A DNA stretch of 39,168 nucleotides from Candidatus Yanofskybacteria bacterium RIFCSPLOWO2_02_FULL_41_13 (GCA_001795735.1 MGKQ01000015.1:15070-54237); one strand, 5' to 3'; positions 1 to 39,168 are shown, numbered from the stretch's first letter. Notes: generated by a model from the sequence alone, not told the origin. Made by a program: numbers and translations.

Positions 1-348
1 AGTACTCAAAAGTTCGGGTTTCTTCCCGAGGTTACCAACGATTCAATTTTTGCGATCGTTGCTGAAGAACTTGGCTTTGTCGGAGCAGGATTCCTTATCG
101 GGCTATTGGTCTGGCTTGCTTTAGTGATGGTTAGAGTCGCCAATAATGTGGCTGATAAATTTGGAAAGTTGTTAGTAATGGGCATAGCCACATGGATTAT
201 AGGACAGGCTTTTATTAATATTGCGGCCGTATCAGGACTTGTCCCTTTAACCGGCATTCCTTTGCCTTTTGTCAGTTACGGAGGGACAGCAATAGTAACA
301 TTACTTGCCGGAATGGGGATAGTACTGAATGTTGCTCGTCGAGCCTAA
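1..348 (+). CDS. ftsW: FtsW/RodA/SpoVE-family peptidoglycan polymerase, C-terminal part (cut by window edge)
   Basis: The frame is open from base 1, so the gene starts upstream of the window; only the last 115 residues are seen. They include the family signature PEVTNDSIFAIVAEELGF and, near the end, PLPFVSYGGTA, which matches the conserved loop LPFISYGGS of SEDS glycosyltransferases. Hydrophobic segments lie on either side. SEDS proteins polymerise lipid II glycan strands in the membrane: FtsW for division, RodA for elongation. The PEV(T)ND...AEELG and SYGG motifs fit FtsW better than RodA, but this choice is an inference because the N-terminal half is missing. The gene ends 254 bp before the convergent end of rpsT. 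Confidence 0.85.
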   Translation, partial: STQKFGFLPEVTNDSIFAIVAEELGFVGAGFLIGLLVWLALVMVRVANNVADKFGKLLVMGIATWIIGQAFINIAAVSGLVPLTGIPLPFVSYGGTAIVTLLAGMGIVLNVARRA

Positions 349-451
349 TTGTGAAAACTTTTTATAAAAAGTGAGCCTCTTCTCTTCCTCTCTTTTCTCA
401 ATTTGACGAATAGCTAGCCAGCTATGGCGAGTGACGAATTTTTTCCTGGGT

Positions 452-526
452 ACCTAATTGGGGATGTCAGGCTCGGTCGGGATTTAGGCCGATCCGCATG
501 GCCTGACAGGGGTTATCCCAATTGGT
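452..526. repeat. Nested inverted repeat (fold-back) between ftsW and rpsT
   Basis: Outer arms ACCTAATTGGGGAT (452-465) and ATCCCAATTGGT (515-526) are complementary with one bulge. An inner stem pairs TGTCAGGC (465-472) with GCCTGACA (501-508), and the loop holds a further short CGGTC/GGCCG pairing. It could be a small structured RNA or a fold-back repeat; no second copy was seen in this window. Confidence 0.55.
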
Positions 527-530
527 CTGG

Positions 531-560
531 AAAAAAGAAAAGAGCCATCTGCTGGCTCTT
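531..560 (-). terminator. Rho-independent terminator of rpsT
   Basis: Read on the minus strand, stem AAGAGCCA and TGGCTCTT (540-547 and 553-560, loop of 5) is followed by TTTCTTTTTT. It lies 41 bp past the rpsT stop, as expected for a terminator of that gene. Confidence 0.8.
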
Positions 561-601
561 AGAGGAAACCTTGAGAAAAAGAGGTGGAGAGAGGCGAACC
601 G

Positions 602-874
602 TTATTTCTTTACGATGACTAGTAGTTTGGCTGCTGCTGATTTTAGGCGGCCGGCCTTATTCTTTTTGATTACTCCGGTTTTAGCAGCTTTATCGATTGA
701 TTTATACGCTTTAGCGAGGAGTTTCTGAGCTTCTTTTTTTGGTTCAGTGGCTGAAGCAACTATTTTTTGCAGTTCTTTTATGGCTGTTTTATAAGCATTT
801 GAACGCGTTAAATTCCTGACTCTTCGTCTTACGGACTGTCTCAACGCTTTTTTTGCGGATGCTGTAATAGGCAC
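602..874 (-). CDS. rpsT: 30S ribosomal protein bS20
   Basis: A 90-residue protein, strongly basic, of the normal S20 length (about 85-90 aa). It opens with MPITASAKKALRQSVRRR, the usual S20 start in which a short leader is followed by the Lys/Arg-rich helix that enters 16S rRNA. The middle contains the KAIKxL-like helix and the C-terminal half the conserved KAAKTGVIKKNKAGRLKS stretch, matching the family pattern IxxAaxkGvIHkNkAaRkkSRL. It binds 16S rRNA early in 30S assembly. It is a single-gene unit: a fold-back and terminator lie downstream and a 211-bp gap upstream. A possible promoter in that gap is TTGCAT-17-TTAAAT on the minus strand; it is weak and therefore not listed separately. Confidence 0.95.
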   Translation of the reverse strand: MPITASAKKALRQSVRRRVRNLTRSNAYKTAIKELQKIVASATEPKKEAQKLLAKAYKSIDKAAKTGVIKKNKAGRLKSAAAKLLVIVKK

Positions 875-1002
875 GCTATAAAATCAAAATGCAAAAATAA
901 AAATGCAGAATGACAGATTAAAAATTACTAAATAATTTAAGCATATCGTTACTTTTTATGCAAGTCATTGACATAATTCAAATAGGGATGTATTATAGCC
1001 CG

Positions 1003-1084
1003 CTAAGTCTCTGTAGTACTTAAGATTCAGTCGGCCGCTGGAGCCGACTGAATGTGGTCCGAGTCTGGGTTTAGTCTCTGAGCA
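1003..1084. repeat. Family A fold-back element, copy A1 (short form), 3' of uvrB
   Basis: It starts one base after the uvrB stop when read on the minus strand. A perfect hairpin core (GATTCAGTCGGC ... GCCGACTGAAT) sits between a TACTTAAG flank and the tail TGGTCCGAGTCTGGGT plus TAGTCTCTGAGC. The core is identical to the one in copy A2 (reverse strand, 14876-14985), and the tail is shared with A3. The rest of the 875-1085 gap shows no gene. Confidence 0.75.
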
Positions 1085-1085
1085 A

Positions 1086-3161
1086 TTATGCAATATCGTT
1101 TTTAATCTTTCGAATCTGTTCACGTAATGCCATGGCCCTGTCATATTCCATTTTTCGAGCGGCTCGCTCCATCATTTTTGTAAGCTGGGCGACAACTTTG
1201 CCCCTTGAACCGTTGCCGAATATAACCAGCTCATCTTCTTCTCTGCCCCAGCGTTTAGTTTTTGTAATGCCGCCCGCAGTGAGCATGGTCGAACCGCTTT
1301 GAGATATTGGCAGATCAAAATCATCGATTGCTTTTTTAATAGTTGTCGGAGTGATTCCTCTTACGGTGTTGTACTTCTCCTGTTTTTTTCTTCTGCGCAT
1401 CGTCTCATACATTGCTGATTTAATGGAGTTAGTTCTTTTATCAGCGTACATTATAACATGACCGTTAACGTGTCTTGCCGCTCGCCCCATTGTTTGAATG
1501 AGGGTGGTCGTGTTGCGCAAAAAACCTTCTTTATCAGCGTCTAAAATCGCAATTAACGAAACTTCAGGAATATCAAGTCCTTCTCGTAGTAAATTAACTC
1601 CGACGATAACGTCATAATGGCCCAACCTAAAATCTTTCAATATCTTCAATCTTTCTAAAGTTTTAATTTCAGAATGAAGATAATTAACTTTTATTCCGGC
1701 ATCAGCCAGATACTCCGATAAATCTTCAGCCATCCTTTTGGTAAGAGTAGTTGTGATTATACGCTCTTTGTTCGCTATTCTTTTCTTTATTTCTTCAAGT
1801 AAATGTTCTATCTGGTTTTTTGTCGGTCTTATTTCTATAGTTGGATCAAGAAGTCCAGTTGGCCGGACGAGCTGTTCGGCGACATTAGTTTTACCGGCTT
1901 TTTCGATTTCGTATTTACCGGGCGTGGCAGAAACGTAAATAGTTTTTTGGATCCTTTTGTTAAATTCTTCAAATTTCAAAGGACGATTATCCAGCGCTGA
2001 AGGCAATCGCCAGCCGTAATTAACCAAAGTTGTTTTTCGGGAGTGGTCTCCGTGGAACATACCCCGTATTTGCGGTATCGAAATATGAGATTCATCCATA
2101 ATTGTCAGGAACTCTCCTTTGGAAATAAAGAAGTCAATTAATGTGTAGGGCGGTTCGCCTGATTTTCTAAAATCAAGATGGCGGGAGTAATTCTCGATTC
2201 CATGGCAATATCCGGTTTTTCTCATCATGTCTATATCCTGCATTGTTTTATCATATAATCTTGCCGCTTCTTGGATTTTACCGGCTTTTTTGAGCTTTTT
2301 AATCGTTTGCTGGAGTTCGCCCTTAATATTCTCAATAGCGATAGCTATTTTATTATCTGATGTCAGCCAGTATTTAGCGGGAAGAATCGTGGCTTCAAGT
2401 ATTTTTTCAAATTTAGGCTCTTCTGTTTCAAGCTCGTCGGGTTCGGTAATATCGGCATGCATTATTTTTACTATTCCTTCAGCGGGAGTAAATTTATTCT
2501 TTTTTGAGGATTGCGAGTATATCGAGCCGAGAGTTATTTTAAAAACATTCTGTCCATCCGGACCCATTAATTCTATTTCATTCCTTGTTTTCCGGAAACA
2601 GCCTCGTTTGAGCTCGATGTCTTGCGTATATTGTAAGCGGATTAATCCTCGGACAAGCTCATCCGGCTTTATCTTTTGACCTTCAAAAATATTAAGACCC
2701 ATATTTTTGTATTCTTCCGGCGACCCGAGGTTATAAATGCACGAAACCGAAGCGATAATAATAACATCATTGCGGGACATGAGAGCCTGGGTGGTGGCAT
2801 GCCGTAATCGGTCAAGCTCCTCGTTTATCTTTGAATCTTTTTCAATATAGGTATCGGTGTGGGGAATATAGGCCTCCGGCTGATAGTAGTCGTAATATGA
2901 AACAAAATAATGGACGGCGTTTTTTGGAAAAAATTCTTTGAATTCTTTATAAAGCTGCGCCGCAAGTGTTTTGTTATGAGAAATTATTAGGGTCGGTTTC
3001 TGATAAGCCTCGATTACTTTAGCCATAGTAAAGGTTTTACCGCTTCCGGTTACACCCAAAAGCACCTGGTGTCTTTTACCAGATTTCAGTCCCTTAGCCA
3101 GCTTGTTGATGGCCTCAGGTTGATCGCCTGTAGGCTTGTACTTTGATGTTAGCTTGAACAT
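1086..3161 (-). CDS. uvrB: Excinuclease ABC subunit B
   Basis: UvrB is the damage-verifying helicase-like subunit of nucleotide excision repair: UvrA loads it, and it then recruits UvrC. The 691 residues are of normal length (about 660-680). Visible features are the Walker A motif GVTGSGKT at 36-43, the damage-probing beta-hairpin region YYDYYQPEAYIP at about 89-100, the DESH helicase box near 340, the QTMGRAARH helicase VI motif, and the C-terminal UVR domain (about 655-691) that contacts UvrC. The ATG at 3161 gives the standard N-terminus FKLxSxYKPTGDQP. Only 16 bp separate it from the divergent ruvA start, and no SD is visible, so each promoter must lie inside the other gene or the transcripts are nearly leaderless. 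Family A repeat A1 abuts its 3' end. Confidence 0.98.
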   Translation of the reverse strand: MFKLTSKYKPTGDQPEAINKLAKGLKSGKRHQVLLGVTGSGKTFTMAKVIEAYQKPTLIISHNKTLAAQLYKEFKEFFPKNAVHYFVSYYDYYQPEAYIPHTDTYIEKDSKINEELDRLRHATTQALMSRNDVIIIASVSCIYNLGSPEEYKNMGLNIFEGQKIKPDELVRGLIRLQYTQDIELKRGCFRKTRNEIELMGPDGQNVFKITLGSIYSQSSKKNKFTPAEGIVKIMHADITEPDELETEEPKFEKILEATILPAKYWLTSDNKIAIAIENIKGELQQTIKKLKKAGKIQEAARLYDKTMQDIDMMRKTGYCHGIENYSRHLDFRKSGEPPYTLIDFFISKGEFLTIMDESHISIPQIRGMFHGDHSRKTTLVNYGWRLPSALDNRPLKFEEFNKRIQKTIYVSATPGKYEIEKAGKTNVAEQLVRPTGLLDPTIEIRPTKNQIEHLLEEIKKRIANKERIITTTLTKRMAEDLSEYLADAGIKVNYLHSEIKTLERLKILKDFRLGHYDVIVGVNLLREGLDIPEVSLIAILDADKEGFLRNTTTLIQTMGRAARHVNGHVIMYADKRTNSIKSAMYETMRRRKKQEKYNTVRGITPTTIKKAIDDFDLPISQSGSTMLTAGGITKTKRWGREEDELVIFGNGSRGKVVAQLTKMMERAARKMEYDRAMALREQIRKIKNDIA

Positions 3162-3177
3162 TTGGTAAGCTTAAAGA

Positions 3178-3807
3178 ATGATCAGCTTCTTAGAAGGTAC
3201 AATCGAACATTTGGGTGAAAAATACGTCGTTTTGAGCACCGGCGGTGTAGGCTATAAGGTAATAGTAGTCCCCAAGTTACTTAATATTTTATCAAAATCA
3301 ACCTTACCTGTCAAGGGTAGGGTTGATTTTGACCCTGAGCCTGTCGAAGGGCCAAGGGTACGGCTCTTTATACATTCGCAATTAAATATGCGGGAGGGGA
3401 CTTTTGATATGTATGGGTTTCAGAACAAAGAAGATCTGGAGTTGTTTCATCTCTTAACTACGGTTTCTGGTATAGGGCCAAAGGGCGCTATGAATGTCTT
3501 GTCTGTGGTTGAACCGAAACATCTTAAAGCGGCGGTAGTAAATGAGGATGCCGATTACTTAAAAAGAGTCTCTGGTCTTGGTCCAAAGACAGCTTCAAGA
3601 TTAATTCTCGAGCTTAAAAATAAAGTCGATCATATTGATATGGGCGATATGAAGGGTGTTGATTTGGGACAGGAGGGTCAGGCTACCGAAGCCTTGCTGG
3701 CCCTCGGCTATACCCAATATCAGGCTAAGGACGCCCTAAAAGAGGCAAAAGGTAAAACACTTGAAGAACGTGTTCGTGAAGCACTTCGTTTGCTTGGAAA
3801 AAGATGA
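3178..3807 (+). CDS. ruvA: Holliday junction DNA helicase subunit RuvA, with an in-frame repeat insertion
   Basis: RuvA binds four-way junctions as a tetramer and loads the RuvB motor. The 209 residues show the N-terminal OB domain (MISFLEGTIE...GVGYKV), two helix-hairpin-helix motifs (VSGIGPKGAMNVL about 96-108 and VSGLGPKTASRLI about 131-143) and the small C-terminal domain III (from about 170) that binds RuvB. Between residues about 39 and 59 the OB domain carries extra sequence including DFDPEPVEGP, encoded by a 17-bp inverted repeat plus the palindrome CCCTGAGCCTGTCGAAGGG. Ordinary RuvA goes more directly from the VP-x-L strand to VxLFxHxxxREd. The frame is kept, so the protein may tolerate it in a loop. 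The stop overlaps the next gene by 4 bp (ATGA). Confidence 0.95.
   Translation: MISFLEGTIEHLGEKYVVLSTGGVGYKVIVVPKLLNILSKSTLPVKGRVDFDPEPVEGPRVRLFIHSQLNMREGTFDMYGFQNKEDLELFHLLTTVSGIGPKGAMNVLSVVEPKHLKAAVVNEDADYLKRVSGLGPKTASRLILELKNKVDHIDMGDMKGVDLGQEGQATEALLALGYTQYQAKDALKEAKGKTLEERVREALRLLGKR
3292..3351. repeat. Palindromic repeat inserted in frame in ruvA
   Basis: Left arm TCAAAATCAACCTTACC (3292-3308) and right arm GGTAGGGTTGATTTTGA (3316-3332) are complementary over 17 positions with one G-T pair. Directly after comes the 19-bp palindrome CCCTGAGCCTGTCGAAGGG (3333-3351). A close reverse copy of the latter, CCCTTCGATAGACTCAGGG, lies at 26050-26068 inside repeat A4. Confidence 0.8.
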
Positions 3808-4730
3808 AATCATTTTTGCAGACAGAGGAGTGGTTAAGGTTTCAAGAGTCGGTTGGACAGAAAGTCTGGCGGTTTGATGATGGTAAGATAAGGGCCAATG
3901 TAATTAAATTAGGATTACCGCTGAGCAAGAGCATGCTGTATGTGCCACATGGGCCAGAAATAGATTTTGAGAATATCAAGAGCGGAATCAAGAACGAGCT
4001 TTCCAGTTTTATAAATTATTTAAAAAATTTAGCTCGACAGGAGAAATCTATATTTGTTAAAATTGAACCATCATCAGATTTAGTAATGGAACTTTTATAT
4101 AGAAGGGGATTTAAGCGCTCAAGTAAACAGATTCAGCCTTATCGGACAGTTGTAGTTGATCTTGGCTTGCCGGAGGAGCATCTGCTTGGCCGGATGCATC
4201 AAAAGACCAGATATAATATTAATCTTTCTGAGAAAAAAGGACTATCACTTGAAGAATCTGATGATGTGGAAGAATTCTGGAAACTACTGAAACAGACGGC
4301 AAAGAAAGACCGATTTTCGACCCATACGAAAGAATACTATAAAAAGCTAGTTAGTTTTTTTAGGGAAGGTGAATTAAGAGTAAAACTATTCTTCGTTAAA
4401 TATAAAAATAAATATATTGGAGGTGCAATTGTTATGATACATCATAACACAGCCTACTATCTTCATGGAGCGATGGATAGAGAATATAAGAATTTGATGG
4501 CGCCCTACTTTATGCACTGGGAGATTATTAAATTCCTTAAACTAATAACTAACAACTCACAACCTATAGATTGTTATGACTTTTGGGGCGTCGACGTCAA
4601 GAAATGGCCAGGCGTTACTCGCTTCAAGTTAGGCTGGGGCGGAGAACTCAAAGAGCTCACCGGCTCATTCGATTTACCAGTCTCTAGGGCTTGGTATTTG
4701 TTGTACTCGATAGCAAGAAAGATTTTTTAG
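3804..4730 (+). CDS. FemAB/GNAT-fold peptidoglycan bridge-forming aminoacyltransferase-like protein
   Basis: FemABX proteins transfer amino acids from aminoacyl-tRNA to the lipid II stem peptide. This 308-residue protein has the typical start SFLQTEEWLRFQESVG, a mid-protein basic segment KTRYNINLSEKKG (about 133-145, like the conserved K-x-R-x-N-I-x-x-A-x-K-x-G of the family), the second acyltransferase half with FVKYKNKYIGGAIV and YYLHGAMDREYKNLMAPYFMHWEII, and the C-terminal DFWGV...WPGVTRFKLGWGGE motif typical of FemAB-like proteins. No long coiled-coil arm is evident, so the tRNA-binding arm of classical FemA is short or missing. It is translationally coupled to ruvA by a 4-bp overlap. 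The donor amino acid cannot be told from sequence. Confidence 0.88.
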   Translation: MKSFLQTEEWLRFQESVGQKVWRFDDGKIRANVIKLGLPLSKSMLYVPHGPEIDFENIKSGIKNELSSFINYLKNLARQEKSIFVKIEPSSDLVMELLYRRGFKRSSKQIQPYRTVVVDLGLPEEHLLGRMHQKTRYNINLSEKKGLSLEESDDVEEFWKLLKQTAKKDRFSTHTKEYYKKLVSFFREGELRVKLFFVKYKNKYIGGAIVMIHHNTAYYLHGAMDREYKNLMAPYFMHWEIIKFLKLITNNSQPIDCYDFWGVDVKKWPGVTRFKLGWGGELKELTGSFDLPVSRAWYLLYSIARKIF

Positions 4731-4736
4731 TTTAAG

Positions 4737-4968
4737 AAGTCTCTTCCTATATTTCTTCATCACCTTCGCTTCATCGACAAATTAAAGATATTTATTCATT
4801 TTCCAGACATAAAATTGGGTCCCGCTCGTCAGTCCTATCGGACATATTGGTAGGAATCAATAATAAGATAAGACTCACTCCCAATTTTTGTCTTCTGAAA
4901 AATTTCAGAAATATATTTAATTTATACCGAAGAAGCTCAAACGGATTCAGAAATACAGGAAGAGACTT
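4737..4968. repeat. Family B fold-back element, copy B3 (diverged)
   Basis: Outer arms AAGTCTCTTCCTATATTTCT (4737-4756) and AGAAATACAGGAAGAGACTT (4949-4968) pair over 20 positions with one G-T pair. Nested inside are AAATTAAA/TTTAATTT and GACATAAAATTGGG/CCCAATTTTTGTC. The tip carries GGGTCCCGCTCG and CTCACTCCC, the same pieces found, in the reverse orientation, at the tip of B1 (18233-18275). It begins 7 bp after the FemAB-like gene. Confidence 0.7.
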
Positions 4969-5047
4969 CTTGTCGTGGACGATCGATTTTATAAAAAACA
5001 CGGTCTCTGAAAATAAAATAACGGGGCTTTTGCTTAGGTTGCTAGGA

Positions 5048-5184
5048 GTTAAAAATAAATCAATTCGCAGACCATCTGCAGGCGAGTGGGCATGGTGGTC
5101 GCTTTTGGCGACCGAGCGAGCCGAAGCCGAGCAGGATTTATCGCGGGGAAATCCTGCGTGTCTGAGAATTGATTTATTTTTAAC
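5048..5184. repeat. Fold-back with 19-bp perfect arms
   Basis: GTTAAAAATAAATCAATTC (5048-5066) is the exact reverse complement of 5166-5184. The 99-nt interior folds again: GCAGACCATCTGC, GGTCGCTTTTGGCGACC, and GGATTT...AAATCC. An outer pair CGGGGCTTTT / AAAAGTTCCCCG extends it to about 5032-5207. Confidence 0.7.
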
Positions 5185-5905
5185 TACGTCTTTAACAAAA
5201 AAGTTCCCCGCGAGGGAAACTGTGGTACGGACCATATCCGAAGTTGTCCATCTCTCTGCGTCGCCGGTGCACCGTGACGGTTCAATATGGACCAAGGCTT
5301 TGGAGGCGACTTCGGATATGAATCCGCAGCATGTTTTTTGAAAGTGGTTTCATGCTCCACGAGGAATTTATGTTAGCGGGGTTCTCCCGCTTAAATTATA
5401 CCCGGCAAGGCCAACCCCTTTCTTTACTCGGATTAGATTAGGTTGTTGGTGTAGTCCCGTTCCGTGCGTGCGCCGCACAGCTAACGGGAGAAGGTGAGGG
5501 TAGCCAAGTTGCATGGTCTGCCGGCCGTTAGGTCTTTCTCTAATCAGCCCGTACCAAGTATGATGTTCTCTGGCTTGTTACCCTCATCTATATCCTGAAT
5601 TTGTATTAAGAATATAGATGAAGGGGGAGAGTAATTTCGTCCGAGTTCTTTACGGACTTTCTCTCCCTTCCCGCCGGTTTTTACTCGCCTCGCTTTCGCT
5701 TCGGCGTAGCGGGCCGGCGGAGGCGCATAACAATCACCTCGCTTTCTGGGAGGCCGTCGTAACTCCACGTGACACCAAGTGGCATTTCAAGGTGTCCATG
5801 ATTCAAGGCTACGGGGCTCGGAAAAGGCCTCTATCGAGCTAAGCTCGATTTTCGTGAGACCTTGTCTGAACCCCCAGAGCATGTAGGGGGCCTAAGCGTC
5901 TCTCA

Positions 5906-5925
5906 AGTATAACACGTGTTATACT
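5906..5925. promoter_or_regulatory. Perfect 20-bp palindrome upstream of murE (possible operator)
   Basis: AGTATAACACGTGTTATACT is exactly self-complementary. It lies 2 bp upstream of a possible -35 (TTGTCA, 5928-5933) with TTATCT (5952-5957) as a candidate -10, 52 bp before the murE ATG. A dimeric regulator could bind here; which one is unknown. Confidence 0.5.
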
Positions 5926-5977
5926 ATTTGTCAATATCTGCTAAAATAGCCTTATCTATGCTATATTATTGTTAATT

Positions 5978-7348
5978 ATGATTAGAGAGGGCATTCTAGA
6001 CAAAGTACTATATAATGTCAAGAAGCTGATTCCAAAGTCAGTTTTTAATTTTTTTCAGCCGGCTTATCATTCAGCTCTGGCTTACGCCGGCGCGGCTTAT
6101 TACGGTTTTCCTTCGAAAGATTTGAAAGTTATCGCTGTTACCGGTACTAAAGGCAAATCGACGGTTGTCTTTTTAATCTCAAAAATTTTAGAAAATGCCG
6201 GTGAACCAGTTGCGGCAATCGGTTCCTTGGGGTTTAAAATAAAAGGTAAAGAATGGCCGAATACTTTAAAAATGACCATGCCGGGCAGATTCAGGCTTCA
6301 AAAATTCCTACATGAGGCCAAAAAAGCGGGGTGTAAATATGTTGTTCTGGAAGTTACCTCAGAAGGAATAAAACAAAAGAGGCATCTTGGTATTCAGTTT
6401 GATTGTGCTGTTTTTACTAATCTTCACAAGGAACACATTGAGAGCCACGGTTCTTTTGAAAAATACTATCAGGCTAAGCAGGAACTTTTTAATCGTACTA
6501 AAAGTATCCATGTCATAAACGCCGACGATGCTAATACGGAACTATTCGGTAATTTTTCGGCTGAGCATAAAATATTCTATGGGCTTAAAAAGGGTGACCT
6601 TGTGGCTGATAAGATCATATTGACGGCCGAAGGTATGTCGTTTGAGCTTTATGGAACTTATTTCAATACTCATTTAGCCGGAGAATTTAATGTTCTTAAT
6701 TGTCTGGCGGCATTGGGAGTCGGAGTAATGTACGGAATGGATTTACCCAGCATGAAGCCGGCATTGGAATCCGTAAAACTAATTCCCGGAAGAATGGAAT
6801 TTTTGCAGAGAGAGCCCTTTAGTGTGGTAGTGGATTATGCACATACACCAGACTCTTTGCGTAGCGTTTATGAAACGCTACGCAAGAGTCTGGAATTTCC
6901 AATTTCCAATTTCCAATTTCCAATGAAGAGGAAATTAATCTGTGTATTGGGTGCCGCCGGGGGAGGAAGAGATAAGTGGAAGCGGCCCGAGTTTGGGAAA
7001 ATTGCGGCCAAATATTGCGATGAAATAATACTGACCGATGAAGACCCCTACGATGAAAATCCGGACGAAATTATCAACCAGATTGTGTCCGGATTTTCAT
7101 CGCAAACTCCAATTTCCAATTTTTCCCGATGGCAAAGCCATCGAGGATCCTCGACAGAGTCGGGACAATTTTCAAAAATACTCAATCGCCGAGAGGCAAT
7201 TAAGAAGGCCTTGACATTAGCTGAGGAAGGTGATACATTGGTCATCACGGGAAAAGGTTCGGAGACTTCAATGGCTGTAGCCGGAGGGAAGAAAATCCCT
7301 TGGTCTGACAAAGAAGTTGTTGAGGAGTTGCTGACGACGAAATACTGA
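5978..7348 (+). CDS. murE: MurE-like Mur ligase (UDP-MurNAc-tripeptide synthetase) with two in-frame insertions
   Basis: MurE adds the third amino acid to the peptidoglycan stem peptide in an ATP-dependent step. Seen here: the P-loop TGTKGKST (55-62), the substrate-domain motif KYVVLEVTSEG, FTNLHKEHIESHGSFEKYYQAK, the C-terminal domain with LIPGRMEF and VVDYAHTPDSL, and DEDPYDENP where MurE carries its specificity motif (DNPR for meso-DAP enzymes). The DPY reading does not support meso-DAP, but the amino acid added is not predictable. I use ATG 5978 (456 aa); a TTG nine bases upstream is the alternative. Two stretches (about 305-316 and 370-400) are encoded by palindromes and AATTTCC repeats and have no match in ordinary MurE. 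Length is still normal (about 450-500). Confidence 0.9.
   Translation: MIREGILDKVLYNVKKLIPKSVFNFFQPAYHSALAYAGAAYYGFPSKDLKVIAVTGTKGKSTVVFLISKILENAGEPVAAIGSLGFKIKGKEWPNTLKMTMPGRFRLQKFLHEAKKAGCKYVVLEVTSEGIKQKRHLGIQFDCAVFTNLHKEHIESHGSFEKYYQAKQELFNRTKSIHVINADDANTELFGNFSAEHKIFYGLKKGDLVADKIILTAEGMSFELYGTYFNTHLAGEFNVLNCLAALGVGVMYGMDLPSMKPALESVKLIPGRMEFLQREPFSVVVDYAHTPDSLRSVYETLRKSLEFPISNFQFPMKRKLICVLGAAGGGRDKWKRPEFGKIAAKYCDEIILTDEDPYDENPDEIINQIVSGFSSQTPISNFSRWQSHRGSSTESGQFSKILNRREAIKKALTLAEEGDTLVITGKGSETSMAVAGGKKIPWSDKEVVEELLTTKY
6848..6925. repeat. Palindrome plus AATTTCC heptamer run inside murE
   Basis: Arms at 6848-6869 and 6873-6893 are complementary over 21 bp with one extra T, giving a near-perfect 46-bp hairpin (CCAGACTCTT...AAGAGTCTGG). 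It is followed directly by four tandem copies of AATTTCC (6894-6921). The frame is preserved and encodes ...SLEFPISNFQFPM. Confidence 0.85.
7051..7160. repeat. Second palindrome and repeat insertion inside murE
   Basis: CGATGAAAATCCGGAC (7051-7066) returns as a perfect reverse complement at 7087-7102. It is followed by two AATTTCC-like units (CCAATTTCCAATTTTT, 7109-7124) and a stem CCCGA...TCGGG containing CGATGGcaaagCCATCG and GAGGATCCTC (about 7127-7165). Reading frame is kept; residues about 370-400 have no MurE counterpart. Confidence 0.8.
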
Positions 7349-7397
7349 GGTCAGCAGACCGAACGCATCCGCGAACTTTTACAATAAGGGGAGAAAC

Positions 7398-7712
7398 ATG
7401 GGCTTGTTAATTGTGAGTACACTTTCTATATTCTTACTTGTTATTGCTGGCGCCCTGCTGATTGCGGCTCCTGAGCAACTTCCTACCGGAGCACCGAAAA
7501 CTTCAATTTCAGACGGAGAATATAAAGTTGCCTCTGTATACGTTGCCGGTGAGAATGTGAATCTTATTCTTGAGATTAAGTATTTTAAGGCTGAGAGTCC
7601 CTTTCTTTACCAGTTTCCATTAACTGCCTTTGATGGAGGTCAGGTTAATCAGAACGGAAAAAAGCTGACTGTAGTTACGTCAGGAAATTTCAGGAAGCTT
7701 AAGCTCGAATGA
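7398..7712 (+). CDS. Small membrane-anchored protein, unknown function
   Basis: A 104-residue protein with one N-terminal hydrophobic segment (about residues 2-25, LLIVSTLSIFLLVIAGALLIAA), then a polar domain that is probably outside the membrane. It has no lipobox and no cysteine; the helix may be an uncleaved anchor or a signal peptide. I recognise no family. The start is well supported: the SD AAGGGGAG lies 6 bases before the ATG, unusual among the neighbouring core genes, and a hairpin terminator follows the stop. It stands 49 bp after murE in the same direction. Confidence 0.7.
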   Translation: MGLLIVSTLSIFLLVIAGALLIAAPEQLPTGAPKTSISDGEYKVASVYVAGENVNLILEIKYFKAESPFLYQFPLTAFDGGQVNQNGKKLTVVTSGNFRKLKLE

Positions 7713-7720
7713 GCTATTCA

Positions 7721-7745
7721 ATCCCGCTACGGCGGGGTTTTGATT
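7721..7745 (+). terminator. Rho-independent terminator after the small membrane protein gene
   Basis: ATCCCGC-tacg-GCGGGG followed by TTTTGATTT, 9 bp beyond the stop at 7712. Confidence 0.75.
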
Positions 7746-7854
7746 TCCCAGAATATATAAGTTTTGCTTATCCTTGCTGATATACTGGGTTGACGCCCCT
7801 ATTACTTAGGAGTACGATGATTTTTATACGCGCAGTACTTTAAAAGGTTAGTGC

Positions 7855-8334
7855 TTGGCTGAAGATAGCAAGGAAACTGTTGATGCAATTCTTTGCTTTG
7901 ATGCCAATCTGCCCAAAATGCATACTTGCTCAGACAAGTGCGAAGGGAATTATTTGATTCTATGCCGACACCGCTTCAATTTTAATGCCAAAATTCTATA
8001 TTGCAATACGCCCCAATTTTATAAATGGCCTGATTCGGAAATACTTCTTTACTTTTTAGATTATATTAAAAATGGCATTTCAGATGGCCTGATTCCGGTA
8101 CATGCGATTTTTACTATTTTGACCAAAGATACAGATTTTTTAAGAGATGCCGAGTCAGAGCTTGGTCGCAAGGCCAAAGGTAATGGTATAGATTTTTTAA
8201 ATTCCAGCATTGTAAACGGTGACCTTGTCATTTATATAAAGCAAGTTGATTGCAAGAATTATGGATCTAAGGGCAACGATAACCTTAAGTGCGCTATATA
8301 TAAAATGAACAAATTCTTTAAGAAATTAAACTAG
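7855..8334 (+). CDS. PIN-like/DUF5615-type protein, possible nuclease, uncertain
   Basis: 159 residues, starting at a TTG preceded by AAAAGG 9 bp upstream. The first strand AILCFDANLPKM resembles the D-x-N-L-P start of Mut7-C/DUF5615-type PIN-like domains, and AIFTILTKDTDFLRDAESELGRKAKG resembles their T-x-D-x-D-F second acidic strand. These acids would bind metal in an RNA-cutting site. The middle holds several cysteines (HTCSDKCEG, LILCRH, LYCN) not typical of plain PIN domains. No obvious antitoxin gene precedes it. The assignment is inference from short motifs; the protein could also be unrelated. Its stop codon lies at the foot of the terminator. Confidence 0.5.
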   Translation: MAEDSKETVDAILCFDANLPKMHTCSDKCEGNYLILCRHRFNFNAKILYCNTPQFYKWPDSEILLYFLDYIKNGISDGLIPVHAIFTILTKDTDFLRDAESELGRKAKGNGIDFLNSSIVNGDLVIYIKQVDCKNYGSKGNDNLKCAIYKMNKFFKKLN

Positions 8335-8357
8335 AGCCAGATGGCTCTTTTTGTTTC
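8333..8357 (+). terminator. Rho-independent terminator of the PIN-like gene
   Basis: AGAGCC-agat-GGCTCT followed by TTTTTGTTTCTTT. The stem begins one base before the end of the TAG stop. Confidence 0.85.
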
Positions 8358-8392
8358 TTTCCATATAGGTTAATTTGTGCTAAAATTATCAT

Positions 8393-8839
8393 ATGAATTT
8401 TTGGATTCGTGATTCATTATCTAAACGTGGCCATAATCCGGCTGTTTTTTGGATACTCATAGTTGTGTTAATGCTGTTATCGGCCGGTGCGGTTCAGATA
8501 CTTGGGAGCAAAGAGAATCTTTCTTCTAATATACTGACGCCGACTCCTGAAGCAACAAAACAGCCCAGATTATATACTGTCTCTTACAAGGGCGGAGTAT
8601 TCAGTCCGACTAATTTAAGGATTCATGCCGGCGATACGGTCAGGTTTAAAAACGAGAGTTTTTTCGGTATTAGGATAGTATCTGATCCTCACCCGACCCA
8701 TAATCAGATCCCCGGACTTGACAGCGTCGGTGATGTACCGCAGGGGAGCTACTTTTCTTATACATTTTCAGAAAAAGGAATTTTCGGTTATCATAATGAG
8801 AACAGGCCGGAAGAAGCCGGTACGATAATAGTAAGATAA
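8393..8839 (+). CDS. Membrane-anchored cupredoxin-like protein
   Basis: 148 residues. A single hydrophobic anchor (about 19-40, AVFWILIVVLMLLSAGAVQIL) is followed by a Pro/Thr-rich linker (TPTPEATKQP) and a cupredoxin-like domain from about 58. Domain marks are GGVFSPTNLRIHAGDTVRFKNES, SDPHPTHNQIPGLDS and the C-terminal GIFGYHNENRPEEAGTIIV, the plastocyanin-like pattern with a histidine in the HPTH loop and another in the YHN loop. No cysteine lies between them, so a classical blue-copper Cys ligand is missing; copper may bind in a type 2-like site or not at all. The gene has an extended -10 (TGCTAAAAT, 8379-8387) six bases before the ATG, so the message would be nearly leaderless. Confidence 0.8.
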   Translation: MNFWIRDSLSKRGHNPAVFWILIVVLMLLSAGAVQILGSKENLSSNILTPTPEATKQPRLYTVSYKGGVFSPTNLRIHAGDTVRFKNESFFGIRIVSDPHPTHNQIPGLDSVGDVPQGSYFSYTFSEKGIFGYHNENRPEEAGTIIVR

Positions 8840-8876
8840 GTTTGAGCTACTATACTCAAAACAATGTATTTCTATA

Positions 8877-8911
8877 ATATTTCGCGAAGCGTATTTCAAT
8901 TCATTTCAGAA
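8877..8911. repeat. Family F repeat, copy F1
   Basis: A 35-bp stretch containing TTTCGCGAAGCGTATTTCAA, identical at 10157-10191. The surroundings (about 8864-8966) are rich in AAATACA/TGTATTT arms (TGTATTTCTAT ... ATAGAAATA), so the unit can fold on itself. Confidence 0.8.
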
Positions 8912-8980
8912 ATACAATAGAAATAAGATTGAAATACAGTAGAAATAGATTATTTCAGGCATCCTTTCGTTATTTTCTCT

Positions 8981-9265
8981 ATGAAGAACCCACTAACGTA
9001 TCATATAGAATCATCACTCGGAGCGGTGTTCATATCTTTACTGGCCCTGTTCTTTGTGGGCATTCTTTTTGTGGCCATTAAGAATTTTAATACCGATGTT
9101 GATGTTATGACTATTATTGCAAGCAATAATAAGGTGAGCAGAGTGAGTCAGACGGAAAGATATTTGATGCAGGAGTGGATAAAAAGTAACAGCATAGAGA
9201 TTCCTGAAGGTTCGGGGACAAAATACTTGTTGAGAAAATATCCTTCCCGGCCGTGGCTGAATTAG
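8981..9265 (+). CDS. Small single-span membrane protein, unknown function
   Basis: 94 residues: a short polar start, one membrane segment (about 13-35, SLGAVFISLLALFFVGILFVAI), then a polar C-terminal part with RVSQTERYLMQEWIKSN. It is not a family I recognise. It lies 24 bp before the presenilin-like gene in the same direction and may share its transcript. No SD is visible; repeat F1 fills the gap upstream. Confidence 0.6.
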   Translation: MKNPLTYHIESSLGAVFISLLALFFVGILFVAIKNFNTDVDVMTIIASNNKVSRVSQTERYLMQEWIKSNSIEIPEGSGTKYLLRKYPSRPWLN

Positions 9266-9289
9266 CTTGAATTAATTAACTAACAAAAA

Positions 9290-10120
9290 ATGGTTATCAA
9301 ACCGAAGCTTTTTTTTAATGAACTTGCTTTGTTCGCTGCCACGATGATTCTAGGTGTATTTTCCGCGTATAGCAATGCGTATTTAATCGAAAATACGATT
9401 ATAGAACCGCCCTCATTCTCTTGGGATAGTATCACGGTTTTTTTGGTATTTTTTGTAATTTTCTCGTTAATACTCATGCGATTTAAGAAATTAAGCGGCT
9501 TTTTCTTGAGGATTTTTCTAATTGTAGTTGTATTTTCCGGTTCTCAGATATTATTCGGATCAGCAGTAGCTTCTCCTTGGGAACTTTTTTTGGCTTTGTT
9601 CATCGCCATCGTTTTTCTGATATTTCATAATGTCTGGTCTCATAATGTCGGCATAATGCTTGGTGTTGCGGGAGTATCTAGTCTATTGGGAGCTATGATC
9701 TCGCCTCAATATGCCGTAATTCTTCTGGTTTTGCTTTCTTTCTATGATATAGCCGCCGTTTACTGGACTAAGCATATGGTATATCTGGCCAAAGGAATGA
9801 TCGAGAGCGGCGCTATTTTTGGTTTTATTATCCCATTCGATATGAAAGATATTTTTTATCATAAAGAAGAGGCTAGGCAGCATCTGGGTTCTAAATTTAT
9901 GATTTTAGGCTCAGGCGACATCGGACTGCCTTTAGTTCTAGCCAGTTCACTTGCGGTAGTTTCCATTAGTCAAGCTTTGGTAGTCGCTTTATTTTCTCTC
10001 GGCGGATTATTTCTGACGCACATACTTTTTATTAATCAGGAGGGTCGTAAACCGATGGCGGCATTGCCTCCGATAGCAACCCTGACCATAATCGGTTACG
10101 TGGTAACCCAACTGTTATAA
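9290..10120 (+). CDS. Presenilin/signal-peptide-peptidase-like intramembrane aspartyl protease (family A22)
   Basis: 276 residues with about nine hydrophobic segments. The two catalytic aspartates are in their family motifs: YD at 152-153 (SFYDIAAVYW) and GxGD at 207-210 (LGSGDIGLPL); the third hallmark, the PAL-type motif, reads ALP at 258-260 (KPMAALPPIA). This order and spacing fit archaeal and bacterial presenilin homologues, which cut single-span membrane proteins inside the bilayer. The substrate is unknown; the adjacent single-span protein (8981-9265) is a conceivable client, which is speculation. Start ATG 9290 lies 24 bp after that gene without an SD. Such proteases are uncommon in bacteria. 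Confidence 0.85.
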   Translation: MVIKPKLFFNELALFAATMILGVFSAYSNAYLIENTIIEPPSFSWDSITVFLVFFVIFSLILMRFKKLSGFFLRIFLIVVVFSGSQILFGSAVASPWELFLALFIAIVFLIFHNVWSHNVGIMLGVAGVSSLLGAMISPQYAVILLVLLSFYDIAAVYWTKHMVYLAKGMIESGAIFGFIIPFDMKDIFYHKEEARQHLGSKFMILGSGDIGLPLVLASSLAVVSISQALVVALFSLGGLFLTHILFINQEGRKPMAALPPIATLTIIGYVVTQLL

Positions 10121-10156
10121 ATCCAAAGCACGAAATCAGAAACAACGTATTTTCAT

Positions 10157-10191
10157 ATATTTCGCGAAGCGTATTTCAATTCATTTCAGAA
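10157..10191. repeat. Family F repeat, copy F2
   Basis: Exact 35-bp match to 8877-8911, with similar flanks (about 10147-10220) such as ACGTATTTTCATAT upstream and AGAAATACGGTGGAAATA downstream. It fills the gap between the presenilin-like and beta-CASP genes. Confidence 0.8.
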
Positions 10192-10244
10192 GTATACTAG
10201 AAATACGGTGGAAATAAATTGTTTTTGATATTCGAATTTCTAAT

Positions 10245-11642
10245 TTGAGACTTTCATTTTATGGTGGTGTACAACAGGTGACCGGTTCTAATTTCTTGCT
10301 TGAGCACGGCGATGTTAAGATTCTTATTGATTGCGGGCTTTTTCAGGGCTCTAAGTACGCTGAAACTCTTAATTATGAGTCATTTCTGTTTGACCCCAAG
10401 GATATAGATTTCGTTTTGCTTACTCATAGCCATGCTGACCATTCCGGCCGCTTACCCAAGCTCTATAAAGACGGCTTTCGGGGCAAGGTATTTGCTACCA
10501 AGTCGACAATAGACCTCTCGGCTATTGCCCTGGAAGACAACCTTGACTTAATAAAAGACGAAGCTCATAAAGACGGTCATCAACCTCTCTTTAAGTCAGG
10601 TGATCTGCACGGGGTTTTTCTTCTGGCTCAAGGAGTTGAGTATGATGAGGAGCTTGATCTGGGGGGAGGCGTTAAGGCGACTTTTCATGAGGCCGGTCAT
10701 ATACTGGGTTCGGCTATTATCGAAATTAACTGGAGAGACACGTCTGCTAGTCAGGCAGGTGAGAATACTGATCAAATAAGGACCATCTATTTCTCCGGCG
10801 ATTTAGGCAATTACCCAGTTCCACTTTTGAAACATTATAATATGCCCAATAGCGCTGACTATATTGTTGTCGAGTCAACTTATGGTGATCGCATCCACGA
10901 AGGCAATGCAAACCGCAAAGAAGTCTTACGCCAAGCGATAGAAGAAACGATCAAAAGAGGCGGCACTGTTATTATTCCGACTTTTGCCATTGAAAGAACG
11001 CAGGAACTTTTATATGAGTTAAATGAATTAATTGAGCATGAGCATCTGCCAAAGTTACCCATATTTCTTGATTCTCCTCTAGCGATCAAGTTAACCAAGG
11101 TTTATAAAAACTACGAGCGTTATTTCAATAAAAATGTTGTTCATGATATCAGATCCGGCGATGATATTTTCGACTTTCCAGGACTTAAGCTGACCTTTTC
11201 TTCAGAGGAATCGAGGGCGATTAATGAGATTAAAGGTCCCAAAGTAATTATTGCCGGCTCCGGGATGTCTCTCGGTGGCAGAATTTTGTACCATGAACAG
11301 AGATATTTACCTGATCCTAATTCGACCATTTTGTTTATCGGCTATCAGGTTGAGGGATCACCGGGAAGGCGGATATTGGACGGAAAAAAGGAGGTTAAGA
11401 TCTTGGGCCAGAATATTCCGGTTAACTGTACGGTAAAACTCATTGAAGGATATTCGGCTCATGCCGATCAAGCGATGCTTATTGATTGGGTTGGAAAAGC
11501 TAAAGAAGACGGCAACTTAAAAAAAGTTTTTATAACCCACGGCGAATACCATTCGAGTTCAGTTTTATGCCAGAAATTAAAAGATAAAATTGATATCGAT
11601 ACGGTCGTACCAGAGATGGGAGAAGGATTTGAGCTTGATTAA
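10245..11642 (+). CDS. Metallo-beta-lactamase/beta-CASP RNA-processing exonuclease-like protein
   Basis: 465 residues. The MBL core carries the zinc motif THSHADHSGRLP (H61, H63, D65, H66), the later metal ligands FHEAGHILGSA and FSGDLGN, and the beta-CASP part with VVESTYGDRIH, GGTVIIPTFAIERTQELLYEL, IAGSGMSLGGRILYHEQRYLPDP and IEGYSAHADQAMLIDWV, ending in KKVFITHGE. This is the order seen in CPSF73-like bacterial and archaeal RNases (COG1236 type), which trim or cut RNA. It starts at TTG 10245: the family N-terminus LSFYGGVQQVTGS follows directly and an in-frame TAA lies at 10215. No KH domain is present, so it is of the short type rather than aCPSF1. Confidence 0.9.
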   Translation: MRLSFYGGVQQVTGSNFLLEHGDVKILIDCGLFQGSKYAETLNYESFLFDPKDIDFVLLTHSHADHSGRLPKLYKDGFRGKVFATKSTIDLSAIALEDNLDLIKDEAHKDGHQPLFKSGDLHGVFLLAQGVEYDEELDLGGGVKATFHEAGHILGSAIIEINWRDTSASQAGENTDQIRTIYFSGDLGNYPVPLLKHYNMPNSADYIVVESTYGDRIHEGNANRKEVLRQAIEETIKRGGTVIIPTFAIERTQELLYELNELIEHEHLPKLPIFLDSPLAIKLTKVYKNYERYFNKNVVHDIRSGDDIFDFPGLKLTFSSEESRAINEIKGPKVIIAGSGMSLGGRILYHEQRYLPDPNSTILFIGYQVEGSPGRRILDGKKEVKILGQNIPVNCTVKLIEGYSAHADQAMLIDWVGKAKEDGNLKKVFITHGEYHSSSVLCQKLKDKIDIDTVVPEMGEGFELD

Positions 11643-11676
11643 CATATGTTTATCAGATAAAATTACGTTGTAATAG

Positions 11677-11779
11677 AAGATACCAATATACGAATGTGTA
11701 CGAATGAAACTAATAATACAAATAAAACTTTATTAGTATCAATTCGCATCATTAGCATGAATTAGTGTATTAGTATCTC
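11677..11779. repeat. Nested AT-rich fold-back upstream of the LOG-like gene
   Basis: AGATACCAATATAC pairs with GTGTATTAGTATCT at the ends with single-base bulges; inside, GAAT...ACTAATAA pairs with TTATTAGT...ATTC. It occupies most of the 144-bp gap and ends just before the start codon region. Confidence 0.6.
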
Positions 11780-11786
11780 ACTATGG

Positions 11787-12371
11787 ATGAAATACAAATT
11801 CGTAGTTTCCGGAGCGGCTGATACTAGTTTTTGCTGTTCAGATGCGGAAAATAAAGCTTATAATATCGGCAAAGAGATTATTAAGCAGGGCGGGATTCTT
11901 ATAACCGGCGCTACAACCGGAATTCCTCATATGGCGGCTAAGGGTGCCAAGGATGAGGGCGGCATATCAATAGGAATTTCTCCGGCTGCTTCATACGCAG
12001 CACACGTTAAGTCTTATAAGCTCCCGATTGATTATTTTGATTTCATTATTTATACCGGCTTTGATTATTCCGGCAGGAACCTGATACTTACAAAAGCCGC
12101 TGACGCAGTTATTATAGTGTGCGGTGGATTCGGAACTCTGAATGAATTTACTATAGCCCTCGAGGATGACAAGCCCATAGGTGTTTTATCCGGAACTTGT
12201 GGCACGTCAGATCAAGTTTATGATCTTTTAAAGAACATAAAAGACCCTCACCATCATGGGGCAGGAAAACTTGTTTTTTCAAGCGACCCCAAGGAGCTAA
12301 TTAAGGGCCTCGCCAAAATTATTGACAAGGAAAGAAAAGATGTTAAGATAGCACCACCGGTAGGAGAGTAA
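11787..12371 (+). CDS. LOG-family / TIGR00725-like Rossmann protein
   Basis: 194 residues of the SLOG superfamily. Seen: a first strand KFVVSGAADTS, the helix-turn GKEIIKQGGILITGATTGIPHMAAKGAKDEGGISIGISPA, and the signature ADAVIIVCGGFGTLNEFTIAL, which corresponds to the PGGxGTxxE motif of lysine-decarboxylase-like LOG proteins with C in place of P. LOG enzymes remove ribose phosphate from cytokinin nucleotides; other members bind nucleotides or molybdenum cofactor. The substrate is not predictable here. The glutamate of the motif is kept (TLNEF). The ATG at 11787 is used; another ATG at 11783 is out of frame. The product is a single soluble protein. Confidence 0.8.
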   Translation: MKYKFVVSGAADTSFCCSDAENKAYNIGKEIIKQGGILITGATTGIPHMAAKGAKDEGGISIGISPAASYAAHVKSYKLPIDYFDFIIYTGFDYSGRNLILTKAADAVIIVCGGFGTLNEFTIALEDDKPIGVLSGTCGTSDQVYDLLKNIKDPHHHGAGKLVFSSDPKELIKGLAKIIDKERKDVKIAPPVGE

Positions 12372-12387
12372 GTTTTTGTCTGGTCGT

Positions 12388-12517
12388 AGCGTAGCGAGCG
12401 AGAGCAGTTACAAAAAGTTACCCAGCCCTCTATGCCCATCATTCCTAGATTCTTACCTTGAATCATAAGCTTAGAGGGCTGGGTGCGCATAATTGTAGTT
12501 GCTCGCTTTACTCGCAA
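12388..12517. repeat. Nested inverted repeat in the lon leader
   Basis: A 13-bp perfect arm pair ACCCAGCCCTCTA (12420-12432) / TAGAGGGCTGGGT (12473-12485) lies within looser outer arms (GCGAGAGCAGTTACAA near 12398-12413 and TTGTAGTTGCTCGC near 12493-12506). The fold would end about 7-20 nt before the lon start codon. It is not the CIRCE operator of HrcA. Confidence 0.65.
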
Positions 12518-12523
12518 ACAATC

Positions 12524-14860
12524 ATGGCATCATATAAACTAAACAACATAATAATACCTGAGGAATTACCCTTGATTGCTTTAAAGAATACGGTCCTTCT
12601 TCCTAAAATTGTAATTCCTCTTATTGTCCAGCGGCCTAAATCCGTTACCGCTCTGGAATATGCAATGGCCCATGACCGGCTAGTTTTTTTTGTTACCCAA
12701 AAAAACATAGAAGACAACGTACGGGTAGATGACCTGTTTAAGATTGGAACAATCGGGAGAGTGGTCGCAGTTTTTAAACTTCCTGATGGATCGTCAAAAA
12801 TTGATGTGGAAGGCCTAGCTCGGGCAAAAATTTCCGGATTTACCACGGAAGAACCCTTTTTTAAGGTAAATATAAAACCGTTTCCAACAAGACAATTAGG
12901 CGAAGAAAGCCTTGAGGAGAAGGCTCTAACCAGATTAATCATAGATCAGTTTAGAACCGTATCGGAGCTAAAATCATTTCCTTCTATTTCTCCGGAAATA
13001 ATTTATATGATGTCCCAGCTTAAGGATACTGATCAGGTAATAAGCTTGATTACGGCTAACTTAAACCTTGAGATTCAGGATCAACAGTTAATCTTAGAAA
13101 CCGAAAATCAAGTCCAGGCTCTTCAGAAGCTGCATCTTTTTCTGACCAGGGAGATCGAGATTTTAGAAGCCGAGAAAATGGTTGCCAAGGAGACTAAAAA
13201 ACAGATCGGCAAAATGCAGAAAGAATTATTTTTGCGTGAACAGCTTAAAAGTATAGAAAAAGAACTTGGGGTAGATGATGAAAAGGACGAAATGAATGTT
13301 ATAAAAAGCAAGGTTGAAGCGGCCGGTATGCCCAAAGAAACCAGAGACAAAGCCCTAAAGGAACTAAACCGTCTAATAAAAATGCCGCCCTTTAATCCTG
13401 AGGCGTCATACTTAAGAACTTATCTTGACTGGCTGGTAGAATTGCCATGGTCTAAGAAGGCAAAAGAAAAGATAGATTTAAAAGAAGCTGAAAAGATATT
13501 GAATCAGGATCATTATGGTTTAACCAAGGTTAAAGAGAGAATTTTGGAATACTTAGCTGTACAAAAACAAGTCGGTAAATTAAAAGGCCCGATTCTTTGC
13601 TTGGTTGGTCCTCCGGGAACGGGCAAGACTTCAATCGGTCAGTCTATAGCCAGAGCCCTCGGCCGGAAGTTTATTCGGGTTTCTTTAGGGGGCCTTCGCG
13701 ATGAAGCTGAAATTAGAGGTCATCGCAGAACTTATGTTGGGGCTTTGCCCGGCAGAATAATACAGGGCATACATACGGCTGGAGTCAAAAACCCAGTCTT
13801 TATGCTTGATGAGATAGATAAGCTAGGCATGGATTTCCGGGGTGATCCCTCCTCGGCGCTTCTTGAAGCTCTTGATCCTCAGCAGAATAACTCTTTTTCC
13901 GATCATTATCTTGAAGCTCCGTTTGATTTGTCCGATGTCATGTTCGTTACTACGGCTAATATTTTAGAAACAATTCCTCCGGCTCTTCGGGATCGTCTGG
14001 AAATAATTCATTTCCCCGGCTATACTGAGCAGGAAAAATTTCATATTGCTAAAAATTTCCTTATTCCTAAACTTTTCAAAGACCACGGTCTTAAAAAAAG
14101 AGCTCTTTCGCTGTCTGATTCAGGGCTCATGGATATTGTTCAAAATCATACACGGGAAGCCGGAGTCAGGGAGCTTGAGCGTCACTTAGCTTCGGTTATA
14201 AGAAAAGTAACCCGTAAATTAGTTGAGGCTCCATCCCATAAGCAAATTACAATTACCAAAGAAACAATCCATAAATATTTAGGGCCGGCCAAGTATTCTC
14301 ATCAAGTGGCTGAGACAAAAGACGAGATCGGTGTAGTCACTGGTCTTGGCTGGACGCCTGTTGGCGGAGAGGTGTTCTCTATTGAAGTGGTTAAAATGCC
14401 GGGCAGGGGAAGGCTCAATCTTACTGGCCAATTGGGCAGTGTGATGAAAGAGTCAGCCCAAGCCGGTTTAAGTTTTGCCCGTGCCTACTCTTTAAAATAC
14501 GGCGTTAAGGAAGACTTTAATAAAGACGATATTCATATCCATGTGCCTTCGGGGGCAATAAGAAAAGACGGACCTTCGGCCGGTATTGCTATGACCACAG
14601 CCCTAGTTTCCTTATTCTTAAAAAAAGAAGTAAGAAAAGAGGTTTGTATGACCGGTGAGGTTACTTTGCGTGGCAAGGTGCTTGAAATAGGCGGTATTAA
14701 AGAAAAGATTCTTGCCGCTCACCGGGCTGGACTTAAAGTAGTTATTTTGCCGGCTGAAAATAAAAAAGACATGGAGGATATTCCGAAAGAAATCCGAAGA
14801 GACATGAAGTTCTATTTCGCCAAAACGATGGAAGATGTACTCAAAATAGCGTTGAAATAA
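12524..14860 (+). CDS. lon: ATP-dependent protease Lon (LonA type)
   Basis: Lon unfolds and degrades damaged and regulatory proteins as a hexamer. From ATG 12524 it is 778 aa, the usual LonA length. Order: N-terminal substrate-binding LON domain (about 10-200), a coiled-coil linker around 205-260 (ETENQVQALQKLHLFLTREIEILEAEK), the AAA+ module with Walker A GPPGTGKT (362-369) and Walker B VFMLDEIDK, then the protease domain with catalytic Ser685 in DGPSAG and Lys728 in GGIKEK, spaced 43 residues apart as in E. coli (679/722). The frame is open 22 codons further upstream, but that extension runs through the leader hairpin and has no Lon homology, so I reject it. Repeat A2 follows the stop. Confidence 0.97.
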   Translation: MASYKLNNIIIPEELPLIALKNTVLLPKIVIPLIVQRPKSVTALEYAMAHDRLVFFVTQKNIEDNVRVDDLFKIGTIGRVVAVFKLPDGSSKIDVEGLARAKISGFTTEEPFFKVNIKPFPTRQLGEESLEEKALTRLIIDQFRTVSELKSFPSISPEIIYMMSQLKDTDQVISLITANLNLEIQDQQLILETENQVQALQKLHLFLTREIEILEAEKMVAKETKKQIGKMQKELFLREQLKSIEKELGVDDEKDEMNVIKSKVEAAGMPKETRDKALKELNRLIKMPPFNPEASYLRTYLDWLVELPWSKKAKEKIDLKEAEKILNQDHYGLTKVKERILEYLAVQKQVGKLKGPILCLVGPPGTGKTSIGQSIARALGRKFIRVSLGGLRDEAEIRGHRRTYVGALPGRIIQGIHTAGVKNPVFMLDEIDKLGMDFRGDPSSALLEALDPQQNNSFSDHYLEAPFDLSDVMFVTTANILETIPPALRDRLEIIHFPGYTEQEKFHIAKNFLIPKLFKDHGLKKRALSLSDSGLMDIVQNHTREAGVRELERHLASVIRKVTRKLVEAPSHKQITITKETIHKYLGPAKYSHQVAETKDEIGVVTGLGWTPVGGEVFSIEVVKMPGRGRLNLTGQLGSVMKESAQAGLSFARAYSLKYGVKEDFNKDDIHIHVPSGAIRKDGPSAGIAMTTALVSLFLKKEVRKEVCMTGEVTLRGKVLEIGGIKEKILAAHRAGLKVVILPAENKKDMEDIPKEIRRDMKFYFAKTMEDVLKIALK

Positions 14861-14875
14861 AAACGATTGATTTTC

Positions 14876-14985
14876 TCTGACTCGGACCACATTCAGTCGG
14901 CTCCAGCGGCCGACTGAATCTTAAGTACTCGGCAAAATTGCAGAACCAAGCCAATTTTGCCTGCACGTTTCCTTCCTAGAGATAA
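14876..14985. repeat. Family A fold-back element, copy A2, 3' of lon
   Basis: Read on the minus strand it matches A1 over the hairpin core (TTAAGATTCAGTCGGCCGCT...) and A3 over the adjoining hairpin GGCAAAATTGG...CAATTTTGCC and GGAAACG/AC-GCAGG segment. It starts about 15 bp after the lon stop. The outer TAGTCTCTGAGC arm of A1/A3 is shortened to TTCTCTGAC. Confidence 0.75.
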
Positions 14986-15071
14986 TCCATCGCTTTTAGA
15001 TTTGGTTACTATCGAAAAAAGACGGTTCACGGAGTTACGATATATGTGATCAATACCAACTTTCGCTTTCG

Positions 15072-15099
15072 TTGACATTCTATTAGATTGTAGTATAAT
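15072..15099 (+). promoter_or_regulatory. Sigma70-type promoter for the CPBP gene
   Basis: TTGACA (15072-15077), 16-bp spacer, TATAAT (15094-15099): both boxes are consensus. It lies 31 bp before the GTG start at 15131. Confidence 0.85.
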
Positions 15100-15130
15100 A
15101 TGATTAACCTTAACAACTCGGGGGTAGTAG

Positions 15131-15728
15131 GTGGACAAGTATATAGATTGGCTGACCGGATTCGGATACCTAAGACTACAGTCTTGGCAGATGATGACTT
15201 TTTATTTAGTCCTAGCTTTTATTCTTTTGGGGGTAAGAGTTATAGCGTTTGCTAAATATATTTATCCTCACATTGTTAAAGAGAATGAAGTGAATAGGGC
15301 TATCCATGGTCAGGTAAGGTCGGACCTTAATCTGTTAGACAAGATCGGAATAATTTTATTTCTACTACTTGGATTTTCAGTAGGACCTTTTTTTTGAAGA
15401 AATTATATTTCGTGGTCCTATTCTCTGGTTTTTTCTCAAATCACAGTATTTATATACGCTCGTAGCTTTATTGGTCAGCTCTTTTGTTTTCATGCTCGCT
15501 CATTTATTGGAAACGAGGGGTAGATATGAGGATGGAACTTCTCGAACGTATACAAAACATGAGATTTACAATACCGGCTTAGGTGGTATTTTTTACGGAG
15601 TTATTGTAGTTACAACAGGTTCCTTGTGGCCGTCAATCTTTCTTCACATCATGTGGAACCTATTTGTAATGCTACCATTTATTAATAAAGATAAACTCAT
15701 TAAATTTTCAAAATCCTTGCAGCGGTAA
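15131..15728 (+). pseudogene. CPBP-family intramembrane metalloprotease, split by a frameshift in a T8 run
   Basis: Two frames together make one CPBP (Abi/CAAX protease) protein. The first, from GTG 15131 after GGGGGTAG, gives about 88 residues with two membrane segments and stops at 15395-15397. The second continues from GAA 15396 as EEIIFRGPILWFFL, followed by FMLAHLLE and FLHIMWNLF. These are the three CPBP motifs EExxxR, FxxxH and HxxxN, so all active-site residues lie after the break. The shift falls in CC-TTTTTTTT-GAAGAA (T at 15388-15395); with seven T the frame would read GPFFEEIIFRG without a break. This may be a true mutation, an assembly error, or expression rescued by polymerase slippage on the run. 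A consensus promoter and a terminator frame the pair. Confidence 0.85.
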
Positions 15729-15742
15729 TCCGCTGCTTTTTG
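15719..15742 (+). terminator. Rho-independent terminator of the CPBP gene
   Basis: CAGCGG-taat-CCGCTG followed by CTTTTTG; it overlaps the stop codon region of the second frame. Confidence 0.8.
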
Positions 15743-15758
15743 TTGGGAAAATAACTGA

Positions 15759-15968
15759 GCGAGCTTTTCTCTAATTTTTATCCTTCCACAGTCAAGGAGA
15801 TATGCGAGAACTAATATGAATTTATCCGATAATAATAGGTCGAACGCCCTGAGGCTCTAGCCGAAGGGAGGCAAGTGAGGGTACCTGTTATTATCGGCTA
15901 TAAATTCTTAATTAGTTTGAGTATATTGATGTAGACGAGGACTGGATAGAAATTAGAGAATAGCTCGC
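15759..15968. repeat. 210-bp nested fold-back element E
   Basis: Outer arms GCGAGCTTTTCTCTAATTTT (from 15759) and the complementary AAATTAGAGAATAGCTCGC (to 15968) continue inward as TATCC...CAGTC with GACTGGATA. Inner arms 15811-15840 (ACTAATATGAATTTATCCGA...) and 15883-15916 pair again. The loop holds CCCTGAGGCTCTAGCCGAAGGG, related to the CCCTGAG...CGAAGGG motif in ruvA and A4. The whole 15729-16021 gap is otherwise empty. Confidence 0.75.
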
Positions 15969-16021
15969 GATTGTGCATAATCTTTGTTGTTTTGTTTCTT
16001 AAAATACTCTAATCTTAACTA

Positions 16022-16558
16022 ATGGATTTTATTTCAGGTCTACTTAGCCAATTAGATTTTGATGTTATTGATCGGCTTTTGGTTGCCGCGCTTTTGGGCG
16101 GTATCGTCGGATTTGAGAGAGAAAGGTCAGGAAAAGTTGCTGGCCTGAGAACTCATATTCTAGTTTCTCTGGGAGCGGCTTTGGCCTCGGTTGTCTCTAT
16201 AAGGATTTTTGAGACATATCCTTCGGTGAACGGTGAATACGGATTTGATTACCATCTTATTGCCAACATTATTGTTGGTATCGGTTTTATCGGTGCCGGA
16301 ACGATATTAAGACGCGAGAATAGAATAGAAGGTACTACCACAGCCGCAAGCTTATGGGCGGTGGCTGTTGTTGGTATCGCGGCCGGCTTGGGTCTCTATC
16401 AGGAAGCCATTGCGACGACAGTTATTGTCTATATAGTTTTGGCTGGACTTTGGCTGGTTGAAAAATATCTGACCAGAGAGATGAGGTATCGTGGAGAAGG
16501 AATTTTTGGTGAACTTAAGGATGGAGTTCACCATACCGATGCTGATTCCGAAAAGTAA
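16022..16558 (+). CDS. MgtC/SapB-family membrane protein
   Basis: 178 residues. The N-terminal membrane domain has the family signature LLVAALLGGIVGFERERSGKVAGLRTHILVSLGAAL (about 19-54), then RIF...YHLIANIIVGIGFIGAGTILRRENRIEGTTTAASLWAVAVVGIAAGLG, ending with a short charged tail. MgtC proteins support growth at low magnesium or inside acidic compartments, in some species by acting on the F-type ATP synthase; here only the family is sure. The C-terminal ACT-like domain of Salmonella MgtC is missing, as in many short homologues. ATG 16022 is used; the permease gene follows 12 bp after the stop and is probably co-transcribed. Confidence 0.93.
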   Translation: MDFISGLLSQLDFDVIDRLLVAALLGGIVGFERERSGKVAGLRTHILVSLGAALASVVSIRIFETYPSVNGEYGFDYHLIANIIVGIGFIGAGTILRRENRIEGTTTAASLWAVAVVGIAAGLGLYQEAIATTVIVYIVLAGLWLVEKYLTREMRYRGEGIFGELKDGVHHTDADSEK

Positions 16559-16570
16559 CCCTTAACCTAA

Positions 16571-17716
16571 TTGTTTGCTCTATTTAAAGAAAAGAATTTT
16601 TTGCGTTCTACGGCTGTTTTAGTCGGAACGATGGTTGGCGTGGGGATATTCGGCATACCCTTTGCTTTTGCTAAAGCCGGTTTCTGGATCGGCTTTTTAT
16701 TTTTGGTCGGTATCGGTTTTATAACCCTGTTGCTTGACTATATTTATGGTGAGATAATACTCCGTACTCACCAGCCCCATCAAATTGTCGGCTATACGCA
16801 ATTTTATCTGGGCAATATTTGGAAAAGGATCATATTCTTTTCGATAATTTTAAATACCTATGCTGCTCTCTTGGCTTATATTATTATTGCCGGTGAGTTT
16901 TTGCCTAATGTTCTATCACCGTTGTTTTATGCTTCATCAACTACCCTTAGTATCTGGTTTTTTGTAATAGCCTCGCTTTTGGTTTTATTCGGTATAAAAG
17001 CTGTATCTTCCGTTGAATTAGTTTTGACCGGCCTTTTTATCGCGGTTATAGCACTAATCTTGGTTTTCGGGTTCGGAAAAATTGATTTTTCAAATTACTC
17101 GACCTTTAATCCGGATTTTTGGTTTTTCCCCTACGGCGTTCTTCTTTTTGCTTTTGGGGGATTATCGTCTATTCCTATTCAGCGTCGTATGTTGGAGAAC
17201 AGAGAAGGAGATTTTAAAAAATCTATTCTTGCGGCAGTAGTCATAACCGGAATTTTATATTTTATTTTTGGATTTGTGGTTCTTGGAATATCCGGCGAGG
17301 CGACTTCGCCCGATGCCATTAGCGGTTTAGTGGATAATCTTGGAGGGATAATAATTTTTCTTGGTTCCCTGTTTGGTTTTTTGGCGGTAAGCACTTCCTA
17401 CCTTATGCTGGGAACGGGATTACTTGAGATTTTTAAACTTGATTATGGCTTTAACAGGGGAGTCTCATGGCTTTTTGTCGTATTGCCTCCGCTGGCCTTG
17501 TTTTTGGGCGGATTAAGGAACTTTATTGATGTTATAAGCCTTGCCGGAGCGGTGGCGATTGGTCTTGAAGCTTTTGTGCTGATTTTTGTTTTTATAAAAG
17601 CAAAAACTCATGGCGATCGAATTCCGGAATTTAGTCTCAAAATTCCCGCCTGGGTTTTGTATCTCTTGGCTTTGGTATTTGTCGGAGGAATAGGATACAC
17701 ACTAATAACCAGATAA
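16571..17716 (+). CDS. Amino acid permease of the aromatic/AAAP-HAAAP type
   Basis: 381 residues, about eleven membrane segments. The start LRSTAVLVGTMVGVGIFGIPFAFAKAGF is the first unwound helix of APC-superfold amino acid carriers; LDYIYGEIILRT and FAFGGLSSIPIQRRM follow at the usual places. It resembles tryptophan/tyrosine-specific permeases (HAAAP) and eukaryotic AAAP carriers. Ion coupling and substrate are inferred from the family only. It begins at TTG 16571, 12 bp after mgtC; there is no nearby ATG, and the first segment would be cut with a later start. A stem overlapping the stop (17703-17730) is followed by AAATTT, a weak terminator. Confidence 0.82.
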   Translation: MFALFKEKNFLRSTAVLVGTMVGVGIFGIPFAFAKAGFWIGFLFLVGIGFITLLLDYIYGEIILRTHQPHQIVGYTQFYLGNIWKRIIFFSIILNTYAALLAYIIIAGEFLPNVLSPLFYASSTTLSIWFFVIASLLVLFGIKAVSSVELVLTGLFIAVIALILVFGFGKIDFSNYSTFNPDFWFFPYGVLLFAFGGLSSIPIQRRMLENREGDFKKSILAAVVITGILYFIFGFVVLGISGEATSPDAISGLVDNLGGIIIFLGSLFGFLAVSTSYLMLGTGLLEIFKLDYGFNRGVSWLFVVLPPLALFLGGLRNFIDVISLAGAVAIGLEAFVLIFVFIKAKTHGDRIPEFSLKIPAWVLYLLALVFVGGIGYTLITR

Positions 17717-17730
17717 GAATCTGGTTATTA
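17703..17730. terminator. Stem-loop over the permease stop codon (weak terminator)
   Basis: TAATAACCAGAT-aaga-ATCTGGTTATTA is a perfect 12-bp stem including the TAA stop. It is followed by AAATTTCT, so termination is likely modest. AT-heptamer sequence follows (17730-17770). Confidence 0.5.
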
Positions 17731-17778
17731 AATTTCTAAACCCTAATTTCTAATCTCTAAAAACTCAAGATTTTTAAT

Positions 17779-17808
17779 TAAAAAAAACCGGCCCTATAGG
17801 CGGCCGGT
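17779..17808 (-). terminator. Rho-independent terminator of the 70-aa gene
   Basis: On the minus strand ACCGGCC-gcctatagg-GGCCGGT-type stem is followed by eight T. The stem begins inside the last codons of the 17794-18006 gene. Confidence 0.85.
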
Positions 17809-18006
17809 AGCCCGTTGCGAGGTTCTATTCTGCCAGCACTCGCATTTCTCCAGCTCGGAGGACGTATGACCAAGTTTTTGAATTTCTTCAAAAAATGTAT
17901 TTCCTCTGAAGAAACGTATGTTCCCACGAGGGTCCCTGTGGTCAAGCTTTCTGTGCGTGGCCACGATATCTTCACGGTGCTTTTGTCTAATCTGCCAATC
18001 TTCCAT
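17794..18006 (-). CDS. 70-residue polar protein of unknown function, with its own promoter and terminator
   Basis: The 70-residue product starts MEDWQIRQKHREDIVATHRK and is rich in charged residues, with a late C-E-C-W. No membrane segment or known domain. Support for a gene comes from signals, not homology: a consensus promoter (TTGACA-17-TACAAT), an SD GGAGGT five bases before the ATG, and a strong terminator overlapping its end, all on the minus strand. A plus-strand frame in the same place (17866-18051, SD GGAGG) is the rival; it lacks a promoter and terminator of its own. The transcript could also act as a small RNA, with the frame incidental. Confidence 0.6.
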   Translation of the reverse strand: MEDWQIRQKHREDIVATHRKLDHRDPRGNIRFFRGNTFFEEIQKLGHTSSELEKCECWQNRTSQRATGRL

Positions 18007-18030
18007 AGCTCACCTCCAGTTAACCAACCG

Positions 18031-18059
18031 ATTGTATCAAAAAATATATAATCTGTCAA
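18031..18059 (-). promoter_or_regulatory. Sigma70-type promoter for the 70-aa gene
   Basis: Minus strand: TTGACA (18059-18054), 17-bp spacer, TACAAT (18036-18031), about 25 bp before the start codon. Five to six of six matches in each box. Confidence 0.8.
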
Positions 18060-18088
18060 TGTCCTAAAAAAACACCATCAGATATAAT
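18060..18088 (+). promoter_or_regulatory. Possible promoter for the O-antigen-ligase-like gene
   Basis: TGTCCT (18060-18065), 17-bp spacer, TATAAT (18083-18088). The -10 is consensus, the -35 poor. A transcript from here would carry fold-back B1 in a leader of about 255 nt. Confidence 0.4.
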
Positions 18089-18158
18089 AAAAGCGTAGCC
18101 TTATTTCTTTTCAGTCGGGGCAAGTAGTTAACTACAAAGTCGTCAGGCACTAAGCGAA

Positions 18159-18341
18159 TCCCTCCCCATTTTGCAGACCGTCTTTTTTCGAGGAGCACAC
18201 AATAGTTAAATTAGCTGATAATTTACGTTAATAACAAATTTGGGAGTGAGGGCTCGAGCGGGACCCAAATTTGTTAACTAAATTGAGGTTAATTTAACTA
18301 TTTGTCCGACGAAATAAAGTAGGTCGAAAAATGGGGAGGGA
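18159..18341. repeat. Family B fold-back element, copy B1
   Basis: Four nested arm pairs: TCCCTCCCCATTTT (18159-18172) with AAAATGGGGAGGGA (18328-18341); GACC with GGTC; AATAGTTAAATTA (18201-18213) with TAATTTAACTATT (18290-18302); AACAAATTTGGG (18233-18244) with CCCAAATTTGTT (18264-18275). The outer 3' arm contains GGGGAGGG, the likely SD of the gene starting at 18351. Copy B2 is the reverse-strand match at 21745-21970. Confidence 0.85.
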
Positions 18342-18350
18342 TGAGCTCCA

Positions 18351-19730
18351 ATGTTAAACAGACTCGAGCGATACATTTTTTATATCTTCTTATTCTCCAT
18401 TCCGTTTCAAGCCCGGAAAATTTTGTATTTTGAAGGGTGGAGATTTAATGAGTGGCAGTCGATAAGCGTCTATGCGACGGATGTATTGCTTGGCGTGCTT
18501 TTTTTATTCTGGCTGTTTGGCTATCTGGCACATCATAAATTTTCAATTTTCAATTTTCAATTTTCAATCAAATCTCAATTATCAATTTTCCAAAAACCGG
18601 ATTTTTATCTTATTTTATTTCTGATAATTTCAGCTATTTCTATCAAGAATTCCGATAGCTATTTAATTAGCTGGTTTCAGTGGATAAAGCTGGTCGAATT
18701 CTCGGTTTTCTATTGGTATCTATCACACTATGCTTTTAAAAAATTCGGTATTTTTAATTCTTTTACAGCCATCATGGCCGGCGGGCTTTTTCAGGCAGTT
18801 ATTGCGATTATTCAATTTTTAAAACAGTCCAGCATCGGCCTTAAATATTTTGGCGAGAGTATAGTCAATGTAGATCTCCCTGGCATTGCCTCTTTCTATT
18901 TACCGACTGGCGAAAAGATTATCCGTGCCTACGGGACAACACCTCATCCCAATGTTCTTGCCACCTTCTTTCTGGTATCAATCTTCTGTTTTTATTTCAT
19001 TTATTTTTATTCCCGTCTTCATTCTGAGCATGAACCTTTCGCTGATAATTGGGACAGGTTTTTCATTGTTTCTTATGCTGTAACTCTTTTTGCTTTTTTT
19101 ACCACATTTTCCCGGACGATAATTTTTATCTGGTTTTTCGCCTTCTGTCTCCGGTCAATTGTTGTCGGGCTGGTTAAGCACTATCGTGTAATTTTTGGGA
19201 CAAAAGAGGGTAGAGCCAGGATAAAAGTTATTTTAATAGCGAGTTTTGCGGTTATCGTTTTATTCGGCTCACTATACTATAACGAAATTATCAGCCGGCT
19301 GACCATAGATGGGGGAGATCAATCTGTCCAGTTGAGGTCTTTTTACTCAGAAGAAGCATTGAGCGGAAGCTTTAATTTTTTTGGTATTGGAATCGGTAAC
19401 TTTATAAATTGGCTCGTTGAAAGGAATCCATATCTATCGGCTTATGCTTATCAGCCGGTGCACAATATATTTTTATTGCTATATTCTGAAACCGGCATTT
19501 TGGGTCTTTCGGCTTTTATCGGATTTTTAGTTTTCTTATTAAAGGATTTTATAGTAGGTACAAAACTTAAGAAATCCTATCATTTTTCGCTTCTATTTCT
19601 TTTTATCTCAGTGATTTTTATAGGATTTTTTGATCATTTATTCCTTACTCTTCAGCAGGGGAGACTGGTTTTATGGCTGATTTTAGGTGTATTGACTTTT
19701 TACTCAAAAGGTGATACAATTAAAGAGTAA
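18351..19730 (+). CDS. O-antigen ligase/polymerase-like membrane protein (Wzy_C type)
   Basis: 459 residues with about ten to twelve membrane segments and one large outer loop (about 165-205) before the GTTPHPNVLATFFLVSIF helix, a pattern shared by the WaaL/Wzy_C family, which joins or polymerises surface sugars. FTTFSRTIIFIWFF and VHNIFLLLYSETGILGL are further family-like stretches. Residues about 63-81 (KFSIFNFQFSIKSQLSIFQ) are coded by TTTTCAA-type heptamers and look inserted into a loop. ATG 18351 follows GGGGAGGG at 10 nt; this SD sits in the outer stem of fold-back B1. Whether it acts on O-antigen, teichoic acid-like or protein-linked glycans is not known. Confidence 0.82.
   Translation: MLNRLERYIFYIFLFSIPFQARKILYFEGWRFNEWQSISVYATDVLLGVLFLFWLFGYLAHHKFSIFNFQFSIKSQLSIFQKPDFYLILFLIISAISIKNSDSYLISWFQWIKLVEFSVFYWYLSHYAFKKFGIFNSFTAIMAGGLFQAVIAIIQFLKQSSIGLKYFGESIVNVDLPGIASFYLPTGEKIIRAYGTTPHPNVLATFFLVSIFCFYFIYFYSRLHSEHEPFADNWDRFFIVSYAVTLFAFFTTFSRTIIFIWFFAFCLRSIVVGLVKHYRVIFGTKEGRARIKVILIASFAVIVLFGSLYYNEIISRLTIDGGDQSVQLRSFYSEEALSGSFNFFGIGIGNFINWLVERNPYLSAYAYQPVHNIFLLLYSETGILGLSAFIGFLVFLLKDFIVGTKLKKSYHFSLLFLFISVIFIGFFDHLFLTLQQGRLVLWLILGVLTFYSKGDTIKE
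18537..18596. repeat. AT heptamer run inside the O-antigen-ligase-like gene
   Basis: Four tandem TTTTCAA units (AATTTTCAATTTTCAATTTT...) followed by degenerate ones up to 18596. In frame; encodes alternating Phe/Ile/Asn/Gln residues. Same style as the AATTTCC run in murE and the run in polX. Confidence 0.75.
19692..19720 (+). promoter_or_regulatory. Promoter for the basic-protein gene, inside the upstream gene
   Basis: TTGACT (19692-19697), 17-bp spacer, TACAAT (19715-19720). It lies in the last codons of the O-antigen-ligase-like gene, 36 bp before ATG 19757. Confidence 0.75.
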
Positions 19731-19756
19731 GTTTGAATTTTAGAGGGGGGATGTTA

Positions 19757-20215
19757 ATGGAAAAGAAGCAGAAGAAAGACAAGAAGAAGGGTGCACCAGC
19801 GTCGGCTGGGTCTCGGAAAGGCCGGTGTGCGGCTTCTCAGGAAAGAGTGCCGGAGCGAAAGCTTCGGCGAGTGTACAAACTGCAAGGTCTGACTGGCGCC
19901 GAAGTGCACATCGATCAGGTGGGTGAAAGCATCCGTCGTCGGCAGGGACCGGAGACTGCCAATCTTCAGGTCATCATGCTTGAGGGTATTCTCAAGCGTC
20001 TCGAGGGGTCGGATCTGCCCAAGCGGCGTCGGGTGGCTCAAGAGCGTCGGCGCAATGCTCGAGATGTCCGTCGCACAGTTCGCTGTGCTCTTCGGGAGCA
20101 AAGGGCTCTTGCAGAGGCGAAGAAGGCCAAGCGGTCAACGGCGGCCAAGAAGGGCGCGGCAACCCGCAAGGCGAGGAAAGTAACCGCCCAAGCGGCGGTT
20201 GAGGCGAGCGTCTAG
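19757..20215 (+). CDS. Lys/Arg/Ala-rich basic protein, possibly nucleic-acid binding
   Basis: 152 residues from ATG 19757, placed 6 nt after the SD GAGGGGGG (an in-frame ATG at 19751 abuts the SD). The start (MEKKQKKDKKKGAPASAG) and end (AKKAKRSTAAKKGAATRKAR) are basic tails of the kind seen in histone H1-like and ribosome-associated proteins; the middle has RRVYKLQGLTGAEVHIDQVGES and an Arg-rich helix KRRRVAQERRRNARDVRRTV. No domain is recognised. Codon use is clearly GC-richer than in the neighbours (many CGT, CGG, GCG, GTC). It has its own consensus promoter and a very strong terminator, which suggests high expression. The DNA- or RNA-binding role is inferred from charge alone. Confidence 0.7.
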   Translation: MEKKQKKDKKKGAPASAGSRKGRCAASQERVPERKLRRVYKLQGLTGAEVHIDQVGESIRRRQGPETANLQVIMLEGILKRLEGSDLPKRRRVAQERRRNARDVRRTVRCALREQRALAEAKKAKRSTAAKKGAATRKARKVTAQAAVEASV

Positions 20216-20234
20216 TCCCATCGGGACTGGACAA

Positions 20235-20261
20235 GGGGGCGACTACGGTCGCCCCCTTTTT
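20235..20261 (+). terminator. Strong rho-independent terminator
   Basis: GGGGGCGAC-tacg-GTCGCCCCC followed by TTTTT, 20 bp after the stop of the basic-protein gene. Confidence 0.92.
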
Positions 20262-20280
20262 AATTACTTTTAAATGCGAT

Positions 20281-20910
20281 ATGCTTGATTTTGTTACTAT
20301 GGAAACTCAGCTTAAAGACAACAGAACAGAACTTCTTCGCAAGATTAAAAATGAGATCGTCGCCGGCAAACACTTACCGTTATACAAAGAACGGATTAAG
20401 AATAAAGTCTTTCCTGTGATAGGCGAAGGCAGTCATTATGCTAAAATTATGTTTGTCGGGGAGGCACCGGGTAAGAACGAGGCCGAGCAAGGCAGACCCT
20501 TCTGTGGAGCTTCAGGAAGGATTCTGGACGAACTGCTTGCCTCGGTCGGGATATTACGTCCGGATGTTTATGTGACTAACATAGTCAAAGATCGTCCGCC
20601 GATGAACCGCGACCCGTTACCCGAGGAAATAGAGGCTTATGTTCCATACCTCGATCGTCAGATAGAAATTATACAGCCTGAGATAATAGCTACTCTTGGC
20701 CGTTTCTCCATGATTTATATAATGAATAGGCTAGGCTTGGCTTCTCAGCTTGGATCGATCAGCCAAATTCACGGTAAAATATTTACGGCTCAGACAAAGT
20801 ATGGGGAAGTTAAAGTTATTCCATTATATCATCCGGCCGTGGCGGTGTATAATTCAAATATGAAAGACGGGCTACTTAAAGACTTCCAAACACTTAAGGT
20901 CTTTAAGTAA
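20281..20910 (+). CDS. Family 4-like uracil-DNA glycosylase without the Fe-S cysteines
   Basis: It removes uracil from DNA for base excision repair. Visible motifs: MFVGEAPGKNEAEQGRPFCGASGRILDELL (the active-site GEAPGxxE and GRPFxGxAG), VYVTNIVKDRPPMNRDP, and the C-terminal LYHPAVAVYN (HPA motif). 209 residues, usual length. Family 4 enzymes hold a 4Fe-4S cluster with four cysteines (N-terminal CxxC, KCRPP, and one about 16 residues later). Here these places read GKHLPL, KDRPP and EAYVPYL; the only cysteine is in GRPFC. So this form should be cluster-free. Start: ATG 20281, or ATG 20299, which is equally plausible; no SD for either. Confidence 0.88.
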   Translation: MLDFVTMETQLKDNRTELLRKIKNEIVAGKHLPLYKERIKNKVFPVIGEGSHYAKIMFVGEAPGKNEAEQGRPFCGASGRILDELLASVGILRPDVYVTNIVKDRPPMNRDPLPEEIEAYVPYLDRQIEIIQPEIIATLGRFSMIYIMNRLGLASQLGSISQIHGKIFTAQTKYGEVKVIPLYHPAVAVYNSNMKDGLLKDFQTLKVFK

Positions 20911-20985
20911 ATTCTAAATTACAATTTCCAAATCCCAAATAAATTCAAAATTCTAAAATCCAAAGTTTCAAACTGTCCATAATTT
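20910..20985. repeat. Degenerate AT heptamer tract between udg and dedA
   Basis: AAATTCTAAATTACAATTTCCAAATCCC... and following AAATTCAAAATTCTAAAATCC units; the same periodic style as in murE, polX and the O-antigen-ligase-like gene, here outside a gene. Shorter tracts lie at 17730-17770 and 23552-23580. Confidence 0.6.
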
Positions 20986-21045
20986 AATTGTGGGAGCTTA
21001 GACATTATTTATAGTTTGTTATTTGGTGATTGTTATTTATTTTAG

Positions 21046-21741
21046 ATGGAGCAAGTTTTCGATTTTGTACAAACTCATTTTCCCTTACTTATAGAACATA
21101 AGTATTTGTTTTTGTTTATCGGAGCGACGCTGGAAGGTTTAAGTGCGCTGGTTATAGGCGGTTTTTTGGTTTCGACTAATAGTGTTCAATTTTTGCCGGC
21201 TCTAGGGGTTTTTGCCCTTGGCCACACTCTTAACGGCTATATTTGGTATGCCGTCGGTTATTATACTGGCGCCAAGTCTCTTGATAAATGGGGGCGGAGC
21301 AAAGAAAAAAGCCGGAAAGTAATCGAAAAAGTTGAGCACTATTTTCATAAACACAGCGGTAAAGCTATTTTTATAACTAAATTCACTTTCTCCCTTACAA
21401 TTGCTACCCAAATTATGGCTGGCTCTTTAAAATACAATCTTAAAAAATACAGTTGGTATAATTTTTTAGGTTCAGCCTGCTGGGCAGTTTTTGCTATGTC
21501 AATAGGTTATTTCTTCGGCCAAAGCTACAAACTGTTCTTTGTCTATGTTGAAGATGTCGCTTATGGAGTCGCATTTCTGGGCGGAGCAATTGCCCTGATC
21601 TATATTCTAAAGTGGCTAATTAGAACGGCGTTTATTCAGACAATTATTATGCATGAAACCGTCAGGTATCTTAGTGATAAAATAAAAAACGGGATAGATA
21701 AAATTCTATCAAACGGCAATGGGGATAAAAAAGAATACTAG
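21046..21741 (+). CDS. DedA/VTT-family membrane protein
   Basis: 231 residues. The family core is present: the first re-entrant region FLFIGATLEGLSALVIGGFLVS (E30 or so at the G-A-x-x-E position), FALGHTLNGYIWYAVGYYTG, then an amphipathic KVEHYFHKHSGKAIFITKFTFSLTIATQIMAGSLKYNLKKYSWYNFLGSACWAV, which is the GxxxxxRFxPxxRxxxxxxAG region with K/T/S replacements for Arg. DedA/VTT proteins act in the cytoplasmic membrane as lipid scramblase-like carriers, e.g. for undecaprenyl phosphate. ATG 21046 is used; no SD. Repeats B2 and A3 fill the gap behind it. Confidence 0.9.
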   Translation: MEQVFDFVQTHFPLLIEHKYLFLFIGATLEGLSALVIGGFLVSTNSVQFLPALGVFALGHTLNGYIWYAVGYYTGAKSLDKWGRSKEKSRKVIEKVEHYFHKHSGKAIFITKFTFSLTIATQIMAGSLKYNLKKYSWYNFLGSACWAVFAMSIGYFFGQSYKLFFVYVEDVAYGVAFLGGAIALIYILKWLIRTAFIQTIIMHETVRYLSDKIKNGIDKILSNGNGDKKEY

Positions 21742-21744
21742 ATT

Positions 21745-21970
21745 AGCGAACCTACTTTTATTTTCTCGACCTACTTTCTTTCATCGGACAAATAGTTAAA
21801 TTAACCTCAACTTAGTTAACAAATTTGAGCCTCGTCGCTCGACATCTTTTTATACTAAAAAGATATCGGACTCCCCACTCAAATTTGTGGAATAACATAA
21901 ATTATCGGTTAATTTAACTATTGTGTATTCCTTGAAAAAAGACGGTCTGCGAAATGGGAAGGGGTTCGCT
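21745..21970. repeat. Family B fold-back element, copy B2 (inverted relative to B1)
   Basis: Inner arms AATAGTTAAATTA (21791-21803) and TAATTTAACTATT (21910-21922) are identical to those of B1. The outer arms are different but again complementary: AGCGAACC (21745-21752) and GGTTCGCT (21963-21970). The tip hairpin has another sequence (GAGCCTCGTCGCTCGACATC...GACTCCCCACTC). It starts 4 bp after the DedA stop. Confidence 0.85.
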
Positions 21971-21986
21971 TTTCGTCTATTTTTAA

Positions 21987-22170
21987 GCTCAGAGACTGTA
22001 CCCTAGGGAGGAAACACGCAGGCAAAATTGGCTTGGTTCTGCAATTTTGCCGAGTACTTAAGATTCGGTTTTTGCTGGATTAAGGCGAAGGTTTTAGAAG
22101 CGTGCTTTAGCCGCTTCTGGAATCGCCTCAGAAACCGAATGTGGTCCGAGTCTGGATTTAGTCTCTGAGC
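21987..22170. repeat. Family A fold-back element, copy A3 (184 bp, with terminal inverted repeats)
   Basis: The ends GCTCAGAGACT (21987-21997) and AGTCTCTGAGC (22160-22170) are a perfect 11-bp inverted pair. Inside are the hairpin GGCAAAATTGG/CAATTTTGCC shared with A2, and a longer arm GATTCGGTTT...AAACCGAATG enclosing AGGCGA/TCGCCT and AGAAGCG/CGCTTCT. No coding frame lies within. Confidence 0.85.
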
Positions 22171-22201
22171 AAGGCCCATAGTAGGTAGGTGTGGATAATT
22201 G

Positions 22202-22230
22202 TTGCTCTGGCGGGGGGATTATGGTATATT
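22202..22230 (+). promoter_or_regulatory. Possible promoter of the subtilisin-like protease gene
   Basis: TTGCTC (22202-22207), 17-bp spacer ending in ATGG, TATATT (22225-22230), 13 bp before the ATG at 22243. The leader would be only about 5 nt. Confidence 0.5.
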
Positions 22231-22242
22231 TAGAGCAATAAG

Positions 22243-23463
22243 ATGAACACCAAAGTAATAGCCTATTTGCTAGCTTTTTCCCTGTTATTAGGGGTTTCTG
22301 ACGTTGCTTACGGGGCTTCTGAGGATACAAGATATTTGGTTAAATCAAGCTCCGGTTTTTGGAAGAAATCATTTGGCGTCAGGCACGAATTTAAAGAAGG
22401 TTTTACAACCGATCTGACGGATTGGCAATTAAGGGTGGCTAAAGTTTTTGGGGTGGAGGTTGTCCCGGTCCACAAACTTTATATTCTGCCCGAATCACCC
22501 GTTGTTCAAACTGGTCAGGCGAATAGTAATGATACGACAGGTAAAAGACCCTTGCCGTCACCGACCCGTCCCATACCATCAGACTCGTTGCCATGGGGAA
22601 TCAGGGCTATGTATAACAGCGATCCGACTCTTGTTAAAACATCCGGCGGAGCCGATGTTAATGTAGCTGTTCTTGATACGGGAGTACTTGCTAATCATCC
22701 TGACCTGACGAATAGAATTGCTCAGTGTAAAGACTTCACCTCTCCCAAAACCCCTGTTATCAATGACAAATGTGAAGATAAAAATGGCCACGGCACTCAC
22801 GTTGCCGGTACTATTGCGGCCGATGGAGGATCTGACGGCAAAGGAATTTACGGCGTTGTTCCGGAGGCAAATCTATTTGCCTATAAAGTTTGCGGGACCA
22901 ATGGTTCATGCTGGTCTGATGATATCGCTTTTGCTCTTAAGACTGCCGCTGATAATAACGTTAATGTGGTAAATCTTAGCTTGGGTAGCGATACGGAGAG
23001 TACTCTGATAAAAGATGCCATTACTTATGCGGTAAGTAAAAATGTTCTTGTAGTTGCCGCTGCTGGTAATGATGGTCCATATGTCGGAAGTATAGATTAT
23101 CCAGGTGCTAATCCAAATGTAATAGCTGTGGGTGCGTTTGATTCGATATTTGATATTGCCGAGTGGAGCTCCAGGGGTTTGAATTCAGAGAGCAAGTCGT
23201 ATGTTGTGGAAGAAAAAGATATTGAGTTTGCCGCTCCCGGCGTGAATATAGAATCGACTTGGAAAGACGGAGGCTATGTTATCTTATCCGGAACTTCGAT
23301 GGCTACGCCTCATGTTGCCGGTTTGGCCGCTAAGTTATGGCAGGTAGATGCCGATGATCCTGACTCTGCTACTCGCGAGTTGCTTCATCTTCCTCAATTT
23401 TCAACTGATTTATTGCCTCCGGGTGACGATGATGCGTCGGGATTCGGATTTCCTCACCTTTAA
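22243..23463 (+). CDS. Secreted subtilisin-like serine protease (peptidase S8)
   Basis: 406 residues: a signal peptide (about 1-25, VIAYLLAFSLLLGVSDVAYG-ASED), a propeptide-like region (about 26-110, with a Pro/Ser-rich linker TRPIPSDSLPWGI), and the S8 domain. The catalytic triad is Asp145 (VAVLDTG), His183 (NGHGTHVAGT) and Ser352 (GTSMATPHVAG), with the oxyanion Asn276 (AAAGNDG). Cysteines at about 162, 177, 217 and 223 could form disulfides, in keeping with export. The protein ends soon after the S8 fold, without a sorting or anchor segment. It probably acts outside the cell. No SD; the leader appears very short. Confidence 0.95.
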   Translation: MNTKVIAYLLAFSLLLGVSDVAYGASEDTRYLVKSSSGFWKKSFGVRHEFKEGFTTDLTDWQLRVAKVFGVEVVPVHKLYILPESPVVQTGQANSNDTTGKRPLPSPTRPIPSDSLPWGIRAMYNSDPTLVKTSGGADVNVAVLDTGVLANHPDLTNRIAQCKDFTSPKTPVINDKCEDKNGHGTHVAGTIAADGGSDGKGIYGVVPEANLFAYKVCGTNGSCWSDDIAFALKTAADNNVNVVNLSLGSDTESTLIKDAITYAVSKNVLVVAAAGNDGPYVGSIDYPGANPNVIAVGAFDSIFDIAEWSSRGLNSESKSYVVEEKDIEFAAPGVNIESTWKDGGYVILSGTSMATPHVAGLAAKLWQVDADDPDSATRELLHLPQFSTDLLPPGDDDASGFGFPHL

Positions 23464-23492
23464 TATCGCACAGATCAGCTTTTCTAAGAGAG

Positions 23493-23523
23493 AAGACCTT
23501 TCTGCTTGCGGAGGTCTTTTTGT
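23493..23523 (+). terminator. Rho-independent terminator of the S8 protease gene
   Basis: AAGACCT (23493-23499) pairs with AGGTCTT (23512-23518), followed by TTTTTGTTT. Confidence 0.8.
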
Positions 23524-23581
23524 TTGATACAATGTAGAGTAGTGTCAGATTCTCAAATTTTTAATTTTTAAATTATAAAAG

Positions 23582-24199
23582 ATGCACATCAATCATGTCG
23601 TAAAAATTATGGTTTGGTCAGACTTCTATATTGAGGGCGGACTTAGCGTCTTTGCTCCGATATTCGCGGTATTTATAATTGGTCAGATACAAAACGGCTC
23701 TCTAGAGGTGGTGGGTTTTGCTGCGGCTATATCGCAGATTTTCAAAGTCGGCTTACAGATCCCGATTGCCCGTTATTTGGATAAAAATCACGGTGAGTTT
23801 GACGATTTTTACTCAATGGTTATCGGCAGTATTTTAATTTCTTTATCTCCTTTTATGTATCTTTTTGCTTCGACCGCCAATCATATTTATATTATCCATG
23901 CAATATTTGGAATTGGTTTGGCTTTCTTTGTCCCGCCCAGATTAGCTATTTTTGCAAGACATCTCGATAAGGAGCAGGAGAACTTAGAATGGTCTCTTAA
24001 ATCAGTTGCCTTGGGTGTTTCGGTGGCCGGAGCGGCAGCTTTGGGTGGTATACTGGCTCAAAGATTTGGTTTTAGCTTAGTTTTTATAATTGGCGGGATT
24101 GTAACTACCATAGGTACCATTATTGAGTTGAAAATTTTTAAGGACCTAAGAGAAAAAGTGCCCAGAGGCATGGTTAAGCCTCAGCCTAAGATCCCATAA
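23582..24199 (+). CDS. Half-length MFS-like transporter protein
   Basis: 205 residues with about six membrane segments, half the length of a usual MFS carrier (12 segments, about 400 aa). It starts with a short polar end, then SDFYIEGGLSVFAPIFAVFII, followed by FAAAISQIFKVGLQIPIARYLDKNHGE, which stands where MFS proteins have the loop 2-3 motif (G-x-x-x-D-R/K-x-G), and GIGLAFFVPPRLAIFARHLDKEQENLEWSLKSVALGVSVAGAAALGGILAQRFGF. The last is more like the second or fourth to sixth helix of a carrier. It may work as a dimer or be a remnant. The polX gene begins 6 bp after the stop, so the two are probably one transcript. Confidence 0.7.
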   Translation: MHINHVVKIMVWSDFYIEGGLSVFAPIFAVFIIGQIQNGSLEVVGFAAAISQIFKVGLQIPIARYLDKNHGEFDDFYSMVIGSILISLSPFMYLFASTANHIYIIHAIFGIGLAFFVPPRLAIFARHLDKEQENLEWSLKSVALGVSVAGAAALGGILAQRFGFSLVFIIGGIVTTIGTIIELKIFKDLREKVPRGMVKPQPKIP

Positions 24200-24205
24200 C
24201 TTAAA

Positions 24206-25930
24206 ATGATAAATCAAGCATTAGTTAAGATTTTCCGTGAAATTGCGGTTCTTCTTGAGATGAAAGAAGTTCCTTTTAAGCCTCAGGCTTATGAGAAAGT
24301 TTCGTATATTATCGGCTCTTTGCAGGAGGAAGTCAGTGATATCTATAAAGAAGGAGGAATAAAAGCGCTCGAAGATATACCCGGCGTGGGGAAGGGTATC
24401 GCTGAAAAAATAGAGGAATACATAAAAACTGGGCACATCAAGGATTATGAAAAGTTAAAAAAGGAAATGCCGGTAGATATTGAAGGCTTACGTTCAGTTG
24501 AGGGTATTGGGCCAAAAACAATTCTTCATCTGTATAAAAAGCTTGGTATAAAAAATCTTGACCAGCTTGAAAAATCGGCTAAGGCCGGAAAAATCAGGAA
24601 TATCGAAGGGATGGGCGAGAAAACAGAGGAGAAAATTCTGAAAGGCATCGGCTTCCTTAAGAGTTCAGGCGGACGTTTAGTCTCTGGATTTATAATGCCT
24701 ACGGCTAAGATGTTTCTTGACAGGATAAGGGCTTTACCGGAGGTAGGGGTGGCCGAATTTGCTGGCTCGCTTCGTCGCCGGCAAGAAACCATCGGTGATT
24801 TGGATTTTATCGTTTTTTCTAAAAAACCCGAAGCGGTAATAGAAAATTTTTTGAAATTTCCGGAGGTTAAACACGTTTATTCAAAAGGTAAACATAAGGC
24901 CCTTGTCCGTTTAGATATAAATATTGATGCCGATATATCCGTTGTTTCTCCTGAATCGTACGGTTCGGCAATGATAGCTTGGACAGGCAACAAGCAGCAT
25001 AATATCGATATCCGCAAAATAGCCGAGAAACATGGCTGGCTTTTGAACGACTTCGGTCTCTGGAAAGATAAGGTCAGTCTAGCCTCTAAAACCGAAGAGG
25101 AGGTTTATAATAAAATGGGGATGGACTGGATACCGCCCGAGATGAGAAACGACTCAGGAGAAATAAAGGCTGCTCTTGAACATAAAATTCCTGAGCTTAT
25201 CGGCTACGATGATTTAAAAGGCGACTTACAGGTTCAGACAGATTGGACTGATGGCGAGCATTCTATTGAAGAAATGGCTAAGGCGGCTGAGAAGTTAGGC
25301 CTTGAATATATTTGCATAACTGACCATACGAAATCTCTAGCCATGACTGGTGGCAGTGATGAGAAAAAGCTTCTCAAACAAATGGCCGAAATAGACAATG
25401 TAAATTCTAAATTCAAGATTCAAAGTTCAAAATTTAAAATTTTAAAGGGTGCTGAAGTTAATATTATGAAAGACGGTTCGCTTGATATTGATGACGAAAC
25501 TTTAGCTATGCTTGATGTGGTCGGTGCGGCGGTTCATCATAATTTCAATATGTCTGAAGATGACATGACCAAGAGAATAACCAGAGCCATGAAAAATCCC
25601 AATGTGGACATAATTTTTCATCCTACCGGACGCATAATTAATAAGCGGGAGGCATACAAGGTGAATGTGGAAGAGTTGCTTAAGATTGCTAAAAAAACAA
25701 AAACCGTCATGGAGATAGACGCTTTTCCCGATCGGCTTGACCTGAAAGACGAATATATCCGCAAGGGCGTGGAAATGGGAGTCAAATTCTCAATCGATTC
25801 CGATGCTCACCATACTTCCCATCTCCAGTATCTCGAATACGGCATCGCCCAAGCCCGTAGAGGTTGGGCGGAGGCCAAAGATATTATTAATACACGTCCG
25901 TGGCAGGAGATGCTAAAGTTGCTCAAATAG
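24206..25930 (+). CDS. polX: PolX: family X DNA polymerase fused to a PHP phosphoesterase domain
   Basis: 574 residues. Order: an N-terminal 8-kDa-type domain with HhH motifs (IPGVGKGIAEKI about 58-69, VEGIGPKTILHLY about 98-110, IEGMGEKTEEKI about 133-144), the polymerase palm with GSLRRRQETIGDLDFIV (Asp198 and Asp200 bind metal) and LDINIDADISVV, then the PHP domain from about 340: DLQVQTDWTDGEHS, CITDHTKSLAMTGG, AAVHHNFNM, IFHPTGR, SIDSDAHH. PolX fills short gaps in base excision repair; PHP gives 3' exonuclease or phosphatase activity. The first PHP motif has Gln at both positions usually His (HxH). About residues 400-413 (NSKFKIQSSKFK) are encoded by AT heptamers. Repeat A4 follows the stop. 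Confidence 0.94.
   Translation: MINQALVKIFREIAVLLEMKEVPFKPQAYEKVSYIIGSLQEEVSDIYKEGGIKALEDIPGVGKGIAEKIEEYIKTGHIKDYEKLKKEMPVDIEGLRSVEGIGPKTILHLYKKLGIKNLDQLEKSAKAGKIRNIEGMGEKTEEKILKGIGFLKSSGGRLVSGFIMPTAKMFLDRIRALPEVGVAEFAGSLRRRQETIGDLDFIVFSKKPEAVIENFLKFPEVKHVYSKGKHKALVRLDINIDADISVVSPESYGSAMIAWTGNKQHNIDIRKIAEKHGWLLNDFGLWKDKVSLASKTEEEVYNKMGMDWIPPEMRNDSGEIKAALEHKIPELIGYDDLKGDLQVQTDWTDGEHSIEEMAKAAEKLGLEYICITDHTKSLAMTGGSDEKKLLKQMAEIDNVNSKFKIQSSKFKILKGAEVNIMKDGSLDIDDETLAMLDVVGAAVHHNFNMSEDDMTKRITRAMKNPNVDIIFHPTGRIINKREAYKVNVEELLKIAKKTKTVMEIDAFPDRLDLKDEYIRKGVEMGVKFSIDSDAHHTSHLQYLEYGIAQARRGWAEAKDIINTRPWQEMLKLLK
25400..25443. repeat. AT heptamer tract inside polX
   Basis: Degenerate 7-bp units (AAATTCA AGATTCA AAGTTCA AAATTTA AAATTTT) lie in frame before the conserved ILKGAEVNI strand of the PHP domain. 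Confidence 0.75.
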
Positions 25931-25935
25931 GTTAC

Positions 25936-26182
25936 TTAGAGACTATACCCAGACTCGGATTTTAACTCGTAACAGATTATTACCCTTCAGGACACTCTCA
26001 TGGCCCCAGCGAGGCCATTTCACTAAGTGAAGCTGCCGATTTTGTAAAGCCCTTCGATAGACTCAGGGCGTTGACAAACCATGCAATCTGGCCTCACTTC
26101 GCCGGAGCTTCGCGAGGCGAGCAACTTCAATTGTCCCGAGAAGGTAATAATCTGTTGCTCGTAGGATAGTATAGTCTCTGAG
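25936..26182. repeat. Family A-related fold-back element, copy A4 (long form), 3' of polX
   Basis: End arms AGAGACTATAC (25938-25948) and GTATAGTCTCT (26169-26179) are perfect complements. The CCCAGACTCGGA next to the left end matches the A1/A3 tail (TCCGAGTCTGG) in reverse. Inner arms AACAGATTATTACC (25971-25984) and GGTAATAATCTGTT (26143-26156) are perfect. The core has ATGGCCccagcgaGGCCAT and CCCTTCGATAGACTCAGGG (26050-26068). It starts 5 bp after the polX stop and accounts for most of the gap. Confidence 0.8.
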
Positions 26183-26223
26183 CTCATCTATCTTGTTGTC
26201 TTTTTACTCATCGTAGACTAAAT

Positions 26224-26250
26224 TTGACAAATACTCGAAGAAAATATAAT
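26224..26250 (+). promoter_or_regulatory. Promoter of the cytochrome c gene
   Basis: TTGACA (26224-26229), 15-bp spacer, TATAAT (26245-26250). Both boxes are consensus; the spacer is one to two bases short. Confidence 0.65.
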
Positions 26251-26281
26251 TTATATTGTGAAGGATGGTAGGGGGAAGACG

Positions 26282-26644
26282 ATGAAACGAGAGTTTGCGG
26301 TGGTTGCTCTAATGATAGGAATAGCCGGTGGTATTGTTTATGGTCAGGCACCGGATCCTAAGCTTATTACTCAGGGCAAGAAACTGTATACGACTTATAA
26401 GTGTGAAAAATGCCATATGATTGCGGGGAAGGGCAGTAAAAAGGGACCGCTTGACGGTGTTGGGGCTAAACTATCTGTTACCGAGATCAGGAGATGGCTG
26501 ATCGAACCGGCTGAGATGGAGAAGAAGCTTGAGAAGCCGCCCAAGGGAACTGACTCGATGTCCAATGCTCTGAAGACAAAGGGAATTGAGCCGGATGAAA
26601 TTGAAGCTCTGGTGGCGTACATGCGGAGCCTGACGAAGAAGTAG
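26282..26644 (+). CDS. Exported monohaem c-type cytochrome
   Basis: 120 residues from ATG 26282, which follows the SD AGGGGGAAG by 3-4 nt (an upstream in-frame GTG at 26258 would put the SD inside the gene). A signal peptide (about 1-22, REFAVVALMIGIAGGIVYG-QAPD) leads to a mature domain with one haem site CEKCH (Cys41, Cys44, His45). LDGVGAKLSVTEIRRWLIEPAEMEK and GIEPDEIEALVAYMRSL match the helices of class I cytochromes c; a late methionine (in TDSMSNALKTKG) is a candidate sixth ligand. It would carry electrons outside the membrane. No cytochrome maturation or respiratory gene is near. The gene has its own promoter and terminator, and a strong SD unlike the core genes: a candidate for transfer. 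Confidence 0.88.
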   Translation: MKREFAVVALMIGIAGGIVYGQAPDPKLITQGKKLYTTYKCEKCHMIAGKGSKKGPLDGVGAKLSVTEIRRWLIEPAEMEKKLEKPPKGTDSMSNALKTKGIEPDEIEALVAYMRSLTKK

Positions 26645-26655
26645 TTTTTGGTATT

Positions 26656-26677
26656 AGGGCTGATTAGCCCCTTTTTG
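26656..26677 (+). terminator. Rho-independent terminator of the cytochrome gene
   Basis: GGGCT-gatt-AGCCC followed by CTTTTTG, 12 bp after the stop. Confidence 0.82.
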
Positions 26678-26692
26678 TTATAATAAAGCCAA

Positions 26693-26872
26693 ATGGTTGA
26701 TTCAAAGAAAAAAATAATTGGCTGGTTTTTTATAGTATTAGGTTTGATTATTTTACTGACGCCCTTTACGCCGGGGTCGATTTTACTTATTATCGGGGCA
26801 GATATGGTGTTTGGCGATCGTCCCGAATGGATACGACTAAAACAAAAAGTTAAAGAATTTTTCTGGAAATAA
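26693..26872 (+). CDS. 59-residue membrane protein, PGPGW-like
   Basis: A short gene, ATG 26693 to TAA 26870-26872. The product starts MVDSKKKIIGWFFIVLG and has two hydrophobic stretches (about 8-22 and 28-40) joined by TPFTPGS, followed by a charged tail RPEWIRLKQKVKEFFWK. The PFTPGSILLIIG turn is like the P-G-P-G loop of small two-span PGPGW/YbaN-type proteins. Function is unknown. It ends 2 bp before rdgB and is likely translated with it. No SD. Confidence 0.7.
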   Translation: MVDSKKKIIGWFFIVLGLIILLTPFTPGSILLIIGADMVFGDRPEWIRLKQKVKEFFWK

Positions 26873-26874
26873 AC

Positions 26875-27477
26875 ATGAGGATCATCTTTGCCACTCACAA
26901 TCATGGGAAGGTTGAAGAGATAAGAAAAATATTGAAAGACTTGGATGTTGAAATAATAAGCGCGGATGAAGCCGGTATAAGCGAGGACGTGATTGAGGAC
27001 GGTAAGACTTTTGAAGAAAATGCTTTGAAGAAGGCGAGGTTTATTAATAAAAAAACTAAAGAATGGACTATGGCCGATGACTCCGGTATCTGTGTCAAAG
27101 CTCTCGAGGGTGCACCAGGCATATATTCTGCTCGCTGGGCGGGCGAAGGTGCTCCCGGAGAAGAATGGATTAGGCGCCTTCTCTCGGAGATGAAGAATGT
27201 GCCAGAAGGAGAAAGGGATGCTTGGTTTGAAACTTCAGCTGTTCTCGTTGCCCCCGACAGAAAATACTGGAATTTTGTCGGTAAAGTTGAAGGTAAAATA
27301 ACGATGGAACCAAGAGGCGTTGCTCATCCACGTCTTCCCTACGATGCGATATTCATCCCTAAAGGTTATGACAAAACTTTTTCAGAAATGTCAGGCGAGG
27401 AGAAGAATGCACTGAGTCATCGTGGTCAGGCGTTTAGAAAGCTAAAAGAATTTTTAATCAAAGAAATCTTAAAATAA
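26875..27477 (+). CDS. rdgB: XTP/dITP pyrophosphatase (RdgB/HAM1)
   Basis: Non-canonical purine NTPs (dITP, XTP) are hydrolysed to monophosphates plus pyrophosphate to keep them out of DNA. 200 residues, normal length. Motifs: the N-terminal IIFATHNHGKVEEI (T/S-x-N-x-x-K substrate loop), EDGKTFEENALKKA, the catalytic MADDSGICVKALEGAPGIYSARWAG (acidic DDSG, and PG(I/V)xSAR), GVAHPRLPYDAIFIP, and SHRGQAFRKL at the end (SHR-x-x-A). It begins 2 bp after the small membrane gene and 1 bp separates its stop from the next ATG, so the three form a tight operon. Confidence 0.96.
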   Translation: MRIIFATHNHGKVEEIRKILKDLDVEIISADEAGISEDVIEDGKTFEENALKKARFINKKTKEWTMADDSGICVKALEGAPGIYSARWAGEGAPGEEWIRRLLSEMKNVPEGERDAWFETSAVLVAPDRKYWNFVGKVEGKITMEPRGVAHPRLPYDAIFIPKGYDKTFSEMSGEEKNALSHRGQAFRKLKEFLIKEILK

Positions 27478-27478
27478 T

Positions 27479-28489
27479 ATGCCCGTAGAATTTTTAAAAC
27501 ATTCAGGCGAACCAGAGGATCAGGTTCTGCTTAAGACAAGAGATCTGGTATTTAGGAAAGAAGCAGCTTTGAGAAAAAAAGAAAATCCTGAATTTGAAGC
27601 CTTGTTGGCTAAGGTTGATTTTGTGTGGATAAAAAGTGCTTTTCGTGAAATATTAATTAAATCCAGCGTTGATCCGGAACGATTAAATTTTGTCGATCCG
27701 GAACTGATTATATCGGATAACAGTATAGAAGATGTCGCAAATCATAATGTAATGACCGGTGCTATTACTGTAAACCTTGATAGAATCAAGGAGGCGACAA
27801 GCAATAAAAGCGACATCGGTATTTTACAAAGTCTTATCATGGTGCTTTTACACGAAGAGGTTCATGCTTTCTCCAGAAATAAGTGTTTTGGTTATTTTGA
27901 GTACGATTATGAAGGAAAGAGAAAAATTAAGATTCAATCCGGATACACTCGGCACGAGGCTGTTGTTAAGGGTAGGGAAGAAATTATCGACAGTAGCCAC
28001 TCATTTGAGCTATTTGATGAAGGAGTGACAGAGAAACTGTCTCGTGAGCTAGTTGTCAGCTATTTCGGAGGACATACTGATTTGGGAAATGTAAAAGCAG
28101 TAAGGTCTTTTTATGAAGATGACGATAAGGTAAAGCATTACAATCTTGGCGTTAGCTTAGTTGAGGCAATGATGGCTAAAATTGCCAATGAGTCTGGCGT
28201 ATCTGGCGATATGGTTTGGCAGTCTATCATAAGAGGCAAAATTGATGGTGAGAACTTGAGTGACAATGACTTTAAAGATTTGTTTGCCGAAACTTTTACT
28301 GAAAAATTTATTGAGGATTTAGCAAGAGCTTCTGGAGATAATGAAATGAGAGCTAACTTTATGATAGCATCTCTTAATCTAGGTAAAATTGATCCGGACC
28401 TGTTGACTAGAATTCAAAAAAGAATAGATGCCGAGACCAGATTAAATTTTAATGAGTTAGCACATAAGACTACAATAAAATCCCGCTAG
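27479..28489 (+). CDS. Putative zincin-type metallopeptidase, family not recognised
   Basis: 336 residues, mostly soluble. The only clear motif is HEEVH at 125-129, in LIMVLLHEEVHAFSRNKCFG: a hydrophobic strand before HExxH, as in gluzincin or minigluzincin proteases. A downstream ELFDEGVTEKLSREL (about 175-190) offers an acidic third ligand (E-G-x-x-E), and VSLVEAMMAKIANESG follows. No signal peptide is visible, so it is likely cytoplasmic. It starts one base after the rdgB stop. The TAG stop sits in the loop of a stem (28480-28497) shared with the convergent nadA gene. Substrate unknown. Confidence 0.65.
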   Translation: MPVEFLKHSGEPEDQVLLKTRDLVFRKEAALRKKENPEFEALLAKVDFVWIKSAFREILIKSSVDPERLNFVDPELIISDNSIEDVANHNVMTGAITVNLDRIKEATSNKSDIGILQSLIMVLLHEEVHAFSRNKCFGYFEYDYEGKRKIKIQSGYTRHEAVVKGREEIIDSSHSFELFDEGVTEKLSRELVVSYFGGHTDLGNVKAVRSFYEDDDKVKHYNLGVSLVEAMMAKIANESGVSGDMVWQSIIRGKIDGENLSDNDFKDLFAETFTEKFIEDLARASGDNEMRANFMIASLNLGKIDPDLLTRIQKRIDAETRLNFNELAHKTTIKSR

Positions 28490-28497
28490 AGCGGGAT
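28472..28497 (-). terminator. Terminator of nadA (minus strand), over the zincin stop codon
   Basis: ATCCCGC-taga-GCGGGAT; read on the minus strand it is followed by TTTTATTG. The loop contains the TAG stop of the plus-strand gene. Confidence 0.75.
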
Positions 28498-29693
28498 CAG
28501 ACTATAGTCAGCATTTTATCGATACTTTCTTTAGCCGATTGGGCGATTCGGCGGGGGATATGAATGACTTGGTCATCTTCGTAGGGGTTAAGAGGATCAA
28601 GGCATTTCGGACAATTATCACAAATCACGATCTCTAATCTATCTTCTCGGAGTGATCGCAGAAGTTTTTCAAATGTGTTGCCTTTCATAAAATCGCAGTG
28701 AGCATTGGCAGAAACAGGAATAAATGTTTTGTCAGGCAATCTTGTACGCAGGGCGTATATCAGACCCGCTTCAGTGGCAACTAGAAACTTTTTGGCCGGC
28801 GAGGCTATAGCCCGCTGAATCATCTGCTCAGTTGATAGGAAAAAGGCCTTTCCATGGGGGATATTGCCTTCCTCGACTTGCATTAAGCAAAATGAGGAGC
28901 ATCCGCATTCCGGATGAATCATCAATTCTGCGTCGGGATGTTCAGTCATAGCTACCAAGATGGAATCATTGCCAAGTTTCTCATGCACATAACAGCAGGC
29001 ATTATATCCGTTGAATGGCTGGTCATATATCTCTATTAAATCAGGATTTACTTTGATGCCATTTTTCTCAAGAAGCTGGATAGCCCTTTTCTTCATAACG
29101 ATACCGAGGAACTTATCAGGCAATACAAGCACTTTACGGCTGGGGTTATTTTTTACAGCATGGGCAATTATTTTATCGGTATTGCGGGAAGTTGAAATAT
29201 AGCCGTTAGAATAGCTGGTCAAAGCCTTTGTGTAGGGGTCACTGTTAATGTAAGCTACGATAATTCCTCCAGGATTGTCCTTCCGCCAATTTTGGATCCA
29301 GATATGATCTGTCCCGAATACTAGAGAACATCCTAAGACTTTCGGAGTGTCCGGTATGAAAATTCTAGACTGATCTCCGGTAATCATCTTTGCTGTTTGA
29401 CCCATGAAGGCTACGGCTATAAAATAAACTCTCGGCGCCTTTATGTCTCTGGCGTATTGGCTTAAGGCCCAAGAATCTCCTAATTTATCGGCCAGTTCAT
29501 GGAATTCAGGTGTGGTATAGTAGTGAGCAAGAAAAATCGACCCATTCTCTTTAGCTAGATTTTGCATCTCATCCGCTTGCTCGGTTAGCTCACGGCATTT
29601 AGCGAAAGAATACCTGCCGGGATAAAGATCCTCGGCAAATCTGGAACAACTGTCGTAAAACATGGCTGTTACTTCGCCTATGCTTTTTCTCAT
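28497..29693 (-). CDS. nadA: Quinolinate synthase
   Basis: NadA condenses iminoaspartate with dihydroxyacetone phosphate to quinolinate, the de novo entry to NAD, using a 4Fe-4S cluster. 398 residues. Motifs: IFLAHYYTTPEFHELADKLGDS (substrate loop), a cysteine in KVLGCSL (about 127), HPECGCSSF (about 258) and DNCPKCLDP (about 360), the three cluster regions, plus ISTSRNTDKI and MTEHPDAE. The length exceeds the common 300-350 aa. ATG 29693 has an SD GAGGGA seven bases upstream. No nadB or nadC lies in the window. Its promoter (TTGACT-16-TATAGT) is overlapped by the palindrome at 29743-29761, likely the NrtR-like operator. Confidence 0.93.
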   Translation of the reverse strand: MRKSIGEVTAMFYDSCSRFAEDLYPGRYSFAKCRELTEQADEMQNLAKENGSIFLAHYYTTPEFHELADKLGDSWALSQYARDIKAPRVYFIAVAFMGQTAKMITGDQSRIFIPDTPKVLGCSLVFGTDHIWIQNWRKDNPGGIIVAYINSDPYTKALTSYSNGYISTSRNTDKIIAHAVKNNPSRKVLVLPDKFLGIVMKKRAIQLLEKNGIKVNPDLIEIYDQPFNGYNACCYVHEKLGNDSILVAMTEHPDAELMIHPECGCSSFCLMQVEEGNIPHGKAFFLSTEQMIQRAIASPAKKFLVATEAGLIYALRTRLPDKTFIPVSANAHCDFMKGNTFEKLLRSLREDRLEIVICDNCPKCLDPLNPYEDDQVIHIPRRIAQSAKESIDKMLTIV

Positions 29694-29742
29694 GATTCGT
29701 CCCTCAGCTTGTCCTTCGAGGCCTTCTGCGTAGAAGGATTGT

Positions 29743-29761
29743 TAGTGTACTGTATACACTA
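29743..29761. promoter_or_regulatory. Operator candidate O1 upstream of nadA
   Basis: TAGTGTA-ctgta-TACACTA is a perfect 7-bp inverted pair with a 5-bp spacer. It covers part of the -10 box of the nadA promoter. The same layout occurs at 38169-38187 before nadK. A regulator encoded at 37136-37798 (NrtR-like) is the natural candidate. Confidence 0.7.
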
Positions 29762-29785
29762 TATACTTGTATATTATAAAGTCAA
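29758..29785 (-). promoter_or_regulatory. nadA promoter
   Basis: Minus strand: TTGACT (29785-29780), 16-bp spacer, TATAGT (29763-29758). The -10 overlaps operator O1, which would suit repression. Confidence 0.65.
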
Positions 29786-29790
29786 GATTA

Positions 29791-29820
29791 TTAAAAAGTC
29801 CGCACAAATGCGGATTTTAT
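29791..29820 (-). terminator. Terminator of the coaD-like/HD gene pair
   Basis: Minus strand: TCCGCA-tttg-TGCGGA followed by CTTTTTAAT. It overlaps the last codons of the HD-domain gene. Confidence 0.8.
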
Positions 29821-30473
29821 CTGGTAGTTAGCAACCTTCCTAAGTTTTCTTGAGCTTGAGCCTCATATTTATTTTTAAAATATTCTGTCAGATAAATTGA
29901 TGGTCGGCTCTCTAAGAATTTTTTAAAGAATTCAATTCTGCCTTTGGCGAAATCATCATCAGAAACATGAGAATATTCTTTACGAATATTGGCCGTATTT
30001 ATGTTAAATATGGCAGGCAAAGTACCAAGAGACGATAGGTCAATATCTATCATTAGGCGGCTATCAGCTGATTGAGGGACGCAATCATGTTTTGTGGCTA
30101 AGATAAATCTTATAACTTTTGGAATAAGACTGGCTGTTAGGCTATGATTGCAAGAAAGAAGTTGCGACAATGATTTAACTGCATGGATTGAGCTGTCACC
30201 CTCATTATTATGATTTTGGGTAGTCTTGTAGATAAAATCATGCCACCACCAGGCAAATTCCAAGGTATCAGGATTTTTGGTTAGGTGGCGAATCTCATCA
30301 AGTTCTTTGAGCCCGTCGCTAATATGGCCAAGGTTATGATAATGTCTATCAGATCCGGTATAAGCTATACGCAGTTCATCCCAATCTCTCCAAACGGTCA
30401 GCTGATTATTAGGATTATCATCAACACCAATTCTTTTACAGAGCGTTATCCAGCGTTCTTTAGTGGCGTTCAC
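29817..30473 (-). CDS. HD-domain metal-dependent phosphohydrolase (COG4339-like)
   Basis: 218 residues. The HD signature is laid out as YHNLGHI (His46, His50), AWWWHDFIY (His78-Asp79) and, later, MIDIDLSSLG (about 142) as the last metal ligand. This pattern is that of the small predicted HD hydrolases of the COG4339 type, for which no general substrate is known; nucleotide or phosphoester cleavage is inferred. The start is GTG 30473 with the SD AAGGAGGGG, overlapping the coaD-like stop by four bases (GTGA), so the two genes are translationally coupled. A terminator follows. Confidence 0.82.
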   Translation of the reverse strand: MNATKERWITLCKRIGVDDNPNNQLTVWRDWDELRIAYTGSDRHYHNLGHISDGLKELDEIRHLTKNPDTLEFAWWWHDFIYKTTQNHNNEGDSSIHAVKSLSQLLSCNHSLTASLIPKVIRFILATKHDCVPQSADSRLMIDIDLSSLGTLPAIFNINTANIRKEYSHVSDDDFAKGRIEFFKKFLESRPSIYLTEYFKNKYEAQAQENLGRLLTTR

Positions 30474-30973
30474 AACCCCTCCTTATCTGAATATTTTCCA
30501 ATAAATTTTTTATGAACTTCTGGCGGAAGATGTTTCTCAACGATCTCTTTCCAGCCGGTAGGGCCGACCAAGCTTTTTACAAAGCTCGAGCTGACGCGCC
30601 TTAGTTCAAGAGGAGGGAGTACTAATGTCGTATTTATCGCGGGATTAATAGCATTGTTCTCATCGCGCATGTCGACTTCATATTTGTAATCATTCTCATT
30701 CCGGATGCCCCGCAATAACCACTTAGCTCCTATTTTTTCTGAAAAATTAACAAGAAAATCTTTTCCTAGGGGATAGACTGAGACATTGCTTAGATGAATA
30801 CAAGAAGACTCTATCATGCTTATACGCTCAGATTCGCTGAATGTGTAGCGTTTCTCCGGGTTATTACCCAGACAAACAATGAGCCTATCAAATAAGGCTG
30901 AGCCATATTCGATTACCCAAAGATAACCTTTAGTTAGCGGATCAAAGCTTCCAGCATAGACTGCTGTCCTCAT
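30470..30973 (-). CDS. CoaD-like nucleotidyltransferase with altered TxGH motif
   Basis: 167 residues, the length of phosphopantetheine adenylyltransferase (PPAT, CoaA pathway step 4). AVYAGSFDPLTKGYLWVIE at the start, LIVCLGNNPEKRYTFSESERISMI, WLLRGIRNENDYKYEVDM and LRRVSSSFVKSLV match CoaD (GSFDPxTxGH, RGxRxxxDxxYE, SSSxVK). The key histidine of TxGH is Tyr17 here (TKGY), a site that in E. coli PPAT supports catalysis, so the activity may be reduced or changed. Given the NAD genes around it, a role as a pyridine-nucleotide adenylyltransferase is conceivable, but the sequence is CoaD-like, not NadD-like. ATG 30973 with SD GAAGGAGC. Confidence 0.78.
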   Translation of the reverse strand: MRTAVYAGSFDPLTKGYLWVIEYGSALFDRLIVCLGNNPEKRYTFSESERISMIESSCIHLSNVSVYPLGKDFLVNFSEKIGAKWLLRGIRNENDYKYEVDMRDENNAINPAINTTLVLPPLELRRVSSSFVKSLVGPTGWKEIVEKHLPPEVHKKFIGKYSDKEGL

Positions 30974-31010
30974 TGTTCTAAGCTCCTTCGGTTATTAATA
31001 TTCTGACCAT

Positions 31011-31059
31011 ATTCTAATATAAATTAGACTCTTGTCAATATTAGTATTTTATGTATGAT
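31011..31059. promoter_or_regulatory. Divergent promoters with overlapping -35 boxes
   Basis: Minus strand: TTGACA (31038-31033), 16 bp, TAGAAT (31016-31011), for the coaD-like gene. Plus strand: TTGTCA (31032-31037), 16 bp, TATGAT (31054-31059), for the HD gene at 31096. The two -35 boxes occupy the same seven bases (TTGTCAA), so only one can be engaged at a time. Confidence 0.75.
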
Positions 31060-31095
31060 ATGGTCTATGATCCTTTAAAATAAGAAGGGTTTGAT

Positions 31096-32565
31096 ATGGT
31101 CAAAACTGATAGTCTCATAGAGACGGAACTTGAATTTGAAGAAACCATGGATGAGCTTAAGATTAGTGAAAAGATAAAAGCATCTATCAGGGGATTACTA
31201 GCAGCCCTTAAACAAAAGAGTGAATTTACTTATGCTCATAGCTTGAGAGTCGGCTTATTGGCCAGAAGAATTGGTAGGTTTATGCATCTGGATGAAAAGG
31301 CCTTATTTTTTACCGGTGTGTTTCATGACTTGGGAAAATCGCTGATACCTTTGAGTACTCTTCATAAGACAGTCGGCTGGACACCGGAGGACAGCAAGAT
31401 AATGGAAAGCCATGTGATGGATAGCCATCGTTTGCTTCGTGATAAATTCGATTTTTTGGCAGACATAGTTCTATGGCACCATAGATTCCAGAAGAATATT
31501 TATCCTGTTGAATTACCACCCTATCTACATGAATATTCAGAAGGTACAAAAGTGCTCATACAGGAATATGGTAGAATTCTTGCCATAGCTGATGTCTACG
31601 ATGCACTTCATCGCAAAAATAACAAATTTGAAGAAGGGAAAGAGCTAAGAGAAAAAATGTTTGAATTTAACTCTGACCGAAAGGAACTGGTTGAGGAGCT
31701 TTACAATGTTGGTATTCTTGATCGGGGATATATCGTAACAGATAATCCTGATGAAAGGTTATATAAAGAATCCTGGCAGTATACAAGTAGAACTCCAAGA
31801 GAAACGGCCAGATTGGTAATGTTGGCATCTGCACTTGAGCCCGTTGCAGATAAGGCCGGATGTACAACTAGATTTACGGATATCAGTCGGCATCTTAAGC
31901 TGGAGTATTTCATAACTGCTTCCATTAATCTGGGAGAGGCATTTGAGCTTTTAGCTAATAGAGCGAGTGAATTAAGAGAGCTAGATTATAGTCCTGCCGG
32001 ATTATATGGATGCGCTCTCAGGGCTCAAAAAGAGAGCCTGAGAAACCGTTCTGGCGGTAGAATAAATCAAGGTATTATTGAACTTCTAGTCCCAATTGTT
32101 GCCGGTCAGCATTATTTTGACAATGTGTTGGAAAAATCAGTAGATGGTACCATCGAAAAAGCTACAAGAATGTTAAAAAGAACTGGCAGAATTGATGTTG
32201 CAAGTCTTATTGAGATGAAAAGTTTTGCTTACAACCTTTGCCGATATAATGGTCGTCCGATTCCTGAGCATAAGGAAGCTAGAAATGTTTTTGAGTATTA
32301 CTCGGCTGATCTTGCCTCATCAACGAATCCTACGGGCGTAGCTCACAATGGGGAATTTGTTAACGGCTTTCCGACAGTCAGATTGATGTATGATTCAGTG
32401 ATGAATTCCTCTAAGCGTTTATTTATCAGAAAAGTTGAAGAGGCATTCCGGCATGGAGTAAAGTTCCATGACAAGGGTGTCGGGCGTGGATTTTTAGCTG
32501 ACTGCACCGCGGCCGCAATTTATCTCTGTTTGTCACAAAATCCCAGTATTCAATTAGTAGTCTAA
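31096..32565 (+). CDS. HD-GYP-like phosphohydrolase with a long C-terminal region of unknown type
   Basis: 489 residues. The N-terminal HD domain (about 40-170) carries His48, the His77-Asp78 pair (VFHDLGKS), His106, His111, His128-His129 (WHHRF) and Asp166 (AIADVYDALHR), as in HD-GYP proteins that cut cyclic di-GMP or cyclic GMP-AMP. The GYP motif itself is lost: HHRFQKNIYPVELPP in place of HHExxDGxGYP. No receiver or sensor domain precedes it. About 300 C-terminal residues (from about 190) match no family I know; they contain SGGRINQGIIELLVPIVAGQ and CTAAAIYLCLSQNPS. ATG 31096 with SD AGAAGGG. It is a single plus-strand gene between minus-strand NAD genes; a terminator follows. The substrate is open. 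Confidence 0.75.
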   Translation: MVKTDSLIETELEFEETMDELKISEKIKASIRGLLAALKQKSEFTYAHSLRVGLLARRIGRFMHLDEKALFFTGVFHDLGKSLIPLSTLHKTVGWTPEDSKIMESHVMDSHRLLRDKFDFLADIVLWHHRFQKNIYPVELPPYLHEYSEGTKVLIQEYGRILAIADVYDALHRKNNKFEEGKELREKMFEFNSDRKELVEELYNVGILDRGYIVTDNPDERLYKESWQYTSRTPRETARLVMLASALEPVADKAGCTTRFTDISRHLKLEYFITASINLGEAFELLANRASELRELDYSPAGLYGCALRAQKESLRNRSGGRINQGIIELLVPIVAGQHYFDNVLEKSVDGTIEKATRMLKRTGRIDVASLIEMKSFAYNLCRYNGRPIPEHKEARNVFEYYSADLASSTNPTGVAHNGEFVNGFPTVRLMYDSVMNSSKRLFIRKVEEAFRHGVKFHDKGVGRGFLADCTAAAIYLCLSQNPSIQLVV

Positions 32566-32590
32566 TCTCGCCATATGGCGAGATTTTATT
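32565..32590 (+). terminator. Terminator of the HD-GYP-like gene
   Basis: ATCTCGCC-atat-GGCGAGAT followed by TTTATTT; it starts at the last base of the TAA stop. Confidence 0.82.
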
Positions 32591-32595
32591 TCAAA

Positions 32596-32622
32596 TAAAA
32601 AAGGACGAAAATTCCGTCCCTC
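32596..32622 (-). terminator. Terminator of pncB
   Basis: Minus strand: AGGGACG-gaatttt-CGTCCT followed by TTTTTATTT, right after the pncB stop. Confidence 0.78.
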
Positions 32623-33923
32623 TAATACATACATGGTTCGAAGTATGTCTCATCATAATCAAATATCTTCTTGTATCTTGCTATATCTTTCGGTATTCCC
32701 ATCGCCTTAGCGATATTATCACTTAGTTTAACTAGGCCTCGGCCATTTACTGTTGCCGGTTTTATTACTAATGAGAGGGGGATAAGTCCAACATTGGGTC
32801 TCGGTTCAAAGTCGTTTGTCAGATTAGTACCCCAGCCATAGGTATCAATTATCTCACCTTGGCAGTCCTTGTGGATCCTGATCATTGAATCAACGTCAAG
32901 TCCGTCGCTGAATACGATCATTTTTTCCTTCGGGTTTACATCACGCCATCTATACCATTGCAAAGCCTTTTGTTTATAACGTAATGGATCACCTGAATCT
33001 TGGCGAGTGCCTTTCCAGTCTCGGGTTACTTCAGCCGGAGCATTATCGAAAGTGAACTTAGTTCCAAAGGTGTCTGTCAGGGCTATTGAAAGGCCATGGC
33101 CATATTTATCCCACCAAGCTCCCAATATTTCATTTTGGGATGCTCGTATGGCATCTCTATCGCCATTTGATTCTATATCGGCAAGTCCGGCAGCAACCAT
33201 GAAAAGTTCATGGGCTGAGGTACCGATAGGTACAAGATTATATTTCATCGCCAGATAAACATTAGAGGTGCCCCTGAACTGTTTTGGCAGTTGGGTAGCC
33301 ATAACCTCAACTACTTCTTCTTGCCAGTCACGAGATGCTCTCCGGCGGGTACCAAAATCACTGAAAGTCAGGTCAGGATACTGGCGAAGCTTTTCAACTT
33401 TGGTTAATAAGCGGGAAAGACCCGTCATCATATACCGGCTATGCTCAGCCTCTGAGTAGAGACATTTACGCAAAGCATATCTATGATAGAGCTCATTTAC
33501 TATCGAAAGCCCGAAGAGCTCCCAATAGGTGTTAGATTTATATGGTCCTGCAAACTCAAGTTCAATGTCTCCTTCATGGGTATATCTCATATTATATTCC
33601 GGTAGATTGATGTTCTTTAGAAATTGAAGATACGGTTCGGACAACATCCGGTTACCGTATACATCCATACCTCGCAGATAATATAATTCTGAATTTGTGG
33701 GTTTTAAGCGACGGGCATGATCCAGCTCTTCTCTGAGATGAGTCATCGGGATCACATTTCCAAGTTTTATATTTTTAGTTCGGCATTTCAAACGTAAAGT
33801 AACAACTGCATCTGCAAGCTGGGTATCACTGAATATAAAATCACCCATTGTGAATTTATAAAAATCTGTATCAAGGAACGATTCTGTAATCGGCTTATCA
33901 CCGTCGCGGCCTCGGTATAGCAC
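32622..33923 (-). CDS. pncB: Nicotinate phosphoribosyltransferase
   Basis: PncB joins nicotinate and PRPP to nicotinate mononucleotide in NAD salvage. 433 residues, usual length (about 400-490). Motifs: SFLDTDFYKFTMGDFIF (the start motif D-x-Y-x-x-x-M), TFSDFGTRRRASRDWQEEVV (FGxRR, substrate phosphate site), RGTSNVYLAMKYNLVPIGTSAHELFM with His240 or so (GTxAHE), and RQDSGDPLRYKQKAL (R-x-DSGD), KMIVFSDGLDVDSM, and TYGWGTNLTND (GxGTxL). The start is GTG 33923 with SD AAGGAAG five bases upstream. Its promoter is TTGACG-17-TAGAAT on the minus strand. It forms a single-gene unit with terminator. Confidence 0.96.
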   Translation of the reverse strand: MLYRGRDGDKPITESFLDTDFYKFTMGDFIFSDTQLADAVVTLRLKCRTKNIKLGNVIPMTHLREELDHARRLKPTNSELYYLRGMDVYGNRMLSEPYLQFLKNINLPEYNMRYTHEGDIELEFAGPYKSNTYWELFGLSIVNELYHRYALRKCLYSEAEHSRYMMTGLSRLLTKVEKLRQYPDLTFSDFGTRRRASRDWQEEVVEVMATQLPKQFRGTSNVYLAMKYNLVPIGTSAHELFMVAAGLADIESNGDRDAIRASQNEILGAWWDKYGHGLSIALTDTFGTKFTFDNAPAEVTRDWKGTRQDSGDPLRYKQKALQWYRWRDVNPKEKMIVFSDGLDVDSMIRIHKDCQGEIIDTYGWGTNLTNDFEPRPNVGLIPLSLVIKPATVNGRGLVKLSDNIAKAMGIPKDIARYKKIFDYDETYFEPCMY

Positions 33924-33958
33924 TCTGCTTCCTTAAATTCTTAACGAACTTTGGCTAT

Positions 33959-33987
33959 ATTCTAAATTAATTTCGTTATTTCGTCAA
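33959..33987 (-). promoter_or_regulatory. pncB promoter
   Basis: Minus strand: TTGACG (33987-33982), 17-bp spacer, TAGAAT (33964-33959), 36 bp before the GTG start. No TAGTGTA-type operator overlaps it. Confidence 0.7.
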
Positions 33988-34086
33988 CCCCGCACTAAAC
34001 TTATCCGCTGATCGCCGTAGGGGTCGGGGGCGGGTTTGGTACGGGGTTTATTGTTTGTAGCCAATCGCTATGCTTTTGGACAAACA

Positions 34087-34112
34087 ACAAAAAAGTCGAG
34101 CTTAGCTCGACT
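34087..34112 (-). terminator. Terminator of the ARH / Nudix / pncA operon
   Basis: Minus strand: AGTCGAGC-taa-GCTCGACT followed by TTTTTTGTTG. The loop is the TAA stop codon of pncA itself. Confidence 0.85.
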
Positions 34113-34716
34113 CATTCTGATTTAAAACTTCATCGGTAGTGGTAAAGATCACTCCGGCTTGTCGCATCTCTTTAAGGGCATCAGCTTCATCGGTCGGTTT
34201 CAGGTTAACTGCTCGGCAGGCATCTGTCAGAAGGTAGACTGTGTAGCCAATCTTTCTGGCATCAAGGCAGGCGGCTTTTATGCAATAGTCGGTTGCAAGT
34301 CCACCAATGTATAGTTCAGAAGTTCTCCACAATAGCGCCTCAAGGGATATCGGCCAATCTTTTATTCTAAGCCAGACTCCTTCGAACGGCGAATAACCGT
34401 CATCTGTGTTACTATAGCCCTTTGATATAATGTAGGTCTTGGGTGATATTAATAACTTAGGGTGAAAATCTGCTCCTGGCGTGTTTTGAACACAGTGTAC
34501 CGGCCAAATACCGCCAAATTCTTTGAAATGTTTAGTTTCTCTTGGATGCCAGTCTCTCGATAAAATTACTTGCCAAGTATTCTTGGAGAAAAAGGTAATC
34601 ATTCTGTTTAGCGGTTCAACAACCTTGTTGCCGTTAGTGACGGCTAATGTTCCACCCGGACAAAAATCATTTTGTACGTCAACGACTAATAGTGATTTTC
34701 TCATCACTCCAGTCAT
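34102..34716 (-). CDS. pncA: Nicotinamidase
   Basis: PncA hydrolyses nicotinamide to nicotinate and ammonia and so feeds PncB. 204 residues from ATG 34716. Catalytic triad: Asp13 (LLVVDVQNDFCPGG), Lys99 (YIISKGYS) and Cys145 (LATDYCIKAACLDA); metal ligands are in SRDWHPRETKHF and the WPVHC segment. The frame is open to TTG 34749, but the SD AAAGGAGGGGG lies inside that extension, 11-12 nt before ATG 34716, so I prefer the shorter form. It is the last of three tightly packed genes (ARH, deoxyribosyltransferase-Nudix, pncA), an arrangement linking removal of ADP-ribose and recovery of nicotinamide. Confidence 0.95.
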   Translation of the reverse strand: MTGVMRKSLLVVDVQNDFCPGGTLAVTNGNKVVEPLNRMITFFSKNTWQVILSRDWHPRETKHFKEFGGIWPVHCVQNTPGADFHPKLLISPKTYIISKGYSNTDDGYSPFEGVWLRIKDWPISLEALLWRTSELYIGGLATDYCIKAACLDARKIGYTVYLLTDACRAVNLKPTDEADALKEMRQAGVIFTTTDEVLNQNESS

Positions 34717-34738
34717 AGATTTCTTGGCCCCCTCCTTT

Positions 34739-35920
34739 TTAACGAACAACTGACAAAATCATACCAAGATTTGACCAGTCCGTCAAATCACTTTGCATAA
34801 TTTCTCTTAAGGTCAGAACTTCGGTATAGGCTCTTTCTCCGGTCGGGTTATTGGGATAATCAGCGCCGTGAGGAATTCCTTTTTTGTTTTTTAGCCAAGC
34901 AAGCTCTTTATCGGTGAGTTCGGCGGAATAGAGCGCTCCATGGTGAGCAGACATTGTCGCTGCCATTTGCCTTAAACCAACGGGTTGAAAGCGGGTCTTA
35001 TCAATCGTGAGGCCAACTTCTTCCGAAGTTTCGTCAGCAATTGTTTGAAGAGGATCAGTGCTTGTTGGCGACGATTCCCCAGGTAATTCCCAGACAAATC
35101 CATTATTATTCCTTGCCGGACTGTGAAACTCTCTGATAAGAACTATCTCTGAGTCCATTACATTGGATTTGCGTTTGTATAAGACTACAGAAGAGATATC
35201 GAATCTTGATAGAACTGCCTCATTTGTTTTATTTCTGTTCTCAGGGCCTACATAGATATTGGGGTGGATAGCCCAGTAAAAAACCTTTTCTTTATTTTTA
35301 CCGACTTTGAATGTCCAGTAAATCTTTGCTCCATCAAGCCTGTTTCCGGCTCTTTTCTGAGATTGATGCCATGACTGAAATGATTGAGTGTTCCAGAGGA
35401 ACAATGGAATTTCTCTTTCTCCGCCATTTCTTAATGCACCGTCCTTGATGAGCTCCAAAGACTTGTTGATAGTTTCTTCTAGGGTAAATAGCGTTGGAAC
35501 ATGAAACTTATCAGCCATAAATCTCAGATAGCTTGTATGAGGCGTTTTTGGCGGATGGCCGAGTACTGCCTTTCCGGAATTAACCCAGTGACCAAATTCA
35601 ACGTTGGTGGTAAATCCGGGGAATTTAAATTCCTGATAGCCCATAAGTGTACAATCACGAGCTACCCAGAAGAGGACCATATCTGACATATCAAGCATTT
35701 TATGTTCCCATTGCGGGGCTTTAGCCCAGTCATACTTTACAGTATCTCCGGGCTTTGGCTCAGGAATAAATACAACCCCATCATACCCTTTTGACTCTAG
35801 AATTCTTAAGGCCTCAGGACGCCATGATGGAACATCGGGTCTTCGCGGACTTGGTCCAGCCAAAAATATAGATTTACTGAATGATTCAGGCGGCTCGCCA
35901 TAGTAGTAGATTACTTTCAT
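34739..35920 (-). CDS. Fusion of a nucleoside 2-deoxyribosyltransferase-like domain and a Nudix hydrolase domain
   Basis: 393 residues. The N-terminal half (about 1-160) has SIFLAGPSPR, YDWAKAPQWEHKMLDMSDMVLFWVARD and FTTNVEFGHWVNSGKAVLG, with Glu108 in the place of the nucleophilic glutamate of deoxyribosyltransferase-like folds (PF15891 type). The C-terminal half (about 215-393) is a Nudix domain: WELPGESSPTSTDPLQTIADETSEEVGL at about 278-304, with the metal-binding E-x-x-E-E kept though the box is one residue long and the usual Arg is missing. Position in the NAD operon suggests ADP-ribose or a related nucleotide diphosphate as the Nudix substrate and N-glycosidic cleavage or transfer by the first domain; both are inference. 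Its start overlaps the ARH stop by 4 bp; SD AAGGAAGG. Confidence 0.82.
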   Translation of the reverse strand: MKVIYYYGEPPESFSKSIFLAGPSPRRPDVPSWRPEALRILESKGYDGVVFIPEPKPGDTVKYDWAKAPQWEHKMLDMSDMVLFWVARDCTLMGYQEFKFPGFTTNVEFGHWVNSGKAVLGHPPKTPHTSYLRFMADKFHVPTLFTLEETINKSLELIKDGALRNGGEREIPLFLWNTQSFQSWHQSQKRAGNRLDGAKIYWTFKVGKNKEKVFYWAIHPNIYVGPENRNKTNEAVLSRFDISSVVLYKRKSNVMDSEIVLIREFHSPARNNNGFVWELPGESSPTSTDPLQTIADETSEEVGLTIDKTRFQPVGLRQMAATMSAHHGALYSAELTDKELAWLKNKKGIPHGADYPNNPTGERAYTEVLTLREIMQSDLTDWSNLGMILSVVR

Positions 35921-36987
35921 TGATTTCCTTCCTTGTCTTTCGTAGCTTTACGCGAAGAAGGGTTAATTATGAAGAACCTGTCATAAAATCTATCAGCCGT
36001 ATCGATGATTCTTTCTTTTTGCCATAGCCCATCAATTAAGTGTTGAGGGAATATCGATGTACCATTTAAGGCTCCTAATAATCCGCCGACAATCGAAGCG
36101 TTGGTATCTGTATCTCCGCCGGCGTTGCCAACATCATATAGTGTTTCTATCGATCTGGGGTTTCTGATTAAGAACGCGTAGCTGAAGGGGAGGGAGTCGT
36201 ATACGTAAGACGTTCCGCTATCAAATGCAGAAATTATCACATCCTGCGTTAGGGACTCTACCTTGAATCTTCTTAGCATTTCCAGTCTGGAGGTTAGCGT
36301 TAGCTCCGGTTCTGCCGTCGGGCTTCTGTAATTAATAAAATCAGACATCTTGATTATCTGTTTAAAGAACGATTCTAGGGGAAAATCTTTTATCGGATCA
36401 TGATTAAGACAGATATCGGTGGCGTATACATGAGCCAAAGTTGATTCTACGGCCATCTTGCTATTGTGAGTCATCAATGTAAAATGAACCAAGTTATCAA
36501 TAAATTTTGATCTTTCCTCAACCCACAATTCAGACCAGATTGCAGAGGCCCGGAATGCTCCAAGCGGAGCAACTTTCATCGTCATTCCGTTTCCGATTCC
36601 ATGCTTCGGATTTTTACTCTTGCCGGATTTTGACCAATGAACTCCCGAAGCCAAATTTTTAATTGCTTCTCTTGTCGTTCCGCCGAATCCTCTGTCTCCA
36701 TCTTTTCTCAACGATTCAACGTGTCTAGAAGCTAGATCATCAAGGTCTATTTTGCCTTTGGCGATAAGCGATTCGGCAACAACTAACGTCAGCTGAGTAT
36801 CGTCAGTCCAGGTTCCGGCATCCCGGCCATCAAACCATTTGTGGCCGTCCGGACGGATATAACTGGTTAATCGGCCGTGTTTGTCAGCTATTTGCTCTGC
36901 TGACCAGGTTTCAACCGGCATATATAAGGCATCGCCTATGGCAATACCAAGAAACATTCCCCGTACCTTATCCTGGCTCACTTTCAT
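35917..36987 (-). CDS. ADP-ribosylglycohydrolase (ARH/DraG family)
   Basis: 356 residues. The fold's two magnesium-binding motifs are both visible: GTWTDDTQLTLVV (TDDT at 61-64) and, near 290, NAGGDTDTNASIVGGLLGAL (GGDTD). The N-terminus VRGMFLGIAIGDALYMPVE is the family's GxxxGxxxGDAxG start with L in place of the last G. ARH proteins take ADP-ribose off arginine, serine, or small acceptors such as nucleobases and O-acetyl groups; nothing here decides which. In this operon it would supply ADP-ribose to the Nudix domain downstream and lower the ADP-ribose signal or protein modification. ATG 36987 has SD AGAAGGAA; a TATAAT box (about 37024) lies upstream. Confidence 0.93.
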   Translation of the reverse strand: MKVSQDKVRGMFLGIAIGDALYMPVETWSAEQIADKHGRLTSYIRPDGHKWFDGRDAGTWTDDTQLTLVVAESLIAKGKIDLDDLASRHVESLRKDGDRGFGGTTREAIKNLASGVHWSKSGKSKNPKHGIGNGMTMKVAPLGAFRASAIWSELWVEERSKFIDNLVHFTLMTHNSKMAVESTLAHVYATDICLNHDPIKDFPLESFFKQIIKMSDFINYRSPTAEPELTLTSRLEMLRRFKVESLTQDVIISAFDSGTSYVYDSLPFSYAFLIRNPRSIETLYDVGNAGGDTDTNASIVGGLLGALNGTSIFPQHLIDGLWQKERIIDTADRFYDRFFIINPSSRKATKDKEGNQ

Positions 36988-37135
36988 CGGTTCCTTCTGC
37001 GTTTTAAAGGTTCTATCGTGCGGGTATTATATTACATCAAGTTGACGGCCAAGGCTAGCTTGCCCCTTATTCAAATTGAATAGAGTTTGATTTGTCATCA
37101 GCTCTGTATAACCGAATCGGCTAGGTTTATTGGAG

Positions 37136-37798
37136 TTAGAAAAATTTTTTGAGTTCCGTCGGCTTGCGCGAGATAAATTGATAAAGCTTTGCTGGTCGCT
37201 GACGTTCGCCTTTTAATACTTTTTTAGTAGGTTTAATAAGTCCAAGAAGAATGAACTTTTTTCTGAAGTTCCTTTTATCAAGTTTTTTATTGAGTATTAT
37301 TTCGTATGTTCTCTGAAGCTGATTAAAAGTAAAGTATTGCGGCAAAAGAGAGTAGGCCACATTTGTGTACTCCAGTTTGGATCGAAGGCGCTGGAGGGCA
37401 TAGGTGATTATCCGGTTATGGTCAAAGGCTATATCCGGAAGTTGTTTAACGGATCTGAAAGTTGGAGTCTGGACCTTGTCTGAAACAACTATTTTTATCT
37501 TATCTTTTGGAGTTAAGGCAAAATAGGAGATCGTTATTATTCTGCCTCTTGGGTCCCGGCCTGAACTGCCGAAAGTATAAAGTTGCTCAAGATAAACATC
37601 TTTTATTTCGACTTTTTTCCATAAAATTCTTACTACGGCTTTGTCCGGTTCTTCCTTCTCAAACAAAAATCCACCAGGAAGTGCCCACTGGTCTTTAAAT
37701 GGCTCATTAGCTCTCTTAATCAGCAATACCTTTAACTGTTCATCAGATATAGTAAAAATAACTATGTCTGTTGTCACTGATTGGTGAAATCTTGTCAT
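37136..37798 (-). CDS. nrtR: NrtR-like transcription factor (catalytically dead Nudix plus winged helix)
   Basis: 220 residues. The N-terminal Nudix domain (about 10-135) is recognisable from FTISDEQLKVLLIKRANEPFKDQWALPGGFL, but its catalytic box reads KAVVRILWKKVEI where active enzymes have R-E-x-x-E-E-x-G; all metal-binding glutamates are lost. That is the mark of NrtR regulators, in which the domain senses ADP-ribose. The C-terminal part (about 155-220, FTFNQLQRTYEIILNKKLDKRNFRKKFILLGLI) is the winged helix. NrtR represses NAD synthesis genes and lets go when ADP-ribose appears (known for the family). Likely targets here: the two TAGTGTA-type palindromes before nadA and nadK. No SD; it lies 14 bp after the nadE fragment. 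Confidence 0.9.
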   Translation of the reverse strand: MTRFHQSVTTDIVIFTISDEQLKVLLIKRANEPFKDQWALPGGFLFEKEEPDKAVVRILWKKVEIKDVYLEQLYTFGSSGRDPRGRIITISYFALTPKDKIKIVVSDKVQTPTFRSVKQLPDIAFDHNRIITYALQRLRSKLEYTNVAYSLLPQYFTFNQLQRTYEIILNKKLDKRNFRKKFILLGLIKPTKKVLKGERQRPAKLYQFISRKPTELKKFF

Positions 37799-37812
37799 AT
37801 TATTTTAAATTC

Positions 37813-38169
37813 TTAAGCTATAATGTGGCTTCTGCATCGGATGGCATTTGCCAGTCGCCTCGGGGCGACAATGAAACCGACCCGACTTTCGGTCCGTCCG
37901 GCATAACAGAACGTTTCCATTGATTCTTCTGTTACCCGAGTAAGGGCCTCCTCAGCTTTATTAAGAAGAAGTCGCTGATGGAACAGGTCGTCCATTGTAT
38001 GGCCGGTTATTGAAAGCTCGGGGAATACTGTAATCGAGGCTCCTTTTTGATCGGCCTTTTTGGCAAAATCCAAAATTTGTTCTACATTATAATCAATGTC
38101 GCCGACCTTTATTTTAGGCACGGCGGCAACCACCCGAACGTAATCGTAATTTGCACTTTTTTTATCCAT
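37813..38169 (-). pseudogene. nadE: Truncated glutamine-dependent NAD synthetase (N-terminal amidase part only)
   Basis: 118 residues. Up to about residue 80 the sequence is the start of the glutaminase (nitrilase-fold) domain of long NadE: YVRVVAAVPKIKVGDIDYNVEQILDFAKKADQKGA, then VFPELSITGHTMDDLFHQRLLLNKAEEAL, with the catalytic glutamate in FPELSITG. After that the reading ([19 protein letters not shown]...) has no NadE similarity; it is encoded by GC-rich hairpin-like sequence (GTCGCC/GGCGAC). The lysine, cysteine and whole synthetase domain are gone; a complete enzyme has about 550-680 aa. It is almost surely a remnant and cannot make NAD. Its ATG (38169) lies at the edge of operator O2, so the old nadE was probably controlled with nadK. 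Confidence 0.85.
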
Positions 38170-38179
38170 GGTGTATATT
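38151..38179 (+). promoter_or_regulatory. nadK promoter
   Basis: TTGCAC (38151-38156), 17-bp spacer, TATATT (38174-38179). The -10 is inside operator O2. Confidence 0.6.
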
Positions 38180-38187
38180 TTACACTA
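38169..38187. promoter_or_regulatory. Operator candidate O2 between the nadE fragment and nadK
   Basis: TGGTGTA-tattt-TACACTA: the same arms and 5-bp spacer as O1 (one mismatch). It covers the nadK -10 and abuts the start codon of the nadE fragment, so one bound dimer could close both directions. Confidence 0.7.
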
Positions 38188-38204
38188 AGTATAGCAGAAC
38201 CAAC

Positions 38205-39050
38205 ATGACTAATCAAGCTTCTGGCACTTATCATATATTTTATCATTCAGACAGCAAACGAGCTGTTTTTTGGGCTAATCAGATATCAAAGCTTGCTAAA
38301 GACAAGTTCCCTAAATTAAAAGCAGATTCACAGAAACCCGGAGTGGTAATTGCTCTTGGTGGAGACGGGACAATCCTGGAGGCGGCACGCAAATATCACG
38401 AATTCGGTTCAGTTGTACTCGGACTTAACCTTGGTAATGTCGGGTTTCTTGCCTCGGTCAGGGGCGAAAAGGATTTTTTACCGGCTTTGAAAAGTTTTTT
38501 TAGTAATAAATACAACACAATTGAACGGATGATGATTATAGCCAAGGTTAGAAGAAAAAATAAAGTAGTTTTTTCCGGGGACGCCCTTAATGAAATTGTT
38601 GTTAAAAATCCTTTGGGAGTAATGGAGCTTGAGGCCAGGGTGGAAGATCATCCCGTTCAGTATATTCGTGGAACCGGGGTAATGGTGGCAACGGCAACCG
38701 GTTCTACCGCTTATAATCTTTCTGCTCACGGGCCAATAGTTATGCCCGATATCAAGTGCCTGATTATTACTGAAATTCTTGACCACAGTATTCCGACGCC
38801 AAGCGTTGTGGTTAAGTATAATAACAAGATAACAGTCAAAGTGCTGGGCTATAAGAAAAGAGGGATTCTTTCGCTTTCAAAGACGGGTCAAAAAATCGAT
38901 GTTATATTAGCTGCTGACGGGGAATCTATTTTTCCTCTGGAAATAGGGGATGAAATTGTTATTCAGAACTCTCCTCATCTAATTAAGTTTGCCGAGCTAG
39001 AGAAGCATTACTTCTTCAAAAGTCTCGAAGAAAAATTCGGATTTAAGTAG
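38205..39050 (+). CDS. nadK: NAD kinase
   Basis: NadK phosphorylates NAD to NADP using ATP or polyphosphate. 281 residues from ATG 38205. Motifs: VVIALGGDGTILEA (GGDGT at 52-56, with the catalytic Asp), GLNLGNVGFLAS (NxGxxGFL), NEIVVKN (NE motif), and YIRGTGVMVATATGSTAYNLSAHGPIV (TxTGSTAY), followed by the C-terminal beta-sandwich part VILAADGE. The frame is open back to 38151 but those codons overlap the promoter and operator, and no start codon with an SD is seen there. It is the only plus-strand NAD gene here and is expected to be under O2. Confidence 0.95.
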   Translation: MTNQASGTYHIFYHSDSKRAVFWANQISKLAKDKFPKLKADSQKPGVVIALGGDGTILEAARKYHEFGSVVLGLNLGNVGFLASVRGEKDFLPALKSFFSNKYNTIERMMIIAKVRRKNKVVFSGDALNEIVVKNPLGVMELEARVEDHPVQYIRGTGVMVATATGSTAYNLSAHGPIVMPDIKCLIITEILDHSIPTPSVVVKYNNKITVKVLGYKKRGILSLSKTGQKIDVILAADGESIFPLEIGDEIVIQNSPHLIKFAELEKHYFFKSLEEKFGFK

Positions 39051-39063
39051 ATACGGTAGACAT

Positions 39064-39092
39064 TGACTAAGGTATGTTAATGTAGTATCCTA
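39064..39092 (+). promoter_or_regulatory. Possible promoter for a gene beyond the window
   Basis: TTGACT (39064-39069), 17-bp spacer, TATCCT (39087-39092). The last 118 bp hold no frame of note; this promoter would serve a gene to the right of the window. Confidence 0.45.
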
Positions 39093-39168
39093 TTAATGCT
39101 CTAACGAGCCTACAGCCCAGTCTCAATCAGACCACCTCAATAATTGTAATTTTCTCAAGCACGTGAGT

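Follow-up and report, generated by a model that had tools for sequence, protein, structure and literature searches.

The window, that is the whole stretch of 39,168 nucleotides that was analysed, comes from Candidatus Yanofskybacteria bacterium RIFCSPLOWO2_02_FULL_41_13 (G000:C15:15070-54237, in a genome of 1.02 Mb and 26 contigs). It carries three fold-back elements, B1, B2 and B3, and two of them lie immediately behind genes: the 3' end of B2 is found 2-4 nt past the TAG stop of a plus-strand gene (21046-21741) and that of B3 4 nt past the TAG stop of another plus-strand gene (3804-4730). The plus strand of B1 was defined as the sense strand, and copies were scored with a covariance model, R1, built from 28 core sequences. 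The features of the window are listed below.

4734..4971, minus strand (sense = minus): B3, a sister (B3-type) element; inverted repeat I6, fold z -7.8
15780..15942, minus strand: weak R1 match (E 0.005) within another long hairpin, membership not claimed
18153..18347, plus strand: B1, full element in sense orientation (outer arms, core arms, head); fold z -8.9
18153..18172, plus strand: B1 5' outer arm AGCGAATCCCTCCCCATTTT, inverted repeat I15
18201..18213, plus strand: B1 5' inner arm AATAGTTAAATTA, from the sequence; its partner in the fold is 18290-18302
18240..18268, plus strand: B1 head (tip) module, type 1, TTGGGAGTGAGGGCTCGAGCGGGACCCAA, common to B3-type copies
18290..18302, plus strand: B1 3' inner arm TAATTTAACTATT, from sequence and fold
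18328..18347, plus strand: B1 3' outer arm AAAATGGGGAGGGATGAGCT, inverted repeat I15
21744..21971, minus strand (sense = minus): B2, full element; fold z -9.2, R1 142.6 bits, ORF list

The three fold-backs noticed in a preliminary description of this DNA are genuine. Upon DNA folding B1, B2 and B3 each form a single long rod, with z-scores of -8.9, -9.2 and -7.8 respectively that were equalled by 0 of 200 shuffles in each case. B1 and B2 are, as described, diverged copies that lie on opposite strands; their inner arms (AATAGTTAAATTA/TAATTTAACTATT) are identical, and their halves are inverted repeats of 79 and 73 nt with an 89-90% match. B1 scored 131 bits against R1 (E 4e-29) and was the best BLASTN match to itself and to the family. 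The preliminary description also reported an outer stem exchanged on both sides between B1 and B2 with pairing kept; this exchange is absent, the change being one-sided and restricted to the 3' arm of B2. Read in sense orientation, B1 and B2 hardly differ in the 5' outer arm (AAGCGAATCCCTCCCCATTTTGCAGACC in B1 and AAGCGAACCCCTTCCCATTTCGCAGACC in B2, also given as AAGCGAATCCCTCCCC and AAGCGAACCCCTTCCC), whereas the 3' outer arms differ (GAAAAATGGGGAGGGATGAGCT in B1 vs GAGAAAATAAAAGTAGGTTCGCT in B2). The B1 outer arm pairs in its middle, and its arms form a self-duplex of -27.5 kcal/mol compared to a cross mean of -17.3. The B2 outer stem is paired over its last 8 bases only (AGCGAACC/GGTTCGCT) and is mostly unpaired; at -9.9 kcal/mol its 20-nt outer arms rank 34 of 43, which puts this stem among the most poorly paired in the family. 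B3, initially counted as a third copy, does share the tip, but its arms are different and it is a distant sister, recognized by R1 at 4766-4937 with 34.9 bits (E = 1e-5).

These hairpin repeats are a real family of structured, apparently mobile fold-backs in Ca. Yanofskybacteria, a family of tiny uncultured Patescibacteria, and the repeat is not limited to three copies: BLASTN with B1 as a query retrieved about 12 places in its own genome alone, together with copies in 8 relatives. R1 detected about 46 full B copies, about 10 per genome and about 180-300 nt long, in 9 of the 28 family genomes (genera g1, g5, g8 and g10). The B3-type sister group comprises at least 11 copies (B3 of the window, L021, L029, L071, L086 and L198-L203). 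R1 gives these copies low scores or misses them (those listed had E values of about 1e-5 to 1e-7), and the head served to assign L021 and the B3-type copy of L029. One weak relative of the element was found in G031, a genome of another family of the same order, and R1 run with stricter filters on 286 genomes drawn from the class revealed nothing beyond Yanofskybacteria and G031. The covariance-model search that had been suggested at the outset confines the copies to one order, namely Yanofskybacteria and this one relative. Presence is patchy even within a genus, with zero copies in G020 while G010 and G025 carry some. Rfam covariance models gave 0 matches in the window, and 0 for B1 at E up to 5; phage and plasmid records contained no match to the element. 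Pattern matches in viral contigs and in non-Yanofskybacteria genomes were attributed to chance, with no model match. An open-literature search brought up no description of the element, an absence that is not proof of novelty. The hairpin element is previously uncatalogued and is of the intergenic palindromic repeat/MITE kind.

The whole element is an imperfect inverted repeat, so that terminal inverted repeats are present. Its outer arms follow approximately AGCGAAnCCCCnCCCATTT ... AAATGGGnGGGGTTGAGCG, often altered, and are succeeded inward by CAGACCG... Core arms read AACACAAT-GCTTAAATTA or AGTTAAATTA, among others, each with a correspondingly changed partner. Nearly all copies keep unequal internal loops and one bulged base, which follows ACA and is C or T in 45 of the 46 copies. 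About three types of head are found at the tip (GGGAGTGAG..GAGCGGGACCC, GAGTGGGGAGTC..GCGACGAGGCTC and AGCCGGAAAA..AACGGATGCT), often containing a further hairpin, and the same types top B and B3-type arms alike. Small hairpins are inserted in the 3' side of some copies.

Among 24 full copies, double compensatory changes were observed at 34 of 68 pairs. The covariation score was 0.333, compared to 0.167 ± 0.008 for shuffled controls (0/500) and at most 0.097 when partners were slid, values to be read with the caution that the structure was derived from the same sequences and that related copies are not independent. The mean pairing energy of the outer arms was -22.7 kcal/mol within a copy, compared to -14.6 with the arms of other copies, and 0 of 5000 permutations passed -16.9 kcal/mol. 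The earlier proposal that structure is kept despite changed bases therefore stands at the level of the family, but not on the B1/B2 example from which it was drawn. Unpaired outer arms, considered beforehand as evidence to the contrary, are in fact seen in a minority of copies (B2, L035, L078 and L083). Inverted duplication, the third option put forward in the preliminary description, may apply to the outer arms, whose turnover is much faster than that of the core.

Since arms were aligned by Watson-Crick identity only, both strands were treated alike in a comparison of mismatches. G-T outnumbered A-C in the B cores (64 vs 26; 27 copies vs 4), in the outer arms (36 vs 10) and in B3-type copies (23 vs 14). 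This excess on one strand only indicates that the constrained strand is the sense strand and points to it as the pairing strand, in the form of either RNA or single-stranded DNA. Part of the G-T excess could reflect mutation that is biased between strands.

Place and orientation are also preferred. According to simple ORF calls, 32 of 46 copies have a convergent gene as their nearest neighbour on the 3' side, and left and right neighbours lie on the minus strand in 32/46 each, so that the sense strand is in most cases antisense to the genes around it. A convergent stop codon is located within 15 nt of the element 3' end in 18/46 copies; when inner inserts are allowed for, about 6 more copies have a stop at their 3' end, giving about 18-24 of 46. 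The mirror arrangement, with a stop at the element 5' end, was found in none of the 46 copies. B2, B3 and most B3-type copies share the same placement of the stop codon. Some gene ends carry a copy in two or more genera, with cores grouping mostly by genome; they include those after what we take to be the DedA-like gene of B2 and a YraN-like gene. Hot spots and gene conversion between resident copies are both possible explanations for such loci.

Near-identical cores stand in unrelated flanks, and relatives lack the element at some comparable loci. A stretch of 267 nt is identical between L097 and L098, whose flanks are unrelated; because these copies differ in the 3' outer arm, gene conversion among resident copies may account for part of the apparent movement. 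The locus of L096 measures 33 bp in G012 vs about 713 bp, including the element, in G021, and in G020 only about 50 bp separate the flanks of the L101 locus, where the element is missing; where occupied, both loci also hold other inserts. No target-site duplication was seen by eye at L097/L098, and the intergenic DNA of relatives was too diverged to align. A non-exhaustive survey of model matches in the 28 family genomes did not reveal a long version that could represent a parental transposon.

Candidate partner enzymes were searched in the same genomes. Y1 transposase genes occur in 7 of 9 carrier genomes and in 8 of 19 non-carriers, and neither a copy nor a head motif was found beside 16 Y1 loci. 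Reverse transcriptase (PF00078) occurs in 20/28 family genomes and is not specific; it is absent from G003, a genome that carries a copy and has neither Y1 nor reverse transcriptase matches. For the integron integrase model TIGR02249, 0 of 28 genomes exceeded the cut-off, the only matches being Xer-like and far below it.

For this family, with its directly observed structure, covariation, strand bias, and preferred place and orientation, the explanation that we favour is that B1, B2 and B3 are a non-autonomous, rod-shaped mobile hairpin element, copied as a single strand by a putative trans-acting enzyme, a reading to which we give an even chance. The rod is built in three parts: a core hairpin whose internal loops are conserved, a head at its tip and, on the outside, arms of about 20 bp that change fast. 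One specific strand would fold while single-stranded. A putative cell enzyme acting in trans would then recognize head and core, and would copy or insert the element at gene ends, directly past the stop codon and antisense to the gene. We infer that recognition for movement is the step under selection, that the substrate is single-stranded and that the enzyme is provided in trans.

The massive covariation, the conserved internal loops and head, and the tolerance of G-U on the sense strand only would also be expected from a dispersed structured non-coding RNA, in which the sense strand is transcribed and rod and head act as a cellular RNA; in a variant of this proposal, the rod is the RNA intermediate of a retro-element. 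We regard such an RNA as rather unlikely. It has no Rfam match, its strand is usually antisense to the flanking genes (32/46 on each side), and a single-stranded DNA hairpin fits the same data. Moreover, flanks outside the element are not conserved, so the promoter of any sense RNA would lie inside it, and the patchy distribution among close relatives makes an essential RNA less likely. The position of copies directly after stop codons could also indicate a gene-end device of the host, a terminator or 3' UTR stabiliser whose paired outer stems end transcripts; the outermost stem is GC-rich in many copies, a stretch mildly enriched in T comes after it in the direction of the gene, and just upstream of the element the sense strand has A at 0.32-0.57 vs 0.28. 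However, G-T becomes A-C on the mRNA strand, which places the constraint on the other strand. As most neighbours are transcribed in the opposite direction to the element, their mRNA contains the strand with the lower tolerance of mismatches, an argument against a function within host messages. A terminator scan detected no canonical terminator at the B2 outer stem, the genes beside L093 and L096 retain their own terminators and same-genus genomes manage without the element, which makes a gene-end device quite improbable. Integron-like (attC-like) recombination sites, which are folded, variable, located after stops and recombined through the strand antisense to the gene, share the post-stop position, the antisense-strand constraint and the variable tip, and the frequent 3' end GTTGAGC fits GTTRRRY. 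But the 5' end AGCGAAAC does not fit RYYYAAC, the length of 185-290 nt is at odds with such sites, copies are solitary beside ordinary chromosomal genes rather than in cassette arrays, and the lack of an integron integrase over the cut-off in 28 genomes largely refutes this proposal, which we consider highly improbable.

The turnover of the outer arms raises another alternative, namely that changed but paired arms result from mutation or recombination instead of selection, by hairpin-templated correction, by gene conversion of cores between resident copies, or by paired replacement of the arms at insertion (when the element enters the loop of a hairpin already there, or through inverted copying of the flank). 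The cores of L007 and L093 are about 95-98% identical, yet most of the outer-arm sequence differs between them while remaining self-complementary in each (19/21 and 21/21). Between L097 and L098 the 5' arm and the core are identical and only the 3' arm differs; it complements the 5' arm almost perfectly in L097 but not in L098. More generally, copies with 90-95% core identity have arms only 65-68% identical, near background. Stepwise compensation does not easily explain this paired turnover, which would follow more readily from templated correction, from replacement of the arms on insertion, or from conversion of cores beneath older arms; the grouping of cores mostly by genome at orthologous loci is also favourable. 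We nevertheless consider an origin without selection unlikely for the outer arms. Inner-arm pairs covary too, yet bulges and unequal loops persist in nearly all copies, which argues against templated correction since it would erase them. Sharing a locus hardly increases the similarity of outer arms, orthologous sites lying only 0.04 above expectation, and vertical locus-by-locus inheritance of the arms was rejected. When relatives' sequence was scanned loosely for AGCGAAACCCC-type outer hairpins left unfilled, there were random matches and no clear case, and the arms bear no resemblance to the old downstream DNA at comparable loci, as judged from three alignable B3-type sites; they were discarded as copies of the old target flank.

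A modular version of the mobile rod, whose movement itself builds or exchanges the outer arms as complementary pairs, is conceivable, although we hold it doubtful. The element might insert into hairpin loops, for example, or one arm might be re-copied from the other, possibly through a folded single-strand intermediate, and nested head, core and arm modules might be shuffled between subfamilies. The rapid turnover of the outer arms in pairs is a warning that 'compensatory change' in dispersed palindromes can stem from arm replacement, and should not be read automatically as selection on an RNA. Patescibacteria have small genomes, and yet many structured fold-back repeats are found here right behind genes. 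If the rod is indeed moved as a folded single strand, it would offer a natural system in which to ask how the shape of a hairpin, as opposed to its sequence, is recognized during mobility.

Among known systems, REP/REPIN sequences with their RAYT (Y1) transposases (PMC2817692, PMC3116915, PMC3733652) are likewise intergenic, palindromic, dispersed and non-autonomous, and Y1 genes occur in most carriers of the Yanofskybacteria element. In contrast to REP hairpins of 20-40 bp, usually present in more than 100 copies and bearing a GTAG or CGTC tag, the rods measure 185-290 nt, number about 10 per genome, have no constant end tag and do not flank a Y1 gene, and they bear a head module and fast-changing paired outer arms. 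Bacterial MITEs and ERIC-like palindromes (PMC10969869) are also short, non-autonomous, imperfect, intergenic and patchy in relatives. The rods differ from MITEs by their conserved internal loops, strand-specific pairing constraint, whole-length covariation and fixed orientation at stop codons, and neither a target-site duplication nor a parental transposon was found for them. Covariation evidence of the same kind underlies structured RNA candidates (e.g. PMC2864571), whereas the rods are dispersed at unrelated loci, look mobile and have no Rfam match. With integron attC sites they have in common a folded form, a post-stop position, variable sequence with kept pairing and an antisense-strand constraint, but they are longer and lack an integrase, arrays and a 5' box. 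The element fails the tested defining features of REP and attC, and is most like a REP/MITE-type hairpin that follows the placement logic of attC.

A second repeat family in the window has the form GAGACTATACCC...GACTCGGACC, with a complementarity between the arms of up to 100%. At three of its four places it lies directly 3' of the neighbouring gene's stop codon, and one of the four comes after B2, a window copy of the rod-shaped family B hairpin. The window also holds another long hairpin, of a kind found in genome G012 as well, and an intergenic direct repeat:

1015-1085, second repeat family
14879-14979, second repeat family
22003-22172, second repeat family
25932-25959, second repeat family
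15700-16022, long hairpin with head ATAACAGGTACCC...GACCTATTAT, weakly matched by R1, the covariance model built from 28 B core sequences
8877-8936 and 10157-10216, direct repeat of 60 nt, 90% identical, between genes

The 3' side of B elements holds nested small palindromes of two kinds, CGCGCTCCGCCGAAGGCTTCGGCG... and AAGGCGAAGGTTTTAGGAGCG..., listed for copies L095, L093 and L013 of the source genome (G000) and L033 of G003; the AAGGCGAAGGTTTTAGGAGCG... kind is present at window 22083-22131 too. In G003, the loci orthologous to L007 and L093 (L275 and L277) carry composites in which a B-like 3' end is fused to a family-A-like repeat, and the genes that these composites follow are once more the same. 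About 11 nt upstream of the ATG at 18351 lies the G-rich 3' arm of copy B1, GGGGAGGG (window 18333-18353), which could serve as a Shine-Dalgarno sequence.

Xer-like recombinase matches were split inside one open frame in G000 (contig C17, 5094-7193, ~735 aa) and G027 (contig C7, 32396-34495, ~731 aa); the gene looks as though it were interrupted by an insert about the size of an intein.
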